In this document: positions 1-64,000 of the stretch, piece after piece
Layout: each line of letters begins with the position of its first letter
Position numbering within the stretch: position 1 is the first letter of the stretch
Assembly (NCBI GenBank): GCA_028289585.1
Contig: JANQPI010000026.1
Span: 372,001-436,000 of the forward strand
From: Candidatus Zixiibacteriota bacterium
GTDB lineage: Bacteria; Zixibacteria; MSB-5A5; GN15; FEB-12
Length of the DNA stretch: 64,000 nucleotides
Direction of reading: 5' to 3'
Position numbers and translations under genes: made by a program
The notes under the pieces: generated by a model
What the model saw: only the letters and a program-made list of their open reading frames with translations
What the model was told of the DNA's origin: nothing
Databases searched by the model: none

Positions 1-41
1 CGTTTCTTGGGTCTTTTACGGGTAGAAGCCCGAGGTAGGTG

Positions 42-1031
42 ATGCCACTATTGAATGCCAAACAGATGCTCGAATACACCGAGCCGATTGTCGATGATCT
101 TCGCGCGTTTGAAACGCGGTTAGCCGACAATCTTCGCGGAGACTCTCCGCTGATCTCCTCGGTTGCGCGCCATCTGCTCACCACCAAGGGGAAACGGATT
201 CGCCCAGCTTTTCTGTTCTTAACTTCTCGTGCCTCGGATACCTTCACCGAGCATACGGTCGATGCGTCACTCGCCATCGAGTTGATTCATACCGCCACGC
301 TCCTCCATGATGACGTCATCGACGAATCTGATCTGCGGCGCGGGCAAACCACGGTAAATGCCAAGTGGAACAATCTCGTTTCGGTGTTGATGGGTGATTA
401 CCTGTTTGCGAAGGCATTCCGCATCATGGTTGGTACCGATTCGATGGCGTTAATCGACTCGATCAGCCGGGCGACCGAGCGGGTTTCCGTTGGCGAACTG
501 CGTCAGATCGAGGAGTCCGCGAATTACGAACTGACCGAGGACGCGTACCTTGAGATTATCGGTGACAAGACCGCGTCGCTCTTTGCGGTTGCCTGCGAGG
601 CGGGCCCGATTCTCGCCCGAATGGCACCGAATGACCGGCGTCGGTTGGCCGATTTCGGTGAGAAAATCGGCATTTCGTTCCAGATTGTGGATGATCTCCT
701 CGATTTCATTGGCGAGCCCGAAGCGACGGGCAAAGAACTTGGCAATGACGTTATCAGTGGCAAGGTGACCCTGCCGCTCATTCATTCGTTGGCCAAGGTC
801 AGTGAGGCCTCGGGGCGAGAGATGGTTGGCCTGCTTCGTAACGAAGATGCCGATAACGCCTTCCCAACGATCCTCCGGTTTGTTACCGAGCAGGGCGGCA
901 TCGATTACGCCTACCGTCGGGCGGAAGAGTTGGCGGCTGAGGCCCTGACGTCGCTTGGCGCGATTGGTGATTCGACCTACGCCGCCTGCCTCCGCGAGTT
1001 GGTGAGCTACACTACCAATCGAACCGTCTGA
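42..1031 (+). CDS. All-trans polyprenyl diphosphate synthase (IspB/HepT-type)
   Basis: This prenyltransferase condenses IPP units onto an allylic diphosphate to make the long isoprenoid tail of a quinone. Both Asp-rich Mg/diphosphate-binding motifs are visible: DDVIDESD near residue 90, followed by LRRG, and DDLLD near residue 216. The KGKRIRP substrate motif lies near residue 50. The length (329 aa) is normal for the family. GAGGT at 32-36 fits ATG 42 better than the GTG at 39. Product chain length cannot be read from sequence alone, so no symbol is given. The gene ends 45 nt before the next, which has its own promoter. Confidence 0.93.
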   Translation: MPLLNAKQMLEYTEPIVDDLRAFETRLADNLRGDSPLISSVARHLLTTKGKRIRPAFLFLTSRASDTFTEHTVDASLAIELIHTATLLHDDVIDESDLRRGQTTVNAKWNNLVSVLMGDYLFAKAFRIMVGTDSMALIDSISRATERVSVGELRQIEESANYELTEDAYLEIIGDKTASLFAVACEAGPILARMAPNDRRRLADFGEKIGISFQIVDDLLDFIGEPEATGKELGNDVISGKVTLPLIHSLAKVSEASGREMVGLLRNEDADNAFPTILRFVTEQGGIDYAYRRAEELAAEALTSLGAIGDSTYAACLRELVSYTTNRTV

Positions 1032-1038
1032 TATTTTC

Positions 1039-1068
1039 CCGACATACTCCGGGCTCCTGTCGTATAAT
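1039..1068 (+). promoter_or_regulatory. Promoter of the VWA gene, -10 abutting the start codon
   Basis: CCGACA (1039-1044), an 18-nt spacer and a perfect TATAAT (1063-1068). The GTG start at 1077 is only 8 nt downstream, where transcription should begin, and there is no room for a ribosome binding site. The transcript is therefore predicted to be leaderless. Confidence 0.6.
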
Positions 1069-1076
1069 CTCCCGTC

Positions 1077-3248
1077 GTGTTTGGTTTGTCCGAAATATCG
1101 TTCGATGTTCTGACATCAACCCCCGTGATCATTGTTGCGGTCCTGCTCGTGCTGGCGGTCTGGACCTTTGTTACTTATCGGCAGACAACCCCGCCGATCG
1201 GTACCGGCGCACGGATCGGTCTTGGCACCCTCCGTTTGATTGCGATATCAGCATTAGTATTGGCACTCCTCGAGCCAGTGCTGGGCTTTTCACGAGCGTT
1301 TACCCGCACGCTTGGCATTACGGTCCTCGTTGATCGCTCCGCGTCGATGGACCGGGACGAGGCTGGAAAGACGCGTCAGGCGCGGGTCGATTCTTTACTC
1401 TCGAGTTCAACGCTTGATGAGCTGCGACGAACGGCCACTGTCGAGGTGGTTGAGTTTGCTGACCGTCTGGCGTCTGACGGCGCTGATCTGAGACCCGATC
1501 AGACAGCCCTTGGTGACGCACTCGCGGCGCGGGGAGCGGAGGAAACCGGAGCGTCAGTCGATTACTGGATCTTGCTATCCGACGGCAATAGCAACGCGGG
1601 CCGAGAGCCGTCGGAGGCTGCGGCTTCGCTGACTACACCAATCCTGGCTGTAGACGTCGCTCGGGAGTCGAGCTCGTTTGATATCGCGATTGACGATGTC
1701 GACTTCAATCCCATTGCGTTTGTCGGACAACCCACGGAGATGCGCGTTCGACTGCGTTGGCAGGGGGCTGGCGAGCCGCTGAATCTGGTGACGACCTTGC
1801 GAGCGGGAAGTCGAGATCTCGCTTCGGAACGGCTGCGCGTAGATCAGGAAACCGGCCTCGCCGATCTGACGCTTCGATACACGCCGACGGAGCCGGGGCA
1901 GCTGCTTCTGGACCTGGCCGTGCCGCCTCCACCTTCGGAGGAGCTGACCCTCAACAATCGTCGCTCACTTGCCGTCCGCGTTCTCAAGAGCAAACTCAAT
2001 GTCTTGCTGGCCTCGGCACAGCCCGATTACGAAGTGGGATTTCTTCGTCGGACGTTGGCGCGATCTGACAAGTACGACGTTACGGTCTTGGCCACCGATG
2101 CCCGAGCTGGTAACCTGGCCGGCTCGTTCCCGTCGACCCAGACCGAGCTAAATCGCTACGACGTAGTTATTCTCGTCGATCCGGACCCGAATCTGGTGCA
2201 GGCACGAGCACCGCTTCTCGATAGCTACGTTGCTGAACGTGGCGGTGCGTTGTGGCTACTCATGGGCGAGCGATTCGCTGCCCGCTATGCCGGTGGATCG
2301 CTCGATGGGCTGCTGCCCCTCTATCCGCTGGCACCGCGAGCGATTCTCTGGCAGGAGATTCCCGCGACGCCCGTGGAGGGGCATTTATTCCATCCGTCGG
2401 TACGGCTCGCCGACAGCCGTCCGGATATTCGCACGGCTTGGCAGGAGGTGCCGCCGTTTCGTGGGGTGGTTTTTTGCGACGGACTCGATAATGATGCAAC
2501 CGTTGTTCTGGAGTCGCGGGAATCGGCCGAGAGCGGTTCCATACCCCTCGTCGCCTATCATCGCCACGGTGCCGGTAAGGCGCTGGTCGCCGCTGCCACA
2601 CCGTTTTGGACCTGGGCGTTCCTGACCATTGGATACGGTCAGGACAACGTCGCGTATCAGCGACTGGTCGAAGGCACGGTGAATTGGCTGACGATACCTG
2701 ACGATTCTGACCCGATCCGCATCAGTGCTGCTCGGGACGTCTATACCCGTGGTGAGGCTGTGGAATTCGAAGCGACCGCATTCGATCCGGGGTTTCGCCC
2801 GTTGACCGGCGTGATTGGATCAGTGCGTCTCGAAAACGAAGAAACGGGGGAGACCGTTGAGACCGATCTCCTGGCGACCGAGCCGGGTGAGTTTGAAGCG
2901 GCGTTCGAGAATCTGTCGCCGGGACCATATCGCTGGACCGGTCGGCTGGAGCAGGATGGCCGTTTACTGAGAGAGCAGACAGGTCGTCTGCAGGTAGAAT
3001 CGTACTCGCTGGAGGAGTTCGATCAATCCGGCGACCCCGCGACCCTTCAGGCGATTGCCTCAGCGACAGGGGGGACCTACGTTCCGCTCGCCGAGTTCGA
3101 TCGCGTGATTGCGGAACTTGACCTCACGCCGGTCGAAGAATCGCTGCGGGCCGAGGTTCCGATCTGGGGGCAAACCTGGCTGCTGTTTATCTTTCTGGGG
3201 GCCCTCGCAGCGGAGTGGTTGTTCCGTAAGCTCCTGCAACTTCTCTAA
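1077..3248 (+). CDS. Membrane-anchored von Willebrand factor A / glutamine-amidotransferase-like protein
   Basis: This is a 723-aa membrane protein of the BatA/VWA plus GATase1-like class. Two N-terminal hydrophobic helices (about 16-34 and 51-68) precede a VWA domain with a metal-ion-dependent adhesion site, DRSAS at 86-90 and LLSDGNSN near 165. A long region of Ig-like and GATase-like segments follows. The last 25 residues form another membrane helix ending in a basic tail. Most of the protein should lie in the periplasm. Relatives are widespread in Planctomycetes and the FCB group, but their function is not established. It appears to be a single-gene transcript started from a leaderless GTG. 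Confidence 0.75.
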   Translation: MFGLSEISFDVLTSTPVIIVAVLLVLAVWTFVTYRQTTPPIGTGARIGLGTLRLIAISALVLALLEPVLGFSRAFTRTLGITVLVDRSASMDRDEAGKTRQARVDSLLSSSTLDELRRTATVEVVEFADRLASDGADLRPDQTALGDALAARGAEETGASVDYWILLSDGNSNAGREPSEAAASLTTPILAVDVARESSSFDIAIDDVDFNPIAFVGQPTEMRVRLRWQGAGEPLNLVTTLRAGSRDLASERLRVDQETGLADLTLRYTPTEPGQLLLDLAVPPPPSEELTLNNRRSLAVRVLKSKLNVLLASAQPDYEVGFLRRTLARSDKYDVTVLATDARAGNLAGSFPSTQTELNRYDVVILVDPDPNLVQARAPLLDSYVAERGGALWLLMGERFAARYAGGSLDGLLPLYPLAPRAILWQEIPATPVEGHLFHPSVRLADSRPDIRTAWQEVPPFRGVVFCDGLDNDATVVLESRESAESGSIPLVAYHRHGAGKALVAAATPFWTWAFLTIGYGQDNVAYQRLVEGTVNWLTIPDDSDPIRISAARDVYTRGEAVEFEATAFDPGFRPLTGVIGSVRLENEETGETVETDLLATEPGEFEAAFENLSPGPYRWTGRLEQDGRLLREQTGRLQVESYSLEEFDQSGDPATLQAIASATGGTYVPLAEFDRVIAELDLTPVEESLRAEVPIWGQTWLLFIFLGALAAEWLFRKLLQLL

Positions 3249-3282
3249 TCATACCGTCCCATTGGCAAATCGATGGCCTCGC

Positions 3283-3311
3283 TTGGCGGCGTTGGTGGAC
3301 CCCCGTATACT
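3283..3311 (+). promoter_or_regulatory. Promoter of the saccharopine-dehydrogenase-like gene
   Basis: TTGGCG (3283-3288), a 17-nt spacer and TATACT (3306-3311). Transcription should start about 3318, leaving room for the GGAAGGAG ribosome binding site at 3333-3340 before GTG 3346. Confidence 0.55.
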
Positions 3312-3345
3312 CTTCTCGCCATCTTCAATGCGGGAAGGAGTGACT

Positions 3346-4497
3346 GTGGGAAATCTTCGTATTGCCGTCCTTGGTGCCGGGCTGATGGGCCGAGCGGCCG
3401 TCTATGATCTGGCCCGAACCGCTTCGGTCTCTACTGTTGGTGTCTTTGACCGCGATCTCGCTCTCGCTCAGTCGGTCGCCTCTGAATTCGGCGGCGGCAA
3501 GGCGACCGCTGGAGTCATTGACGCCAGCGATATATCCGGTGTCACGGCGATCCTTCGTGACTACGATAGCGCCGTTGCGGCAATCGATTATCGATACAAC
3601 AAGCATCTGACGACGGCAGCGATTGCCGCAAAATGTCATCTTGTTGATCTCGGTGGCAACAACGACATGGTTAATGCTCAACGCACGCTTTCCGATCAGG
3701 CGGAGGCAGCCGGTGTGATCGTTATTCCCGACTGTGGCTTGGCACCCGGGATGGTTGCCGTACTGGTCGCCGGGGCTGTCGCTGATTTTGATCGTGTCGA
3801 GCGGGTCGCCATCCGGGTCGGCGGGCTCCCCCAAAACCCACAACCACCATTGAATTACATGATGGTCTTCTCTGCGGAGGGGTTGATCAACGAGTATTGG
3901 GAACCGTGTGTGAAGCTTGAGAACGGAACCAAAGTAATCGTTGATCCCATGACCGAGATCGAAACGCTCGAGTTCAATGGCGTCGGCACGGTCGAGGCGT
4001 TTACGACTTCCGGAGGTTCATCCACACTACCTGATACGTACAGTGGCCAAATAACGCATCTCGACTATAAGACAATTCGCTATCCCGGCCACTGTGCTCG
4101 GTTCCGGCCGATGCTCGAACTTGGGTTGGCGAGCCGGGAGATGTTAACCGTTGATGGTCAGGACGTTGAACCGCGGAACGTGTTTCGACACCTGCTCAAT
4201 CGGGAACTGACGTTCGATGACCTCGATATGGTCCTGGTGCGGGTAACCGTCAAGGGCGTACGAAGCGGATCGGATGCTCGACGCGTGTATGAGATTATCG
4301 ACCGTCAACCGGATCGGGATTCGTTGACTGCCATGATGCGAACGACCGCGTGGCCGGCGACGATCAATGCGCTGATGGCTGCCGACGGACGGGTTGTTGC
4401 GCGCGGTGTGAAACCGCAGGAGTTGGTTATCGATCCGCCACAGTTTATCGCGGAACTCCAGCAGCGCGGGATACCGTTGACGATCTCGGATGCCTAG
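3346..4497 (+). CDS. Saccharopine dehydrogenase-family NAD(P)-dependent oxidoreductase (LKR/SDH-like)
   Basis: A 383-aa enzyme with an N-terminal Rossmann fold, GAGLMGRA at about residues 8-15. The central signature (VDLGGN, then PDCGLAPGM) and the C-terminal domain are typical of lysine 6-dehydrogenase/saccharopine dehydrogenase proteins, which act on amino-acid derivatives in the cytoplasm. The substrate is not determinable here. GTG 3346 is chosen because GGAAGGAG (3333-3340) sits 5 nt upstream; ATG 3328 would place that site inside the gene. Its stop overlaps the stop of the convergent pseudopilin gene in the tetranucleotide CTAG (4494-4497), with no terminator between them. Confidence 0.82.
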   Translation: MGNLRIAVLGAGLMGRAAVYDLARTASVSTVGVFDRDLALAQSVASEFGGGKATAGVIDASDISGVTAILRDYDSAVAAIDYRYNKHLTTAAIAAKCHLVDLGGNNDMVNAQRTLSDQAEAAGVIVIPDCGLAPGMVAVLVAGAVADFDRVERVAIRVGGLPQNPQPPLNYMMVFSAEGLINEYWEPCVKLENGTKVIVDPMTEIETLEFNGVGTVEAFTTSGGSSTLPDTYSGQITHLDYKTIRYPGHCARFRPMLELGLASREMLTVDGQDVEPRNVFRHLLNRELTFDDLDMVLVRVTVKGVRSGSDARRVYEIIDRQPDRDSLTAMMRTTAWPATINALMAADGRVVARGVKPQELVIDPPQFIAELQQRGIPLTISDA

Positions 4498-5234
4498 AAG
4501 AGGTCGAGCGGAAAGATTACTTCACAGGAGCGATCCTGACCGGGCAGGATCGTTACTACCGATGTTGTCGTATCGTTGAGCGGCAAGTACACGGTTGTCA
4601 ATTCGTGGCGGCCAATAGGAAGTCCGGAGAAGCTGAACGATCCGTTGGCCAACGGCGCTACGACGGCTGCTGTAACGCCGCCGCTGCCATTGGGATAGCT
4701 CAACCGAATCGTTATCGAATCCGCAAACGAGCTTCCCGGCGCTGCACCTTTGGCATCGCGCAGAGTACCGATCAGCGTGTTGGCGGTGAGATCAGCGCTG
4801 GCGGTCGCAAGTGACGTTGAAATCGTACTCCCACCGCCGTTGGAGTTTACGGTCACCCCCACCAGTGTATAGGCTGCCCCCCACCCATCCAGCAAGTATG
4901 CGGCGACGTCCCCATCGCGTGTTTGCAGATACGGACCGTCCCAGGTCGCATAACTGCCAGGATTGGTAATCAGATCGGTCAGGCTACCGGGAAGCGCACC
5001 AACATCACCGACATATCCGAATCCAGCCTGCGTGCCATCCGGGCTGACCGAAGGGTCGCCGATGATTGCTGTCTTGATCGCTTCGAGCTCGGTCATCGTG
5101 TGCTGAACGCGGGCATCGTCAACCGACGTCATACTTTCCCGGATGGCAATCGCGAGCACGACGCCCATGATGACCAGTACAATGGCGATCTCGACGATTG
5201 TGAAGCCGCGCTCATTGGTGAAACGATACGTCAT
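4494..5234 (-). CDS. GspG-like pseudopilin 4 (minimal form)
   Basis: This is the last and shortest member (246 aa) of the four-pseudopilin run. It has a class III prepilin signal: a short basic leader ending in NERG, then FTIVE with Glu at +5 and a long hydrophobic helix (about 11-32). The GspG-type globular part follows with GFGYVGDVGALPGSL (about 68-82), WDGPY and DGWGAAY (the counterpart of DPWG in major pseudopilins). An ~80-residue carboxypeptidase-regulatory-like beta domain ends the protein. Unlike its three neighbours it lacks a further C-terminal domain. ATG overlaps the preceding stop by 4 bp (translational coupling). Cleavage would need a PilD-type peptidase, which is not in the window. 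Confidence 0.85.
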   Translation of the reverse strand: MTYRFTNERGFTIVEIAIVLVIMGVVLAIAIRESMTSVDDARVQHTMTELEAIKTAIIGDPSVSPDGTQAGFGYVGDVGALPGSLTDLITNPGSYATWDGPYLQTRDGDVAAYLLDGWGAAYTLVGVTVNSNGGGSTISTSLATASADLTANTLIGTLRDAKGAAPGSSFADSITIRLSYPNGSGGVTAAVVAPLANGSFSFSGLPIGRHELTTVYLPLNDTTTSVVTILPGQDRSCEVIFPLDLF

Positions 5235-6394
5235 AGCACAAAACTCAATCCGCTGCCATCGGAGAGGGTAATCGTCACGCTGGCTCCGCTAACGTCCTGC
5301 TTCGACCCACCACCCGACGTGTTGTTGGCGCGAAAATCGCGAACCTGCAACTGGATGAGTTCACCAGGCGGAGAGGCAGGAGGACTGATCGGATATGATG
5401 TTGCCGATACGCCTCGTGGTGAACCGTCTTCATTGAACACTGTAGTACCGTTCCAGGTGATTTGGCCGTAGTAAGCAGTCGGCGCATCCCATTCGACCGT
5501 TATTGATGTTATCGTCAACGTGTCTGAAGCTCCATTCTGCATCCAGACGGTGAAGTTTTCATTGTGTGGGCTTGACGACCACACGGTATCCGAACTCACC
5601 ACCATCTCCATTCCACTGGCACCTCCAGACCCCCCGGTGCTCCCCGTGTCCACTATCCAGTTACGACTGAATCGCCAGTCCGTCACAATTTCGCTGGCTG
5701 GCCCAATGGTGACCGTGCGTTGGAGGGTGTCGTCGATCGAGTTGTCGATCACGCGCATGAGATGCCGTCCGACCGGAATAGAGTCGAAAACGAACGATCC
5801 GCCGCGGTTGATGCTGCTCGATCGTGTTGTCGTTCCGCCGGAGCCGTTGGGAATGGTGATCGTTGCCGTTAGGGAATCGATCATAATCTCACCAGGGGGG
5901 GAACCGTCAAGATCGCTCAACTGACCGGTTACCCGATTGATGAGCAACGCATCACTCGAACTCGCGATGTGACGAACGATGGGGCTACCGTTGCCCGTCG
6001 ATCGAACCGTTGTTCCCGAGAGAATATAGGTCGCGCCCCAGGGGTCAGTAATCGGATCGTTGCCGCGTTCGTTGATCTCGGCCGTTACGTATGGTCCGTT
6101 CCAGGTCGCGTAGCCGCCGGGATTGGTTATCAGGTCATTGACCGAACCGGGCAACGCACCGACATCGCCGACGTAACCGTACGACACGACCTCGCCGGGT
6201 AGCTCGCGGGCGGCATCGCCAGCTGCGCCAATAGCCAGACGTTCCAACTCCACCCTGGTCTGTTCAACCCGAGTGTCGTCGGCGATTCGTCCGACATTTT
6301 GAATCGCAACACCGGCCAGGACGCCCAGAATGATGACGACCACGATGACCTCGACGAGGGTAAATCCTGAACTGGTGCGGTTTGGCGTGGTCAT
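5231..6394 (-). CDS. GspG-like pseudopilin 3 with C-terminal extension
   Basis: A 387-aa pseudopilin. The leader ends in SSG, followed by FTLVE (Glu +5) and a hydrophobic helix. The shared motif YGYVGDVGALPGSV, WNGPY and TDPWGATY mark the GspG-like core. Next comes the carboxypeptidase-regulatory-like beta domain (SFVFDSIPVGRH region). A Gly/Ser linker (GSTGGSGGASG) leads into a beta-rich C-terminal domain of about 120 residues unrelated by eye to those of pseudopilins 1 and 2. It overlaps both neighbours by 4 bp. The extension would project from a pilus-like fibre or tip and may bind a substrate or surface; this is inference. Confidence 0.85.
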   Translation of the reverse strand: MTTPNRTSSGFTLVEVIVVVIILGVLAGVAIQNVGRIADDTRVEQTRVELERLAIGAAGDAARELPGEVVSYGYVGDVGALPGSVNDLITNPGGYATWNGPYVTAEINERGNDPITDPWGATYILSGTTVRSTGNGSPIVRHIASSSDALLINRVTGQLSDLDGSPPGEIMIDSLTATITIPNGSGGTTTRSSSINRGGSFVFDSIPVGRHLMRVIDNSIDDTLQRTVTIGPASEIVTDWRFSRNWIVDTGSTGGSGGASGMEMVVSSDTVWSSSPHNENFTVWMQNGASDTLTITSITVEWDAPTAYYGQITWNGTTVFNEDGSPRGVSATSYPISPPASPPGELIQLQVRDFRANNTSGGGSKQDVSGASVTITLSDGSGLSFVL

Positions 6395-7710
6395 GGTGTC
6401 ACCACCAGCAGGACATCATCGAAGGAGATCTCGGTCCACTCGTTGGAGGCCGTCTTGGCGTTATTGAAGCCACCAAGAGCGAGTGTGTAGCTGCCGGGAG
6501 TGGCGTAGCCGAGGGAAATCACAACCGTTTGCCAATTCGAATCGCCGCCACCACAGAGTTCGGAGCCGACGTAGTCATTGGGGGACTCGCCGTACAGGGT
6601 CCCATTCCAGCTGACTAAGACGTGCGAACATTCTCCGCTCTCGTAAGCACTTTCCAGATCGAGTCGATAGGCGAGCTGTAGCGAAACGTCGCCCGCTTCT
6701 GTAACCGTTACCGTATGTTCGAAGCCGCCCGACATACTGTCGATGTCGTTGCCATTGATGCCACCCAAGGTGACGCGCAGTCCCCCGCCGCTCTGACCAT
6801 ACGAACCATCATACGAGCCATCGGCATAACTCGGCTGGCTGGTCGATCGGAAGAGATCATCGGCATAGACGAAGCCATCGTTGCTGCCGGTGAACGAAGC
6901 GTTGATCAACGTGTCGGGATTGCCGCTGCCACCGCCGCCTCCGCCCGATCCGGAGGTGTCGCTGAAGTACACCTCAGTAAAGCGAAACGTGAGCGGTGGC
7001 CGATTCTGGTAGTTGGGGAGAACGGCAATAGCGCGGGTGAGGGTATCAGCATCGGGTAGCCAGATCGCCCGGACGGTGCGAATTCCGACGGGAATCGAGT
7101 CGAAGCTGAAGACACCGTCGAGTTCTGGAGAAAGGGATCGAGTGATCAGCCCACTACTCCCCCGCGGGAAGTCGATTTCAAGACGAACCGAATCAACGAA
7201 GGATGCGCCCGGCAGGCTATCCGCGTTGTCGGTAACCAGGCCGATGACGTTGTTGTACAGATAGTGATTGGTTGCGGTGAGGACGACCTGGCTAATCGCC
7301 GTGCCGTTGCCGGTGGACGTCAATCGAGATCCATCGAAGCTAATTGCCACACCCCAGGGATCGGTACGATAGGAGAGCGTATCCTCGTTCAAATCGATAT
7401 CGACATACGGACCATTCCACGTCGGCAGGCCACCGGGGTTAATCGCCAGGTCGCGCAGGGATGTCGGTAAGGCTCCGATATCGCCGACATAGCCGAAATC
7501 AGAACGGATGCCATGAGCAGTCAGGATGGGATTACCGACAATCGCATGAGCGAGATTCTCCAGGCGAATTTCAGCCTGAGCCTTGCGCACATCCTCGATG
7601 GCCATGGTGGCGGATTGCATGGCGAGGCCAGCCAGGATTGCGACAACAACAATCAGAATGGTTAACTCGATCAACGTCAGACCGCGCTCGTTGTTGACAT
7701 AAGAGGTCAT
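6391..7710 (-). CDS. GspG-like pseudopilin 2 with jelly-roll-like C-terminal domain
   Basis: A 439-aa pseudopilin. The leader ends in NERG, followed by LTLIE (Leu instead of Phe at +1, Glu at +5) and the hydrophobic helix. The core contains FGYVGDIGALPTSL, WNGPY and TDPWGV, then the carboxypeptidase-regulatory-like domain. A Gly-rich linker (GSGGGGGGSG) separates a C-terminal beta domain of about 170 residues. That domain aligns by eye with pseudopilin 1 (DGFVYADDLFRSTS, HVLVSWNGTL, ISFDDVLLV). Its two cysteines, near GEC and SELC, could form a disulfide. It is coupled to both neighbours by 4-bp overlaps. Confidence 0.86.
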   Translation of the reverse strand: MTSYVNNERGLTLIELTILIVVVAILAGLAMQSATMAIEDVRKAQAEIRLENLAHAIVGNPILTAHGIRSDFGYVGDIGALPTSLRDLAINPGGLPTWNGPYVDIDLNEDTLSYRTDPWGVAISFDGSRLTSTGNGTAISQVVLTATNHYLYNNVIGLVTDNADSLPGASFVDSVRLEIDFPRGSSGLITRSLSPELDGVFSFDSIPVGIRTVRAIWLPDADTLTRAIAVLPNYQNRPPLTFRFTEVYFSDTSGSGGGGGGSGNPDTLINASFTGSNDGFVYADDLFRSTSQPSYADGSYDGSYGQSGGGLRVTLGGINGNDIDSMSGGFEHTVTVTEAGDVSLQLAYRLDLESAYESGECSHVLVSWNGTLYGESPNDYVGSELCGGGDSNWQTVVISLGYATPGSYTLALGGFNNAKTASNEWTEISFDDVLLVVTP

Positions 7711-9026
7711 GGCAGCTGCACCAGCAGAACGTCGTCGAACAGAACGTCGGCGTTCTCGTTAACTGTCGTTTTCTCGTTGTTGTATATCCCAATGCGCAGG
7801 GTATGCGTCCCAGCGGTCAGGTTGCCGAGGCTAATCGTTACCTGCTGCCACCCGGTGGTGAAGTCGGTCGATCCGCCGCCGCCGTAGAGGCGATCGATGT
7901 AGTCGAGCGAACCAACACCGACCAACGTACCATCGATCGACACCAATACCTCACTGTACTCGTTGGACTCGTAGTATGAGTCGTGGCGAAGTGAGTAACG
8001 GAATGTCAACGATCCTACGCCGGCGCGCGTCGGATTGACGACAATCTCCCATGCCCCGGACATTCCGATAATGTCACTGTTGTCCACGGCGTCGATGTTG
8101 GCACGAATTGCGCCACCGGTATAGCCGTCGGAAGCGCGATATTCGCCCGACGCATAGTCCGGTTCGGATGTGCCGCGGAAGGCGTCGTCAACGTAGCTGA
8201 AGCCATCTTCGTTGGTGTCGAAGTCAGCAAGGATGAGCGTATCCTCAGTGACCGCGACCACTGGCGGGGAATACGCGAAGAGCGAGCGATAGAGCGGGAT
8301 AGTTGCAACGTAGTCATTCCCCGGTGCAATGGCCAGATGTCGATAGACCGTATCGTCGAGCGGCTGGTAGACAACGCGAAGGTCGGGATGACCGATCGGA
8401 ACCGAATCGTATGTAATCGATCCGTCGGCAGCCGGGTAGGCCGTGCGATAGGTCAGTCCGCCACTGCCGTCGGGATGAATAAGCGTTACGGTGATAGAGT
8501 CTTTGTAGATGTTTCCCGGAAGGTAGCCGTCGAGATCGGTAACGGTAACTCGGACCGCGTTATTGAGAAGAGCGTCAGTCGATGGCCCCAAGCGCCGGCT
8601 GATCGTCGATCCGTCGGTTGCTGCCGTAATCACAACGCCCCCACCGTAGCCCAAGCTGTTTCCCCAGGCATCGGTCAACGTCAGGGTTGCGCCTGTGCTC
8701 GTCGAAACCTGATCGACCAGGTAGGGTCCGTTCCAGGTGGCGTAACTTCCGGGGTTGGTCAGCAGGTGTCCGAGGTTGGCTGGTAGAGCGCCGATGTCGC
8801 CGACATAGCCAAAGTCGGTGCGGTTACCGCCCGCGGTCAGGTTGGGGTTACCAGAGATGGCATGGGCGACCCGGTCGAGCCGGGCGCGAGTCGTTTCCAG
8901 CCGCTCCCGCCCGGTCGAATGGTCGAGCGAACGGATAGCGATGCCAGCCATGATCGACAGCACGATGATGACGACCAGGAGTTCGACCAGCGAGTAGCCG
9001 GTAGATGTCAGCCGAGGCGGTTTCAT
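7707..9026 (-). CDS. GspG-like pseudopilin 1 with jelly-roll-like C-terminal domain
   Basis: This is the first gene of the pseudopilin run (439 aa). The leader ends at Gly10, followed by YSLVE (Tyr at +1, Glu at +5) and a hydrophobic helix to about residue 34. The GspG-like core spans about 60-130 (DFGYVGDIGALP at 71-82, WNGPY at 98-102, DAWGN at 119-123). A carboxypeptidase-regulatory-like beta domain covers about 155-235, and a MAM/CBM-like beta sandwich about 262-439 (EDGFSYVDDAFRGTS, LFDDVLLV at the end). It begins 54 nt after the ferredoxin terminator. No assembly ATPase, platform protein or secretin is nearby. Confidence 0.86.
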   Translation of the reverse strand: MKPPRLTSTGYSLVELLVVIIVLSIMAGIAIRSLDHSTGRERLETTRARLDRVAHAISGNPNLTAGGNRTDFGYVGDIGALPANLGHLLTNPGSYATWNGPYLVDQVSTSTGATLTLTDAWGNSLGYGGGVVITAATDGSTISRRLGPSTDALLNNAVRVTVTDLDGYLPGNIYKDSITVTLIHPDGSGGLTYRTAYPAADGSITYDSVPIGHPDLRVVYQPLDDTVYRHLAIAPGNDYVATIPLYRSLFAYSPPVVAVTEDTLILADFDTNEDGFSYVDDAFRGTSEPDYASGEYRASDGYTGGAIRANIDAVDNSDIIGMSGAWEIVVNPTRAGVGSLTFRYSLRHDSYYESNEYSEVLVSIDGTLVGVGSLDYIDRLYGGGGSTDFTTGWQQVTISLGNLTAGTHTLRIGIYNNEKTTVNENADVLFDDVLLVQLP

Positions 9027-9077
9027 CCCTATCGAGAGTTATCGGCAGGGATGACCTAAGCTTTGTGGTTGCCCAAA

Positions 9078-9104
9078 CCAAAACGCCGCCCGGTCGGGGC
9101 GGCG
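9078..9104 (-). terminator. Rho-independent terminator after the ferredoxin gene
   Basis: The 8-bp GC stem CGCCGCCC (9084-9091) / GGGCGGCG (9097-9104) has a 5-nt loop. Read on the minus strand it is followed by TTTTGGTTTGG. It separates the Fe-S operon from the pseudopilin operon. Confidence 0.75.
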
Positions 9105-9137
9105 AAACGGCCAAGGGGAGATGCTTGTGAACGCCGG

Positions 9138-9458
9138 CTAGAACGTATCGTCTTCCCAGCTAACCTCGTTGTCGGGAATCTTGACGGTCAGGTCGGTCGT
9201 CTTGACCAACGCCTGGCAGGAGAGCCGGGAGGTTTCGGTCAGCCCTTCGGCCTCGTCGAGCATATCCTCTTCGTCCTCGGTCATGTCGTCAAGCGATTCG
9301 TACCCGGCCTCCACGATGACATGGCAGGTTGAGCAGGCGCAGTTGCCACCACAGTTGTGGTCGATCTGAATATCATTGTCGAGGGCCGCGTCGAGGATGG
9401 GAGTTCCTTCGGGAACGTCTACGGTTACGTCAATCGGCATAAAATGAATCTTGGGCAT
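9138..9458 (-). CDS. fdx: [2Fe-2S] ferredoxin (ISC/adrenodoxin type)
   Basis: A 106-aa plant/adrenodoxin-type ferredoxin. Cluster ligands follow the Fdx pattern C-x5-C-x2-C in CGGNCACSTC (about 36-45), with the fourth Cys in RLSCQA (about 82). The acidic surface (DDMTEDEEDMLDEAEG) resembles ISC ferredoxins, which supply electrons to Fe-S cluster assembly. One additional cysteine sits inside the loop (CGGNC). It is the third gene of an iscA-DUF2480-fdx run, 39 nt after DUF2480. A purine-rich AAGGAAG precedes the start on the minus strand. It is followed by a clear terminator. Confidence 0.9.
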   Translation of the reverse strand: MPKIHFMPIDVTVDVPEGTPILDAALDNDIQIDHNCGGNCACSTCHVIVEAGYESLDDMTEDEEDMLDEAEGLTETSRLSCQALVKTTDLTVKIPDNEVSWEDDTF

Positions 9459-9497
9459 TATGAGACAGGCTTCCTTAGCATGACATCGTCGTGGGCA

Positions 9498-9770
9498 CTA
9501 TTTGGAATCGCTTGATACGGTCTTTGCCCGTCGAAAAACAACGACATTATCGTGCTCGTTTCCGTACCGAACCGATTTGGCTCGACCGGTGAGTCGGGCA
9601 GTGATCAGCATATAGATCCAGGGAGGGACGATCGTGCTGCAGCCGCGAACAAGGACCTGTTGGTCGTTGTATTGTGACCAATCGAACGCGGCGGCGCGTT
9701 CGAGAAAGGCGTCTTCGCGGAACATCTCCCCCTCAATGAGATCGCTGGGGTCGAGAATGGCAAACGCCAC
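9498..9770 (-). CDS. DUF2480 family protein, short form
   Basis: A 90-aa protein matching from memory the C-terminal half of DUF2480, a family known mainly from Bacteroidetes and of unknown function: FDWSQYNDQQVLVRGCS, then VPPWIYMLITARL and a closing VVVFRR. Family members are usually about 165 aa, so some 70 N-terminal residues are absent. No in-frame remnant is visible upstream, because only 6 nt separate it from iscA. A single cysteine lies in the conserved GCS. Its position between iscA and fdx suggests a link with Fe-S metabolism; this is inference from context. Confidence 0.65.
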   Translation of the reverse strand: MAFAILDPSDLIEGEMFREDAFLERAAAFDWSQYNDQQVLVRGCSTIVPPWIYMLITARLTGRAKSVRYGNEHDNVVVFRRAKTVSSDSK

Positions 9771-9776
9771 GGTCGA

Positions 9777-10136
9777 CTAGCAGCTAAACGAGGTGCCACA
9801 GCCGCAGGACCGCCGGGCATTCGGATTGTCGAACAGGAAGCCGCCACCAACCATCGCATTCTTGTAGTCGATCGTTACGCCCTGGAGATAGACGAGTGCC
9901 TTGAGGTCAACACGGATCTGGATACCGTCGTCAAACTCAAGCACGCGATCGAAATCGGAGACTTCGGTGTCGAAGTCCATCGAATAGGACATCCCCGAGC
10001 AGCCGCCTGGTGAAACGCCCAGACGCAGAAAGACATTCGGATCATCCTCATCGGCCAAGAGCTGCTTAATCTGGTTGCGAGCGGCCTCGGTCAGGGTGAC
10101 CGGCTGAGCGGTGTTTTTCGTGTCTGCTGTCGACAT
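9777..10136 (-). CDS. iscA: A-type Fe-S carrier protein (IscA/HesB)
   Basis: A 119-aa HesB/IscA protein that holds or delivers Fe-S clusters. The three ligand cysteines are present: GGCSGM near residue 47, and CGCG near the C-terminus. The start at 10136 is set by AGGAGAG on the minus strand a few nt upstream. A longer reading frame would run through the promoter. It is the first gene of the iscA-DUF2480-fdx run, transcribed divergently from an Rrf2-type regulator. No iscS, iscU or hscAB lies in the window. The symbol refers to the family; ErpA or SufA roles are equally possible. Confidence 0.9.
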   Translation of the reverse strand: MSTADTKNTAQPVTLTEAARNQIKQLLADEDDPNVFLRLGVSPGGCSGMSYSMDFDTEVSDFDRVLEFDDGIQIRVDLKALVYLQGVTIDYKNAMVGGGFLFDNPNARRSCGCGTSFSC

Positions 10137-10191
10137 CGGTACTCTCCTGGCTGAAAATGCCAGCCTCATTCTTCCGGCTAGCTGTGTCGAG

Positions 10192-10219
10192 AATATATCG
10201 ACCTTTTTCGTTCTAACAA
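10192..10219 (-). promoter_or_regulatory. Promoter of the iscA-DUF2480-fdx operon
   Basis: On the minus strand, TTGTTA (10219-10214), a 16-nt spacer and TATATT (10197-10192). Transcription should begin about 10185, giving a ~50-nt leader with a small hairpin, CTGGC/GCCAG (10147-10163), next to the ribosome binding site. Confidence 0.5.
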
Positions 10220-10435
10220 CCAAAGTCCGGGCCGGTTCGAGGAGGCTGGTGACTCATCGTGACGATTTTTACCGATTTTTCTTTAAGGGACACAATAAAG
10301 TATGCATCGTAACGGTATCAGCGTCGAGGCTGCGCCAAGCGGATGTCGACGTTTCGACGAAACTTTATGCGTGGCAGGGGGTTAAAACGGACAAAGCGGG
10401 TCTCTGCTAACGCTAGACACAAGGGGCTTACATAT

Positions 10436-10846
10436 ATGCAGTTATCGAAGAAATCCGAATATGCACTCCTGGCAGTCCGCCATCTGGCAACCGTCCCGGA
10501 CGGAGAATTTGCCTCCATCAATGAAATCGCCAGCTCTGAGCCGGTGCCGCGGGAGTTTCTCGCGAAAATCCTCAAAGAGCTGGCGTCTCGCAAGTTACTG
10601 GTCTCTCGGCAGGGTGTCGCTGGCGGCTACCGCCTGGCGACGACGCCGAACAAGGTATCATATCTCGACGTGATCGAGGCGGTGGACGGGCCATTGTCGG
10701 TCAGCAGTCTTTCTGACGGTTCGTCCGGTTCACGTCGACACGCGAGCTACCAGGGCTTCAAATCGTTCTGGAAGGCTCAGAATGATCGGCTGCGGACCGC
10801 GCTGAAACGTCAACACTTCGGCTCTTTCAAGCGTGTGGGCAAGTAA
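10436..10846 (+). CDS. Rrf2-family transcriptional regulator lacking cysteines
   Basis: A 136-aa winged-helix Rrf2 protein, the family of IscR, NsrR and CymR. The N-terminal MQLSKKSEYALLAV, the recognition region (VPREFLAKILKELASRKLL) and the wing (SRQGVAGGYRLA) are intact. The protein contains no cysteine at all, so it cannot bind a cluster in the IscR/NsrR way and may resemble CymR-type members. ATG 10436 has AAGGGG (10421-10426) upstream. It is divergent from iscA across a 299-nt spacer and probably controls that promoter. The spacer is AT-rich around 10260-10310 and holds the GTCGACGTTTCGAC near-palindrome at about 10344, a possible operator. Confidence 0.85.
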   Translation: MQLSKKSEYALLAVRHLATVPDGEFASINEIASSEPVPREFLAKILKELASRKLLVSRQGVAGGYRLATTPNKVSYLDVIEAVDGPLSVSSLSDGSSGSRRHASYQGFKSFWKAQNDRLRTALKRQHFGSFKRVGK

Positions 10847-10911
10847 TATCTCTTTGTTCTTTAATTGGCCGAAGATTCTTCGCGGCTGAGTCAATTCATG
10901 CGAAAATTCTC

Positions 10912-10940
10912 TTGGGGGGCGTGAACACGTCCCCTATCTT
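10912..10940 (+). promoter_or_regulatory. Promoter of pdxS with near-palindrome in the spacer
   Basis: TTGGGG (10912-10917), a 17-nt spacer and TATCTT (10935-10940). An imperfect palindrome GGGGCGTG-AA-CACGTCCC (10916-10933) lies between the boxes and could be an operator. Confidence 0.45.
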
Positions 10941-11002
10941 ATTCGTTTGGGAGAGGGTAAGCTGTCACTCGCTTGAGAACCCAAGGTAAGGAGAATCGTC
11001 AC

Positions 11003-11887
11003 ATGGACCAGTTTACAGATCCGCAGCATAAGGTGAAGGTTGGCCTCGCTGAGATGCTCAAGGGGGGCGTAATTATGGATGTCGTCACCGCTGAAGAAGC
11101 GCGGATCGCCGAACAAGCTGGTGCCGCGGCGGTGATGGCTCTGGAGCGTGTCCCGGCTGACATTCGCAAAGAGGGCGGCGTCGCTCGCATGGCCGACCTC
11201 GACGTCATCGACAATATCAAACGTGCTGTGACAATTCCCGTCATGGCAAAAGCGCGCATCGGTCACATTGTTGAAGCGCGTGTCCTTGAAGCGCTCGAAG
11301 TCGATTTCATTGACGAATCCGAAGTACTGACACCTGCTGACCATGCGTATCATATCGATAAGTGGCCATTCACCGTACCGTTTGTGTGCGGTTGTCGTAA
11401 CATTGGCGAGGCCCTCCGCCGCATCTCCGAAGGGGCCGCGATGATTCGCACCAAAGGAGAAGCGGGCACGGGCGATATCTCCCAGGCGGTTCGTCACCTG
11501 CGCGACATTACGTCGCAGATGCGCGCCCTGACGGTAATGACCGAAGAGGAATTGTACGGCGCTGCCAAAGAACATCGGGTGCCGTTGTCGCTCGTTCGCG
11601 AGGTCGCCAAAACGGGCAAGCTGCCGGTTCCGAATTTTGCCGCCGGTGGAGTGGCGACGCCGGCCGATGCCGCGCTCTGTATGCATCTCGGGGCTGAGGC
11701 AGTCTTTGTTGGCTCGGGAATCTTTAAGTCGAGCGAGCCGGAGAAGCGGGCGCGCGCGATTGTCGCCGCGACCACGCATTGGACAGATTATGGCATCATC
11801 GCCGAGCATTCCCACGGCTTGGGTGAGGCGATGAAGGGGATCGATGCGATGTCGATTCCCGAAGAAGCGCAGTTACAGGTTCGCTGA
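11003..11887 (+). CDS. pdxS: Pyridoxal 5'-phosphate synthase, synthase subunit PdxS
   Basis: A 294-aa PdxS (Pdx1) enzyme. It makes pyridoxal 5'-phosphate from ribose 5-phosphate, glyceraldehyde 3-phosphate and ammonia supplied by PdxT, as a dodecameric cytoplasmic complex. The catalytic residues are in place: Asp in GGVIMDVV (~24), Lys in VMAKARIGH (~81) and Lys in [10 protein letters not shown] (~149). ATG 11003 follows AAGGTAAGGAG. The gene is followed by a terminator and then by an unrelated signalling gene before pdxT, an unusual arrangement for pdxST. Confidence 0.97.
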
Positions 11888-11916
11888 GCTAACTGCCAGA
11901 GTTGATTGATCACACG

Positions 11917-11940
11917 GCCGCCCCGATGGGGCGGCTGTTT
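11917..11940 (+). terminator. Rho-independent terminator after pdxS
   Basis: Perfect 8-bp stem GCCGCCCC (11917-11924) / GGGGCGGC (11928-11935) with loop GAT, followed by TGTTT. Confidence 0.7.
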
Positions 11941-12149
11941 GGTGTGGTGATGTCGCCTTGTCATCTGTTGACGCACAACAGGTTAGGGTGTGACTGTTCC
12001 CCCTGCGGCAGGCAGCCGCACACGTAACTCGTTACTCCCCATACCTTTTCCTGCACATTCGCTAAACTCTTCTCGCCCGCTGCCGATACTTATCAATAGC
12101 CATGAGCCAAATCCGGCGTTGGACAGCCGGTGGCAGATGGGGGCGCAGC

Positions 12150-13103
12150 ATGAAGAAGGTACTCGTCATCGACGACAATGAGGATTATTTCCACCTCATT
12201 GACGATCTCCTGAACGCATTACACGATGATGCTTATGACGTTCGCTGGGCCGGATCGTATCCGGAGGCCCGCGATGTCGTCGAGGCGAATCGTTTCGATG
12301 CTATCCTCATCGATCATTGCCTCGGCCCCGATGAGGGGGTTGGACTGCTGGAGGAATTCCAGGCGTCCGGTCAGTCGGCGCCGCTCATCGTGTGTACCGG
12401 CCAGGGAGACGAGGAACTCGCCGCTTTGGCGATCAAACGGGGCGCTCGCGATTACCTGACCAAGCGTAACCTGACCGGCGACGTGCTCCGGCGATCGATT
12501 GCCCACGCTATCGAGGCAAACGAACTGGAACGGGAGCTGCAGCAACTGCAGCAACAGTACGAGCGCGAAGCGCACGAAGATTCACTGCTGGGCATTCCGA
12601 ACCGTCGGGCATTCATGCGGCGTCTCGACGACGAGTTCGCGCGCGCCGCGCGCCATCGTCATAATCTGGCACTGCTCCTGATCGATCTTGATCACTTCAA
12701 ACATGTCAACGATCGCTTTGGGCATCCGGTTGGTGATCGGGTGCTGGTTACGACAACTCGTCAGATTGTCGACTCGGTGCGGCAGATCGATCTGGTTGGT
12801 CGCTACGGAGGGGAGGAGCTTATCGTCATGCTTCCCGAGACCGATCTTGCCGGTGCCGAGTTGCTGGCCGAGCGAATCCGCTCGGCGATTGCCGGATTCC
12901 GTCATTGGATCGCCGGCCATCGCGTCGCGATCACGGTTTCGATTGGAGTGGCCGTTCGACACCTGACCGACTTCACGTCGGAACGGACGATTCACCGCGC
13001 CGATCAAGCCTTGTATCATGCCAAGCACAGCGGCCGCAACCGGGTGGCGACAGAGGCCGCGCTGGTACCGATCGCCGACGGAATAGCGGAGCAGCCATTC
13101 TAG
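12150..13103 (+). CDS. Response regulator with diguanylate cyclase (REC-GGDEF)
   Basis: A 317-aa PleD-like protein that should make cyclic di-GMP when phosphorylated. The receiver domain (about 1-120) has the acidic pair DDNED, the phosphoacceptor Asp in LIDHCLG, Thr in VCTGQGD and Lys in YLTKRN. A coiled linker (ELQQLQQQYERE) joins it to the GGDEF domain (about 145-300). The active-site motif is GGEEL, and an inhibitory I-site RQID lies exactly five residues before it. ATG 12150 places VLVIDD at the usual position; ATG 12102 would add 16 residues. No partner histidine kinase is adjacent. It sits between pdxS and pdxT. Confidence 0.9.
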   Translation: MKKVLVIDDNEDYFHLIDDLLNALHDDAYDVRWAGSYPEARDVVEANRFDAILIDHCLGPDEGVGLLEEFQASGQSAPLIVCTGQGDEELAALAIKRGARDYLTKRNLTGDVLRRSIAHAIEANELERELQQLQQQYEREAHEDSLLGIPNRRAFMRRLDDEFARAARHRHNLALLLIDLDHFKHVNDRFGHPVGDRVLVTTTRQIVDSVRQIDLVGRYGGEELIVMLPETDLAGAELLAERIRSAIAGFRHWIAGHRVAITVSIGVAVRHLTDFTSERTIHRADQALYHAKHSGRNRVATEAALVPIADGIAEQPF

Positions 13104-13161
13104 ACGCGCGGCCACGTTTTCCGCTGGCCGAACGAATCCGAATCTCAGATGTTGAAGCGGT

Positions 13162-13764
13162 ATGATGTCAGATCGCTCGCTTCTCGGAATACTCGCCCTG
13201 CAAGGGGATTTCGCTCGTCATGCCCGTCAGGTTGAACTGGGTGGTGCTGAGGCGCGTTTGGTCCGCCTACCCGATGATCTTCATGGATTGGACGGTATCT
13301 GCCTGCCGGGTGGTGAATCGACAACGATGTCGCTGTTGCTCGATCGCTTTGCGCTGCGTGAACCGCTCGCGGAGTTTGTTGCGTCAAAACCAGTGCTGGC
13401 AACGTGCGCTGGCTTGATTTTGCTGGCGACGACGATCGACGACAACCAAGCTGGTGTCAAACCGTTCGGTGTGCTCGACGTTTCCGTGCAGCGTAATGGT
13501 TGGGGCCGACAAGTCCACTCGTTCGATACGGAGATTCACCCGCTGCATGGACAAAACGGGTTGCCGCCGGTACGCGGGTCGTTTATCCGCGCCCCTCGTA
13601 TTACCAGAGTTGGACAGCGTGTCGATGTTCTCGCCGTGTATCAAGGCGAACCGGTGCTGATTCGGCAGGGCGCTGTTCTGGCTACGACGTTTCACACTGA
13701 GTTGACCGACGATACACAGCTGATCGATTACTTTTTGCGGCATTTTCTGCCTGACAGGGAGTAA
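13162..13764 (+). CDS. pdxT: Pyridoxal 5'-phosphate synthase, glutaminase subunit PdxT
   Basis: A 200-aa class I glutamine amidotransferase that hydrolyses glutamine and channels ammonia to PdxS. Visible hallmarks are GILALQGDF at the N-terminus, LPGGEST (oxyanion region, about 49-55), the nucleophile Cys in LATCAGLILLA (about 82) and the His-x-Glu pair in TTFHTEL (about 178-180). ATG codons at 13162 and 13165 are both possible. It begins 58 nt after the diguanylate cyclase gene and is probably co-transcribed with it. Confidence 0.95.
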   Translation: MMSDRSLLGILALQGDFARHARQVELGGAEARLVRLPDDLHGLDGICLPGGESTTMSLLLDRFALREPLAEFVASKPVLATCAGLILLATTIDDNQAGVKPFGVLDVSVQRNGWGRQVHSFDTEIHPLHGQNGLPPVRGSFIRAPRITRVGQRVDVLAVYQGEPVLIRQGAVLATTFHTELTDDTQLIDYFLRHFLPDRE

Positions 13765-13778
13765 GGCTCCCCTATATT
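13751..13778 (+). promoter_or_regulatory. Promoter of lipA-ispH, predicted leaderless
   Basis: CTGACA (13751-13756), a 16-nt spacer and TATATT (13773-13778). The lipA ATG is 8 nt downstream at 13787, with no Shine-Dalgarno sequence. Confidence 0.55.
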
Positions 13779-13786
13779 CACTGCGT

Positions 13787-14755
13787 ATGAGTAAAGTTAT
13801 TGCGACAGATACAGATGCATCGTCCGCGCGCGCGGTCGATGCTCCAAAGCTGAAAGTCAAAGACCGCCTGGCGGTGCCGCATCAGCGGCTTCCCAAGTGG
13901 ATTTCTATAACCCCATCCGAAAACGCCAACTACAAGCGAGTACGTGCGCTGCTGAAAGAGCAGGGGCTGCACTCGGTCTGTCAGGAGGCGGCGTGCCCGA
14001 ATATCCGCGAGTGCTATGGCGAGGGAACAGCGACGTTCATGATCCTCGGCAAGCACTGTACTCGTGGGTGCAACTTCTGTGACGTGCTCAAGGGGAAGCC
14101 AGAGGGACTCGATACCGACGAACCACGGCGCTTGGCAACAGCGGTTGCCGAGCTTGGCCTCAAGCAGGTCGTTATAACCTGTGTCACACGCGATGACCTT
14201 CCCGATGGTGGGGCTTCGATTTTTGCCGAAACGATGCACGAACTGCGCGCCCGTGATACTGAGGTCAAGGTTGAGTTCCTGGTGTCGGATTTTGGCGGCA
14301 AGACTGAGTCGCTGAAGATCGTTCTCGACTCGGGTGTCGACGTTATCGCGCATAACGTTGAGACAGTCCAGCGACTGACCAAACGCGTCCGGGGTGCGGC
14401 CAAACTCGACCGCTCGCTCGCGATGCTTCGTTACGCCTCCGAGTACCGACCCCGGGCGGTTGTCAAGACAGGTCTTATGGTCGGCCTGGGTGAAACGTTC
14501 GGTGAGGTTGTCGAATTGCTGGAACAGTGCTACGCGAACGGTGTTGATATTGTCACGATAGGGCAGTACCTCCGTCCCTCGCTGGCACATCTTCCGGTCG
14601 AGAAGTTCTACTCACCTGATGAGTTTGACGCTTTCACCGAGATTGGTCGCGAGATCGGTCTTGAACATGTGGAGTCAGGACCGCTGGTTCGGAGTTCGTA
14701 CAAGGCGTTTAATCAGTCACGGCATCTGCTGGCGACCGACAAGGAGACGGCATGA
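13787..14755 (+). CDS. lipA: Lipoyl synthase
   Basis: A 322-aa radical-SAM enzyme that inserts two sulfurs into octanoyl groups on lipoyl domains (pyruvate and 2-oxoglutarate dehydrogenases, glycine cleavage). Both clusters are fully ligated: auxiliary cluster C-x4-C-x5-C in VCQEAACPNIREC (about 65-75) and radical-SAM C-x3-C-x2-C in CTRGCNFC (about 91-98). The C-terminal RSSYKA supplies the auxiliary-cluster serine. The auxiliary cluster is consumed in each turnover, so supply depends on Fe-S repair. The start codon lies 8 nt after a -10 box. The stop overlaps the ispH ATG (ATGA). Confidence 0.97.
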   Translation: MSKVIATDTDASSARAVDAPKLKVKDRLAVPHQRLPKWISITPSENANYKRVRALLKEQGLHSVCQEAACPNIRECYGEGTATFMILGKHCTRGCNFCDVLKGKPEGLDTDEPRRLATAVAELGLKQVVITCVTRDDLPDGGASIFAETMHELRARDTEVKVEFLVSDFGGKTESLKIVLDSGVDVIAHNVETVQRLTKRVRGAAKLDRSLAMLRYASEYRPRAVVKTGLMVGLGETFGEVVELLEQCYANGVDIVTIGQYLRPSLAHLPVEKFYSPDEFDAFTEIGREIGLEHVESGPLVRSSYKAFNQSRHLLATDKETA

Positions 14756-15669
14756 TCAAGGAGATTCGGCTCGCTCGTCACTACGGCTTCTGCATGGGTG
14801 TTAAGCGAGCGATCAAGATCGCGGAGGAGACCGCGCAGTCCTCGGATGGCGACGTCACCATTCTCAACGAAATCGTCCACAACGAGCATGTCGTCGAACG
14901 TTTTCGCAACGACGGCGTTGGCCAGGAGTTTGCGGTCAACGACGTATCGAAAGGGACGCTCATTATCTCCGCCCACGGCGTGGCGCCGGATGTCATCGAA
15001 GATGCTGAGTCGAAGGGCTTGACAGTCGTCGATGCGACATGTCCGCTTGTCGAGGTCATCTACGATGTTATCAAAGAGAAAGTCGCCCAGGATTTCTACG
15101 TCATTCACTTCGGTGATATGAATCACGACGAGACCCAGGGTGTTGTCGGGCACGCTCCCGAACGCATCACGGTTGTCAGTACGCCGGAAGAGTTACAGGC
15201 GTTGCCGGCCTGGACCGAACGCAAGCTCGTCCTCACCGTACAGACAACGTCGTCAATGGACGAGTTTGCCGACATGACCGAGATGGCGAAAGCGAAATGG
15301 CCGCATCTTGAGGTCTCGGATACGATTTGCAATGCAACGACAAAGCGTCAGACGGCAATCAAGGAACTGGCGCCCGACGTTGATATGATTCTGGTTGTTG
15401 GTTCGACAACGTCGGCCAACTCTAAGCGATTGGCTCAGCTTGGTCAGGAACTGTGCGGAAAAGCAGCCCTGATTGGCTCGAGTCTTGATATCCGTAAGGA
15501 TTGGTTCACCGAAGACGTCGAGCGGATTGGGATCTCCGCGGGAGCGTCAACGCCTGACGAGCTTGTCGAGCAGGTGGTGAAAAAGTTGATTCGGATATCG
15601 AAGGATGGAGCGGTTGTGATCTATCCGGAGAAGAAAAAACGGAAACGAGCCGCCGCACCAGCTTCGTAA
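14752..15669 (+). CDS. ispH: 4-hydroxy-3-methylbut-2-enyl diphosphate reductase
   Basis: A 305-aa LytB/IspH protein catalysing the last step of the MEP pathway, reducing HMBPP to IPP and DMAPP with a [4Fe-4S] cluster. The three ligand cysteines are in GFCMGV (~14), DATCPLV (~99) and TICNAT (~196). The active-site His residues are in IVHNE, SAHGVAP and VVGHAP, and the Glu/Thr in DETQG. It is translationally coupled to lipA, another Fe-S enzyme. The basic C-terminal tail (EKKKRKRAAAPAS) is additional to the usual fold. Its product feeds the polyprenyl synthase at the start of the window. Confidence 0.97.
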   Translation: MIKEIRLARHYGFCMGVKRAIKIAEETAQSSDGDVTILNEIVHNEHVVERFRNDGVGQEFAVNDVSKGTLIISAHGVAPDVIEDAESKGLTVVDATCPLVEVIYDVIKEKVAQDFYVIHFGDMNHDETQGVVGHAPERITVVSTPEELQALPAWTERKLVLTVQTTSSMDEFADMTEMAKAKWPHLEVSDTICNATTKRQTAIKELAPDVDMILVVGSTTSANSKRLAQLGQELCGKAALIGSSLDIRKDWFTEDVERIGISAGASTPDELVEQVVKKLIRISKDGAVVIYPEKKKRKRAAAPAS

Positions 15670-15729
15670 GTACGCTGTGCTTTGCACGCCTGGGGGGTGT
15701 GACAACATTATCTTGGGAGGCGGCCTGTT

Positions 15730-17988
15730 ATGATGCCGTATTTCGGTGATTTCCTCATCTTTGGGGCAGCCGGTGCAACACTTTTCTCACTGATTACCTA
15801 CGCACTCGCTTGGCGTGGGGATAATCGCTACCTGAGCCTGGCTCGCAGTTTCTACGCTGCGTCGACAGTTTTCATTACCGGTGCGATTGGTGTTCTCTGG
15901 TACCTGATCATCACGCACGACTTCTCGGTCGCCTATGTGTTCCAGTATTCATCGACCGATCTACCCTTGGGCTTTTTGATATCAACGCTCTGGGGTGGCC
16001 AGCAGGGAACGTTCCTCTTGTGGGCGTTTCTCGCCGCGATCATGGGCGTGGTCATGATGCGAACGGCCGGGTCGTTTGAGAAAGGGAACATGGTCTGGCT
16101 GAATCTCTTCGTGCTGTCCTTGTTGCTCATGATGATCAAGATGTCGCCGTTCGAGATTATGCCGGTCTTTCGGGCGGAGGGGGCAGGTCTCAACCCGCTC
16201 TTGCAGAACTTCTGGATGCAGATTCATCCGCCGATCATGTTTGTGGGCTTCGCGGCGACCACGTTTCCCTTTGTCTTTGCGCTGACCGGTTTGGTTGAGC
16301 GCCGGTACCACGAGTGGTCGCTGGCGGCGCGACGATGGACGTTGTTTGCCTGGTTGTCACTCGGTATTGCGCTGATCCTGGGCGGCTACTGGGCGTACGA
16401 AACACTCGGCTGGGGTGGGTACTGGGCCTGGGATCCGGTTGAAAACGCCTCCCTCATTCCGTGGCTTTTCCTCACGGCGCAGATTCACACGTTGTTCGTT
16501 AAACGCGTTCGGCGTGGTCTGATGCGCTTTTCGCTCATCATGGTCTGTCTGAGTTTCTGGTCGGTCCTGTATGGTACGTTCCTTACCCGCTCTGGGGTTC
16601 TTGCCGACTTCTCGGTCCATTCGTTTGTCGATCTTGGGATTAACGCGTTTTTAGCGACCGGTATCATTTGTTTCGTTGCTATTGGACTCTTCTTGATCGC
16701 CTGGCGTTGGCGGGATATCGCGAATGAACCGTCGTTCTCCAAAGTCGCCTCGCGATCATATCTTGTCACTCTTGGCATCCTTGCGATCTTCATTTCAGCG
16801 GCCCTCGTCCTGATCGGAACGTCGATGCCCCTCTTGACGCGGATTACCGATAACCCGTCCTCGGTCGGACTCGATTACTACTTCAAGACCATGGCACCGA
16901 TAGCGATCCTGGTGCTGTCATTGATGGCCGTATTCCCCGCGTTCCGCTGGAACAGTGGCATGTCCAAGCCGCGCCTGTTGATCGTTGGTGCCACGTCAAT
17001 GGTCGTAACGATTGGTGTGCTCCTTGGCCTGCAGATGAACACCTCAATCATGTACATTCTGCTCTTTGGTGCTGCTGCTGCGTCGTTGGTGACAAACGGC
17101 TGGGTGTATGTTGAGTCACTGGTTAAGCGCGCGCATGCTCCGGCATATCTTTCGCATATCGGTCTCGCCATAACGTTAATCGGTGCCGGTGCCTCCACGG
17201 GTCTTGAGGAGCGGCACGTGATCCGTCTCGATGAGGGAGAGACGGTATCCGTGATGGATCACCAGTTCACGTTTGCGTCGATCACCGATCGGGCCGCTGG
17301 CTTTGACTGCCTCGTAGAGGTAGTCGATCCGTCGGGAGGTTCGTTCACAGCAACGTTGCCACACGATTTTCCTCCGAACTCCGACGGCGTCATGAAGAAG
17401 CCGCACGTGCAGTTCTATCTCAATCATGACCTGTACATTGCCCCGCAAACGTTTGAGCCGCCGGATGAAGAGCCGGGTGTGCTGCCGTTGACTCGGGGAG
17501 GACAGGCGCAACTGGATAAGTACGTTTTCTCGTTTGCCGGATTCTCGATGGCTGATGACCACGCCTCGGAGTCTGAGTCAGAGAGCATGTCAGCGACCGC
17601 GCAGTTGTCGGTGACATACGACGGTGTTACCGAGACGATTGCCCCGGTGCTGACGGTGACTCCCGATTCGGTGATTCCTTCACCAGCCACGTTCGATAAT
17701 GGTGCGGGATCGGTGACGATTGCGGGTGTTCGCCCTGAGGATGGTGGCGTGATGGTCCGCGTAACGGGAGACTTTGTGCCGACCGGGTCGTCGCAGTCGA
17801 CACTGGTCATCGAGGCCTCAACCAAGCCGCTCATTCTGTTGTTCTGGGTGGGCTGTGGGCTGGTCTTCATTGGTGGAATCATGAGTCTGATGAAGCGCCG
17901 TCGTCGCGAGCGCACGAGTGTTTCCGCGGTATCGCCAGTTGACGCGACACGTTCAGCCGACGTACCGGCTTCTCGACAGTCGGCATAG
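15730..17988 (+). CDS. ccmF: Cytochrome c maturation / heme lyase protein CcmF
   Basis: A 752-aa polytopic membrane protein of the CcmF/NrfE family, which attaches heme to apocytochromes c at the periplasmic face. The WWD heme-handling signature is clear (GGYWAWDPVENASLIPWL, about 228-245), and conserved His residues include MQIHPP (~163). A periplasmic domain of about 200 residues precedes a final helix (about 695-715) and a basic tail. ccmE, ccmG and ccmH are not in the window. A GGGAGG-like site is near 15714, and the gene opens with two ATGs (15730, 15733). The Rieske gene starts 4 nt after the stop. Confidence 0.93.
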   Translation: MMPYFGDFLIFGAAGATLFSLITYALAWRGDNRYLSLARSFYAASTVFITGAIGVLWYLIITHDFSVAYVFQYSSTDLPLGFLISTLWGGQQGTFLLWAFLAAIMGVVMMRTAGSFEKGNMVWLNLFVLSLLLMMIKMSPFEIMPVFRAEGAGLNPLLQNFWMQIHPPIMFVGFAATTFPFVFALTGLVERRYHEWSLAARRWTLFAWLSLGIALILGGYWAYETLGWGGYWAWDPVENASLIPWLFLTAQIHTLFVKRVRRGLMRFSLIMVCLSFWSVLYGTFLTRSGVLADFSVHSFVDLGINAFLATGIICFVAIGLFLIAWRWRDIANEPSFSKVASRSYLVTLGILAIFISAALVLIGTSMPLLTRITDNPSSVGLDYYFKTMAPIAILVLSLMAVFPAFRWNSGMSKPRLLIVGATSMVVTIGVLLGLQMNTSIMYILLFGAAAASLVTNGWVYVESLVKRAHAPAYLSHIGLAITLIGAGASTGLEERHVIRLDEGETVSVMDHQFTFASITDRAAGFDCLVEVVDPSGGSFTATLPHDFPPNSDGVMKKPHVQFYLNHDLYIAPQTFEPPDEEPGVLPLTRGGQAQLDKYVFSFAGFSMADDHASESESESMSATAQLSVTYDGVTETIAPVLTVTPDSVIPSPATFDNGAGSVTIAGVRPEDGGVMVRVTGDFVPTGSSQSTLVIEASTKPLILLFWVGCGLVFIGGIMSLMKRRRRERTSVSAVSPVDATRSADVPASRQSA

Positions 17989-17992
17989 TATC

Positions 17993-18298
17993 ATGGGTCG
18001 CCAGGTAAAACTGGGTCGGCGGTCAGAACTCGCCGTCGATCAGCCATTGGTGAAGCAGATTCTCGGTCGACGAATCATGGTTGTGCTCATCGACAACAAG
18101 CCGTACGCCCTAGAAGGCGATTGCTGTCATATGCGAGCGCCACTCGCGACGGGGAAAATCGACGGGGCGACGATCACATGCCCGTGGCATGGCTGGCGCT
18201 ACAATCTTCGAACCGGAGCCTGCCTCACTAACCCCGGATTCAAGCTGAAAACATGGCCGGTCATCGTGGCCGATGGTGAGTTGCTCGTCGAACTATGA
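17993..18298 (+). CDS. Rieske-type [2Fe-2S] ferredoxin
   Basis: A 101-aa soluble Rieske domain with both ligand pairs: C-x-H in GDCCHMRAPL (about 41-43) and C-x2-H in TCPWHGWRY (about 61-64). It resembles the small ferredoxins and nitrite-reductase-like subunits that pass electrons in the cytoplasm. ATG 17993 is chosen because it gives a standard N-terminus just after the ccmF stop; ATG 17918 would overlap ccmF by 71 nt. Its stop overlaps the next ATG (ATGA). The CC pair at the first ligand is unusual but keeps the spacing. Confidence 0.85.
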   Translation: MGRQVKLGRRSELAVDQPLVKQILGRRIMVVLIDNKPYALEGDCCHMRAPLATGKIDGATITCPWHGWRYNLRTGACLTNPGFKLKTWPVIVADGELLVEL

Positions 18299-18933
18299 TT
18301 GTTTCGACCTCCGATTATTGGAGTCAGATTCAGGACTACCTGACCGACGTTACACCGCAACGTCACTCGACCCTGGTGGAGATGGAAGCGTACGCGAAAG
18401 AGCGATCGTTTCCAATTATTGGTCCGCTGGTCGGTCGTTTGCTCTATCAGATGGCCCGATTGAGCAACGCCTCACGCATTCTCGAGCTTGGTTCCGGATT
18501 TGGCTATTCGGCGTTCTGGTTCTCACTGGCCATGGGTGAGTCACTGTCTATCACCTTGACCGACGGTGACCCGGACAATCGAACCCGCGCCCTCGAATAC
18601 TTCCGCCGGGGAGAGCTGACATCGACATTCGACTATCGCGTGGGGGATGCGTTGACGATCGCCGAGAGCTTGAGTGGACCTTTCGATGTAGTGCTCAATG
18701 ACATCGACAAGCATCAGTACCCGGAGACGATCGACACCGCGGCTCGTCTCCTCCGCCCAGGTGGGCTCTTCATTACCGATAACATCATCTGGTCTGGCCG
18801 GATCCTCGACGACAACGTCGACGACACGACCGCGGCGATTATGACGTTTACGCGCCAGATGTATGCCGACACTCGGTTTTTCCCGACGATCGTACCGTTG
18901 CGGGACGGGGTTCTGGTCGCGCTACGCAACTGA
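18295..18933 (+). CDS. SAM-dependent O-methyltransferase (COMT/CcoAOMT-like family 3)
   Basis: A 212-aa class I methyltransferase of the O-methyltransferase family 3. It shows the SAM loop ILELGSGFGYSAFW (about 62-75), an acidic residue in LTDGDPDN, and the metal-binding/post-SAM region VLNDIDKHQYP followed by LLRPGGLFITDN. The family methylates catechol-type hydroxyls on small molecules. The substrate is unknown. It is coupled to the Rieske gene by an ATGA overlap, so ccmF, Rieske and methyltransferase form one transcript. Confidence 0.85.
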   Translation: MIVSTSDYWSQIQDYLTDVTPQRHSTLVEMEAYAKERSFPIIGPLVGRLLYQMARLSNASRILELGSGFGYSAFWFSLAMGESLSITLTDGDPDNRTRALEYFRRGELTSTFDYRVGDALTIAESLSGPFDVVLNDIDKHQYPETIDTAARLLRPGGLFITDNIIWSGRILDDNVDDTTAAIMTFTRQMYADTRFFPTIVPLRDGVLVALRN

Positions 18934-19193
18934 GTATCGTTCGCGGAACTCTTGGCGCGGCCGGGGGTTATAGTGCCAACCGAATCACGTTAAGGGATGG
19001 CTTCCTCAGGCCGATTTTTATTGACAGGTCTGGGACCGGATCATGTATTGGGGCCAATACGAAGCGCGATTCACAGATAGGATGGCGCGGGACGATTCGC
19101 CGATCGGCTCTCTGGCCCATTATTCGACGATACCGATTCTCAACCCCAGTTTTGTGGCGACGCGAGTACGCGTTAATCTGTTAAGGAGATTCC
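18934..19193 (+). promoter_or_regulatory. Intergenic region with promoter and long leader
   Basis: TTGACA (19021-19026), a 17-nt spacer and TGTATT (19044-19049) form a plausible promoter. It would give a leader of about 140 nt before ATG 19194, which has TTAAGGAG at about 19181-19188. No convincing terminator or structured RNA was recognised in the leader. A short frame from ATG 19043 covers the leader but has no coding character. Confidence 0.45.
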
Positions 19194-19703
19194 ATGGCCC
19201 TCCGCAAGGTAGAGGTGCTCACCTCCGGCGAAGATGAGATCGTCAACGAACTCAAGCCGAAAATTGAAGCGCACGAGTATGTCGTGCATATCCGCGACAT
19301 TGAAAAAGAGCCCCTGACCGAAGATCAGGTTCGTCGCCTGCTTGGTCATCTACGACTGGAACATTTCCTCAACCCTTTCTCTGACAGCTACGCCAAGCAT
19401 AAGCTCGACGAGCAAACGTCTGATCGCGAGGAAGTGATTCAGCTCATCACCGCTGACCCGTCGCTTCTCCGCCGTCCAATCTTTATGACAACCCGTCTCA
19501 TGCTGGTTGGTGCCGACCCGGGTAAGCTGTCCGAAATGCTCCAGGTTGATCTGGTCGGTGACCGTGGTGCATTCGGGGCTGATGCCGAGCAGTCGTCGGG
19601 TCGCGAGTCGTCGCGTGAGAACGGTGCGGGTAACTCCGGTGGTTCTCATCGGGGCCGTCGTTCCGGTTCTCGCTCTCATCGCTCCCAACAACGCTCCCGC
19701 TAG
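19194..19703 (+). CDS. ArsC/Spx-fold protein without catalytic cysteine, with basic tail
   Basis: A 169-aa protein. Residues about 3-115 match the ArsC/YffB/Spx thioredoxin-like fold: HIRDIEKEPLTEDQVRRLL, then FLNPFSDSYAKHKL, DPSLLRRPIF and LMLVGADPGKL. The N-terminal CxxC/C of the family is absent (TSGED instead), and the protein has no cysteine anywhere. It therefore cannot act as an arsenate reductase. The last ~45 residues are disordered and rich in Gly, Ser and Arg (HRGRRSGSRSHRSQQRSR). The basic tail could bind nucleic acid and the fold could bind RNA polymerase as Spx does; both are inference. Confidence 0.7.
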   Translation: MALRKVEVLTSGEDEIVNELKPKIEAHEYVVHIRDIEKEPLTEDQVRRLLGHLRLEHFLNPFSDSYAKHKLDEQTSDREEVIQLITADPSLLRRPIFMTTRLMLVGADPGKLSEMLQVDLVGDRGAFGADAEQSSGRESSRENGAGNSGGSHRGRRSGSRSHRSQQRSR

Positions 19704-19733
19704 TCTCCGGCGTTCGACGCAGATCGGATCCTC

Positions 19734-19762
19734 TTGGTCTGTCTTGTGGTTTGATCTATACT
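19734..19762 (+). promoter_or_regulatory. Promoter of the ETF-QO gene
   Basis: TTGGTC (19734-19739), a 17-nt spacer and TATACT (19757-19762), leaving a ~29-nt leader that contains GGAAAGGG before ATG 19798. Confidence 0.55.
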
Positions 19763-19797
19763 AACCGCAGACGTCCGGCTCCGGAAAGGGTGGTGTC

Positions 19798-21477
19798 ATG
19801 GCGACCGAGATCGAACGCGAAATCCTTGAAACTGATATTCTCATCGTTGGTGCCGGCCCCGCCGGACTTGCCTGTGCCTATACGTTGGCGACAACCGCGG
19901 AGGCAGCCGGAGTCGAACTTCCCGAAATCCTGATCATGGACAAGGGGAAGTATGCCGGGGCGCACTCATTGTCGGGTGCTGTCATGGACCCCCGGGGAAT
20001 TGTTGAATTGATCCCAGACTTCAAGGAACGAGGCGCACCGCTCGAAGCCGAGTGTCAAGACGACTCATTCTATTTTCTTACCGCCAACTCAGCCCTGAAG
20101 GCACCATTGTTGCCACCACCACTGAAAAATCACGGCAACTATATCATCTCGTTGAACAAGTTTACGTCGTGGCTGTCGGAGCAAGTGGAGGCAACCGGTA
20201 TCGATGTTTTTGCGGGGCTCGCCGGCTACACGTTGCTGGTAGAGAATGACCGGGTGGTCGGCGTGCAAACGGTCGACCTGGGGGTGGACAAAGACGGGTC
20301 GCCGAAAGCGAACTTTGAGCCGGGATCAATCATTCGCGCCAAGCTGACAATTCTCTGCGAAGGGGTTCATGGCAACCTGACGCGCGAAGCGTTTGAAAAG
20401 ATACCGGCGCTTCAGGCGGATCGCTTGCCTCAACAGTATCTGACCGGTGTCAAAGAGGTGTGGGAAGTACCGACCGGACGAATTAAAAAAGGTGAGGTTA
20501 TCCATACCGTTGGCTATCCGCAGCCAAACCACGAATACGGCGGCGGCTGGGTCTACGGCATGTCAGAGACGATGGTGTCGGTTGGCTATGCCGTTGGGCT
20601 CGACTCGCCGGATCCAACCAATGATCCACACGGTAAGTTTCAACGCTACAAAACGCATAAGTTGATCCGGGCGATTCTCGACGGTGGTGAGATGCTTCAC
20701 TACGGCGCAAAGGCGATACCCGTTGGTGGGTTCTATTCGATGCCACGCTTGACTCACGATGGACTGATGATCTGCGGGGACTCGGCCGGGTTTCTCAATG
20801 CGTCGCGATTGAAAGGCATCCACCTCGCCATCAAGTCGGGTCAGCTAGCTGGCGAGGCGGTTCTCCAGGCATGTCAGGCGGATGACTTCTCCGGGCAGCA
20901 GCTGTCGTCGTACGAGAGCAAGGTCAGAGAGAGCTGGGCGCATGATGAGTTGTTTGCATCGCGGAACTTTCACACTGCGTTCGCCGGCGGACTATTCGCT
21001 GGACTGTTTCACGCTGGATTTCAGCAGGTAACCGGTGGGCGAGGCCTGTACGATCGACGAGAGACGCAACGTGATCATACGCACATGCTGAAGCGCGATG
21101 CGTTTGCAAAGGAACACGGAACGTTTTCGGTGAATAAGCTGCCGAAATATGACAATGAATTCACCTACGACAAGGTGAGTGACGTCTATAAGTCGGGAAC
21201 GCAGCACGAAGAACATCAGCCGTCGCACCTGGTGATTGCCGATTACGACATCTGTAACGATCGCTGTGTGAAAGAGTATGGTAATCCCTGTCAGCATTTC
21301 TGTCCGGCTTCGGTCTACAACATGGTCGACGATCCGTCGGCAACCCATGGGACACGACTGCAGCTAACACCATCGAACTGCGTCCACTGCAAAACCTGTG
21401 ATATCGCCGATCCTTATCAGGTCATCCGTTGGGTGACGCCGCAGGGGGGCGAGGGACCTAACTACACCAACCTCTAA
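19798..21477 (+). CDS. Electron transfer flavoprotein-ubiquinone oxidoreductase
   Basis: A 559-aa ETF-QO. It moves electrons from reduced ETF (fatty-acid and amino-acid oxidation) to the membrane quinone pool. The N-terminal FAD-binding Rossmann motif IVGAGPAGLACAY lies near residue 16, and the second FAD motif GLMICGDSAGFLN near residue 322. The C-terminal ferredoxin-like domain holds the [4Fe-4S] ligands (CPASVY, then CVHCKTCDI and the closing region VTPQGGEGPNY). Its length agrees with bacterial and mitochondrial ETF-QO. No ETF subunits (etfA/B) are in the window. It appears to be a single-gene transcript. Confidence 0.95.
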   Translation: MATEIEREILETDILIVGAGPAGLACAYTLATTAEAAGVELPEILIMDKGKYAGAHSLSGAVMDPRGIVELIPDFKERGAPLEAECQDDSFYFLTANSALKAPLLPPPLKNHGNYIISLNKFTSWLSEQVEATGIDVFAGLAGYTLLVENDRVVGVQTVDLGVDKDGSPKANFEPGSIIRAKLTILCEGVHGNLTREAFEKIPALQADRLPQQYLTGVKEVWEVPTGRIKKGEVIHTVGYPQPNHEYGGGWVYGMSETMVSVGYAVGLDSPDPTNDPHGKFQRYKTHKLIRAILDGGEMLHYGAKAIPVGGFYSMPRLTHDGLMICGDSAGFLNASRLKGIHLAIKSGQLAGEAVLQACQADDFSGQQLSSYESKVRESWAHDELFASRNFHTAFAGGLFAGLFHAGFQQVTGGRGLYDRRETQRDHTHMLKRDAFAKEHGTFSVNKLPKYDNEFTYDKVSDVYKSGTQHEEHQPSHLVIADYDICNDRCVKEYGNPCQHFCPASVYNMVDDPSATHGTRLQLTPSNCVHCKTCDIADPYQVIRWVTPQGGEGPNYTNL

Positions 21478-21571
21478 CGCAAAAAGCGACGATCATCATC
21501 GAACAAATCTGTGGCCGTGTGCGTATAGATAGCACGTTGACTCAGACCACGGAGTGGGGGAACCGACGAGG

Positions 21572-22429
21572 ATGTTGATAAAGGTCGTCGCCGTTCAAAT
21601 GCGGCTCGGTGTACCGCTCACGCTCGATGAGCGTATCCATATCTTCAAACAACGACCTGATTTCGTTTGTCTCCCCGAATACGCGATGGTCGCAGACAGT
21701 GATGCTGATCACGGACGAGCGGCGTTGCGAGCCCCCGACCACCTTGAATACTTCGCAGAACTGTCATCCGAACTGGCGACCTGCCTGATCGCGGGATCGA
21801 TCCCGGTGGGTGGTGGTAGTGGTCTTTTTAATACTTCGCATGTGTTCTATCGAGGCGAATTGATCGGAAGCTATCGCAAGCGACATCTCATGCCTCGGGA
21901 GGAGGCATCGGGCGTTCGACCGGGAACTGCACCGCTGGTGCTCATGCTTGATGGTGTTCGTTTTGCCGTTCTTATCTGCGCAGATGTTTTCTATGCCGAT
22001 CGTTTCACCGAATTGGCCGACGAAGCAGTCGATTGTGTTTTTGCCCCTGTCATCTCGCCGTTTCGGGGTGCTGATTCGATCTCGCAAAAACGACAACGCG
22101 ACCAACAGTACTTCGTTGGTGGTGCCCGCTCGGCTCACGCGTATGTGGTCAAAGCCGGCGGAGTCGGTTCGATATTCAATAATCCTCTACAGGGACGCTC
22201 GCTGATTGCTGCGCCATGGGGGATTGTCGGGCAGGTAGACTTTTCAGCCGAGCAGGAGCGACGAATTCTTACCGCCACGCTCGACATTGATGAACTGCGG
22301 GAGTTTCGACGCAAGGAGGCGATCCGCTCGGGTCTGGGTCGCACACCGACACCGGATCCTGTGCTTCCCGAACCGGGGGATCTGCGGGAATTCGATCCGC
22401 AGATTAACGAGTCGAGGACCGCGGGCTAG
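21572..22429 (+). CDS. Carbon-nitrogen hydrolase (nitrilase superfamily)
   Basis: A 285-aa nitrilase-fold hydrolase that cleaves a C-N bond of an amide or nitrile. The Glu-Lys-Cys triad is complete: Glu in CLPEYAM (~35), Lys in YRKRHLMP (~109) and Cys in LICADVFY (~133). The specific substrate is not predictable. ATG 21572 is preferred, because GTG 21554 would add six residues before the first beta strand. The ribosome binding signal is ambiguous (GGAG at 21551). Confidence 0.85.
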   Translation: MLIKVVAVQMRLGVPLTLDERIHIFKQRPDFVCLPEYAMVADSDADHGRAALRAPDHLEYFAELSSELATCLIAGSIPVGGGSGLFNTSHVFYRGELIGSYRKRHLMPREEASGVRPGTAPLVLMLDGVRFAVLICADVFYADRFTELADEAVDCVFAPVISPFRGADSISQKRQRDQQYFVGGARSAHAYVVKAGGVGSIFNNPLQGRSLIAAPWGIVGQVDFSAEQERRILTATLDIDELREFRRKEAIRSGLGRTPTPDPVLPEPGDLREFDPQINESRTAG

Positions 22430-22506
22430 ACACCGAAACTGCTTCCCATCGTTAACCTGACCATGCACCCTTGGCCGCGAACGTATCGACGTGCTGGAGA
22501 GGTGCT

Positions 22507-22767
22507 ATGCTCCCTATCATTCTTGGATCTGCCGGTGTCGGGCTGTTGCTGCTCGCATTCGTGCTCAATCTGACTCGACGGTTAACCGAGAGTTCGGCGA
22601 TCTACCTGTGGATGAACATCCTTGGTTGTTTGTTGGCCGGTATCTATGCCTGGGTTGGGGAGCAGTACCCGTTCGTTGTTCTGGAAACGGTCTGGGGAGC
22701 AGCCGCGGCGATTAAGCTGCTACGGGGATCGAAAACGCCCCCGCGACCGGAGGCGGCGGGGGCGTGA
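22507..22767 (+). CDS. Small membrane protein, CBU_0592-like domain
   Basis: An 86-aa protein with three hydrophobic segments (about 2-20, 30-49 and 52-69). The pattern matches the CBU_0592-like domain (NILGCLLAGIYAWV, then YPFVVLETVWGAAAAIKLL). The function of the family is unknown. ATG 22507 has GGAGAGG 4 nt upstream. The codons for its last residues (KTPPRPEAAGA) double as the terminator of the convergent ppiD-like gene. Confidence 0.7.
   Translation: MLPIILGSAGVGLLLLAFVLNLTRRLTESSAIYLWMNILGCLLAGIYAWVGEQYPFVVLETVWGAAAAIKLLRGSKTPPRPEAAGA
22731..22765 (-). terminator. Terminator of the PpiD-like gene, inside the neighbouring coding sequence
   Basis: Perfect 10-bp stem ACGCCCCCGC (22735-22744) / GCGGGGGCGT (22756-22765) with an 11-nt loop. 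Read on the minus strand it is followed by TTTTC. It lies within the 3' end of the convergent small membrane-protein gene. Confidence 0.65.
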
Positions 22768-22792
22768 TGAGGCTAACTTGTCGTCGGTTCGG

Positions 22793-24619
22793 TTAGGTCG
22801 TCCCGGCGCGACTCTCGCGCAGCTGACGGAGGTTGTTAGTGATGTCCGACTTTTCACGCAGGCTGAGATACCAGTCGGTGAAGAGCGCTTGCTGACGATC
22901 GGCCAGGATCTGTTGACGGATCTGATCGCGGGCGTCGTTATACGCGGTCAAATCGGGCGTCGTTCGATTCACCAAAACCATGATCGCCGAACCGGAAGAG
23001 TGATTGATTACTCCGGTCATGTCACCCGGATTCTGTAGGCCAAACGCGGCGCCAATGGCGATCGGATCTCGACCGATGCCACCCGGAACGAATGACGTCC
23101 GGCTGAACGGTGCGACTTCGGCGTACTCCAGCCCAAACGGTCGAGCTGCCGCCTCCATCGATTCACCCGCCTGAATAGCGGCATAGATAGCAGCCGCGGT
23201 GTCGGCACAGACAGCCGTCACGCGCGTGCGGCGGAGATCCTGCTCGACGCGGGCGGCGACCTCCTCAAACGGAGCGATACCGGCTTCGCGCCGCTCAGCA
23301 ATACCCATGACGAAGTTACCGGCATCGGAATCCATGACCCGGGATACCGAACCAACCGATTCGGAAAATGAGAACTCCAGCGCTTCGGGATGTTGGCCAA
23401 CGACTCCGATTGACCCGCCTTCGTAGAAGAATGGTGTCGTCTGGGAGAAGAGCTCCATCTCCGCAGCCGCCTCAAGGAATCCGATCTCCCGGGCTCGTTC
23501 GGCGAAACTGGTCAACTGCATAATCTGGCGATCAAACGTGTCGGCGGAGAGCCGTGCTCGGATGAGAATATGGTCAGCATTGGCTTGCTCGGTACCATCG
23601 GCATCTTGGAAGCCGTTATGGCGAATGATATGCCAGCCAAACTCAGTTCGAATAGGCGGAGATATCTGTCCGGAATCCATGGCAAACACGGCTGAGTCAA
23701 ACGCGCTGACCATTGCGCCGCGGTCAAACCATCCCAGCGCACCACCACGTTCGCGATTGGTTGCATCCTCCGAGTAGAGCGCGGCAAGATCGGCGAAGTC
23801 GGAGCCGCTCTGCAGTGAGTCATAGATGTCTTGAGTTCGCTTCTGCGCGACTTCCCAGTCAAACTCTGTCGGTGACTGGTCAAGGAGAACGATGTGGGCC
23901 TTGGCCCGGCGCTCAAGTCGGTAGTTCTCCGGATTTTCTCGGTAGAAGGACTCTCGCTCTTCGTCGGAGAAATTTGTCAGCGCCGGAATGTATCGACTGT
24001 ACGGTACGTTGATCACGCCGATCGTTACCTGCTCAAGGGAATCGATGAAGCGCTGACGCACCTCAAGGTCGGTCACCTGAGCGGTGTTGATGATCGACTG
24101 CTGGAGCTTCTGGGATCGAATCTCCTCTCGCAGGAACGGATCGATTTCATTCCAGAGAGCCGCAAACTGCGGGTCGGCCAGGGCTGTTTGATAGCGCTGG
24201 TAATCGAAGTTACCATTCTCATCGAGAAAGACCTGCTGTGTCTGCAAAAACTGTGGCGGCTGGAAGCGAAGATAGAACAAGAGGTCCTTGTCGGTGACAA
24301 CGATATCTCGTCGTTCCGCCTCCTGGCGGAAGAGTACGGCCTGTACGAGCTGTTCCCAGGCCTGTTCCTCAAGCTGTCGGAGAGTTCCCTCAGGGATATC
24401 TCCGTCGAATTGCTGAGCGGCCTGACCGGTCAGCTGGTTGAGGGCCTGGTTGTACTGGGTCCAGGAGATTTCCTCACCGTTGATGCGCCCGGCGAAGGCG
24501 TCGCCAAACCGCTGACGTGAGGTGAAATCGAGGCCCCACTCAAGGACGATGAGAAGTGCGAAGAGGAAGACCGCGATAAGAACGAGCGGTACCATGTAAC
24601 GCCGGAGGGCGGTTAACAT
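22793..24619 (-). CDS. PpiD/SurA-type periplasmic peptidyl-prolyl isomerase
   Basis: A 608-aa membrane-anchored foldase. A short cytoplasmic start (MLTALRRYM) leads into one membrane helix (about 10-28). A SurA-N-like chaperone region follows (GRINGEEISWTQYNQ, about 46-60). A parvulin domain lies around 270-370 (AKAHIVL, FADLAALYSED, GGALGWF, FGWHIIRHN). A second, more degenerate parvulin-like segment (ADHILIRARLS) follows. This is the PpiD layout; it helps newly exported proteins fold at the Sec translocon. The start at 24619 has AGGAG upstream on the minus strand. The longer frame to 24754 runs through the promoter. Confidence 0.88.
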   Translation of the reverse strand: MLTALRRYMVPLVLIAVFLFALLIVLEWGLDFTSRQRFGDAFAGRINGEEISWTQYNQALNQLTGQAAQQFDGDIPEGTLRQLEEQAWEQLVQAVLFRQEAERRDIVVTDKDLLFYLRFQPPQFLQTQQVFLDENGNFDYQRYQTALADPQFAALWNEIDPFLREEIRSQKLQQSIINTAQVTDLEVRQRFIDSLEQVTIGVINVPYSRYIPALTNFSDEERESFYRENPENYRLERRAKAHIVLLDQSPTEFDWEVAQKRTQDIYDSLQSGSDFADLAALYSEDATNRERGGALGWFDRGAMVSAFDSAVFAMDSGQISPPIRTEFGWHIIRHNGFQDADGTEQANADHILIRARLSADTFDRQIMQLTSFAERAREIGFLEAAAEMELFSQTTPFFYEGGSIGVVGQHPEALEFSFSESVGSVSRVMDSDAGNFVMGIAERREAGIAPFEEVAARVEQDLRRTRVTAVCADTAAAIYAAIQAGESMEAAARPFGLEYAEVAPFSRTSFVPGGIGRDPIAIGAAFGLQNPGDMTGVINHSSGSAIMVLVNRTTPDLTAYNDARDQIRQQILADRQQALFTDWYLSLREKSDITNNLRQLRESRAGTT

Positions 24620-24711
24620 AATGTCAAGGCTCCTGTTGACTGGAGGTGCTTGGTCTTGGGCGCCCTGCACCGATTCGTCCTGCACTCTGTCCGACCGGCT
24701 GGGCCCCGCGA

Positions 24712-24738
24712 ATATAGAACAATTCGGAACCCCGGCAA
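24712..24738 (-). promoter_or_regulatory. Promoter of the PpiD-like gene
   Basis: On the minus strand, TTGCCG (24738-24733), a 15-nt spacer and TATATT (24717-24712). The spacing is slightly short. Confidence 0.4.
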
Positions 24739-24798
24739 GATAATCGACCGTCAAAAATGGTGCGCACCATACTCGCAGGTGTATACTCTTACCAACTC

Positions 24799-27084
24799 AT
24801 GAAGCTCCCTCTTTTTGGTCTGATTTTCCTCCTGGGCGCCGGCCTCCTCGCCTCGGATACCCCCGAGTTGTTGGGTGACCCGATTCAGTTCCGGATCGAC
24901 ATCTCTCATGATTTCGGAGAGTGGCGTGATGGTCGTTTTCACGCCGGGCTTGACTACCGGACCGGTGGTCGGGCCGGACGGCGCATTCTGGCGCCGGTCG
25001 ATGGCTGGATCTGGCGTCTGCGCACGTCCTGGACTGGCTACGGAAAGGTCATTTACGTTAAGGGTGATGACGACCATATCTACGTCTTTGCCCACCTCGT
25101 GAACTTCACTCCGGCACTGAACGACGAGGTGACGCGAATCCAGCTGGATCGGAAGCGGTACAGTGTCGATATCTCGTTTCCACCCGATTCGCTTCGTGTC
25201 GAACGGGGTGAGGTCATCGGCTTCTCCGGGGAGTCCGGTGCCGGCGGCCCGCATCTTCACTTCGAACGACGAACACCCGACAATCACCCGATCAATCCTC
25301 GTCGTCATGGAATCCGCGTCGTCGACACGATTCCACCTAGTCTCCCGCGCCTGATTCTCCGGGCGACGGCCGACGATCATCTCTGGCCCAATGGCGAGCG
25401 ACAGTTGGAGGTCCCGGTACGTCGTGTGGATGATACGCTGTATCGGCTCGATACGACCCTGTACGTCGATCGGCCGTTCGGACTGATCGTGGAGACATTC
25501 GATCGAATGCGTCCAAAGGGGATGCGGCAGACTGTCTATCAGCTCGATCTGCTCCTTGACGGCGATCTCTTCTACCGTTCGCGCTTCGATACGTTGCCCT
25601 ACGACCTGGCCCGATCGGCACTCTGGGAATACGACTACCCTCGGGCTGTCGATGGCGACCGTCGTTTCCGCCGGCTCTGGCGGGCGTCGGGGAATGTCGC
25701 ACTGGGAAGTCGGGCCACGACGTCGGCGGAAGGGGTGATCGGAGCCGACAACCAACTGGCGTTTGGTCACCACACGGCTCGGGTGGTTGCAACCGATCCC
25801 AATGGCAATCGCTCGGCGTTGGAAATTCCATTCGTTTGGGGGCCGCCGGCTCCGCTCTTCGCTGTCGACTCGATCGTTCGCGGTGAAACGACCACACGAT
25901 TTTTCCTCGATCCGACCTGGTACCTGGCCGAACTCGGTATCGAACAACTTCGCCTGGAGCGGGTAACCGGCACGCTCTGGCAACCGGATGATTGGGCAGA
26001 GATTGAGCATTTCTCGAGCGAGGCGATCGTGATCGCTGCTCGAGGGGGAGGTATCGCCCGACGGACGTATCGTTTGGCGGGGAAGTCGTCGCATGGGCCG
26101 ACGATCGTCGACGCACCCTTTACTGTCCCGCTCGACTTCGGTCAGAAGGAGATTCTGATTGATTACCGGGTCGATCGTGATGGACTTGTTGTCGAAGCGG
26201 CGACCAATGCCGTGCAATACCTAAGGGCTCGCTGCCGTTTACTGTCGAAGGGGAACGTCGTGGCAGAGCGCGATGCGTTGGCGTTCATTGATCACACCCG
26301 CTACCGTTTCTTCTTTCCGGCCGATCCATCCCTACCGCTTATCGATCGCATTGAAGTGACCATGTCTCCAGACACTCTGGATATGCCGGTAGCCGCTCGA
26401 GACTCGCTGCAACTGGCCGTTATCGGCGGCGATCGGGCGGTCGAGCTGGTCGCGCCCGATGGCCGCTTCCGGGCCGCCTTTCCGGCCGGGATCATGGCGT
26501 CGCCGCGCTGGGTAGAGTTGCGACAGGAGCGTGATGCTTCGCGGGCGGTGCTCGGAGTCGACTCCGATCGGTACATTCTCATCCCGAACGCGTTTGAGAC
26601 GATGGCAACCTTTGCGATCGACTACACGTACGCCGACACGAACGAGTTTACCCCCCTATCCGGTCTTACGTGGTGGGATCCGAAAGACGAGGAACTGGTT
26701 TGGATAAACACGTCGGAATATGACAGTGGTATTGTCAGTGCCCGTTCGCGGGGCGGGGGGCAGTTTGCGACGGCGATCGATCTTGACCCGCCGATTATCC
26801 GGTGGCGAAACGTTGTTGACGGGCGTACGGTTAGTTCACGTCGGCCGACAATCGATGTGTTTGTCGATGACGAACTTTCCGGTCTGGGTGGGGAAGAGGA
26901 CCTCACAGTGCGCATCAACGGAGTCTGGATGATCCCGGATTACGATATCGACGCCAAAGTCGTATCAGTGCGGGCCTGGGATGACTTACCGGAAGGTCGT
27001 AACGTTCTCACCGTTGAAGTCCGCGACCGAGCCGGCAATCTCGCGCGTGATAGCATCACGTTTGTGGTGCCAACCGGGAAGTAA
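24799..27084 (+). CDS. M23-family (LytM-type) peptidase with long beta-rich C-terminal region
   Basis: A 761-aa exported protein. It has a signal peptide (MKLPLFGLIFLLGAGLLAS), then an M23 metallopeptidase domain with zinc ligands in HAGLD (about 48-52) and HLHFE (about 153-157), plus the conserved VFAHL. M23 enzymes cut peptidoglycan cross-bridges. The remaining ~550 residues are beta-rich, Ig-like segments; the final part (IDVFVDDELSGLGGEEDLTVRINGVW split by a loop) looks like bacterial Ig repeats. TATACT lies at 24782-24787, 11 nt before ATG 24799, but no good -35 box was found. The rhomboid gene follows 9 nt later. Confidence 0.85.
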   Translation: MKLPLFGLIFLLGAGLLASDTPELLGDPIQFRIDISHDFGEWRDGRFHAGLDYRTGGRAGRRILAPVDGWIWRLRTSWTGYGKVIYVKGDDDHIYVFAHLVNFTPALNDEVTRIQLDRKRYSVDISFPPDSLRVERGEVIGFSGESGAGGPHLHFERRTPDNHPINPRRHGIRVVDTIPPSLPRLILRATADDHLWPNGERQLEVPVRRVDDTLYRLDTTLYVDRPFGLIVETFDRMRPKGMRQTVYQLDLLLDGDLFYRSRFDTLPYDLARSALWEYDYPRAVDGDRRFRRLWRASGNVALGSRATTSAEGVIGADNQLAFGHHTARVVATDPNGNRSALEIPFVWGPPAPLFAVDSIVRGETTTRFFLDPTWYLAELGIEQLRLERVTGTLWQPDDWAEIEHFSSEAIVIAARGGGIARRTYRLAGKSSHGPTIVDAPFTVPLDFGQKEILIDYRVDRDGLVVEAATNAVQYLRARCRLLSKGNVVAERDALAFIDHTRYRFFFPADPSLPLIDRIEVTMSPDTLDMPVAARDSLQLAVIGGDRAVELVAPDGRFRAAFPAGIMASPRWVELRQERDASRAVLGVDSDRYILIPNAFETMATFAIDYTYADTNEFTPLSGLTWWDPKDEELVWINTSEYDSGIVSARSRGGGQFATAIDLDPPIIRWRNVVDGRTVSSRRPTIDVFVDDELSGLGGEEDLTVRINGVWMIPDYDIDAKVVSVRAWDDLPEGRNVLTVEVRDRAGNLARDSITFVVPTGK

Positions 27085-27093
27085 AACCGACCG

Positions 27094-27822
27094 ATGTTTC
27101 TACCAATCAAGGATGATCAGCCAACGATTCGCACGCCGCATGTCACGATTGCGCTGATCGCAATCAACGTCCTGATCTTTCTTCTGACCTGGTTACCCGG
27201 CCAGCGGGCGTTCGCGCAGTTCCTCGGTATGTACGGATTCACGCCGGATTTCTATTTCACGTTTCTCGGCGACAACACGTTTGCTCCGCTCTGGTACTAC
27301 GCGACACCGGTGAGCTCGATCTTCCTCCATGGCGGTTGGATGCATCTGATCGGTAACATGCTCTTTCTGTGGATCTACGGGAATAACATCGAAGACTATT
27401 TCGGCCCCGTTCGGTTTATCATCTTCTATCTGATCTCCGGTTTTGCCGCGACGGGACTGTACACGTTGTTCAATCCGAGTTCTCAGATCCCGTTGGTGGG
27501 GGCGTCGGGGGCAATCGCAGGTGTGATGGGTGCCTATATGGTGCTGCATCCGCGTGCCAACATCACTGTCCTGATCTGGTTCTTCATCATCACGTTTGTG
27601 AACATTCCCGCCAAAATCATGCTGGCGATCTGGTTCGGCATTCAGGCGTTCCAGTCGTTCCTCGGAATCGTGGGACCGTCAACCGGCGGTGGGGTCGCCT
27701 GGCTCGCCCACGTGGGCGGGTTCGTGTTTGGCTATCTCTTGCTGCGCGTACTGCTCCGGATCCGCGGGCGCCGCCCCCCGGGTGGTATGCAGGGACAACA
27801 GGTATATCGAATGCAGTGGTGA
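27094..27822 (+). CDS. Rhomboid-family intramembrane serine protease
   Basis: A 242-aa rhomboid with about six membrane helices. The catalytic Ser is in VGASGAIAG (~134) and the His in LAHVGGF (~211). HGGWMHLIGNMLFL provides the oxyanion region typical of the family. It cleaves membrane-anchored proteins within the bilayer; the substrates are unknown. It starts 9 nt after the M23 peptidase gene, so the two envelope proteases are likely co-expressed. Confidence 0.93.
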   Translation: MFLPIKDDQPTIRTPHVTIALIAINVLIFLLTWLPGQRAFAQFLGMYGFTPDFYFTFLGDNTFAPLWYYATPVSSIFLHGGWMHLIGNMLFLWIYGNNIEDYFGPVRFIIFYLISGFAATGLYTLFNPSSQIPLVGASGAIAGVMGAYMVLHPRANITVLIWFFIITFVNIPAKIMLAIWFGIQAFQSFLGIVGPSTGGGVAWLAHVGGFVFGYLLLRVLLRIRGRRPPGGMQGQQVYRMQW

Positions 27823-27831
27823 GTTCCTGCG

Positions 27832-27854
27832 CTATGGGCGTTGCCCCATAGTTT
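27832..27854 (+). terminator. Probable terminator after the rhomboid gene
   Basis: CTATGGG (27832-27838) / CCCATAG (27845-27851), a 7-bp stem followed by TTTC. The T-tract is short. Confidence 0.4.
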
Positions 27855-27928
27855 CACTCAAGATTTGTCTCCTTCTCGCCGATACCTCGGAAAACAAGGG
27901 AACCGTACCTCGTGGAAGGAGGCTCACG

Positions 27929-28315
27929 ATGGCGCGCAAATCTCCGCGTCTGTTCAAGTCGTTCGAAGACTTCGCTCTCGCCTACGAAGATGGGCGTTTT
28001 GACACCGATGATATCACCGATCTGAAGGATCCGATCCTCCTCGATTGGTGCGCTCGGCTGACTGATTGGGCGCCGGCCGTTGCCGTCCTTTTCAATCGCG
28101 AGGCATCGGCGGTGACGATCGACCGGATCGCTCAGCACGAGATGCCGGAGCTTCGTCGTTTGGCCTGCATGCATCCGAGCTGCTCGATTCAGACCCTCCA
28201 ACGCATGGCCCTCGATAGTGACAAAGATGTCCAGACGACCGCCGAGGAGTTTCTGCAGAAGCAGGAAGCCGGTTGGGGAGCCAAGCAGCGCAATGGAAAA
28301 CGTGCCTTCGCCTAG
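27929..28315 (+). CDS. Hypothetical protein with helical (LRV/HEAT-like) repeats
   Basis: A 128-aa soluble, alpha-helical protein with no family that I recognise. The stretch from DWAPAVAVLFNREAS to DKDVQTTAEEFL reads as short helical repeats similar to leucine-rich-repeat-variant or HEAT units (ELRRLACMHP, SIQTLQRMALD), which usually mediate protein contacts. ATG 27929 has a strong GGAAGGAGG 6 nt upstream. It is monocistronic and ends in a strong terminator. Confidence 0.6.
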   Translation: MARKSPRLFKSFEDFALAYEDGRFDTDDITDLKDPILLDWCARLTDWAPAVAVLFNREASAVTIDRIAQHEMPELRRLACMHPSCSIQTLQRMALDSDKDVQTTAEEFLQKQEAGWGAKQRNGKRAFA

Positions 28316-28340
28316 CCTCTGACCGCTCCATTCGACATTC

Positions 28341-28369
28341 AAGCCCGGACGTCCTGTCCGGGCTTTTTC
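28341..28369 (+). terminator. Strong rho-independent terminator
   Basis: Perfect 10-bp stem AAGCCCGGAC / GTCCGGGCTT with loop GTCCT, followed by TTTC. Confidence 0.9.
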
Positions 28370-28378
28370 ATAGGCCGG

Positions 28379-28407
28379 TTGCGTCGTTCTGTTCGACGCT
28401 CTATGCT
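28379..28407 (+). promoter_or_regulatory. Promoter of the pseudokinase gene, predicted leaderless
   Basis: TTGCGT (28379-28384), a 17-nt spacer and TATGCT (28402-28407). ATG 28413 is 5 nt downstream, at the expected transcription start. Confidence 0.55.
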
Positions 28408-28412
28408 CTGCT

Positions 28413-29210
28413 ATGACTCGAACGACTCATTCTGTTCCGGCTGTCGGCCGGGATTCCCCACCGGCATCCTTCCGGCGACTGATGGATCGCCCGGTCCCTC
28501 ATCTCTCGCGGATCATTGACGTCGGTCAGACGCCGGATACCGAAGGCAACTATCCGGTTACAGAAGATCGTATGTCGGGCTCGACGGTTGGGCAGCTCTT
28601 CGACGATAACGCATTAACGGTCGAACAGATCGTTTCCCTGGGGCTGCGCGTTGCGCGGGTGCTGGCGGATTGTCATCAACAGGGAGTCGTAATCGGCGGA
28701 TCGCTCAACGATGCGGTACTGATCGGTGAGAACAACTCGTTAGAAGTCTCTCTGGTTGCAGCCCGGACCGCTTCCGGGACGATTGCCGACGAGCAGCGGC
28801 CGCCGGAAACGCTTCTCGGCGAACCCTGGTCGGAGGCGGCCGACCGCTATATTCTGGGCATGCTCATACATCGGTTGATTACCCGCCAATCACCATGGCC
28901 GAGCGGCACGATGGGTCAGCTTGACGATGACATTGTCTCACACCCGCCATTGCCGATCGAAGTCGTGACTGTGAACTCACCAGCTGGTCTGGGAGCCTGC
29001 GTCGAATCGTTGTTGGCAAAGGAGCCGGCGATGCGTTTTCGCTCAACGCCAGCGATGGTCTCCGAGCTGGAGCGAATCGTTGCAACGATGATGATCGATT
29101 CGCACGGTGGAGAGGAATCCGATCGCTCCCCCTGGCCCCAGCGCATCCTTATTGGTGTCATCGTTGTCTGTCTGATCGGACTGCTGATTGTCGCGATCGG
29201 GCGAGCCTAG
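28413..29210 (+). CDS. Membrane-anchored Ser/Thr pseudokinase
   Basis: A 265-aa protein resembling the C-lobe of a Hanks-type kinase. The catalytic-loop region [18 protein letters not shown] (87-104) has IGG where HRD should be and lacks the metal-binding Asn. The DFG position reads LVA (~114-116). The activation-segment end PPE (130-132), the helix-F region [12 protein letters not shown] and the KEPAMRF element (~208) are recognisable. The N-lobe is short and lacks a glycine loop and Lys. A helix at about 243-263 anchors the C-terminus in the membrane. It should bind or scaffold rather than phosphorylate. It lies 68 nt upstream of mreB. Confidence 0.7.
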
Positions 29211-29220
29211 CCTTTTTTCA

Positions 29221-29249
29221 TTGTTCGCCGATCAGCCGAGACCTAAACT
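29221..29249 (+). promoter_or_regulatory. Promoter of mreB
   Basis: TTGTTC (29221-29226), a 17-nt spacer and TAAACT (29244-29249). Confidence 0.5.
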
Positions 29250-29278
29250 ATCTGCCGGTCGGATCGATACTTACGAGT

Positions 29279-30352
29279 ATGACACCGGCCGTCGCAGAAG
29301 CACCTATCCGTAAGGGTTCACGCGTGGGGATTTTCGACCTCCTGTCGAACGACATTGGTATCGATCTCGGAACGGCCAATACGGTCGTCTATGTCCGTAA
29401 TCAGGGAATCGTTCTCAACGAGCCGTCGGTAGTCGCCGTCGAGAAGGCAAGCGGTAAATTGCTCGCCGTTGGCGCCGCAGCCAAAGAGATGACCGGACGA
29501 ACTCCGGGTGGGATCGAGGCAATTCGCCCGCTTAAAGATGGCGTCATTGCGGACTTCGAGATGTCCGAGAAGTTGATTGCCGATTTCATCCGTCGCGTGG
29601 TAAAGCACAAGTACCTGATGAAGCCGCGCGTGGTCATCTCCGTACCATCGGGCATCACCGAGGTCGAAAAACGTGCGGTCCGTGACTCGGCCGAGTCAGC
29701 AGGGGCCCGCGAGGTGTATCTCTTGCAGGAGCCGATGGCTGCGGCCATTGGCGTTGGCCTCGCGGTCGACGAGCCGACCGGCATTATGATCATCGACATC
29801 GGTGGCGGGACGTCAGAGATTGCTGTTATCGCACTCAACGGCATTGTCAATGACACGTCGATCCGTGTTGCTGGTGATGAGTTCAACGACGCGATCATTA
29901 ACTACTTCAAGAAGAACTACAACCTCCTGATTGGTGAACTGACCGCCGAGGAGATCAAGATCCGCATTGGCTCGGCGTTCCCGCTCGACAAAGAGCTGTC
30001 AATGGAAATCAAGGGACGTGACCTCGTGGCCGGGGTGCCGAAGAATCTGCGGATCTCGTCGGCGCAGGTCCGTGAGGCGTTGTCGGAAACGCTTGAGGTG
30101 GTCGTTGAGGCTGTTCGCCAGGCGCTGGAACAAACGCCACCCGAGTTAGCCTCCGATATTCTCGAACGCGGTATCATCCTCACCGGTGGTGGTGCGCTGC
30201 TGCGCGGTCTCGATCGCTTGCTTCGGCAGGAGACAAACCTACCGGTCAACGTTGCCGAGGATCCACTCACCTGCGTGGTGCGGGGGACCGGCAAGGTGCT
30301 TGATAATTTCAATCGGTACACCAAGGTCCTCGAACGCTCTCGCAAAGACTGA
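29279..30352 (+). CDS. mreB: Rod shape-determining protein MreB
   Basis: A bacterial actin that guides lateral cell-wall synthesis under the inner membrane. The ATP-binding motifs are intact: GIDLGTANT (phosphate 1), [12 protein letters not shown] (phosphate 2, ~167) and [11 protein letters not shown] (adenosine). ATG 29279 gives 357 aa. GTG 29324 would give 342 aa beginning [15 protein letters not shown], the usual MreB N-terminus, and has TAAGGG upstream, so the true start may be GTG 29324. mreC and mreD are not adjacent downstream, which is unusual. Confidence 0.96.
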
Positions 30353-30569
30353 TTAGTCCTCAATTTTCAACCATATCGCTCGAATTGCTGTCACTGCGTG
30401 TACCGATCGGTACTCCTGGCGCCAAAGCTAGCGACCGCTCCGCCGTGATTCTCCCTGTGCCAGAACGACTTATGGAACAAAAGAGAGCTCGGCATTGGAA
30501 TTGTATGGTCTCGGTGGTGAATGCGTGCGAAGATGAACGCTGGTTGGGCAGACGAAAGGAGGCCGCATC

Positions 30570-31115
30570 ATGAAACGGTCACACATGATCATTGGAACCG
30601 CGCTGGTCGCGCTCATTGCTCTTCCCGTGGTGGGTATAGCCGACCACGGTGGGTTCGGAAAGCAACGCGGGCACGACCGCGGCATGCACCAGAAGCGCGG
30701 AGCGAAATCAGGCGCGGGTATCGAACGACTGATCCGCAACGCCGAGTCTATCGGCCTGTCCGAGCAGCAGGTCGAGCAGCTGCGGTCGCTGCAGGTCGAC
30801 CATCGGGTTGAGGCGATCGATCGTCGCGCGGAACTGGCGAAGGCCAAGGTGCAGCTGCGTAGTCTGATGCGTGACGATGAGTCCGTTCGCGACGACGTGA
30901 TGTCGGCCATCGACCGTGTCACCGAACTACACGGCAATCTCGCCAAAATGGGTTACGACCACCGAATCTCGGTACGCGAGGTTCTCACCGATGAGCAGCG
31001 TGAAACGATTCGCGACTTGAAAGAGGAACGAATGCAGGAACGCCGCGGTGAACGTGGTGAGCGGATGAGCCCTCGGGGTGGGATGCGCGGTCACGGTTCG
31101 CAGCGCGATATCTGA
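30570..31115 (+). CDS. Spy/CpxP-like periplasmic protein
   Basis: A 181-aa exported protein with a signal peptide (about 1-24) and an alpha-helical body with two LTxxQ-like motifs (LSEQQVEQLR near 67 and LTDEQRETI near 139). These are hallmarks of Spy/CpxP periplasmic chaperones and metal-responsive relatives. N- and C-terminal segments are rich in His, Gly, Met and Arg (HDRGMHQKRG; RGGMRGHGSQRD), possibly metal-binding. AAGGAGG sits 7 nt before ATG 30570. It ends in a terminator shared with the convergent gene. Confidence 0.78.
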   Translation: MKRSHMIIGTALVALIALPVVGIADHGGFGKQRGHDRGMHQKRGAKSGAGIERLIRNAESIGLSEQQVEQLRSLQVDHRVEAIDRRAELAKAKVQLRSLMRDDESVRDDVMSAIDRVTELHGNLAKMGYDHRISVREVLTDEQRETIRDLKEERMQERRGERGERMSPRGGMRGHGSQRDI

Positions 31116-31138
31116 CCAAGCGCCCGGGAGGAGATGAC

Positions 31139-31170
31139 AAACGCCCGAGATGGTTACCATCTCGGGCGTT
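31139..31170. terminator. Bidirectional terminator
   Basis: Perfect 14-bp stem AACGCCCGAGATGG / CCATCTCGGGCGTT with loop TTA, placed between two convergent stop codons. Confidence 0.8.
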
Positions 31171-31194
31171 GCTTATGTGGTCGATGGACGTCGG

Positions 31195-31740
31195 CTAGCG
31201 GTTTTCCCGAAGCGTCTGACCGGTCTGATACAGCACTTCTTCCATACCTCGCCAACTGCGAATCAGAAGCGAATCCATGACATCGCTCGGAACTCGACTC
31301 GTATCCCGGACGAGGTGGAACGAGAAGCGCCGGGGGGGATAATTCCGCTGGAGCCAGGTCGCGGTAGCAATGAGCGAATCACCGATGAACTCCCCCTCCC
31401 AGTTGAGTGTCGCCGGTCCACGGGTCTGTCCGGTTGTGGCAATGAGTTGCCGGAGCGTATCGGAAATGAGCGCCGTGTAGGTCGGAGCTCGGAAGTCGTT
31501 CTGTTCGGCCCACGGGGAGCGCATCCGGCCCTGCCAGAAGGCAAGAACCGCGGTTTCCGCAGAATCTGAGCCGGGGCTAAGCATGGTGCCAGTGAATAGC
31601 CACTCCTCCAGTCGCACCACCCGAGAACGGGACTCGTTGGCCAGCGTATCCGGAGCCTGCTCGGGTTCCTGGGCGTTCGCTGGCAGCGCCAGTGCGGTGG
31701 CGAGGATGATCGCGATGGGAAACGTATGTCGTCGTGTCAT
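31195..31740 (-). CDS. Hypothetical exported protein
   Basis: A 181-aa protein with a clear Sec signal peptide (TFPIAIILATALALPANAQ) and a soluble periplasmic body. The body contains RLEEWLFTGTMLSPGS and a beta-rich middle (TLNWEGEFIGDSLIATATWL). No family recognised. The start at 31740 gives the best signal peptide; no clear ribosome binding site precedes it. It is divergent from rnr, about 94 nt apart. Confidence 0.6.
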   Translation of the reverse strand: MTRRHTFPIAIILATALALPANAQEPEQAPDTLANESRSRVVRLEEWLFTGTMLSPGSDSAETAVLAFWQGRMRSPWAEQNDFRAPTYTALISDTLRQLIATTGQTRGPATLNWEGEFIGDSLIATATWLQRNYPPRRFSFHLVRDTSRVPSDVMDSLLIRSWRGMEEVLYQTGQTLRENR

Positions 31741-31794
31741 AGCAGTCTGCTTACCGTTGAGCGGTGCCAAAGTTCGCGTCAGCTCCTTGAATCC

Positions 31795-31824
31795 TTGACG
31801 CGGAATTGGCGGTCCGCCTATTGT
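31795..31824 (+). promoter_or_regulatory. Promoter of rnr, near-leaderless
   Basis: TTGACG (31795-31800), an 18-nt spacer and TATTGT (31819-31824). ATG 31835 is 10 nt after the -10 box. Confidence 0.5.
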
Positions 31825-31834
31825 TTATTCGCCG

Positions 31835-34033
31835 ATGGATCATTCGACCCTGCTTGCTGCTATTCGCAAGAATACCGATCACCCGATGAAGCTCAAGGAG
31901 TTATCGCGAGCGCTCGGCATCGCCGAGGGGGAGTATAGCCGCTTCCGGAAGCTCGTCAAGGAACTCATCGACCGTGGCGATCTCGTCCGGCTCAAGCGCG
32001 GACGCATCGGCCTTGCGGCCGAACTCAATGTTCTCGTCGGCGAGTTTCAGATGACGAAATCCGGCCTCGGCTTCCTGCTTCGCGAGCCTCCCGATCCAGA
32101 CGTCCGAATCCCCCCCTTCGCGACCGGTACCGCCCTCGACAAAGATACGGTGATGGTTCGACTGACCCGGTCCGGCGAGCAACCAACGGGTGAAGTTATT
32201 CGTGTTGTCGAGCGATCCGAACGGAACATCGTCGGGGTGCTTCGCCGGCGCCGTCACTATGTGTACGTGGAGCCGGACAATCCTCGGATCCATCGCGATA
32301 TCTACATCCCCGATGCCGAACTCCATGGTGCCCGCGATGGTGATAAGGTCGTTGCCCAGTTGGCCGAATGGGATGATCCGCACCTCCAGCCGATTGGAAC
32401 GATCTGCGAGCGACTCGGTCGCCCACATGACCCCGGTGTGGATATGCTCTCGGTGATCAAGTCGTTCGATCTTCCTGAATCATTTCCGGATGTCGTGCTT
32501 AACGAAGCGGAGTTGTTGGCTGCCAAAGCGAATCGGATGGGCCGACGAGGGCGTATCGATTGCCGCAGCGATATCGTCTACACGATTGATCCGGCCGATG
32601 CGAAAGATCACGATGACGCAATCTCGGTGACTCGCTCGGAGAACGGCGGATTTCGACTCGCGGTTCACATTGCCGACGTGGCGACGTTTGTCAAGCCGGG
32701 GAGTGCGCTCGACAAGGAGGCATACCGTCGCGGTAACTCAGTTTATCTGCCCGGGACGGTGATTCCGATGTTGCCGGAGGCGCTGTCCAACGATGTCTGC
32801 TCGCTCCGTCCGGATCGAGATCGCCTGGCCCATACGGTCTGGATTGACTTCGATGCTCGCGGTATTGCTCGATCCTGGGAGACAGGCGACACGATCATAC
32901 GGTCGGCTGCCAAGTTATCGTACGAAGAGGCTCAGGCCTTTCTCGAATCGGGGCAGCGTCCGGATACTGTGTCCGCCGAGGTCGCTGAAAACCTGAGGGC
33001 TGCACAGGAACTCGCAAGGTTATTGACGCAGCAACGGTTTAATGACGGTTCTCTCGACTTTGATCTTCCCGAGTCACAGATCATTCTGGATGATGATGGC
33101 ACGGTCATCGATCTCCGTCGCAAGCCACGATTGGAGGCTCATCGACTCATTGAGGAGTGCATGCTCGCGGCTAATCGAGCGGTGGCGTTGGAGGCGAAAA
33201 AGCATCGACGCCTCATGCTTTACCGGGTCCACGACAAGCCGGATCATGAAAAGCTGGAGGCATTCGCCTACATGGTCAAACGCCTAGGCCATCACTTTCC
33301 GGTTTCCAAGTCGATTCATCCCCGGCAGTTTGGCGATTTCCTACAGTCGATTAAGGACCAGCCAGAGTCAGATTTCATCAATGAACTCATGTTACGCTCG
33401 ATGCAGAAAGCGGTGTATCAACGTGACAACATTGGGCACTTTGGACTTGCCTTTCCTCACTATACGCACTTCACCTCGCCGATTCGCCGCTACCCGGATC
33501 TGATCGTTCACCGACTTCTCCGTCAGATGCGAGCAAATCGCTATCCTAAAAACTATACCGAGGAAACCTCTGCGATGCTCGACCAGGTTGGTCGTTGGTG
33601 CTCCGAGACCGAGCGTGTTGCTGAAACGGCTGAGCGGCAAGCGATCAAGATCAAGCAGGTGCAGTATATGCGTGACAAGGTGGGAGAGGTGTTCGACGGC
33701 GTGATCTCCGGTGTTCAGCCGTACGGTTTTTTTGTGCGACTCGATCCCTGGGGCGTCGAGGGGATGGTCCGGATATCGGCGATTGATGATGATTACTACG
33801 TGCATGAGGAAGAGAACTATCGACTGGTGGGCACGCGACGCCGTCGCGTCTTCCGTCTGGGCGATACGGTCCGCGTCCAGGTCATGAGAGTCGATATTGA
33901 CCATCATGAAATCGACTTCGCCTTGGATGATCTGGCTCGGGCTGAATCGACACCGTCGCAACCAGCGGTCCCAGCGGCGCGGCGAGGACCGAAACGGAAC
34001 GGTGGCCGAAGCACCCGGCGGAGAAAGAAATGA
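31835..34033 (+). CDS. rnr: Ribonuclease R
   Basis: A 732-aa RNase II-superfamily 3'-5' exoribonuclease that degrades structured RNA. An N-terminal helix-turn-helix-like segment (about 1-60) and cold-shock domains precede the RNB catalytic domain. The catalytic Asp cluster is in DPADAKDHDDAIS (about 252-264). The conserved block HFGLAFPHYTHFTSPIRRYP lies near 530. A C-terminal S1 domain (VFDGVISGVQPYGFFVRL, about 620-700) and a basic tail ([13 protein letters not shown]) follow, as in other RNase R proteins. The ATGA overlap couples it to the sigma-54 activator gene. Confidence 0.96.
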   Translation: MDHSTLLAAIRKNTDHPMKLKELSRALGIAEGEYSRFRKLVKELIDRGDLVRLKRGRIGLAAELNVLVGEFQMTKSGLGFLLREPPDPDVRIPPFATGTALDKDTVMVRLTRSGEQPTGEVIRVVERSERNIVGVLRRRRHYVYVEPDNPRIHRDIYIPDAELHGARDGDKVVAQLAEWDDPHLQPIGTICERLGRPHDPGVDMLSVIKSFDLPESFPDVVLNEAELLAAKANRMGRRGRIDCRSDIVYTIDPADAKDHDDAISVTRSENGGFRLAVHIADVATFVKPGSALDKEAYRRGNSVYLPGTVIPMLPEALSNDVCSLRPDRDRLAHTVWIDFDARGIARSWETGDTIIRSAAKLSYEEAQAFLESGQRPDTVSAEVAENLRAAQELARLLTQQRFNDGSLDFDLPESQIILDDDGTVIDLRRKPRLEAHRLIEECMLAANRAVALEAKKHRRLMLYRVHDKPDHEKLEAFAYMVKRLGHHFPVSKSIHPRQFGDFLQSIKDQPESDFINELMLRSMQKAVYQRDNIGHFGLAFPHYTHFTSPIRRYPDLIVHRLLRQMRANRYPKNYTEETSAMLDQVGRWCSETERVAETAERQAIKIKQVQYMRDKVGEVFDGVISGVQPYGFFVRLDPWGVEGMVRISAIDDDYYVHEEENYRLVGTRRRRVFRLGDTVRVQVMRVDIDHHEIDFALDDLARAESTPSQPAVPAARRGPKRNGGRSTRRRKK

Positions 34034-35433
34034 CACGCCGCATTGCCATTCTCGCCGATGTCGACAGCGATATCAACTGGCATGATCACGGTCATGTCGT
34101 TTCGGACCTTGCCGAGTTGTACGAGGTCGCCCGCGATGAGCGACCAGACCTCATCGTTGTAGACCGCCGCCGATCAGAAGTGACTCCAACTGTCATGACT
34201 AAGCTGCGTCGCAGTCACGCTCTGATGGATATCTGGAAGCGTTCGGATGAGCCGTTTGGGACATCGGGCTACGAGCGCCTTGACGGCCACCTGCCAATCG
34301 ATTTGAGAGGCGAGGCGTTGAGGGGCAGCCTGGAACGATTGCTGCGAGCCAAAGATCTGCTCCGCGAGTTTGGCATTATTGGACGAGCGAGTGCGCTCAA
34401 AGCAATCGCTGAGACGATCGACCGCGTTGCACCGACCGATATCTCGGTATTGATTGTCGGTCCTTCGGGATCGGGGAAAGAGTTGGTGGCCGAGGCGATT
34501 CACAATCACTCGCAGCGACATGAGTTGCCGTTGGTTGCGGTCAACGTGGGCGCGATCGCCGAGAGTGTTCTGGAATCGGAATTGTTTGGTCATGAAAAGG
34601 GAGCCTTTACCGGTTCCGTCGCCCGTCGTGAGGGATTATTCAGCAAGGCCAATGGGGGCACGATGTTCCTCGACGAGATTGGCGATATGAAAGCCGATCT
34701 GCAAGTGAAGCTGCTTCGGGTTCTGGAAGATGGTACGTACTACCCCGTTGGTTCGTCGGTTGCCGAACGCACTGATGTGCGAGTGGTTGCGGCAACGAAT
34801 CGCGATCTGACCGAAGCGATTACCGAACGGCTGTTTCGCGAAGATCTCTATTTCCGCCTTTCCGTTGTGACTATCAACCTCCCTCCGTTGGCGGAGCGTC
34901 GCGGTGACGTTCAGCCGTTGATCCATTACTTCTGGCGAGAGCACCCCGAGTTAACGTACTCCGACGGAGCGCTCGATCTGCTGACACGATACGACTGGCC
35001 GGGAAACATCCGCCAACTGCGCAATTTCGCCACACGCATGGCTGCTCTCAAATCGCAGGGACGCGTTGAGGTCGACGATGTGGAAGCCTGGTTAGGTGAG
35101 CAGAGGCAGGAGGTGCGTAATCTTCCCGTGCCGACCGGCCGGACACCCGATGAGGCGGGACAGGAGTTGATTTACCAGGCGATCCTTGCTCTGGGAAGCG
35201 AAATCAAGCTGTTGCGAGAATTGATCCTTTCGGGGATTGATCAATCCGCTGCGGCGTATTCCGATGCTGCGGGTGTCGAACCAGCTTCGGTTTCAACGAT
35301 GGAGGCAATGGAGCAGCGCCTGATTGAACGTGCGTTGGCCGACACCAATGGGAATCGAAAGAAGGCGGCGGAAAAGCTGGGGATTGGTGAGCGAACACTG
35401 TATCGTAAGCTGAATAAGTATGGCATTCGCTAG
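34030..35433 (+). CDS. Sigma-54-dependent transcriptional activator (NtrC-type)
   Basis: A 467-aa bacterial enhancer-binding protein. The N-terminal ~115 residues look like a degenerate receiver ([13 protein letters not shown], then DLIVVDRR) without the full set of phosphorylation residues. The AAA+ domain has Walker A GPSGSGKE (~147), the sigma-54-contacting GAFTG loop (~195), Walker [12 protein letters not shown] (~215) and arginine fingers (FREDLYFRL). The Fis-type helix-turn-helix closes the protein ([20 protein letters not shown]). It drives sigma-54 promoters; two sigma-54-like sites lie in the flagellar region. It is coupled to rnr and lies 11 nt before a surface-protein cluster. Confidence 0.93.
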
Positions 35434-35444
35434 GGGAGAGCGTC

Positions 35445-37055
35445 ATGTCCCGGCTCGTTCTGTGCGGGCTGCTAGTACTGAATGGAGCTGTCATCAACCT
35501 GACAGCTCAAGCGATCGACGATGCAGCATATCCTACCGAAGATGAAGTTATCGATGCCCAACAACGAGGTGATCTGTCAACGCCTGAGGCCGAGCAACTG
35601 ATTGAACTCCTTCGTCTGGGCATTCCAGCCGGAGCATGGTGGCAAGCTAATCTCATTCCCGGGGTGACATGGTTTGAGGCAACTGCCCAGTTGTGGCGAA
35701 CCGTTAACCCAAACTGGTTTACGATCAATGAAACGTTCAGTCGCGTACGTTCCTACGCACATCTTTCGTACGCAGGCGACCTGAACGACCGACAGCGACA
35801 CCGGTGGAGAATGACCTTGAACAGCAATCTTGACAACGGGATGCAGATCCGTATCGGAGCCGTCCGGGAGCTTACGGGCCGCGAGCGGCTCATTCAACGG
35901 TCACTGACCTGGCGTACTACTGATTCTCTTGCCACGGTGCAAACGATTCGACTGGGAACCGCACCCGTGCGAATCGGACTGGGCAGCGCCGTTGGCTATC
36001 GGGGTGCAATCTTTCCCGCTGCCGGTGAGTTCGATGAAACAACCCTGAGCAGTCCGGACTACGGTGGTCACGACGGTGCACAGGTGACATTTCGGGTGGG
36101 CGGCCGATCTCTCGACCTTCTCTGGACACACCGTCGCAACGACAGCTTGCGGTTGAGTGGGGCCGTCGTTTCGCTCGGCGATGCCGATCGTGGTCGTTGG
36201 TCGATAACCTCAACCTGGCACCAGTTGCGATACCGCACAACCTCTGCAACGCAGCGTCTGACTCTTTCGGCTTTTGGCCGTACGGTCGCAGGGAGTACAG
36301 TATCAGCGGTGGAGGGTGCGGTCCAAATCACTGGCCAGGACGAAACTGCGCGACTGGCTCCGTCATTGCGCTTCGAGGGCGTTGTCCGTAGAACGCCATG
36401 GACGGTCGGGATCGATGCCTGGTGGGTTGATGACGCATGGCTGGATATCTCAGGTTCGGCAGTGCCGTCACGTATCAGGCGCACGGTAACGGTTCCGAAC
36501 AGTCGGTTCCAACTAAGTGATCGTTTGGCCGGACAGGTTGGGGTAGTAGTGCGCTCATCGATCAGTCTTGCTGGCTCCCTGATGTTCAACGGAGACTTTG
36601 TAGGTTCTCGCCTCAATGACGACACTGCCCATTTCGATGTCGGCAGCTCGTTGCGGTACGCGGCCGGGCAGACGACGTACACGATCGGTTGGTTGTCCCG
36701 CCATTCGCAAGGTTTGGCAAGTCCGGATCGTTGGGGTGGCCGATTTGAGATTTCGCAGCAGTCGGCGGTACTTCGTGTGACCAATCGACTGGAATGGCGC
36801 CAAACAGATGGTAACGGTGAATGGCATCAATGGAGCCGAGCTCGGATAGTGCCCGCGACTGATTGGTCGATTCACCTCTGGTCGAGATTCGGACCGATCT
36901 CGTCAACCACGGAACCCCGATGGTACGGATACATCGAGACCAACATCGCAGTTGACGACGGCACCCGATTGGGGCTGACCTACTCCGGCTTGGTGGCCGA
37001 TGATCACGACCGATCACGAACGCTGATCTCCGTAGACGTAGAGTTGATCTGGTGA
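35445..37055 (+). CDS. Predicted outer-membrane beta-barrel protein
   Basis: A 536-aa exported protein with a signal peptide (about 1-22). A short helical segment follows (TEDEVIDAQQRGDL, then AEQLIELLRLGI). Nearly 400 residues of alternating amphipathic strands end in VDVELIW, a terminal aromatic typical of outer-membrane barrels. No named family recognised. It is the first of three consecutive surface-protein genes linked by 4-bp overlaps and follows the sigma-54 activator by 11 nt. Confidence 0.65.
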   Translation: MSRLVLCGLLVLNGAVINLTAQAIDDAAYPTEDEVIDAQQRGDLSTPEAEQLIELLRLGIPAGAWWQANLIPGVTWFEATAQLWRTVNPNWFTINETFSRVRSYAHLSYAGDLNDRQRHRWRMTLNSNLDNGMQIRIGAVRELTGRERLIQRSLTWRTTDSLATVQTIRLGTAPVRIGLGSAVGYRGAIFPAAGEFDETTLSSPDYGGHDGAQVTFRVGGRSLDLLWTHRRNDSLRLSGAVVSLGDADRGRWSITSTWHQLRYRTTSATQRLTLSAFGRTVAGSTVSAVEGAVQITGQDETARLAPSLRFEGVVRRTPWTVGIDAWWVDDAWLDISGSAVPSRIRRTVTVPNSRFQLSDRLAGQVGVVVRSSISLAGSLMFNGDFVGSRLNDDTAHFDVGSSLRYAAGQTTYTIGWLSRHSQGLASPDRWGGRFEISQQSAVLRVTNRLEWRQTDGNGEWHQWSRARIVPATDWSIHLWSRFGPISSTTEPRWYGYIETNIAVDDGTRLGLTYSGLVADDHDRSRTLISVDVELIW

Positions 37056-38632
37056 GACGCTGGTTCTCTACAATTCTTCTGATCGTTGGGATGCTTGCGC
37101 CCGGCCGTGCGGACCTGCTTGTCAACGAAGTTTATCCGAATCCGCGGACGACGCCGGTGGAACCGGTTTGGATTGAGCTCTACAACACCGGTCCGGGTGT
37201 ATCTAATCTCTCGTTTTACACCCTAACTGTTGACAATCAGACGTTTGCGCTCTCTGGCACACTGGATCCCGAATCGTTCCTGATCATTACCCCGACAACG
37301 CTCGGTTGGCGTCAGGCATTCCTCGACACCCTGGAGCAGACCGCGCTGACGTTCCTGCAGCTTCCCATCGATCTCGGGATTGTGAATGATTCGGCGGTCT
37401 TGCGGCTTGGAATCGGTCAGATCATCTCGCGTATCGACTGGGCTGCTGCGCCAGCGGAAGGGCAATCGTACGAACGTAGTTCTTCCGGAATTGATCTGTC
37501 GGTCGATCCAACCGGAGCGACTCCGGGGTTTCTCAACTCGGTAACTCCGATTGGTGATGATCTTGCTCTCGCTCAGATACGGCCACTGGCGGATTCCGGG
37601 GAAACCGTGATCCAACTGACCATTACCAATCGCGGCGTTAGTCAGGTCAGTGGTGCCAACGTTGACGTGTATGATATCGACACTGCAGCTACGGATTCTC
37701 TCGGACTCTTGCTTGTCAGTGAGGCATTGCCACCTATTGACAGCGGTTTTTCAGCTGTGCTTAATCTGCGACTGACGCTCGATGGTGTCTATCGCCCCGT
37801 TATCGCGAGACTATCCGATGATGTTCGCACCCGTAACAATCGGCGTGCAGCGATCGCACCGGGTGCGGAATTTCCGCCGCTGGTGCTCAACGAAGTTCTC
37901 GCTAATCCAACCGGTGGGCTATTGTCGGAATGGATTGAAATTCGAAATCGACAGGATACGTCGATCGATTTAACCGGCTGGTGGTTGGGCGATGCGCTGT
38001 CATCGGTACCGCTACCGTCGCTGTCGATCGATGGTGGGGGGTACGTTGTTCTCGTTCAGAACGAATTCGCGTTTGACAACTTCTATCCGATATCGTTGGG
38101 GCGAGTTACCGCTGAGTTAGCTGGGTGGCCGACGCTCAACCAGCCGGCGGACATCGTTCGATTGCTTTCACCCATCGATATTGAAGCTGACCGGTTCAGC
38201 TACTTCACCGTTTGGGACAACAATCAATCATGGTCGCGCGGGGAAGTTCTCGGTCGTGAGAACGAGTGGGGACGGTCGGAGGTTGACGGTGGTACACCGG
38301 GTGATTCGAATCGTGTGCGCTTCACCGCCACGGCCGAGGGATCGTCAGTTGAAATCGAATCACGAATCTTTACGCCTAATGATGATGGTCGCGATGACGA
38401 ACTGGTGATCCGTCTTGATCCGGCTCCCGCCGATGGCTACACGCTCAAGATCTATGATCGACATGGTCGACTGGTCCGTACGCTGATCGACAATCAACCG
38501 GACTTTCGGGGTGAGTATCGCTGGAATGGTCGCACCGATGCCGGTCGCCAGCTTCCGACCGGTATGTACATCGTCCTCTTCGAAGCGGTTGGACTCGAAT
38601 CGAGTAAGACGACGGTGGTCATTGCTCCATGA
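37052..38632 (+). CDS. Secreted lamin-tail-domain protein with FlgD/gliding-type C-terminal domain
   Basis: A 526-aa exported protein beginning at GTG 37052 (GTGA overlap). After the signal peptide it has a lamin-tail domain (LLVNEVYPNPRTTP, WIELYNTG), a CARDB-like beta region (about 170-270), and a second lamin-tail domain (LVLNEVLANPTGG, WIEIRNRQDTSIDLTGWWL). The C-terminal domain has the signature RIFTPNDDGRDDELVIRL, then LKIYDRHGRLVRTL and LPTGMYIVLF. That last domain is shared with FlgD-Ig and gliding/type IX-sorted proteins of FCB bacteria. It is probably cell-surface or secreted. Confidence 0.75.
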   Translation: MRRWFSTILLIVGMLAPGRADLLVNEVYPNPRTTPVEPVWIELYNTGPGVSNLSFYTLTVDNQTFALSGTLDPESFLIITPTTLGWRQAFLDTLEQTALTFLQLPIDLGIVNDSAVLRLGIGQIISRIDWAAAPAEGQSYERSSSGIDLSVDPTGATPGFLNSVTPIGDDLALAQIRPLADSGETVIQLTITNRGVSQVSGANVDVYDIDTAATDSLGLLLVSEALPPIDSGFSAVLNLRLTLDGVYRPVIARLSDDVRTRNNRRAAIAPGAEFPPLVLNEVLANPTGGLLSEWIEIRNRQDTSIDLTGWWLGDALSSVPLPSLSIDGGGYVVLVQNEFAFDNFYPISLGRVTAELAGWPTLNQPADIVRLLSPIDIEADRFSYFTVWDNNQSWSRGEVLGRENEWGRSEVDGGTPGDSNRVRFTATAEGSSVEIESRIFTPNDDGRDDELVIRLDPAPADGYTLKIYDRHGRLVRTLIDNQPDFRGEYRWNGRTDAGRQLPTGMYIVLFEAVGLESSKTTVVIAP

Positions 38633-39459
38633 ATCGGCGCGTTGTCAGCTTTGTTTTCGGCGTAACTCTCTTCGCTGCGGGTTCGGTTGATGCGTTTGAC
38701 TTTGACACTCCGCGCGCGATCGGCATGGGTCGTGCGCCCGACCTAGGAATGAACGCGGTATCGCTGATGGTCAGTTATCCGATCGTGGTCGATTCCGGAT
38801 GGTGGGGCATCGAGCTTGGCTATCAGCGACGATTCGATATTGCCGATCTCGATCAGATCACCGTCGTCGGAGCCTGGAGCAATGGCCGCTGGACTCTGGC
38901 CGGCGGGCTGGCCCAGTTCGGAAACTCCGATTTGTACGCCGAGCAGATGCTTCGCTTTGCACCGTCGCTTCGACTCGGCCGTGTCGCGGTTCAACCGGTG
39001 GTGTCAGCTATTCGTGTAACGTTTGGTAATCGTGACGATGACTTCAACGCGGTTGCCCTCGGTTTCAGTGTCGGTTGGCGTCAGTCACGATGGGCGGCCG
39101 CACTGGTGACTGATAATCTCAATGAACCGACCCTGTATGAATCAGCGATACCGTATCAGGCAACGATTCGGGGGGTCATCTCGGGAGAAATCGTCCGTGA
39201 CTACACCGCGACCGTGGCCGGCTTTGCCGAATCCGGATATGCACCCCGCTGGTCGCTGGGGCAGGCGATTGATCTGTCGCCACGAGCCAAACTCCTCCTC
39301 GGGTTTACCACCGCACCGTTTGAGTACTCCGCAGGAATTGACCTCCGCTTCGGACAGGGTACATTCTCGTATGCTGCGACGATTCACCCGGAACTCGGTT
39401 TGACACATACGCTGATGCTCGGTTGGCAACCGCAGCCCCGAAACGGCTGGCTGCCATGA
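38629..39459 (+). CDS. PorV/PorQ-like outer-membrane protein
   Basis: A 276-aa exported beta-barrel protein with a signal peptide (about 1-22). The mature start FDFDTPRAIGMGRAPD resembles the PorV/PorQ (FadL-like) family, where an N-terminal ArxxxMGgA-type motif is usual. Alternating strands fill the rest and the C-terminus ends in GWLP. PorV is a type IX secretion shuttle in Bacteroidetes, but that role cannot be claimed here from sequence alone. ATGA overlaps join it to both neighbours. Confidence 0.6.
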   Translation: MNRRVVSFVFGVTLFAAGSVDAFDFDTPRAIGMGRAPDLGMNAVSLMVSYPIVVDSGWWGIELGYQRRFDIADLDQITVVGAWSNGRWTLAGGLAQFGNSDLYAEQMLRFAPSLRLGRVAVQPVVSAIRVTFGNRDDDFNAVALGFSVGWRQSRWAAALVTDNLNEPTLYESAIPYQATIRGVISGEIVRDYTATVAGFAESGYAPRWSLGQAIDLSPRAKLLLGFTTAPFEYSAGIDLRFGQGTFSYAATIHPELGLTHTLMLGWQPQPRNGWLP

Positions 39460-40598
39460 ATCGACTGGATATCGAAGCCCGGGAAGCCCGCGAGCTGGCA
39501 CCGTATGCCGCCCTGGCATCGGCCACTGTTGGCCGGGTCTACCCCATTCCGGAGCACGATCGCCGGACAGCCTACCAACGTGATCGTGACCGCATCGTCC
39601 ATTGTGCTGCCTTCCGACGGATGGAGTACAAGACGCAGGTCTTTCTACCGCACGAAGGTGATCACAATCGGACGCGGCTCACACATACGATCGAGGTCGC
39701 TCAGATTGCGCGAACTATGGCGCGCACGCTGGGACTCAACGAAGATCTGACCGAGGCGATTGCCCTTGTCCACGACCTTGGCCATACTCCCTATGGTCAT
39801 GCCGGCGAGGATGTCTTAAACGATTTGTTAGCGGCTCGGGGTGGCTTCAATCACAACCTGCAATCGCTCCGGGTGGTCGATCTGCTCGAACAGCGCTACG
39901 TTGAACATCCGGGACTCAATCTGACGTTCGAGGTTCGGGAAGGAATCGTGAAGCACGAATCGGGACATCAATCAATCCCTCCGGAGTTCGATCCCGAGGT
40001 CATGCCGACGCTGGAGGCGGCGCTGGTCGACATTGCCGATGAGATCGCCTACAACGCTCATGATATCGATGATGGTATTCGGGCTGAGATCATTGCCATC
40101 GAGGATCTACGAGACTTATCGATCTGGCTGGCATCGGCCGAACGCGAGGGACCATTCGATCGCTCTCTCCGTGTCCGGACGCTTGCTCCGGATCAGAAAC
40201 GCTATGCTCTGGTGCGGTGGTTGATTGACAAGATAGTTACCGATGTACTGGCAGAAACGGCGGAGCGGATATCAGCTGGCAATATCACCGACCTCGATTC
40301 GGTCCGCCAGGCACCGATGCGAATTGTCTCGTACTCGGAGTTAATGACAGATCGTGTTTCTGAACTCAAGTCGTTCCTCCACGCTCGGGTTTACCGGCAC
40401 GATCACCTCGTCGATATGGCGGCTCGCGCTCGCGATATTCTTGAGACGCTGTTTGCTCGGTACGTCGAGCAACCGAAGCGAATGCCGGAACGGTTTCGTG
40501 AGATGCTGCTGACCGAAGACACCGAAGTTGTCGTGGCCGATTACATTGCCGGCATGACTGATCGATTTGCCGAACGGGCGTTCATCGAAGACCGCTGA
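39456..40598 (+). CDS. dGTPase-like HD-domain dNTP triphosphohydrolase
   Basis: A 380-aa HD-domain enzyme of the dGTPase-like family, which hydrolyses dNTPs to nucleoside and triphosphate. The HD signature is complete: TRLTHTIEVAQIAR (His, ~80), HDLGHTPYGHAGE (His-Asp, ~115-127) and a later Asp in LVDIADEIAYNAHDIDDG. AFRRMEYKTQVF near residue 50 is typical of the family. ATG 39456 overlaps the previous stop (ATGA). Coupling of a nucleotide enzyme to surface-protein genes looks incidental. Confidence 0.9.
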   Translation: MNRLDIEAREARELAPYAALASATVGRVYPIPEHDRRTAYQRDRDRIVHCAAFRRMEYKTQVFLPHEGDHNRTRLTHTIEVAQIARTMARTLGLNEDLTEAIALVHDLGHTPYGHAGEDVLNDLLAARGGFNHNLQSLRVVDLLEQRYVEHPGLNLTFEVREGIVKHESGHQSIPPEFDPEVMPTLEAALVDIADEIAYNAHDIDDGIRAEIIAIEDLRDLSIWLASAEREGPFDRSLRVRTLAPDQKRYALVRWLIDKIVTDVLAETAERISAGNITDLDSVRQAPMRIVSYSELMTDRVSELKSFLHARVYRHDHLVDMAARARDILETLFARYVEQPKRMPERFREMLLTEDTEVVVADYIAGMTDRFAERAFIEDR

Positions 40599-40696
40599 TC
40601 TCGCAACCGGATGCATGGACATTCGGGCGCCTCTCCGCATAAACCACCGGGTAACGGGCAGAATCGCTTGTCCACCAATCCGGCACTTGCTTTGCG

Positions 40697-41089
40697 ATGG
40701 TTGGGGGTATGGATTGTTATTTTGATGCTCGCCCGCTCCCGCCGGGAAACTCCAGTGGGAAATCGTCCCTCGTCGGATTCTCAATTCCGGACGTCGGAAT
40801 CCGCTTCAAGGCACCGTTTGCCGGAGTTGACCAGAATCATTCCGACTTCGCGTCGCTTCTCGCGTTGCTGGAATTCATTGACAGCAATCAGAAGTACTTC
40901 ACCAACCACACCTTCCAGATCTTTGGGAATAATCTGGCGGTGATTAATCAGGTGAATGGTCGCGAATCGGTGCCGCCGGAATTCGCTCCCCTCATGGCCA
41001 AGGCAGCCGCCTATCGCGGCAAGTATCGTTTCGCCCTCGACTGGATTCCGCCTCAGGAGAACCCGGCCCTGGACGAATCGGCTCGGTAA
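40697..41089 (+). CDS. RNase H-like fold protein
   Basis: A 130-aa protein resembling the RNase HI/reverse-transcriptase-like (RVT_3) fold. It has an N-terminal strand with an acidic residue (MDCYFDARP), a helix with Glu (ASLLALLEFIDSN), FQIFGNNLAVINQVN where RNases H have a D-S-x-x-V element, and a C-terminal DWIPPQENPALDESA, which mirrors W-x-P-R-x-x-N-x-x-A-D. The third catalytic Asp appears to be Asn (GNN), so activity is doubtful. ATG 40709 is an alternative start. Confidence 0.5.
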   Translation: MVGGMDCYFDARPLPPGNSSGKSSLVGFSIPDVGIRFKAPFAGVDQNHSDFASLLALLEFIDSNQKYFTNHTFQIFGNNLAVINQVNGRESVPPEFAPLMAKAAAYRGKYRFALDWIPPQENPALDESAR

Positions 41090-41098
41090 CCTTTCAGT

Positions 41099-41128
41099 TT
41101 GACGCTCTGACCGGCCACGATCTATACT
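41099..41128 (+). promoter_or_regulatory. Promoter of holA, predicted leaderless
   Basis: TTGACG (41099-41104), an 18-nt spacer and TATACT (41123-41128). The GTG start at 41135 is 6 nt downstream. Confidence 0.6.
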
Positions 41129-41134
41129 CGCATC

Positions 41135-42160
41135 GTGGCTGGTGGGTACATCAATCCTCTCTCTCCCAAAGCACTGCTGAGCGCGGTCTCGAAGAACGAG
41201 TTCGCCGCCGCCTATTATCTCGTCGGTTCCGATGACTATCGGATTGTCGAGGCTGAGAAGTACATTGCTGGACGTTTTCTCGGAGAAACCGGTTCGGCTG
41301 GCCTGAAGCGGCTCGATGCCCGGCGCCTCAAGCTGGCCGATCTGCTGACCGAACTATCAGCGCTTCCGTTCCTCGGCGAGAAGCTGGTCATCGCTGTCCG
41401 GGACATCCAGCGAATCGGTCATCAGGAGGTGAGTAAGGTTGCCAGGATGGTGCATCCGGCCGATCCCAATCGCCTGCTGATTTTTTCCAGCCCATCCGAC
41501 CGCATGCCGAAGCTCAATAGCGCATTTATCCGCGGTATGGTCGATCTTGCAACTGTGATTCGCTTCGACCCCCTGACCCTCCAGGAGTCGCGCGGGAGAA
41601 TAACCCGTAACCTAGAACAGGAAGGGATGACGATTGCACCGGATGCGTTGGCGCTCATGGCCGAACGGCTCGACGGTAACATGGGCGCGATCGACAACGA
41701 GACCCTTAAGCTCGTGGCAGTTGCTGCCAACTGCGGGATGACGACGGTCGATCGCGAGCTGGTGGCGAGTACGATCTCCGGATATCAAACGTTCGGCATG
41801 TTTGACCTCGCGACCGCAATGCTTGAGGGGCAGCCGAGCAGTGCGATGCGGCATCTCCATTATCTGTTTGCCCATGGACTCACTGGTGCCTTTATCCTGC
41901 GCTGGGTTATCGAGCACTTCCAAGCCCTGTATCTCCTCCAGACACATCAGCAGCCATCGCGGGTGCCGGCGTGGAAGCTGCGTCAAATCCGTCCGCATGT
42001 TGGCCGATTGACCGACGACCAGCTGGCTGAATTCCTGGTAGCGCTGGGCGAACTCGATTCGCGGCAGCGATCGACTGTCGCGAGTGAGGGGAAAGGGTTG
42101 GTCCGGGAGCTCTGGCTGGAGCAGTTCGTGACGACAACGCTGGCGGCGCGGGGGGCGTAG
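41135..42160 (+). CDS. holA: DNA polymerase III subunit delta
   Basis: A 341-aa clamp-loader delta subunit that opens the sliding clamp for replication. Family features are the N-terminal YYLVGSDDYRIVEAEKYI (about 27-44), FLGEKLVIAVRD (about 78-89) that places the beta-clamp contact, LLIFSSPSDR, and the C-terminal helical collar (LRWVIEHFQALYLLQ). No Walker A is expected in delta, and none is seen. GTG 41135 is predicted leaderless. The sigma-factor gene starts 4 nt after its stop. Confidence 0.9.
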   Translation: MAGGYINPLSPKALLSAVSKNEFAAAYYLVGSDDYRIVEAEKYIAGRFLGETGSAGLKRLDARRLKLADLLTELSALPFLGEKLVIAVRDIQRIGHQEVSKVARMVHPADPNRLLIFSSPSDRMPKLNSAFIRGMVDLATVIRFDPLTLQESRGRITRNLEQEGMTIAPDALALMAERLDGNMGAIDNETLKLVAVAANCGMTTVDRELVASTISGYQTFGMFDLATAMLEGQPSSAMRHLHYLFAHGLTGAFILRWVIEHFQALYLLQTHQQPSRVPAWKLRQIRPHVGRLTDDQLAEFLVALGELDSRQRSTVASEGKGLVRELWLEQFVTTTLAARGA

Positions 42161-42164
42161 TCAC

Positions 42165-42752
42165 GTGAGCGACGAAACGGCAAAAACAACGGTTACCGAC
42201 GTCGATCGGGCCCGCGAGCAGAAGTTACTGGAGTCATCCCAGCAGGGAGACACCAAAGCGTACGGCCAGCTCGTGCGGGCGCATCAAAAGCGCCTTTTCC
42301 GCTTTATCATGTCGCTCACCGGCTCCTTCGATGTCGCCGAGGATATTGTGCAGGAAGCATTTGTAAAGGGCTGGCAGGCAATCGACCGCTTCCGCCTCGG
42401 CTACGACTTCTATCCGTGGATCTCGACAATCGCGAGAAATCTCGCTTTCAACCATATCACCCGGGAAGAAAAGGGGCAGTCGCTTGATACCCTCAAAGAG
42501 GCCGGGTTCAATCCGATGTCGGATGATCTCGGCCCGCTAGATACGCTGCTGACGGCTGAAGGAGAGAAACGGTTTTACCAGGCGTTGATGGCTCTGCCCG
42601 GGCCTTTTCGGACGGTCTTTGTCCTGCGCCACTATGAGAATATGGACTACGCCTCGATTGCAAGTTACCTGAAGATTCCACCGGGGACGGTCGACTCACG
42701 ACTCTATCGAGCGCGACAGCTACTGCTCAAGCAGCTAGAGGACCTGTTGTAA
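42165..42752 (+). CDS. ECF-type RNA polymerase sigma factor
   Basis: A 195-aa sigma-70 family factor of the extracytoplasmic-function group. Region 2 (AYGQLVRAHQKRLFRFIMSL, then AEDIVQEAFVKGW, about 30-75) and region 4 (ALPGPFRTVFVLRH, YASIASYLKIPPGTVDSRLYRAR, about 140-185) are intact. GTG 42165 is used. It is followed 5 nt later by a probable anti-sigma factor, then by PspC/LiaF genes, suggesting an envelope-stress regulon. It is transcribed with holA. Confidence 0.95.
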   Translation: MSDETAKTTVTDVDRAREQKLLESSQQGDTKAYGQLVRAHQKRLFRFIMSLTGSFDVAEDIVQEAFVKGWQAIDRFRLGYDFYPWISTIARNLAFNHITREEKGQSLDTLKEAGFNPMSDDLGPLDTLLTAEGEKRFYQALMALPGPFRTVFVLRHYENMDYASIASYLKIPPGTVDSRLYRARQLLLKQLEDLL

Positions 42753-42757
42753 CGACG

Positions 42758-43843
42758 ATGGACGACGCCTACTTCCGCGACAAGATATCGGCGTATCTGG
42801 ACAACGGATTACCGCCGGAGGAAATGGAGATGATCGCCCGGTATCTGGATGAGAATCCGGAAGCCCGGGTACTCGCCGAACGTCTCCGGGGAGCCCAGGG
42901 CTTGGTGGATCAGCACTCTCAGCTCTCCGCGGACGCCCACGACTATTGGGAGGAACTGGCGGCGCGCATCGACGCGAAAATTGCCGGTTCCCTTCCGGCC
43001 GAATCGGGTTCCGAGTCCGAGCGTGATGAAGCAGCCGTATCGAGCAAAGGCCCCCGTCCGCTGGTCTGGGCCGCCTGGGCTGCATCGGTGGCGATCATTG
43101 GCTTTATTGGTTTTCACGCGACCGATATCTGGCAATCGATGGTCGAGCGTAATGAGCTCCCCGCCACGATTCAGCCACCCAGTGATGCGCCGGGGATGCA
43201 GCTACCTGAGGCGACCCCGGAGCCTGAGCAGACAACCACTACCGATGATGCACAAGAGCGTGACCGACTCGACGATGCCGATCAAGCGGGGGAACCACAG
43301 GCGCTTCCGGCGGAGACCGAGCCCGAAGGAGAGGGGGACGTCGACCTTGCCCCCTCGGCCGAACGGCTCAACGCGGTTCAGGAGGTCCAGTCGCAAGCGG
43401 TCCAGTTGCGGGCGGATAGTATCGATCCAGCAACGGTGGCAACCACCGATCCCGTTGAGGGGGCTCGCAGTGCCTTTCGGGAGTTGGGGGATCGCTATTA
43501 CGCCTGGCGTACCCAGCAGTCCGGCGTAGCCCCGCGTCTGGCCGGTCGCACCGACCTGGCTGCTCCCGTTACAGGCTTTCGGGCGGGGGCCGAATCGGCG
43601 GGAGCTTCGCGGTCGCGGCAAACGTCTCGAACCACCACTGATCGGGTTGCTGCTGCGGAGATTCAGCCGTTGACGGTTGCGGAACGAATGCAGCTGATCG
43701 ACGCGTGCCGAGCGCTGGCTCAATCCGATGTCTCCCGGTCGATGGCTGACTCGCTGTTCGCGTTTTCGATGCTCATGACGCGCGACAGCGATCCGTCGGT
43801 TGCCGCAGCGGCCCGCGATCTGCTCGATCTTCTTGACGAGTAG
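42758..43843 (+). CDS. Probable membrane anti-sigma factor without zinc motif
   Basis: A 361-aa single-pass membrane protein directly after the ECF sigma gene. The cytoplasmic N-terminus (KISAYLDNGLPPEEM, then YLDENPEARVLAE) follows the anti-sigma-domain pattern but lacks the HxxxCxxC zinc ligands. A membrane helix lies at about 105-123 (AAWAASVAIIGFIGF). The periplasmic part begins with ~80 residues rich in Pro, Glu and Asp, and ends with a helical domain (about 295-361). Its role as anti-sigma is inferred from position and layout. Confidence 0.75.
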   Translation: MDDAYFRDKISAYLDNGLPPEEMEMIARYLDENPEARVLAERLRGAQGLVDQHSQLSADAHDYWEELAARIDAKIAGSLPAESGSESERDEAAVSSKGPRPLVWAAWAASVAIIGFIGFHATDIWQSMVERNELPATIQPPSDAPGMQLPEATPEPEQTTTTDDAQERDRLDDADQAGEPQALPAETEPEGEGDVDLAPSAERLNAVQEVQSQAVQLRADSIDPATVATTDPVEGARSAFRELGDRYYAWRTQQSGVAPRLAGRTDLAAPVTGFRAGAESAGASRSRQTSRTTTDRVAAAEIQPLTVAERMQLIDACRALAQSDVSRSMADSLFAFSMLMTRDSDPSVAAAARDLLDLLDE

Positions 43844-43939
43844 CGTTAAACCTGCGAGTCTTTTCCTTGGCAACTTTTCTGGAGAAGGAACTGTCTATCG
43901 GACAGAAGCTTTCGTCTGTCGACGAGAGGAGGAATGTAT

Positions 43940-44140
43940 ATGGCAAAGCGTCTGACTCGCTCATCAACCGATAAGATGCTGGGTGGTGTCTGTGGAGGAC
44001 TCGCGTCGTATTTCGATACCGATCCGACAGTCATTCGTTTGATTGCGATCGTTGCACTCTTTCTGTCGGTCGGTACTGCTGTCATCGCCTATCTGATCGC
44101 CTGGGCTATTATGCCTCTTGACGGAGTTATTCCGGAGTAA
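43940..44140 (+). CDS. PspC-domain membrane protein
   Basis: A 66-aa protein that is almost entirely a PspC domain: [19 protein letters not shown], then one long hydrophobic segment ending in AWAIMP. PspC is part of the phage-shock envelope-stress response. ATG 43940 is preferred over ATG 43934 because AGGAGG (43927-43932) is 7 nt upstream. It adjoins a second PspC gene. Confidence 0.9.
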
Positions 44141-44629
44141 TTGATGGCATCCCGGCGGCTATATCGCTCTCAGACCGAGCGAATGATATCCGGTGTCTGT
44201 GGTGGCCTGGGTCACTACTTCGATATCGATCCCACGCTTGTGCGAATCATCTTCGCGGTTCTCACCCTCGTGAGCGGTGGGATTTTGCTGATTGGCTACG
44301 TGATAGCGTGGATCGTCATCCCCGAGTCGGCGCCGGAAGAGGAGCCGATTGCCGCTGCGGGTACCGGAGAAGCAGTAAGTCCTAAGGTGGAGAAGCCGAC
44401 GCGTCGATCATCGTCAATCGGCTATTGGCCAGGATTTCTCCTGATCGGTATTGGGCTGATCCTCCTGCTTCGTCAGCTCGACATCTGGTACTACGTGTCT
44501 GACTACTGGCCGGTGCTATTGATTGCTATCGGAGTTTTGATTCTCGTGACGTATCGGCGGGGGAGTGGCAATGCCTCGAGTAACGATATCACCGCCGATC
44601 CGCCGTCCTCGGGAGGAGGCGTCTCATGA
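44141..44629 (+). CDS. PspC-domain protein fused to LiaF-like transmembrane domain
   Basis: A 162-aa membrane protein. An N-terminal PspC domain (RMISGVCGGLGHYFDIDPT, about 14-32, and its helix) is joined by a charged linker to a LiaI/LiaF-type two-helix membrane domain (GYWPGFLLIGIGLILLL and YWPVLLIAIGVLIL). TTG 44141 and ATG 44144 are both possible starts, directly after the previous stop. It ends in an ATGA overlap with the LiaF-like gene. Confidence 0.88.
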   Translation: MMASRRLYRSQTERMISGVCGGLGHYFDIDPTLVRIIFAVLTLVSGGILLIGYVIAWIVIPESAPEEEPIAAAGTGEAVSPKVEKPTRRSSSIGYWPGFLLIGIGLILLLRQLDIWYYVSDYWPVLLIAIGVLILVTYRRGSGNASSNDITADPPSSGGGVS

Positions 44630-45543
44630 CTCCAAGTCGTTTTCGTTGGGGCATGCTCCTGATCTTCATCGGGGTAATCTTTCTGATCGCCAATATGGAC
44701 CGCGATTCTCTGATCTATGCTGAGGCATTGATCTACCTCATTCCGATCTTCCTGGTCACCCTGGGTATCGAAAAGATCTTCACCGGCAGTCGGCTGCAGT
44801 TCATCTCGTATTTGTCGACGGTCGCGTTTGTCGCGTTCGGGCTTTATCTTGTGTATCAATCAACCGGCGGCAGCGAGATCGTGCGTTACGACCGTGAGGC
44901 TGACTACCGATTCCAGTACGATGAAGCGGTAGATATCATTCAGGCGACTCTTCAGATGGATGAGGTCAATCTCCGGGTGCGAACCGCTGGGAACGACCTG
45001 ATGTACGCCCGGGTCGAGGGAGGTCCCGTTCGGCCAACCGTCGATGTGGTCACCAATCAGGACCGCGCCTCGGCAGCGGTTCGCTCGCGACCAGCTCAGC
45101 TATCGAGAGATTTCTTTGGGGGAAGCATCGGTATCATCTCCGACTACGAGCCGGCCGACTGGCGACTGGAGTTCAACGCTGAGATTCCGCTTGAGCTCGA
45201 CGGACGTTTCACGGATTCCGACATCCATCTTTCGTTTCGGGATAATTTCGTGCGCGAGTTGCGCCTCGATGCATCGGACTGCGATGTCTACCTTCTTATC
45301 GGCGACAAGCAGCCGGTCGTGACGGTCACGCTGTTTGGTGACAATTCGATTTGGCGCCTCCGTTTTCCCGAGGGGGCGGGGTTGTTGGTCGATGGCCTCG
45401 ATGATGAAGCCTACTTCGGGCAGATCGGTATGAGTCGATCTGAAGACGGGGTGTTTGTGAACGATGCCTACGAGACGGCCGATCAGCGGGTTGTTCTCGA
45501 ACTTGACGACCGGCACTCGTCGCTCGAAATCGAATTCTACTAA
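44626..45543 (+). CDS. LiaF-like membrane protein with toast-rack beta domain
   Basis: A 305-aa protein with about four N-terminal membrane helices (residues about 8-85) of the LiaI/LiaF-like type. A ~200-residue beta-helical C-terminal domain follows (VDIIQATLQMDEVNLRV, LELDGRFTDSDIHLSF, LLVDGLDDEAYFG), characteristic of the toast-rack/DUF2154 region of LiaF. LiaF-type proteins restrain envelope-stress signalling in Firmicutes. Here it closes the sigma/anti-sigma/PspC/PspC operon. Confidence 0.82.
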   Translation: MTPSRFRWGMLLIFIGVIFLIANMDRDSLIYAEALIYLIPIFLVTLGIEKIFTGSRLQFISYLSTVAFVAFGLYLVYQSTGGSEIVRYDREADYRFQYDEAVDIIQATLQMDEVNLRVRTAGNDLMYARVEGGPVRPTVDVVTNQDRASAAVRSRPAQLSRDFFGGSIGIISDYEPADWRLEFNAEIPLELDGRFTDSDIHLSFRDNFVRELRLDASDCDVYLLIGDKQPVVTVTLFGDNSIWRLRFPEGAGLLVDGLDDEAYFGQIGMSRSEDGVFVNDAYETADQRVVLELDDRHSSLEIEFY

Positions 45544-45561
45544 TCGCCTGCTTCATAGCCC

Positions 45562-45590
45562 TTTACCGGCCGTGACGGGGGCGCTACATT
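45562..45590 (+). promoter_or_regulatory. Promoter of cmk-plsC, near-leaderless
   Basis: TTTACC (45562-45567), a 17-nt spacer and TACATT (45585-45590). ATG 45600 is 9 nt downstream, with no ribosome binding site. Confidence 0.5.
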
Positions 45591-45599
45591 CCCCGCGGC

Positions 45600-46298
45600 A
45601 TGACTGACCACAGCACACCAGAATCCGATCTCATTATTGCCATTGATGGTCCCGCCGGTTCGGGTAAGTCGACCACGGCCCGCCTCGTTGCCCGCGAGCT
45701 CCAGTGGCGATATCTCGACACTGGAGCCATGTATCGTGCCGTTACGCTGTTGGCATTACGTTACGGAGTCGATCTCACCGACGAAGTACCCGTTGCCGAA
45801 GTGGCGCGCGACATGCACCTGGTGTTCGATCCGACGACGGAACGCAACCGTGTGGTCGTCAACGGTGAGGATGTCACCGACGCAATCCGGGCACAGGAGA
45901 TCACGCGTAATGTCTCGCGAATCTCCGCATTTCGCACCGTGCGTGAGGCGATGGTTGCCAAACAGAAAGAGATTGGCGCGGCCGGGCGAATCGTTGCCGA
46001 GGGACGTGATACGACGACGGTCGTCTTCCCCAGTGCTGCGGTCAAAATCTACCTTCAGGCAGAAATTGAGGAGCGGGCACGCCGTCGACTGCTCGACTAC
46101 AAGAAACTCGGGGTCGAAACGACGGTCGAGGAACAGGTTGCCGATCTCGCTCGTCGCGACAAACTTGACACCGAGCGACCGGTCTCACCGTTGCGGAAAG
46201 CGGATGACGCAGTCGTCGTTGATACGACATCGTGTACGATCGAGGAACAGGTCGCACAGATTGTCGCCGTCGCTCGCGAACGGACTGTCCACGCCTAA
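45600..46298 (+). CDS. cmk: Cytidylate kinase
   Basis: A 232-aa nucleoside monophosphate kinase that phosphorylates CMP/dCMP. P-loop IDGPAGSGKSTTAR lies at about 15-28, the CMP-binding YLDTGAMYRAVT at about 41-52, and the VAEGRDTTTVVFP block near 134-146. The lid region contains ARRDKLDTERPVSPL. It has the length and domain order of bacterial Cmk. plsC follows after 6 nt; the cmk-plsC-rpsA order is also seen in Bacillus-like genomes. Confidence 0.95.
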   Translation: MTDHSTPESDLIIAIDGPAGSGKSTTARLVARELQWRYLDTGAMYRAVTLLALRYGVDLTDEVPVAEVARDMHLVFDPTTERNRVVVNGEDVTDAIRAQEITRNVSRISAFRTVREAMVAKQKEIGAAGRIVAEGRDTTTVVFPSAAVKIYLQAEIEERARRRLLDYKKLGVETTVEEQVADLARRDKLDTERPVSPLRKADDAVVVDTTSCTIEEQVAQIVAVARERTVHA

Positions 46299-46304
46299 TC
46301 GGCT

Positions 46305-46958
46305 ATGGGGCTGCTCTATCGGAGCGGATGGCTCGCGTTTCGGCTCGTTGGCTATGCCTGCCGCATGAAGCGGACCGGCCGTGAACATATTCCAGACTCC
46401 GGACCGTTCATTCTCGCCTCCAACCACGTCAGCTACTACGATCCGCCGCTGTTGGGGGCGTGGAATCGACGGATCCTGCATTTCTTCGCGAAGAAGGAGC
46501 TCTGGGACAACCGGCTTCTCGGCTGGGTCATTACCCGTACGAATGCCTTTCCGGTCAAACGTGGTGCGGTCGATCGGGAGGCGATCCGAACCGCGCGTGA
46601 CGTCCTCGGCTGTGGACGTGGGTTGGTCTTCTTTCCGGAGGGGACGCGGGGTCCGGGGGATCGCTTTCTCGATCCGAAGCCAGGGTTGGGGATGCTGGAA
46701 GCACAGCTTGATAGTCCGGTACCGATTGTTCCGACGTATCTCCATGGTCCCAATGACCTTCCCGGCTGCTTCTGGGGGCGTGAACGTCTCCGGCTTGCTC
46801 ACAGCCAACCACTTACGCCCGATGAGATACGACCGTATCTGACCGGCAAAGAGGGGTACATTGCCCTTGGTCAGGAGGTCATGCAGCGCATCTCGCGGTT
46901 GAAGGATGACGTACTCGCCAGTTCAGAATCCCCCTCATCACCCGATAGGAATCCCTAA
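46305..46958 (+). CDS. plsC: 1-acyl-sn-glycerol-3-phosphate acyltransferase
   Basis: A 217-aa lysophosphatidic-acid acyltransferase of phospholipid synthesis at the inner membrane. The catalytic H-x4-D is in SNHVSYYDPPLL (about 45-50), the substrate motif FPVKRGAVDR near 82, and FFPEGTRGPG near 108-117. A final conserved proline motif (VPIVPTYLHGP) is present. It begins 6 nt after cmk and precedes rpsA. Confidence 0.93.
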   Translation: MGLLYRSGWLAFRLVGYACRMKRTGREHIPDSGPFILASNHVSYYDPPLLGAWNRRILHFFAKKELWDNRLLGWVITRTNAFPVKRGAVDREAIRTARDVLGCGRGLVFFPEGTRGPGDRFLDPKPGLGMLEAQLDSPVPIVPTYLHGPNDLPGCFWGRERLRLAHSQPLTPDEIRPYLTGKEGYIALGQEVMQRISRLKDDVLASSESPSSPDRNP

Positions 46959-46997
46959 CGGCCCCACCGTAACGGCATCAGACTGCCGTAACGGCGG

Positions 46998-47025
46998 TTG
47001 ACAGGCTCTGACCGGTCGATATATT
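46998..47025 (+). promoter_or_regulatory. Promoter of rpsA
   Basis: Consensus TTGACA (46998-47003), a 16-nt spacer and TATATT (47020-47025). Two direct copies of CCGTAACGGC lie just upstream (about 46966 and 46985). The leader is about 85 nt. Confidence 0.65.
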
Positions 47026-47116
47026 GGCCGTCTGCTGGTGGCTGCGGCATCGCCGTAAATTCCACTGCCGGCAGAGGTCGGGCATCGCTCCCGACCCGAA
47101 AGGAGAATTCCGGCAC

Positions 47117-49258
47117 ATGGCCGAGAGCAAAGCTGTCTCGAAGCGCAAAGCGACTTCGGGGAAGAAGACCAAACAGGTCAAAACGAAAATCACCAAGAAG
47201 GACGTCAAGGATACCGAAGTCGCTACGACCGCGGTAGCTGAAGACGACGCTGCGGAAAAGGTTTTAACCGATCGCCGAAAGCGGTTGGCGGAACGAGCCC
47301 GAGTTCGCAGTACCGAGACCCCGACGATCGTCGAACCGCAGGAGGTTGAGGCGGTCAAGATTACCGATGTCTCCGGGGTGGTGTACGACAAAGATGTCTA
47401 TGAAGAGATGGTGTCGATGTATGACGCTACGATTCAGGACATCAAGGAAGGGGAGATCGTTAAGGGGAAAGTCCTTGGTGTGACGAATGACGACGTCATA
47501 ATCGATGTCGGCTTCAAATCCGAGGGGATCGTTCCAATCAACGAATTCCCGACCCCGCTGAACATGGCGGTGGGTGATGAGGTTGAGGTTTTCCTGGAGC
47601 AGATTGAGGACCAGAATGGTCAGCTCATGCTCTCCAAGTCGAAAGCCGACTTCATGCGCGTCTGGGATCAGATTCGTGAGGTCCACGACTCGGGTTCGAC
47701 GATCGAGGGTAAGATTGCCCGCCGCATCAAGGGCGGTCTGGTCGTCGACATCATGGGTGTCGATGCGTTCCTCCCGGGATCGCAGGTCTCGCTTCGTCAG
47801 GTACCCGACTTTGACGCGCTGATCAATGACCCGATCGAGGTCAAGATCATCAAGCTGAATAAGAATCGCCGCAATATCGTTGTCTCCCGCCGGGTGGTAC
47901 TCGAGGAAGAGCGCGAGAAACTGCGCGCGACACTTCTTGAGGAGATCGCCGTCGGCCAGACGCGCAGCGGTATTGTTAAGAATATCACCGACTTCGGTGT
48001 CTTTATTGATATGGGTGGTGTCGACGGACTCCTTCACATCACCGATATGTCATGGGGTCGCATCCGCCACCCCAGCGAGATGGTCAACCTCGGCGAGAAG
48101 ATCGATGTCAAGATTCTCGACTACGACGAGAACTCACATCGTATTTCGCTCGGTCTCAAGCAGCTGACACCGTATCCGTGGGAGAACATCGAAGAGAAAT
48201 ACCCGATCGGTAAGAAAGTTACCGGCGCGGTTGTTTCACTCACCGACTACGGTGCGTTTGTCGAGCTTGAAAAGGGTATCGAGGGGCTGATTCATATCTC
48301 CGAGATGTCCTGGACCCAGCATATCAAGCATCCGTCGAAGATCATGTCGGTCGGAGATCAGGTCGATGCAATCGTTCTGTCAGTCGACAAAGACAACGAG
48401 AAGATCTCGCTTGGTATCAAGCAGATGGAGCCCGATCCGTGGATTACCATCGAAGACAAGTACCCGCCGGGTGAGATCTTCGAGGGTAAGGTCCGCAATC
48501 TCACGGCGTTCGGTGCGTTTGTCGAGCTCGAGGAGGGGATCGACGGTCTTGTGCATATCTCTGATATGTCGTGGACCCGCCGCGTGCAGCACCCGTCGGA
48601 GGTGATGCGCAAGGGTGACGATCTCAAGGTGGTCGTGCTCAAGATCGATCACGAGAACCGCCGCATTTCGCTCGGGTACAAGCAGCTTTCGGCCGATCCG
48701 TGGCCGGAGCTCGAGAACAAGTTCGTTGTCGGCTCCGAGCATCTCGGCGCGATCACCAAAGTCTTTGACCGCGGTGTCGTGGTCGATCTCGGTGGTGGTG
48801 TGGAAGGTTTCGTGCCGACCTCACAGCTCGCCGGACGGGACCTGACCGATCCGACCGGTGTCTTCGTTGAGGGTGAGGAGATTCCGATGACGGTGCTTGA
48901 GTTCGATGCGTCGCAGCACAAGATCGTGCTGTCGACCGTCGGTTACTTCAAGAAGCGCGACAAGTCGGAGTTCGACGAGTTCCTCGCTAAGCATCCAGCG
49001 GATGGGTCGCGAGCAGCGGCTCCGACTACGGAGAGCGCTCCGGAGGCAGATGATGCGGAAGATTCTGCGGGCAAAGAGGTGGCTGCGGCTGAGGTGACCG
49101 AGTCACCAGAGGCTGAGGGCGGCGATGCCGCTGTCGCCGAGGAAAGTGGCGAAGCCACCGACGACACTGTCGCTGTCGCGGAAGAGGGTGGCGCTGCCAC
49201 CGACGCAACCGATGCCGAGGAAAGTGGTGATACCACCGATGAGGAGACGAAGGAGTAG
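47117..49258 (+). CDS. rpsA: 30S ribosomal protein S1
   Basis: A 713-aa S1 protein with six S1 RNA-binding repeats, each opening with a G-x-V-x-x-hydrophobic strand (GEIVKGKV, GSTIEGKI, GQTRSGIV, GKKVTGAV, GEIFEGKV, GSEHLGAI). S1 brings mRNAs to the 30S subunit. A Lys-rich N-terminal extension of ~80 residues and an unusually long, acidic C-terminal tail (~95 residues with repeated EESG and TTDEE units) flank the repeats. ATG 47117 follows AAAGGAG about 11 nt upstream. A strong terminator lies downstream. Confidence 0.96.
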   Translation: MAESKAVSKRKATSGKKTKQVKTKITKKDVKDTEVATTAVAEDDAAEKVLTDRRKRLAERARVRSTETPTIVEPQEVEAVKITDVSGVVYDKDVYEEMVSMYDATIQDIKEGEIVKGKVLGVTNDDVIIDVGFKSEGIVPINEFPTPLNMAVGDEVEVFLEQIEDQNGQLMLSKSKADFMRVWDQIREVHDSGSTIEGKIARRIKGGLVVDIMGVDAFLPGSQVSLRQVPDFDALINDPIEVKIIKLNKNRRNIVVSRRVVLEEEREKLRATLLEEIAVGQTRSGIVKNITDFGVFIDMGGVDGLLHITDMSWGRIRHPSEMVNLGEKIDVKILDYDENSHRISLGLKQLTPYPWENIEEKYPIGKKVTGAVVSLTDYGAFVELEKGIEGLIHISEMSWTQHIKHPSKIMSVGDQVDAIVLSVDKDNEKISLGIKQMEPDPWITIEDKYPPGEIFEGKVRNLTAFGAFVELEEGIDGLVHISDMSWTRRVQHPSEVMRKGDDLKVVVLKIDHENRRISLGYKQLSADPWPELENKFVVGSEHLGAITKVFDRGVVVDLGGGVEGFVPTSQLAGRDLTDPTGVFVEGEEIPMTVLEFDASQHKIVLSTVGYFKKRDKSEFDEFLAKHPADGSRAAAPTTESAPEADDAEDSAGKEVAAAEVTESPEAEGGDAAVAEESGEATDDTVAVAEEGGAATDATDAEESGDTTDEETKE

Positions 49259-49293
49259 TCTTTCTTTGCTGACAGTCTAGTATGTGACATGAC

Positions 49294-49325
49294 AACCCCG
49301 GGTGGCTTTGCCACCCGGGGTTTTT
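49294..49325 (+). terminator. Strong rho-independent terminator after rpsA
   Basis: 13-bp stem AACCCCGGGTGGC / GCCACCCGGGGTT with loop TTT, followed by TTTG. Confidence 0.9.
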
Positions 49326-49357
49326 GTGTGGCTGAGAAAGAACTCTCCAAAGAGGTG

Positions 49358-49386
49358 TTGACATAGCAGCTATATGTTACTATATA
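49358..49386 (+). promoter_or_regulatory. Promoter of the arsR-type gene
   Basis: Consensus TTGACA (49358-49363), a 17-nt spacer and TATATA (49381-49386). Expected transcription start is about 49393, coinciding with ATG 49392 (leaderless). Confidence 0.65.
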
Positions 49387-49393
49387 GTAACAT
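49374..49393. promoter_or_regulatory. Perfect 20-bp palindromic operator over the -10 box and start codon
   Basis: ATGTTACTATATAGTAACAT reads identically on both strands. It covers the -10 box and the first two bases of the start codon of the ArsR-type gene, and is AT-rich like ArsR-family operators. The regulator very probably represses itself here. Confidence 0.75.
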
Positions 49394-49748
49394 GTCAACT
49401 GGGACAGACAATCTCGATTTGGTCTTCAGGGCGCTGGCCGACCCGCACCGTCGGCAAATCCTTGATCTCTTGCGGCGGAAAGCTCAGACGACCGGAGAAC
49501 TCGTAGCTGCGTTTGACCAGATCGGCCGGTGTGCGGTGATGAAGCACCTGGGGATCCTGCATGACGCCGGACTTGTCCTCTACCGCCGTGAGGGGCGCTA
49601 CCGGCTTAACTACCTCAACCCGGTTCCGATCCGTCAGATCTACGATCGCTGGATGGTTGGTCTGTTCGAGGTCGAGGCGAGTGCGGCCCTACTATCGAAT
49701 TTGAAATCTCACATCGAGAAGAGAACGAAACAGAGGAGTAGATCATGA
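49392..49748 (+). CDS. ArsR-family transcriptional regulator
   Basis: A 118-aa winged-helix repressor. The DNA-binding core is RALADPHRRQILDLL, then GELVAAFDQIGRCAVMKHLGILHDAGLV and the wing YRREGRYRLNYLN. It lacks the ELCVC metal site of ArsR/SmtB and belongs to the non-metal group usually paired with AHSA1/SRPBCC proteins. ATG 49392 is preferred to ATG 49374, which lies upstream of the expected transcription start. The stop overlaps the next ATG (ATGA). Confidence 0.9.
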   Translation: MSTGTDNLDLVFRALADPHRRQILDLLRRKAQTTGELVAAFDQIGRCAVMKHLGILHDAGLVLYRREGRYRLNYLNPVPIRQIYDRWMVGLFEVEASAALLSNLKSHIEKRTKQRSRS

Positions 49749-50215
49749 CGATGACTGTGGCAGATATCAAACCGGTGGGGGCGATCCAGGTGGAGTTTGA
49801 AGTGACGATCGACGCTCCACGAGAGGAGACGTGGCAGGCGTTTATCGATGATGCCGGGACGTGGTGGCACAAAGACTTCTATGTCTCAAAGGGGAATGCG
49901 AAGTTTACAATCGAACCGAAACTGGGTGGACGAATGTTCGAGGACGGTGGCGACGGCACTGGCTTCACGTGGTTTACCGTGCAGGGGGTGGTGCCTAACG
50001 AGCAGCTCTATGTGTCTGGGTACATTCGTCCGCCGTTCGGGGGGCCGTGTACGTCACTGGTCACGTTTACGTTCGAGGATGCGGGACCGGGGAAGACAGT
50101 CGTCAAGATTTCCGATACGACCCACGGTCATGTGTCGGACAAGACGGCATCGAATCTCGAAGGGGGGTGGCGGGTTCTGTTCACCGGCTTGCGGGATCAT
50201 GTGATGGGCAAGTAG
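49745..50215 (+). CDS. AHSA1/SRPBCC-domain protein
   Basis: A 156-aa START-like (SRPBCC/AHSA1) protein that forms a hydrophobic cavity for a small ligand. Typical elements are FEVTIDAPREETWQAFID (about 19-36), TIEPKLGGRMFE and a C-terminal helix EGGWRVLFTGLRDHV. Such proteins are commonly co-encoded with ArsR-type regulators; the ligand is not known. It is translationally coupled to the regulator and followed by a terminator. Confidence 0.85.
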   Translation: MTMTVADIKPVGAIQVEFEVTIDAPREETWQAFIDDAGTWWHKDFYVSKGNAKFTIEPKLGGRMFEDGGDGTGFTWFTVQGVVPNEQLYVSGYIRPPFGGPCTSLVTFTFEDAGPGKTVVKISDTTHGHVSDKTASNLEGGWRVLFTGLRDHVMGK

Positions 50216-50245
50216 CTTGGTTGTCACGACCAAGATTGACACAAG

Positions 50246-50276
50246 AACCCCCGGGTGGTCTTGCCGCCCGGGGTTT
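50246..50276 (+). terminator. Terminator after the AHSA1 gene
   Basis: AACCCCCGGGTGG / CCGCCCGGGGTT with loop TCTTG, one bulge and one G-T pair, followed by TTT. The sequence resembles the rpsA terminator 950 bp upstream. Confidence 0.6.
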
Positions 50277-50300
50277 GCGTCAGGGTAGTAACGACTCCGG

Positions 50301-50345
50301 TTAGAGCTCGGGTGCCCCACCCTTGGGGTGGGAGAAGGGCTCTAA
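50301..50345. repeat. REP-like hairpin 1 (3' side of the transposase gene)
   Basis: Inner stem CCCACCC (50316-50322) / GGGTGGG (50326-50332), loop TTG, preceded by GGTGC. Outer arms TTAGAGC (50301-50307) and GCTCTAA (50339-50345) also pair. It lies inverted relative to REP 2 and REP 3. Confidence 0.7.
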
Positions 50346-50866
50346 AGCACAATCGTGTCGATGGCGAGAGGCACATTGTCACTCCCTGCATACCAGCTAC
50401 TACTGGACCATCGCCACTGTTCGGGGGATTCAACGAGTCCCCGTTTCACTGGATTAACGTGGCAATAGTGGATCTTCTCTCGTACCGTTTCCGACGTTCG
50501 GCAATTGTGGTCAAAGCAGCGCCGTTGCCAGAAGGCGACTCGCTCTCTTCCATCTCTTTTCACACGACAATCAGCTGGCAACTCGACGAGTCGCTCTCGG
50601 ATGACCTTGCTGGCGAACCGAGACTTTAGATGTCCGATTACGGGACCAAGTTTAGTTTCATTTGATGGAAGCAAAACAAGGTGTACATGTTCAGGCATAA
50701 CAACGTACCCGAAGATGCTTACCCTATAGTGATCCCGCATCCAGTCGAGATGCTTCGTGAGTTCGTCCCTAACGACAACTGACGATAAGAGATTGCGGCG
50801 TTCATGGCAGGAGAACGTAACAAATCGCGCGGTTCCGAGACTGTCGAAGTGACGTAAGAGAGTCAT
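50342..50866 (-). CDS. REP-associated tyrosine transposase (IS200-like, RAYT)
   Basis: A 174-aa Y1 HUH-family transposase. The HUH motif is EHVHL (His 60 and 62) and the catalytic Tyr is in KIHYCHVNPVKRGLV (Tyr 134), a context typical of RAYTs. RAYTs process single-stranded REP palindromes rather than moving as ordinary insertion sequences. No left/right IS ends or target duplication are visible. The stop codon lies in the outer arm of REP hairpin 1. Confidence 0.88.
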   Translation of the reverse strand: MTLLRHFDSLGTARFVTFSCHERRNLLSSVVVRDELTKHLDWMRDHYRVSIFGYVVMPEHVHLVLLPSNETKLGPVIGHLKSRFASKVIRERLVELPADCRVKRDGRERVAFWQRRCFDHNCRTSETVREKIHYCHVNPVKRGLVESPEQWRWSSSSWYAGSDNVPLAIDTIVL

Positions 50867-50917
50867 TGTTCTAAGTTATGAGAAGATAAGGATAGCGGTA
50901 TCACTTCTAAAAAAAGA

Positions 50918-50939
50918 CCCACCCAAAGGGTGGGGCACC
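50918..50939. repeat. REP-like hairpin 2 (5' side of the transposase gene)
   Basis: CCCACCC (50918-50924) / GGGTGGG (50928-50934), loop AAA, followed by GCACC; then CTGGCTCTTAG, echoing the outer arm of REP 1. Confidence 0.7.
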
Positions 50940-50964
50940 TGGCTCTTAGATATTACCCTGCTCA

Positions 50965-50992
50965 GGTGTCCACCCTGAGGGTGGGGCACCCA
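50965..50992. repeat. REP-like hairpin 3
   Basis: CCACCC (50970-50975) / GGGTGG (50979-50984), loop TGA, followed by GGCACCC. Same orientation as REP 2, about 50 bp away. Confidence 0.65.
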
Positions 50993-51002
50993 AACAACGT
51001 GC

Positions 51003-51686
51003 TTAGTTGATTCGTTCGATCAAGGTCGGATCGTCGTTGCGGGAAGAATTGACTTTCTTTGACACAGGATACGTATCCATTTCAATTGAGGGATACGGTT
51101 GCAGCAGTTCAAGCAAGCGATCAGGGTCAGTCGTCGGATCGAGCCAGGTTGATTCATCTTTCTCCTGCAAAATGACCGGCATGCGGTCATGAATCGGCTC
51201 GGATAAGTCGTTTGGTTCTGTCGTCAGAATCGTGAAGCTCGCGACTTCTTTACCGTCGAACCGTTTCCAGTGATCCCATAACCCGGCAAACGCGAACGGT
51301 TCACCGTCGCCCACCCGAAAATACATCGGTTGCTTCACCGGTTTACCCGGACGCGATTCCGGCAGGACTTTCCATTCGTAGTACCCTGAAGCCGGAACAA
51401 GGCAGCGGCGGGTGCGGAATGGTTTCCGGAAGCTCGGTTTTTCCGCAACGGTTTCGGAGCGAGCGTTAATCATACGAGCCGCCCGGCTCTCGTCTTTGGA
51501 CCATGAGGGGACAAGTCCCCAGCGCATTGGACGTAACCGTCGGTGTTGACTCTCGGCGACGACAACCGGTGAGTGCGAAAGCGGAGCGATATTGTAGCGA
51601 GGAGCGTAGTCGAAGTCGGCTGGTTCAGAATCAAACCGAGCCAGCATCTCTCGTAACAGGATGGTTAGGGCAAATCGTCCGCACAT
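51003..51686 (-). CDS. SOS response-associated peptidase (SRAP/YedK/HMCES family)
   Basis: A 227-aa SRAP protein that crosslinks covalently to abasic sites in single-stranded DNA through its N-terminal cysteine. The start is fixed by biology: MCGRF at 51686 leaves Cys2 as the catalytic residue after Met removal. Other conserved elements are NIAPL, RWGLVPSW, INARSETV, PASGYYEWK and the active-site His in IHDRMPVIL. The frame continues upstream for 41 codons into repeat DNA, which is not coding. Confidence 0.93.
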   Translation of the reverse strand: MCGRFALTILLREMLARFDSEPADFDYAPRYNIAPLSHSPVVVAESQHRRLRPMRWGLVPSWSKDESRAARMINARSETVAEKPSFRKPFRTRRCLVPASGYYEWKVLPESRPGKPVKQPMYFRVGDGEPFAFAGLWDHWKRFDGKEVASFTILTTEPNDLSEPIHDRMPVILQEKDESTWLDPTTDPDRLLELLQPYPSIEMDTYPVSKKVNSSRNDDPTLIERIN

Positions 51687-51761
51687 GGTCGGAAAGTAGG
51701 TGAGCGAAGATGAGATGACAATCGCTTCCGGTTGCGTGTTGGTTTCCACCCAAGTCGGTGA

Positions 51762-51817
51762 TTTGAAGAGGGGCAGGTGAGGCCTGTCCTGAGCCTGTCG
51801 AAGGGACACCTACCGCC
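51762..51817. repeat. 56-bp direct repeat, copy 1
   Basis: Identical to 51955-52010. It contains CTGAGCCTGTCGAAG, a repeat core known from many unrelated bacterial genomes. Confidence 0.85.
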
Positions 51818-51828
51818 CACAGCTAGTT

Positions 51829-51910
51829 CGTCATCCCGGCGTAAGCCGGGATCCAGTCAGATCAAATCAGAAACATCAACAACTGGATTCCGACTTTCGT
51901 CGGAATGACG
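51829..51910. repeat. Palindromic intergenic element (double hairpin, CGTCAT...ATGACG)
   Basis: Arms of 28 nt, CGTCATCCCGGCG... and ...CGTCGGAATGACG, pair with about five mismatches. Each arm also folds on itself (CCCGGC/GCCGGG and TTCCGAC/GTCGGAA). The middle ~26 nt is AT-rich. This matches a very widespread class of small palindromic elements with no coding capacity. Confidence 0.8.
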
Positions 51911-51954
51911 AGGTAGTGCATGGTAGTTTGGGCACACGGGTAAGCTGTCGGTAG

Positions 51955-52010
51955 TTTGAAGAGGGGCAGGTGAGGCCTGTCCTGAGCCTGTCGAAGGGAC
52001 ACCTACCGCC
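51955..52010. repeat. 56-bp direct repeat, copy 2
   Basis: Exact copy of 51762-51817, 193 bp downstream. It ends 12 nt before the -35 box of mtaB. Confidence 0.85.
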
Positions 52011-52021
52011 TACAGTTACGA

Positions 52022-52049
52022 TTGATTGGGAGCGGCAAAGCCGTATCTT
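52022..52049 (+). promoter_or_regulatory. Promoter of mtaB, predicted leaderless
   Basis: TTGATT (52022-52027), a 16-nt spacer and TATCTT (52044-52049). ATG 52057 is 7 nt downstream. Confidence 0.5.
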
Positions 52050-52056
52050 CCGCCCC

Positions 52057-53373
52057 ATGAAGCGGATGGCGGTACAGACGCTCGGGTGCCGGCTCAACCA
52101 GTATGAGTCCGAGAAGATGGCGGCCGAACTCGCCAGTCTCGGGATGCGTCGTGTCCCCTGGGGGCAACCCGCTGACCTTTACCTGATCAACACCTGCACG
52201 GTTACCCACAAAGCGGATGCAACGTCACGTCAGGTGATCGCCCGCGCTGCCCGCGAAAATCCCAGCGGCCGCATTATCGTCGCAGGCTGCTTTGTTGACA
52301 AAGACCCGCACCCGGTCGCCGACCTGCCGGGCGTTGATATCGTCGTCCCCAACAAGGATAAGGGGCAGATTCGGGAGATCGTCCGGTTGGCGTTCCCGGA
52401 ACTTCTCGATTCAGGTGAGCCGGATGCTGGCTGTTCGACGTCGGTAGCCTCGTTTCAACAGCACAATCGGGCGTGGCTGAAAGTCAGCGATGGCTGCAAT
52501 CAGTGGTGTTCGTTCTGTATCATCCCACAGGTGAGGGGGAGGCTGAGTAACCGTTCCCCGCGCGAGATTATCGACGAAATCAACGGCCTCGTTGCCGCTG
52601 GATTCAATGAGGTTGTACTGACCGGTGTCCATGTCGGCCATTACAAGTGGCGGAAATCGTCACCAGAGGTCAAGAATCTCGCCGGATTGATTCGACTGAT
52701 TCTCGACAAAACCGACATGCCGCGCGTGCGAGTGTCATCGATTGAACCCCAAACGGTCCGCGGCGACATCGTCGATCTGTTTGCTGAACGCAATCCGCGG
52801 CTCTGCCGCCACTGGCATATGCCGTTACAGTCGGGGTCGTCGCGCGTTCTCAAGCTGATGCGTCGGCCGTACGACCAGGCGACCTACATCGAGCGGGTCC
52901 TGGCGATCAAGGAGAAGCGAGCCAGGACAGTTATCGGCGCCGACGTGATCGTTGGTTTCCCGGGGGAGAGTGATGCCGATTTCGAGCGAACCCGTAAGCT
53001 CTGTTCGTCCGGGCTGATCGACTATCTGCATGTTTTCTCGTACTCCGATCGGCCGGGAACGCACGCGGCGACACTCTCCGATAAGGTTGAACCAACTGTC
53101 ATCAAGGCGCGCAATGCCGAATTGACCCGGATCTCGCGGGAGCTGCGCGCGGCGACGCACCGCCGGATGGTGGGGGAGACAGTCGACGTTATCGCCGAGG
53201 ATCGCTCCGATACCGACGGTCGCCAGACCGGCGTGGCCGACAATTTTGTTCGGGTCCTCATGCCCGATGATCGCCACTACGGCCGTGAATTGGTTCGTTT
53301 GCGGGTGACCGAGGCGACCACGCATCACGTTGTTGGAGCCTCAATCGGGCGTCCTGCATCGGTTCTGAACTAG
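52057..53373 (+). CDS. mtaB: tRNA (N6-L-threonylcarbamoyladenosine(37)-C2)-methylthiotransferase MtaB
   Basis: A 438-aa radical-SAM methylthiotransferase that converts t6A37 to ms2t6A37 in tRNAs. Auxiliary cluster cysteines are Cys11 (TLGCRLNQYES), Cys47 (NTCTV) and Cys78 (AGCFV). The radical-SAM motif CNQWCSFC lies near 148-155. The phrases TLGCRLNQYES and THKADATSRQ distinguish MtaB from MiaB and RimO. A C-terminal TRAM-like region (VDVIAED to FVRVLMP) follows. The longer frame upstream to 51970 reads through repeat DNA, so ATG 52057 is chosen. Confidence 0.92.
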   Translation: MKRMAVQTLGCRLNQYESEKMAAELASLGMRRVPWGQPADLYLINTCTVTHKADATSRQVIARAARENPSGRIIVAGCFVDKDPHPVADLPGVDIVVPNKDKGQIREIVRLAFPELLDSGEPDAGCSTSVASFQQHNRAWLKVSDGCNQWCSFCIIPQVRGRLSNRSPREIIDEINGLVAAGFNEVVLTGVHVGHYKWRKSSPEVKNLAGLIRLILDKTDMPRVRVSSIEPQTVRGDIVDLFAERNPRLCRHWHMPLQSGSSRVLKLMRRPYDQATYIERVLAIKEKRARTVIGADVIVGFPGESDADFERTRKLCSSGLIDYLHVFSYSDRPGTHAATLSDKVEPTVIKARNAELTRISRELRAATHRRMVGETVDVIAEDRSDTDGRQTGVADNFVRVLMPDDRHYGRELVRLRVTEATTHHVVGASIGRPASVLN

Positions 53374-53569
53374 TTCTCCTGTCCGGTAGTCCGTTCCCCT
53401 CTACGGGAACGATGTTCCCATCGATCGCATTGCGATCCAGCTGTCGCATCGCCAAGAATCCTCTGTAAATCATTGCATCACAACGCAATAGGGGTGGCGA
53501 AGCCGCCCTGGCATGGGGGTTGATATCTGGTAGCCCGGAATACTGTCATCGGAACGACAGGAAGACGGG
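53374..53569 (+). promoter_or_regulatory. Regulatory region upstream of the flagellar operon
   Basis: Three alternating arms GTTCCC (53393-53398), GGGAAC (53405-53410) and GTTCCC (53414-53419) can form either of two exclusive hairpins. A perfect palindrome GATCGCA-T-TGCGATC (53423-53437) and ATTGC/GCAAT (53472-53489) follow. A sigma-54-like site is annotated separately at 53509. Confidence 0.5.
53509..53524 (+). promoter_or_regulatory. Sigma-54-like promoter of the flagellar operon
   Basis: TGGCATG (53509-53515), 4 nt, then TTGAT (53520-53524). The -24 GG and the spacing match sigma-54, but the -12 element has GA instead of GC. Confidence 0.4.
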
Positions 53570-54340
53570 ATGTCTGAAGAAACGAAATCAGGTTCGGACG
53601 CGTCGGCATCGGAAGCGCCGAAGAAGAAGAGCCCCCTCATGTTCATCTTGGTCGGGGTTGGTGCGGTTGCACTGATCGCGATCGCGGCCTTCGGCACGCT
53701 GGTGTTGGTCGGCGGCGACGCTCCGGCTGAATCCTCGACCGAGGCGACTTCGTCACATGACTCTGACGACTCACACGATAACGCGGGCGACGAGGATCAT
53801 GACGAAGCGTCGGAGCCGACGGTAGCACATGATGATCTCGATATCCGTGAGGATGAACTCGACAACCTTCTCCTTGACATCGACACCGCCGGGCTGCTCG
53901 ACGAAGTCGTTGAGAATCTGGCGATTCTGGATGTAGCGAATGACGATGACGCGCTCGGTCTCGAGTCACCGAAGATGTCGGAATCTGATTCTATTGCTGC
54001 CGCCGAGTGGCTGGCGACCGAAGAGGTGCGACTCGCCAAGTGGGAGTCGACGCTCAACGATCGGGAGTCGAAACTCAGTCAGCGCGAGAAAGATGTTTCG
54101 CTCAAGTTGGCACGCCTGGAACAGGCCGAGGCCGCACGTATTCAGCAACTCGCCAAAATGTACAACGATATGGATCCGACTGCGGTCGCTCGCTTGATGG
54201 CGAATCTTGACAATGAGACGGTCGTTGCGGTCCTCCCGCGCATGAAACAGAAGAACGCCGCCGCGGTGCTGACCCTGCTACCGCCGGTTCGTGGCGCCAA
54301 ACTATCGAAAATGTTAATCACCCTAGCCGGGGAGAATTGA
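53570..54340 (+). CDS. MotE-like flagellar protein (MgtE-N-type domain)
   Basis: A 256-aa single-pass membrane protein, with an N-terminal cytoplasmic end and a helix at about 22-46 (LMFILVGVGAVALIAIAAFG). A very acidic His/Asp/Glu/Ser-rich segment (about 50-95) and a coiled coil (about 150-195, WESTLNDRESKLSQREKDV) follow. The MgtE-N-like domain at the C-terminus (YNDMDPTAVARLMANL, RMKQKNAAAVLTLLPP) is the MotE/FliG-related type. MotE chaperones the stator protein MotC in Sinorhizobium; here only family resemblance is claimed. ATGA couples it to fliK. Confidence 0.75.
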   Translation: MSEETKSGSDASASEAPKKKSPLMFILVGVGAVALIAIAAFGTLVLVGGDAPAESSTEATSSHDSDDSHDNAGDEDHDEASEPTVAHDDLDIREDELDNLLLDIDTAGLLDEVVENLAILDVANDDDALGLESPKMSESDSIAAAEWLATEEVRLAKWESTLNDRESKLSQREKDVSLKLARLEQAEAARIQQLAKMYNDMDPTAVARLMANLDNETVVAVLPRMKQKNAAAVLTLLPPVRGAKLSKMLITLAGEN

Positions 54341-55920
54341 TGAACCAGATTCCTTTTATGGGGCCGGTTACCGGTTCCGACACCAAAAGCCTTGTCGCCG
54401 GTGGACCGGCGATCGGTCAGGACACCAAAGTTGTCGATCCGTTTGCGTTGCTGTTTGCTCAACTGACGAATAGTGACGGCGAGTTGCTGGTCGACTCTGA
54501 AATGACCGACAGCTTCGGACAAGCATCGTCCGAGGCAACCGAGCAGGGCGGGGGAACGCTCCCGATGCTCACGGTTGATGACGATGTCACAGCGATCACG
54601 CCGATCACGTCGGGTGGTCTGGTCGATCCGCTTGCCGATCCGGATGTGGCGCTGCTGGCGTCACTGAATCGGGATGCTCGCGTTGCGGTTGAATCGTTAG
54701 AGCTGACAGCGAACTCGTCGGCGAAGACGCTTACGACGCCTACCGACGGTTGGCAGAAACTCGTCAGCGAGCTGAATACAGTCGTACCCTTGCCGTCCGA
54801 CGGAGAGGTAATACTGACCGGCGATAAGAGCGCTGCCAATGTGGCTCACTCTCCAGCTGATGCGAAGTCGACCGCGACCATAGAGCTGCTCAATGCAGTC
54901 GGTCATGAGATGAGCAAGCGCCGCAGTCCAGTGACGCTCGTTACACCAGTAGAACAGAATCAGAATCCGACAGGTACTACGGGAGTCGCAGATGCTGCTG
55001 CTGAGACGGCGTTGACGGCTGCTGATAAGGCAACCCGCATTGCCGAGGCGAAGTCGATCTTTTCCTCGATCAATGATGCCTCCGATACGGCACCCCGGGC
55101 CGAAACGGTGACAGCGCCTACGATTCGTCAGTTGGTCAAAGACCATGATCCGAACGCGACCGTACGTGTCATGGATTCACGCCCAGGTGGTGCAAAGTCT
55201 CAGGAAATGCTATCGGGTGGATCGAATGACCGGATCACCTCCAGGTCGGCTGTTGCTAGCAGCGGTGAGGTCTCGTCGAGCAACGTGGTTGATACGGAAC
55301 TGAATCAAGGTCACTCAGCTCGATCACAGACTGCGGAAGCCTCATTGATAAAGCCGCAGGCGGACGGTGCAGGACGACCGGTAGCACCGGCTCTAACCAG
55401 TGCTGACTCCGGTATGCCGGCGATTGGTGCGACAGAATCCCGAACCACCGCAGGTACGCAGCCGGTGGCTGAGCCTGACCCACTGCCGATTCGCATCACT
55501 CTCCCCGAGGGTGCCGAACAGACGCTCAAGCAGGACGGTAAAACGGTTTTGATCCGCATCGAGCCTGAACATCTCGGCCCGGCCCGCCTCAAGCTAAGCC
55601 TGGCGAATGATGTCGTGACAGCCCGTGTGACGGTCGAATCGCCGCAGGCGAAGGCGACGTTGGAGCAATCATTGAATGATCTCCAGCAGCAACTTAACCG
55701 GGCCGGTGTCAAGGTCGACAGCCTCGATATCAATCTTGCACATGACGGTTCACAGAGCGGTCGCGAGTTCAGTCAGTCTCAGTCGCGCGAATCGGCGGCA
55801 CGTAACAATCTCGCTGAACGCATTCTTGGCGACGATGAGTCTGCTGCAAATGAAGCCGCACCGGCATCGCCGATCAATTCAGACTACATCACGCCTGACT
55901 CGGTTGACGTGGTGGCGTAG
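54337..55920 (+). CDS. fliK: Flagellar hook-length control protein FliK
   Basis: A 527-aa protein with a long low-complexity, Ser/Thr/Ala-rich N-terminal region. The conserved Flg_hook C-terminal domain (about 395-470) reads TVLIRIEPEHLGPARLKL, then VVTARVTVESPQAKATL and ALEQSL-type helices. FliK measures hook length and switches export from hook to filament subunits. Its position between the motE-like gene and flgD agrees. Confidence 0.9.
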   Translation: MMNQIPFMGPVTGSDTKSLVAGGPAIGQDTKVVDPFALLFAQLTNSDGELLVDSEMTDSFGQASSEATEQGGGTLPMLTVDDDVTAITPITSGGLVDPLADPDVALLASLNRDARVAVESLELTANSSAKTLTTPTDGWQKLVSELNTVVPLPSDGEVILTGDKSAANVAHSPADAKSTATIELLNAVGHEMSKRRSPVTLVTPVEQNQNPTGTTGVADAAAETALTAADKATRIAEAKSIFSSINDASDTAPRAETVTAPTIRQLVKDHDPNATVRVMDSRPGGAKSQEMLSGGSNDRITSRSAVASSGEVSSSNVVDTELNQGHSARSQTAEASLIKPQADGAGRPVAPALTSADSGMPAIGATESRTTAGTQPVAEPDPLPIRITLPEGAEQTLKQDGKTVLIRIEPEHLGPARLKLSLANDVVTARVTVESPQAKATLEQSLNDLQQQLNRAGVKVDSLDINLAHDGSQSGREFSQSQSRESAARNNLAERILGDDESAANEAAPASPINSDYITPDSVDVVA

Positions 55921-55931
55921 GGGAGGATAAG

Positions 55932-56627
55932 ATGAGTTTCATTTCACCAATCGCAACCGACACAAACGGTCAGCCGAAGCAGACCGGTTCGTTACAGACA
56001 CTCGGCAAGGACGAGTTTCTGCAGCTCCTGGTAACAAAGCTAGAATACCAGGATCCGCTCAATCCGACGAGTGACGAGGACTTCGTGGCTCAACTGGCGC
56101 AATTCTCGTCGCTCGAGCAGATGACCAACATCTCGGATGCGATTTCAGAATCGAATCAATGGGATTTCCTGCAGATGCAGTCGCTGAATAACGTGATGGC
56201 ATCGGGTCTGATCGGTCGCGAGGTCACGGCGTCGTTTAACGGCTTCATTATCGATGGCCAGTCAACTCCCTCGGTGTCGTACGATTTAGCCGCTCCCGCT
56301 CAGACGGTGACGATCGATATCTCCGATGAAACAGGTCAGGTCATTCGCACGATCGAAATTGACAACGCTGCTGCCGGCGTCTCGCGCTACACGTGGGATG
56401 GTCTCGACTCACGCGGCAATGCGGTAGCCGATGGTTACTACTCGGTCGATATCCGCGCCGAGGCGGCGAATGGATCGCAGATCAATGTGTCGACCGAATT
56501 GGTCGGAACGGTTGATCGGGTGGTCTACCGCGAAGGTGCCGCGTACCTCGTCGTTGACGGCGTCGAACTCGCCCTTGGCGATGTCCAGACGATCGGGATG
56601 CCGAGCGTAACGGAGAACGAGGAATAG
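55932..56627 (+). CDS. flgD: Flagellar hook-capping protein FlgD
   Basis: A 231-aa FlgD, needed to cap and polymerise the hook. The N-terminal export/cap region is typical (LGKDEFLQLLVTKLEYQDPL, then DFVAQLAQFSSLEQM, about 27-65). The FlgD-Ig/Tudor-like domain follows (QTVTIDISDETGQVIRTI, RYTWDGLDSRGNAV, about 115-170). GGGAGG lies just before ATG 55932. Confidence 0.96.
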   Translation: MSFISPIATDTNGQPKQTGSLQTLGKDEFLQLLVTKLEYQDPLNPTSDEDFVAQLAQFSSLEQMTNISDAISESNQWDFLQMQSLNNVMASGLIGREVTASFNGFIIDGQSTPSVSYDLAAPAQTVTIDISDETGQVIRTIEIDNAAAGVSRYTWDGLDSRGNAVADGYYSVDIRAEAANGSQINVSTELVGTVDRVVYREGAAYLVVDGVELALGDVQTIGMPSVTENEE

Positions 56628-56629
56628 TC

Positions 56630-57010
56630 ATGGCGATGAAGATCACCCCGTATCAGCGGCCGTTTACACTCCCGGAAACGACGGGAGCGACACGTTCGCA
56701 GGCAAACGGCGCTCCCGCCTTTGGGGATCTGCTGGCTGCCGAACTGGGGACGACGGCCAACCTGACGGTCTCCAAGCATGCGGCTCAACGGCTGCATTCG
56801 CGCGGCATTCAACTGTCGCCCGAAACGCTGACCAAGATCGGCGATGCAGTCGACAAAGCAGCGGCCAAGGGATCGCGAGAGACGCTGGTGCTGACCGATG
56901 AGGCGGCACTGGTCGTAGCGGTAAAAGACCGCACGGTCGTTACCGTGTTTGAACGGGACCACCTTAAAGAGGGAATCGTAACGTCGATTGATTCGGCGGT
57001 GATCGTGTAA
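56630..57010 (+). CDS. Flagellar operon protein, TIGR02530 family
   Basis: A 126-aa protein of the small family found between flgD and flgE in many flagellar operons. The core LTVSKHAAQRLHSRGIQLS, then DAVDKAAAKGSRETLVL and ALVVAVKDRTVVT is characteristic. Its exact function is unknown. It starts 2 nt after the flgD stop. Confidence 0.85.
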   Translation: MAMKITPYQRPFTLPETTGATRSQANGAPAFGDLLAAELGTTANLTVSKHAAQRLHSRGIQLSPETLTKIGDAVDKAAAKGSRETLVLTDEAALVVAVKDRTVVTVFERDHLKEGIVTSIDSAVIV

Positions 57011-57115
57011 CGGAAACATGAACGTAATACAGAACACATACACAGGTTTGGCCCAACTGGTCTCCGCACACCAAGGCGGAGGGGTTTGGCCGTACACATG
57101 GGAGGTACGGAAACC

Positions 57116-59110
57116 ATGATGGCATCACTTTTCGCCGGTGTCTCGGGTCTGAAGAATCATCAGACCCGCATGAACGTCATCGGTAACAACATCGCGAACG
57201 TCAATACGATTGGGTATAAGACGGCGCGAATCAATTTCCAGGAAGCTCTGGTGCAGACGTTCAAGGGAGCCGGTCGACCGAACTCGGCTACCGGTGGTAC
57301 GAACCCAGTGCAGATCGGTCTCGGTGTGCAGACAGCCGCCGTCGACAACCTGTTCCTGCAGGGTGGTCTCGAAACAACCGGACAGATCACGGACATGGCG
57401 ATCCAGGGTTCCGGCTTCTTTGTCCTCGGTGACAACAACGGCAACACGTTTTACTCGCGAGCGGGTGCGTTCGGCTTCGACGCCGACTCGAACCTGGTCG
57501 ATCCGGCAACGGGTCTCTTTGTTCAGGGTAAGATGGCCGATGCCACCGGTCAGATTCCGCCGCTGGCGACCGTTGGTAACATCACGTTGCCGTTCGGTCA
57601 ACAGGATCCGGCGAATCCGACTGAACTCATTCGGCTTGCTCAGAACATTGACGCTGCTGCTTCGGATTCGATCGCGCGACTGACCGGTGCTGGTAACTCG
57701 AACGTCGTAGCCGTCTCGGGCACGGCAGTCGATGGGGTTGGCGGTACGCACTCGATTGAAATCACCGGCGTTCAGGCGCTCAATGCCAGCTACACCGGTA
57801 CGACCGTTGGTAACAATGGTTCGGGTGGTGTGGTCGGCGCGCTGGCAACCAACATGGTTCTCGGTGATCTCGGGGTCGATGACTTCACGAACTTTGGCTT
57901 CTCCGTTGACGGCGGACCGGTGCAGTTGATTTCCGGTCTCTCCGCAACGTCGACCGTTCAGGATGTGATCAATTCGATCAATCTGATCGATGGTCTCGAA
58001 GCCGAGATCATTGGTGGTGAGTTGACGGTCACCCGTACGCGTGCCGGCGACATGGCGAGCTACAATTTCACCTCGACACCGGGTGCGTTTACGACGGTCC
58101 CGGGTCCGGGTGCCAACACCGGTAACATCGTTGGTGTTCTGTTTGGTGTCAGCGGAACGTCGTTCACGTCGGCCGGCGGTGCTGCATCGACATTCACGGT
58201 TACTGATACCTTTACACCGTCACGCGGCTACGATGCTGCGTCCGGTCCAATTGTGAGTAATCTTGATCTGGTCATTGATGAGATCACCGGTCTGGTGACC
58301 GGCATTGATGGTCTCGGTGGCGGTGGAGTCCGTATCGATACGGGCAGCGGTGGCCTGACGGCGACCGGTTCAAACCCGCTTGTTATCGAAACCGAGCCGA
58401 CGCTGCACGCAACGTCGATCAACGTGTTCGATTCGCTCGGAACGAAGCACACGTTGTCGATTGAGTTCTATCGCTCGATCGTGCCAAACCGCTGGGAGTG
58501 GCAGGCGTCGACGATAGGCCAGGAGACGATCACCGGTGGTCAGCTCGGTCATGTACAGTTCAACAACGACGGTTCGTTGAACACGTTTGATTACTTTGGT
58601 GGCGCTAGTTCGATCGTTATCGATCCAGGCAACGGTGCTGAGACGATGCGGGTCGCGATTGATGCCGGCACCATCGGTTCGTTTGACGGACTAACCGGAT
58701 TCGCTTCGGGTGTCCATACCGCGTCGATTGTCAATCAGGATGGGTACGGTCTGGGCCTTCTTGAAAAGATCGACATCGACCAGGGTGGCAACATCTCCGG
58801 TATCTTCTCGAACGGTGTGACCCGAATCCTCGGGCAGATCATGCTGGCCGACTTCAACAACCAGGCAGGTTTGCGGAAGTCAGGACGCTCGCTCTATCAG
58901 GTTTCACCGAACTCTGGTGAGGCGGTAGCGGGTGTCGCAGGTCAGACGATCGCTGGCACGATTACGTCTGGGGCCCTGGAATCATCGTCAGTCGATATCG
59001 CTCAAGAGTTCACCGGGATGATCACCGCGCAGCGTGGTTTCCAGGCTAATGCGCGGATTATCACGACGTCGGACAACATGCTCGACGAACTGGTTAACCT
59101 GAAACGGTAA
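57116..59110 (+). CDS. flgE: Flagellar hook protein FlgE
   Basis: A 664-aa hook subunit, long for the family because of an extended variable D2/D3 region (about 170-430). The N-terminal rod/hook signature is SLFAGVSGLKNHQTRMNVIG, then NNIANVNTIGYK. The C-terminal one is EFTGMITAQRGFQANARII ending in ELVNLKR. ATG 57116 has GGGAGG 8 nt upstream; the adjacent ATG 57119 is equally possible. An in-frame ATG at 57086 lies upstream of the ribosome binding site. Confidence 0.96.
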   Translation: MMASLFAGVSGLKNHQTRMNVIGNNIANVNTIGYKTARINFQEALVQTFKGAGRPNSATGGTNPVQIGLGVQTAAVDNLFLQGGLETTGQITDMAIQGSGFFVLGDNNGNTFYSRAGAFGFDADSNLVDPATGLFVQGKMADATGQIPPLATVGNITLPFGQQDPANPTELIRLAQNIDAAASDSIARLTGAGNSNVVAVSGTAVDGVGGTHSIEITGVQALNASYTGTTVGNNGSGGVVGALATNMVLGDLGVDDFTNFGFSVDGGPVQLISGLSATSTVQDVINSINLIDGLEAEIIGGELTVTRTRAGDMASYNFTSTPGAFTTVPGPGANTGNIVGVLFGVSGTSFTSAGGAASTFTVTDTFTPSRGYDAASGPIVSNLDLVIDEITGLVTGIDGLGGGGVRIDTGSGGLTATGSNPLVIETEPTLHATSINVFDSLGTKHTLSIEFYRSIVPNRWEWQASTIGQETITGGQLGHVQFNNDGSLNTFDYFGGASSIVIDPGNGAETMRVAIDAGTIGSFDGLTGFASGVHTASIVNQDGYGLGLLEKIDIDQGGNISGIFSNGVTRILGQIMLADFNNQAGLRKSGRSLYQVSPNSGEAVAGVAGQTIAGTITSGALESSSVDIAQEFTGMITAQRGFQANARIITTSDNMLDELVNLKR

Positions 59111-59125
59111 CTGAGATAGACACTC

Positions 59126-59347
59126 ATGATTCACGTCACGCGCCTTAATCATTCGCCTCTGGTGATCAACTCGGATCTTATTGAGTTCGTCGAATCGACG
59201 CCCGATACGATGATCTCATTAACCACGGGGAAGAAGATTCTCGTTACCGAGTCGGTCGACGAGTTGGTGACGCGCGTGGCTGAGTTTAAGGCTCGAGTTC
59301 ACGGTCGGCAGGGTCTGCCGACCGTGCGCTCGGCAACAACGGAGTAA
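59126..59347 (+). CDS. flbD: Flagellar protein FlbD
   Basis: A 73-aa protein with the FlbD pattern: IHVTRLNHSPLVINSDLIEF, then TPDTMISLTTGKKILV and DELVTRVAEFK. FlbD is a small conserved protein of flagellar operons, of uncertain role (not the Caulobacter regulator of the same name). In many genomes motA and motB follow it; here fliL does. Confidence 0.9.
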   Translation: MIHVTRLNHSPLVINSDLIEFVESTPDTMISLTTGKKILVTESVDELVTRVAEFKARVHGRQGLPTVRSATTE

Positions 59348-59352
59348 CAGAT

Positions 59353-59946
59353 ATGGCAGCCGATGAAGATCGGACTACGGTAGAGCTGTCAGACGGTGGC
59401 GGCGACACTCCAAAGAAGGGCGGCATGGGTAAGATCATCATGTTTGCCGGCATTGGTGTTGTGTGCATCGCTCTCGGCGTAGCCGGAGCGCTCTTTCTTA
59501 TGAAGCCGTCGGCTGACGGCGGTGGTTCGGAAAACGCTGAGCCACACGCGACCGAATCCGAGAAAAAAGATGGACAGTCGAAGGCATCGGGACACGGTTC
59601 GTCTAAAAAGTCGAAGCAGTCTAAGAAAGATGGTCACGGTGGCGAGGCGTTGGTCTACGCGATTAATGACATCGTTGTCAATCCGGCTGGTACGGGTGGG
59701 TCGCGCTTCCTTTCCGTTTCGTTCGGGTTCGAGCTGGGTGACGGACTCCTGGCGAGTTCGATGGAGCAGCGCGAGCCGCTGGTGCGGGATGCGCTGATCA
59801 CGATTCTGTCGTCCAAATCAGTTGCCCAGCTAACGGACGTACGCGAACGCGAGATCATGCGGCTGCAGGTGAAGCGGCGCGTCGCGAAGCTGCTGGCAAC
59901 CGACCAACTGATGGGAGTCTACTTCACGGACTTTGTCCTGCAGTAG
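59353..59946 (+). CDS. fliL: Flagellar basal body-associated protein FliL
   Basis: A 197-aa single-pass inner-membrane protein (helix about 28-50, IIMFAGIGVVCIALGVAGALF). A Lys/Ser/His-rich periplasmic linker and the FliL domain follow (DIVVNPAGTGGSRFLSVSFG, about 110-130; REIMRLQVKRRVAKLL at the end). FliL associates with stators and tunes torque. It starts 5 nt after flbD. Confidence 0.92.
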   Translation: MAADEDRTTVELSDGGGDTPKKGGMGKIIMFAGIGVVCIALGVAGALFLMKPSADGGGSENAEPHATESEKKDGQSKASGHGSSKKSKQSKKDGHGGEALVYAINDIVVNPAGTGGSRFLSVSFGFELGDGLLASSMEQREPLVRDALITILSSKSVAQLTDVREREIMRLQVKRRVAKLLATDQLMGVYFTDFVLQ

Positions 59947-59960
59947 CACGGGGTAGAATA

Positions 59961-60965
59961 GTGGCGAAGATCCTCTCACAGGAAGAGATCGATGCGCTCC
60001 TCACGACGGTAACCGCCGGAGAGAGCGACCAGACCGACGACGCGTTTGCTGACGACAAGCTCCGTTCGGTTGTGGCGTATGATTTCAAGCATCCGAATCG
60101 TGTCAGCAAAGACCAGATCCGGACGCTTGAGAATATGCACGATAACTTCGCCGGCCATTTTGGTTCGTCGCTCTCAGGGATGTTACGGACGATTGTCGAT
60201 GTTGATCTCGTATCGGTTGATCAGATCACCTACAGTGAGTTCATCATGTCGCTCGTGTCGCCGTCGTGTACCTACACGTTCACGGCGCCACCGCTGGAAG
60301 GGCTCTGTCTGGTTGACTACAATCCGACGCTGACATTCGCGATTATCGACCGGATGTTCGGTGGCCACGGGAAGATTCTGGAGAGCGAGCGGGAACTGAC
60401 CGGTATTGAACGAGCGGTGATGTCGAATCTCGTCAAGCGAATGTACGGTGAGCTGGCACGTTCGTGGGAACATCTGGTTGAGATTGATATCGATCAGAAG
60501 AGCTTTGAAACGAATCCGCAGTTCATTCAGATCGTGCCACCGGGCGAAACAGTGGTCGTGATTTCGTTCCAGATCAAGCTCTTTCAGTCGACCGGATTAC
60601 TCACGATCTGTTACCCGTACGTGTCGTTAGAGCCGGTTATCGGCAAACTTTCGGCCCAGAACTGGATCGACGCGACGAAGAAGAAGAATGTCGAGGATGA
60701 TCGGAAGACGAATGTCTTCAACGTTCGCAAGGTCAACGCAGCGGTTTCGGGAATCCTGCTCAATTCGACAATCAAGATGCGCGACGTATTGGCTCTCCAA
60801 ATCGGTGACGTGATTCCCTCGGAGCAGGCAATCAGTCAGCCGATCGATGTCTGGGTCAATCGCCGTAAGAAGTTCATAGCCCGACCCGGATTGTCGGGTA
60901 AGCGACGTGCCTTCCAGGTCGTCGAAGTTTTTGACAACATTGCTCAGGAGTTACAGGATGACTGA
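59961..60965 (+). CDS. fliM: Flagellar motor switch protein FliM
   Basis: A 334-aa C-ring protein. The CheY-binding N-terminal peptide is present (ILSQEEIDALL, 4-14). The middle domain has FDxK-type residues in YDFKHPNRVSKDQIRTLENM and GHFGSSLSGMLRT, and the C-terminal SpoA domain follows (VSGILLNSTIKMRDVLALQI). GTG 59961 is used. The stop overlaps the fliN start by 8 bp. Confidence 0.96.
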   Translation: MAKILSQEEIDALLTTVTAGESDQTDDAFADDKLRSVVAYDFKHPNRVSKDQIRTLENMHDNFAGHFGSSLSGMLRTIVDVDLVSVDQITYSEFIMSLVSPSCTYTFTAPPLEGLCLVDYNPTLTFAIIDRMFGGHGKILESERELTGIERAVMSNLVKRMYGELARSWEHLVEIDIDQKSFETNPQFIQIVPPGETVVVISFQIKLFQSTGLLTICYPYVSLEPVIGKLSAQNWIDATKKKNVEDDRKTNVFNVRKVNAAVSGILLNSTIKMRDVLALQIGDVIPSEQAISQPIDVWVNRRKKFIARPGLSGKRRAFQVVEVFDNIAQELQDD

Positions 60966-61581
60966 CGAGCACAATGAGCCGCGCCCGGCCGAGTCCGAAG
61001 GAACGGCCACTCCCGCGCCGGGAGCGTCGAGTAACGATCCCGCGATCGAATCGCCGGGAGCACGAGATCCGGAGTTACCGGACGACAGCGGGTTGCCGCA
61101 GCCGGATGCTCTTGAAGGAAGCGCCGCCTCAGTAGAAGGAACCGCGGCTCCCGGGGATATCTCGGAGCAAGATGCCGAGGCCGCGATGCTGGCAATGCTG
61201 GATGATCTCCCTCCGGACGAGGGGAAGGCATCTCTGGATGAGATCAATTTCGATGGTCCATCGGCAGCCAACGCTGAGTTTCAGCAGCTCCAGCAACCGA
61301 CTGCCGAGGGAGAAGCTCGGAATATCGAGATGCTCATGGATGTCGATCTCCCGATTTCCATCGAGTTGGGCCGGACTAAGATGGCGATTGCCGACATCCT
61401 GGCACTTGGCCCGGGATCGGTCGTTGAGCTCAATAAACTGGCTGGGGAGCCGGTCGACCTGCTGGTTAATCACCGGGTGGTGGCTCGAGGTGAGGTCGTT
61501 GTTGTCGACGAGAACTTTGGACTCCGGATCACACAGCTCATGACACCCGAGGAAAGGTTGAAAGCACTTGCCGAGGAGTAG
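60958..61581 (+). CDS. fliN: Flagellar motor switch protein FliN
   Basis: A 207-aa FliN with the C-terminal SpoA domain (LMDVDLPISIELGRTKMAIA, then LGPGSVVELNKLAGEPVDLL and VARGEVVVVDENFGLRIT). The first ~115 residues are an acidic, Pro/Glu/Ser-rich extension with a CheC-like helix (EQDAEAAMLAMLDDL), as seen in FliY-like variants, though no phosphatase motif is recognised. ATG 60958 follows AGGAG in the fliM end. It overlaps fliM and fliO. Confidence 0.95.
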   Translation: MTDEHNEPRPAESEGTATPAPGASSNDPAIESPGARDPELPDDSGLPQPDALEGSAASVEGTAAPGDISEQDAEAAMLAMLDDLPPDEGKASLDEINFDGPSAANAEFQQLQQPTAEGEARNIEMLMDVDLPISIELGRTKMAIADILALGPGSVVELNKLAGEPVDLLVNHRVVARGEVVVVDENFGLRITQLMTPEERLKALAEE

Positions 61582-62152
61582 TCACATTCGTCGTCATTGG
61601 CCGGTGCTGGTCATCGTGCCGGGACTCGTGCTTGCGTTGTTTGCCGTCACGCTGACCCTACCCACGGGACAGGCGTCTACGGTCCACGCGGAGAGCGGTG
61701 TTACGGGTGATGCATCGCCAGCGAGTCCGACCACGCTACCCCCGGAGGAGGAGGGGGCGGAAGTGATTGGAACGGCAGCCGGATCATTGGTTCGTACAGT
61801 CGGTGCGCTACTTCTTGTTATCGTTGTGATCTACGCGGGAGTGTTCGCGGCCCGTCGGTGGTTGCAGTTCGGAGGAGGGAAATCACGTTCCGGAGGTGGC
61901 CATCTGGAACTGATAGAGTCGGTCTATCTTGGGCCCAAGCACCGGTTGAGTCTGGTGCGGATGGGAGAGAAGACGGTCCTGGTTGGCATTGCCGAGAACG
62001 GTATGACGTCACTTGCCGAGCAACCGCTTGCTGACTTGCAAGCGCATCGGCCAGTAGCGCCTGTATCGACCTCAGCGACTGCGACCGATGCACCGCTGTC
62101 ATTCAATGGATGGTTGCAGCGAGCGCTCGGTCACCGGAGTTCGACCAGCTAG
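61568..62152 (+). CDS. fliO: Flagellar biosynthesis protein FliO
   Basis: A 194-aa protein with an N-terminal signal-like helix (about 12-31), a second helix at about 76-96 (TVGALLLVIVVIYAGVFAARRW) and the FliO cytoplasmic domain (LELIESVYLGPKHRLSLVRM, about 112-131). FliO helps assemble the FliP ring. No ATG is available near the front; TTG 61568 is taken as the start, overlapping fliN by 14 bp. An ATT at 61586 placed 7 nt after GAGGAG is a speculative alternative. Confidence 0.82.
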   Translation: MPRSSHIRRHWPVLVIVPGLVLALFAVTLTLPTGQASTVHAESGVTGDASPASPTTLPPEEEGAEVIGTAAGSLVRTVGALLLVIVVIYAGVFAARRWLQFGGGKSRSGGGHLELIESVYLGPKHRLSLVRMGEKTVLVGIAENGMTSLAEQPLADLQAHRPVAPVSTSATATDAPLSFNGWLQRALGHRSSTS

Positions 62153-62207
62153 GATTGGTACCCGACTCACCTTGCGACACGGATGTCGCGAGCGAAAGAC
62201 AATAGGA

Positions 62208-62957
62208 ATGGCCGCACACATGCGAAAAGCTGCCGTCTTGGCGCTGGCCCTCGGTATCTCTGCCGTGTCCGCCGCCGCCCAGTCGGTCCCCAAGCTCTCG
62301 CTCGAGTTTGGCGACGTTACCGCACCGGACGAGCTCTCGACGACCCTTCAGATCGTCCTGTTGCTCACTGTGCTTGCCCTTGCGCCGTCGATACTCGTCA
62401 TGACGACCTCGTTTATTCGTATTGTCGTCGTCTTGTCGTTCCTGCGCCATGCAATGGGTACGCAGCAGATGCCACCGAATCAGCTGCTGACCGGTCTGGC
62501 GTTGATTCTCACATTCTTCATCATGGCCCCCGTCGCTGACCGTGCTTACAACGAGGGACTGGCGCCATATTTGGAAGAGACGATCAGTGGGGAAGAAGCA
62601 TTCGCTCGAACGGTCGCGCCATTCCGAGAATTCATGCTGAAGCATACCCACGAGCGTGACCTGGCGTTGTTTGTCAATCTCACGAACATGGAACAGCCGA
62701 ATACACCGGATGACATTCCGCTGCATGTACTCGTTCCTGGCTTTGTGCTCTCGGAACTCCGAACCGCGTTTCAGATCGCGTTTGTCATTTTTATACCGTT
62801 CCTCGTGATCGACATGGTTGTGGCGTCGGTGTTGATGTCGATGGGTATGATGATGTTGCCCCCGATTATCGTGTCCCTTCCGTTCAAGATCTTGCTCTTC
62901 GTTCTTGTCGATGGCTGGTATCTGCTGATCCGGTCACTGGTCGACTCATTCGTGTAG
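62208..62957 (+). CDS. fliP: Flagellar export apparatus protein FliP
   Basis: A 249-aa FliP forming the export-gate core. It has a cleavable signal peptide (about 6-23) and the family blocks ALAPSILVMTTSFIRIVVVL (about 62-81), HAMGTQQMPPNQLLTGLALI, FVLSELRTAFQIAFVIFIPF and DMVVASVLMSMGMMMLPP. ATG 62208 or ATG 62220 may be the start. Confidence 0.95.
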   Translation: MAAHMRKAAVLALALGISAVSAAAQSVPKLSLEFGDVTAPDELSTTLQIVLLLTVLALAPSILVMTTSFIRIVVVLSFLRHAMGTQQMPPNQLLTGLALILTFFIMAPVADRAYNEGLAPYLEETISGEEAFARTVAPFREFMLKHTHERDLALFVNLTNMEQPNTPDDIPLHVLVPGFVLSELRTAFQIAFVIFIPFLVIDMVVASVLMSMGMMMLPPIIVSLPFKILLFVLVDGWYLLIRSLVDSFV

Positions 62958-62966
62958 GAGGGTGTG

Positions 62967-63236
62967 ATGTCCGCCGAAATGATCGTAACGATTGGCCGTG
63001 AGGCCTTGATGACGACTCTGCTGGTGTCGGCTCCGCTGCTGATCGCGGCCCTGGTGATTGGTCTGATCATCTCACTGTTCCAGGCGGTGACACAAATCAA
63101 CGAGATGACGATGACGTTTGTGCCGAAGATCATCGCCGTAGCGGCCGCCCTGCTGATCTTTCTCCCGTGGATCGTCAACCGCCTGACCGATTTCACGCAG
63201 AACCTGTATCAGTTGATCCCAGGTCTCGGGACCTGA
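62967..63236 (+). CDS. fliQ: Flagellar export apparatus protein FliQ
   Basis: An 89-aa, two-helix protein of the export gate, with IGREALMTTLLVSAPLLIAA, then GLIISLFQAVTQINEMTMTF and FVPKIIAVAAALLIF. ATG 62967 is preferred, with AGGAGGG at 62956-62962; GTG 62964 is possible. It is followed by a 195-nt gap before fliR. Confidence 0.95.
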   Translation: MSAEMIVTIGREALMTTLLVSAPLLIAALVIGLIISLFQAVTQINEMTMTFVPKIIAVAAALLIFLPWIVNRLTDFTQNLYQLIPGLGT

Positions 63237-63375
63237 CCGCGCCGCCGCGCCACTTTCCTACACCCCTGGTAAATTCTTCCCCAGGATCGTTGATCCAACT
63301 ATCCCCGCCCCTGGCTCGATCCCGTAAGTCATTGCAAGACAGGGTGATTGACTGTGGGGGTTCCCCCTCTGTCAC

Positions 63376-63391
63376 TGGCATGCTGATTGTA
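63376..63391 (+). promoter_or_regulatory. Sigma-54-like promoter before fliR
   Basis: TGGCATG (63376-63382), 4 nt, then TTGTA (63387-63391). The -24 element and spacing fit sigma-54; -12 has GT rather than GC. The 195-nt gap (63237-63431) is otherwise without recognised features. Confidence 0.4.
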
Positions 63392-63431
63392 ATCTCTGAC
63401 GTTGGGAGATAGCTCGACCAAGGGAGTTTGC

Positions 63432-64000
63432 GTGGAACAACTGTTAGGCGTGGGGGGCGCCCAGCTTCAATTACTGTTGCTTGTCCTGCTGAGGGCGACC
63501 GGACTCTTTCTGATCGCTCCGATCTTCAGCGACGGTGCCGTTCCGGTTCGCTTCCGGGTCGGTCTGGCGTTCCTTGTCAGCCTGTTGGTTGTTGGTCTCC
63601 CGACCGTGGGGCCGCTTCCCGAGGTCATGACCACAGGCACACTCGCCTGGCTGGCCATTCGCGAAATCTTCGTCGGCGTCGCCATCGGATTTGTGTTTCA
63701 GTTGCTCTTCTACGCCGTGCAGACGGCTGGTACGCTCGTTGGCTTCCAGATCGGTCTCGCTATGGCGTCGGTGTTCGATCCCTCCAGCAACTCTCAGCAG
63801 TCAGTCATCGGTCGGGTGTGGTTTGTATCGGCGATCGTGTTGTTTATGGCGATTGACGGTCACCACCTGCTGCTGCAGGGGATGAGTGACTCGTATCGCG
63901 CGATTCCCATGGCCGCGACCTGGCCGAATCTGTCAAGTGCGGAACTGTTCATGTCCGCCTCTGCGGCTGTCTTCGTAATCGCACTCAAGTTAGCGTCGCC
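63432..64000 (+). CDS. fliR: Flagellar export apparatus protein FliR (partial, runs off the window)
   Basis: An open frame from GTG 63432 to the window end (189 codons, no stop). It begins VEQLLGVGGAQLQLLLLVLL, continues ATGLFLIAPIFSDGAVPVRF, and includes IREIFVGVAIGFVFQLLFYAVQ split by short loops and GFQIGLAMASVFDPSSNSQQ. All are hallmarks of FliR, the export-gate partner of FliP and FliQ. AGGGAG lies about 6 nt before the GTG. Full FliR is about 260 aa, so roughly 70 residues lie outside. Confidence 0.93.
   Translation, partial: MEQLLGVGGAQLQLLLLVLLRATGLFLIAPIFSDGAVPVRFRVGLAFLVSLLVVGLPTVGPLPEVMTTGTLAWLAIREIFVGVAIGFVFQLLFYAVQTAGTLVGFQIGLAMASVFDPSSNSQQSVIGRVWFVSAIVLFMAIDGHHLLLQGMSDSYRAIPMAATWPNLSSAELFMSASAAVFVIALKLAS

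Follow-up and report, generated by a model that had tools for sequence, protein, structure and literature searches.

The window analysed here, a stretch of 64,000 nucleotides, lies on contig C23 of a Candidatus Zixiibacteriota genome (3.15 Mb, 99.6% complete) and carries a cassette of four tandem prepilin genes, pp1 to pp4, placed between a ferredoxin gene and a convergent dehydrogenase gene:

9138..10223, reverse strand: ErpA/HesB-like gene, small conserved ORF labelled IscX and 2Fe-2S ferredoxin gene; flank of the proposed relocation site, outside the system
9084..9104, reverse strand: hairpin resembling a terminator, with 8 GC pairs and a T-rich tail, in the gap that separates the ferredoxin gene from pp1
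9026-7707, reverse strand: pp1, first gene of the cassette, encoding a probable modular minor pseudopilin of 439 aa; besides the pilin core it has a beta domain and a predicted jelly-roll tail specific to the lineage
7710..8276, reverse strand: pp1 tail, residues 251-439, of which residues 304-439 are modelled as a carbohydrate-binding-like jelly roll
7710-6391, reverse strand: pp2, probable modular minor pseudopilin, 439 aa, second position; tail homologous to that of pp1
6394..6960, reverse strand: pp2 tail, residues 251-439, sharing about 48% identity with that of pp1
6394-5231, reverse strand: pp3, probable modular minor pseudopilin, 387 aa, third position; tail of a type common in relatives
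5660..5956, reverse strand: pp3 beta domain, residues 147-245; transthyretin/CnaB/carboxypeptidase-regulatory-like fold in the predicted structure
5234..5644, reverse strand: pp3 tail, residues 251-387, member of the major tail cluster
5234-4494, reverse strand: pp4, probable short minor pseudopilin, 246 aa, last position; core and beta domain without tail
3328..4497, forward strand: saccharopine-dehydrogenase-like gene, convergent with pp4; opposite flank of the proposed relocation site, outside the system

All four ORFs begin as type IV filament prepilins do: Gly at -1 and Glu at +5 mark a class III prepilin signal, and a hydrophobic N-terminal helix follows. A 4-bp stop/start overlap was seen at each of the three junctions between pp1 and pp4. 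The signal and the overlaps agree with the preliminary description. The N_methyl domain scores above the Pfam cut-off in pp1, pp3 and pp4 and below it in pp2 (17.7 vs 21.2 bits), TIGR02532 passes its cut-off in the same three proteins, and the alpha1 helix covers residues 13-58 in the AF2 models of pp1 and pp3. The pp2, pp3 and pp4 proteins are 35-42% identical to pp1. Conservation of the prepilin signal in relatives is partly by construction, since the G and the E were demanded when homologues were extracted. The four proteins might be produced in a fixed ratio, as had been proposed, but junction spacing in relatives ranges from -40 to +76 bp; of 120 junctions examined, 48 are overlaps and another 58 leave 0-20 bp between the genes.

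The GYVGDxGALP, W-x-GPY and DxWG motifs are kept in the four cassette proteins, and 31 of 66 homologues match Pfam T2SSG at E <= 0.01. To that extent the GspG-type core described earlier stands, but the T2SSG scores of pp3 and pp4 (12.1 and 16.1 bits) are below the cut-off of 21, and the Pfam search of the cassette proteins reported neither T2SSG nor CarboxypepD_reg for pp1 and pp2. With TIGR01710 (GspG) giving 16-35 bits against a cut-off of 88.85, none of pp1-pp4 falls within the GspG family as delimited by the curated cut-offs of PF08334 or TIGR01710. Nor does the cassette correspond to a GspH, GspI, GspJ and GspK set including a GspK devoid of Glu5: among its proteins the GspH model stays below its cut-off, the GspI, GspJ and GspK models have no match, and with Glu at +5 in all four a Glu5-less GspK-like cap is not among them. 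The hhalign comparison with E. coli GspG covers the N-terminal 55 columns and nothing beyond, those with E. coli GspH, GspI, GspJ and GspK are weaker and all restricted to the N-terminal region (probability 1.2 for GspK), and a PDB sequence search with the core profile matched N-terminal helices of pilins only. The AF2 model of pp3 (pLDDT 90) starts with a long helix, continues with two short ones and short strands, and ends with the beta domain and a beta-rich tail; that of pp1 reaches pLDDT 77. The pilin-core fold of the cassette proteins is a predicted one, drawn from the AF2 model and weak Pfam matches.

The carboxypeptidase-regulatory-like beta domain noticed earlier is clear from its predicted fold, though sub-threshold by sequence: CarboxypepD_reg stays below its cut-off in pp3 and pp4 and is matched at E <= 0.01 by 22 of 66 homologues, while structure searches relate the domain, at about residues 147-248, to transthyretin-like carboxypeptidase-regulatory and CnaB-type domains (Z about 8-11). 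By alignment it is present also in pp1, pp2 and pp4. Searches with the full models were filled by this domain, with no type IV pilin among the matches listed and the core itself barely compared, so that their outcome does not count against the core. The cassette proteins thus join a prepilin module to an extra domain that is not specific to pili, which is the definition of modular pilins. Among long tails, 108 of 113 fall in one similarity cluster, that of pp3 included, whereas the only significant matches of the pp1 and pp2 tails, in the collected homologues and in their own genome, are each other. A donor within the genome was rejected for the pp1/pp2 tail, as the genome search matched nothing except these two. 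On sequence grounds, the cassette tails are modular and the pp1/pp2 type differs from the one common to most relatives. The modelled pp1 tail resembles the C-terminal sugar-binding domain of EclA (Z 9.5) and BcsB (Z about 9), and NF038128 (choice_anch_J) reaches 17.3 bits in it, below the cut-off of 30. The model is of moderate confidence, with 10-residue blocks at pLDDT 51-86 past residue 320, and suggests a putative carbohydrate binding by the pp1 and pp2 tails.

Because a terminator-like hairpin lies between the ferredoxin gene and pp1, the cassette is probably its own transcription unit, transcribed apart from the ferredoxin gene. A sigma-70 scan, which may not suit this phylum, reported no consensus promoter between the hairpin and pp1. 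At the other end, pp4 shares 4 bp (4494-4497) with the dehydrogenase gene that converges on it, at the stop codons of both. In several relatives, secreted-looking proteins with dockerin repeats are encoded downstream of pp4 on the same strand (L068:11256-12749, L041:8859-10487 and L035:4810-6144, repeats identified by Pfam; L048:4899-7226, repeats recognised by eye from the C-terminus only) and could be cargo or partners; a literature search combining Zixibacteria and dockerin found nothing.

Machinery genes are absent from the neighbourhood of the cassette, as first described, but not from the genome. The genome search located T2SSE/T2SSF-type genes on contigs C18, C16 and C20, an additional T2SSE match at C23:539432 and a single prepilin peptidase match, at C16:178039. 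The C16 operon reads, in order, GspE (with an MshEN domain), GspF, a PilA-like pilin, a short GspG-like pilin, PilM and PilN, a GspM-like and a GspC/B-like component, and a secretin; it lacks both a minor pilin and a retraction ATPase. The PilB, GspE, GspF, PilQ and GspD models all remain below their curated cut-offs on this machine, whose components resemble both T2SS and T4P, and secretion of folded proteins by it is putative. A gspE/F/D-like set thus exists elsewhere in the same genome. Two other filament systems were found: dispersed T4aP-like genes with pilins of their own, named from their sequences as PilA, FimT-like and PilV/W/X-like, and, on C20 (L011, G000:C20:295000-313000), a third, T2SS-like system with its own pilins, whose type of secretin occurs in 14 of the 132 genomes of the phylum. 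Two adjoining PilA-like pilin genes were also observed at L010:8384-9706, 3' of a gene with response-regulator receiver and sigma-54-activator-like sequence. By elimination among these systems, the cassette would be assigned to the C16 machine.

A contig scan retrieved 77 loci of the pilin family, mostly from Candidatus Zixiibacteriota or equivalent names, a few being labelled in their records as Calditrichota, Ignavibacterium or FCB group. This one gene family has two genomic locations. In many loci the cassette sits, as in the window, between PdxS-Rrf2-ErpA-IscX-ferredoxin and dehydrogenase-VWA genes, while about twenty loci have family members within the machine operon, flanked by the GspG-like pilin and PilM, with one to three copies in these sister lineages; a few cassettes are found in other neighbourhoods. 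In one genome (G073) the cassette site is empty: the PdxS-Rrf2-ErpA-IscX-ferredoxin genes directly adjoin the dehydrogenase and VWA genes, which are convergent to them, less than 20 bp separates the ferredoxin and dehydrogenase ORF ends, and the operon carries three homologues. In another (G088) the dehydrogenase gene adjoins Rrf2-PdxS without a cassette, and one homologue is in the operon. The operon form being more widely spread, movement out of the operon is favoured, but the tree rooted on pilG leaves the direction unsettled, as it places the operon copies as the sister clade of pp4, after the pp1-pp3 splits, with weak deep support.

In a tree of 233 sequences, pp1, pp2, pp3 and pp4 form separate groups, the window pp3 branching just outside the main pp3 group, and the best relatives of each window gene fall in its own position group. 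The four genes, initially taken for four GspG-like proteins, are instead position-specific paralogues, and the C16 operon has a separate short GspG-like pilin. The same gene order recurs in relatives: 26 complete four-gene cassettes, a count that treats as pp3 a group labelled '?' by the script, all follow pp1-pp2-pp3-pp4. Two variants were seen, one of four genes in which pp2 occurs twice and one of six genes.

The family is present in 106 of the 132 genomes of the phylum; 98 of them also have a detected C16-type secretin (E<1e-35), against 0 of the other 26 (Fisher p 7.5e-21, indicative only, as the genomes are not independent). This line was set once the E values had been inspected, where they leave a gap from 4.6e-40 to 3.0e-30, and the genomes were counted by hand. 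Mixed presence of the pilin family and the secretin recurs within families f5, f7, f9, f15, f16 and f17, and many genomes without the pilin family have weaker matches (E about 1e-21 to 1e-30) to secretins of other types. Like T2SS minor pseudopilins, the family is thus encoded or co-occurs with a T2SS-like machine. The eight genomes with the pilin family and no detected C16-type secretin are G004, G014, G029, G062, G071, G085, G087 and G098; several are incomplete bins, G014 being listed at 95%. T9SS-like C-terminal tails (Por_Secre_tail) occur in all 132 genomes, with 7 to at least 39 per genome; a cargo link to them is unsupported, as they are found whether the machine is present or not.

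Taken with the genome search, the operon homologues of sister lineages and the matching phylogenetic profile lead us to reject the original reading of an orphan pilin set. A related reading, in which pp1-pp4 build a filament of their own that is driven by a shared motor and not specially linked to C16, could draw on the physical separation of the cassette from the machinery in the window genome and on the upstream hairpin, suggestive of an own transcription unit. We consider it very improbable in view of the homologues inside the machine operon of sister lineages and of the secretin distribution (98/106 vs 0/26), and such bulky two- or three-domain proteins would be unlikely shaft subunits. 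The undescribed fibre once envisaged finds no support either. Only slightly less improbable is that the four proteins are minor pilins of another filament system, the dispersed T4aP or the T2SS-like one on C20: three filament systems share this genome and minor pilins can be encoded far from their machine, but the T4aP already has FimT-like and PilV/W/X-like pilins, C20 has its own pilins and a secretin restricted to 14 of 132 genomes, and all 26 genomes devoid of the family lack the C16-type secretin while many retain other secretins.

The nature of the tip itself is less one-sided. It is quite possible, if somewhat short of an even chance, that the cassette serves the same C16 machine as the outward-facing head of a surface pilus, an adhesin or a sensor, and not as a cargo-pushing secretion tip. 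The beta domain and the predicted sugar-binding-like jelly-roll tail, the replacement of the tail in one lineage, the MshEN domain on the C16 ATPase and the adhesive function of the modular pilin PilB of Streptococcus sanguinis (PMC8179133) are in line with this possibility; against it, the C16 operon has no retraction ATPase and its GspM-like and GspC/B-like components are T2SS-like.

We therefore regard it as highly likely that the cassette encodes the minor pseudopilins, likely forming a tip or priming complex, of the T2SS/T4P-like C16 machine, relocated and expanded. Since sister lineages keep the family inside the machine operon, we read the cassette as a displaced and enlarged component of a machine of known type and not as an orphan fibre. 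The modular secretion tip suggested at the outset appears as its likeliest role. The prepilin peptidase at C16:178039 would process pp1-pp4. Packing of their N-terminal helices would then join them in a tip complex, which may act as the primer when the GspE-GspF motor polymerises the PilA-like and GspG-like pilins of C16. At this tip the bulky beta domains and tails would face or pass the secretin and could bind an exported protein or an outside ligand, and a binding head that can be exchanged would be in keeping with the carbohydrate-binding-like tails that pp1 and pp2 have in this lineage. A more speculative extension, to which we give slightly less weight than to the adhesin or sensor head, is that pp1-pp4 form a hetero-oligomeric, exchangeable tool head replacing GspH-I-J-K on a Zixibacteria filament machine, with tails swapped between lineages and altering what the tip binds.

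The cassette is covered by known concepts, T2SS minor pseudopilins and modular pilins (PMC8179133), and no named set for it was found in Pfam, NCBIfam or the literature searched; searches on Zixibacteria type IV pili and secretion systems returned nothing beyond Chlamydiae evolution. Like GspH-I-J-K of T2SS, it is a small set of non-major prepilins, adjoining the GspG-like pilin in sister lineages, and provides the only minor-pilin candidates for the C16 machine, with a presumed tip role. Unlike them, its members all belong to a single paralogous family with a GspG-like core and Glu at +5 throughout, have one or two beta domains in addition and are encoded off the operon, sister lineages having as little as one copy. 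PilB and PilC of S. sanguinis are modular minor pilins with a grafted non-pilin domain (PMC8179133, PMC9934059); the cassette proteins share this layout, the expected position of the bulky module at the tip, and a widespread occurrence in varied architectures, but differ by their grafted domains, their secretin machine and their four tandem paralogues in fixed order. With GspG (PF08334 / TIGR01710) they have in common the LP...W-GPY...D-WG motifs and the predicted two short helices and short strands, and they depart from it by scores below the curated cut-offs, their extra domains and the separate short GspG-like pilin of the C16 operon. The Bacteroidetes-type 'T2SS' (PMC6668835) is likewise a secretion-like filament system outside classical T2SS definitions, a likeness given as a lead only.

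A pilin cassette that looked orphan is thus assigned to one particular machine of a phylum with few cultured members, a warning that a window without machinery does not equal an orphan system. The family also spans a natural series, beginning with a single minor pilin in an operon and reaching four or more paralogues elsewhere, in which to ask how filament tips gain subunits and swap binding domains.
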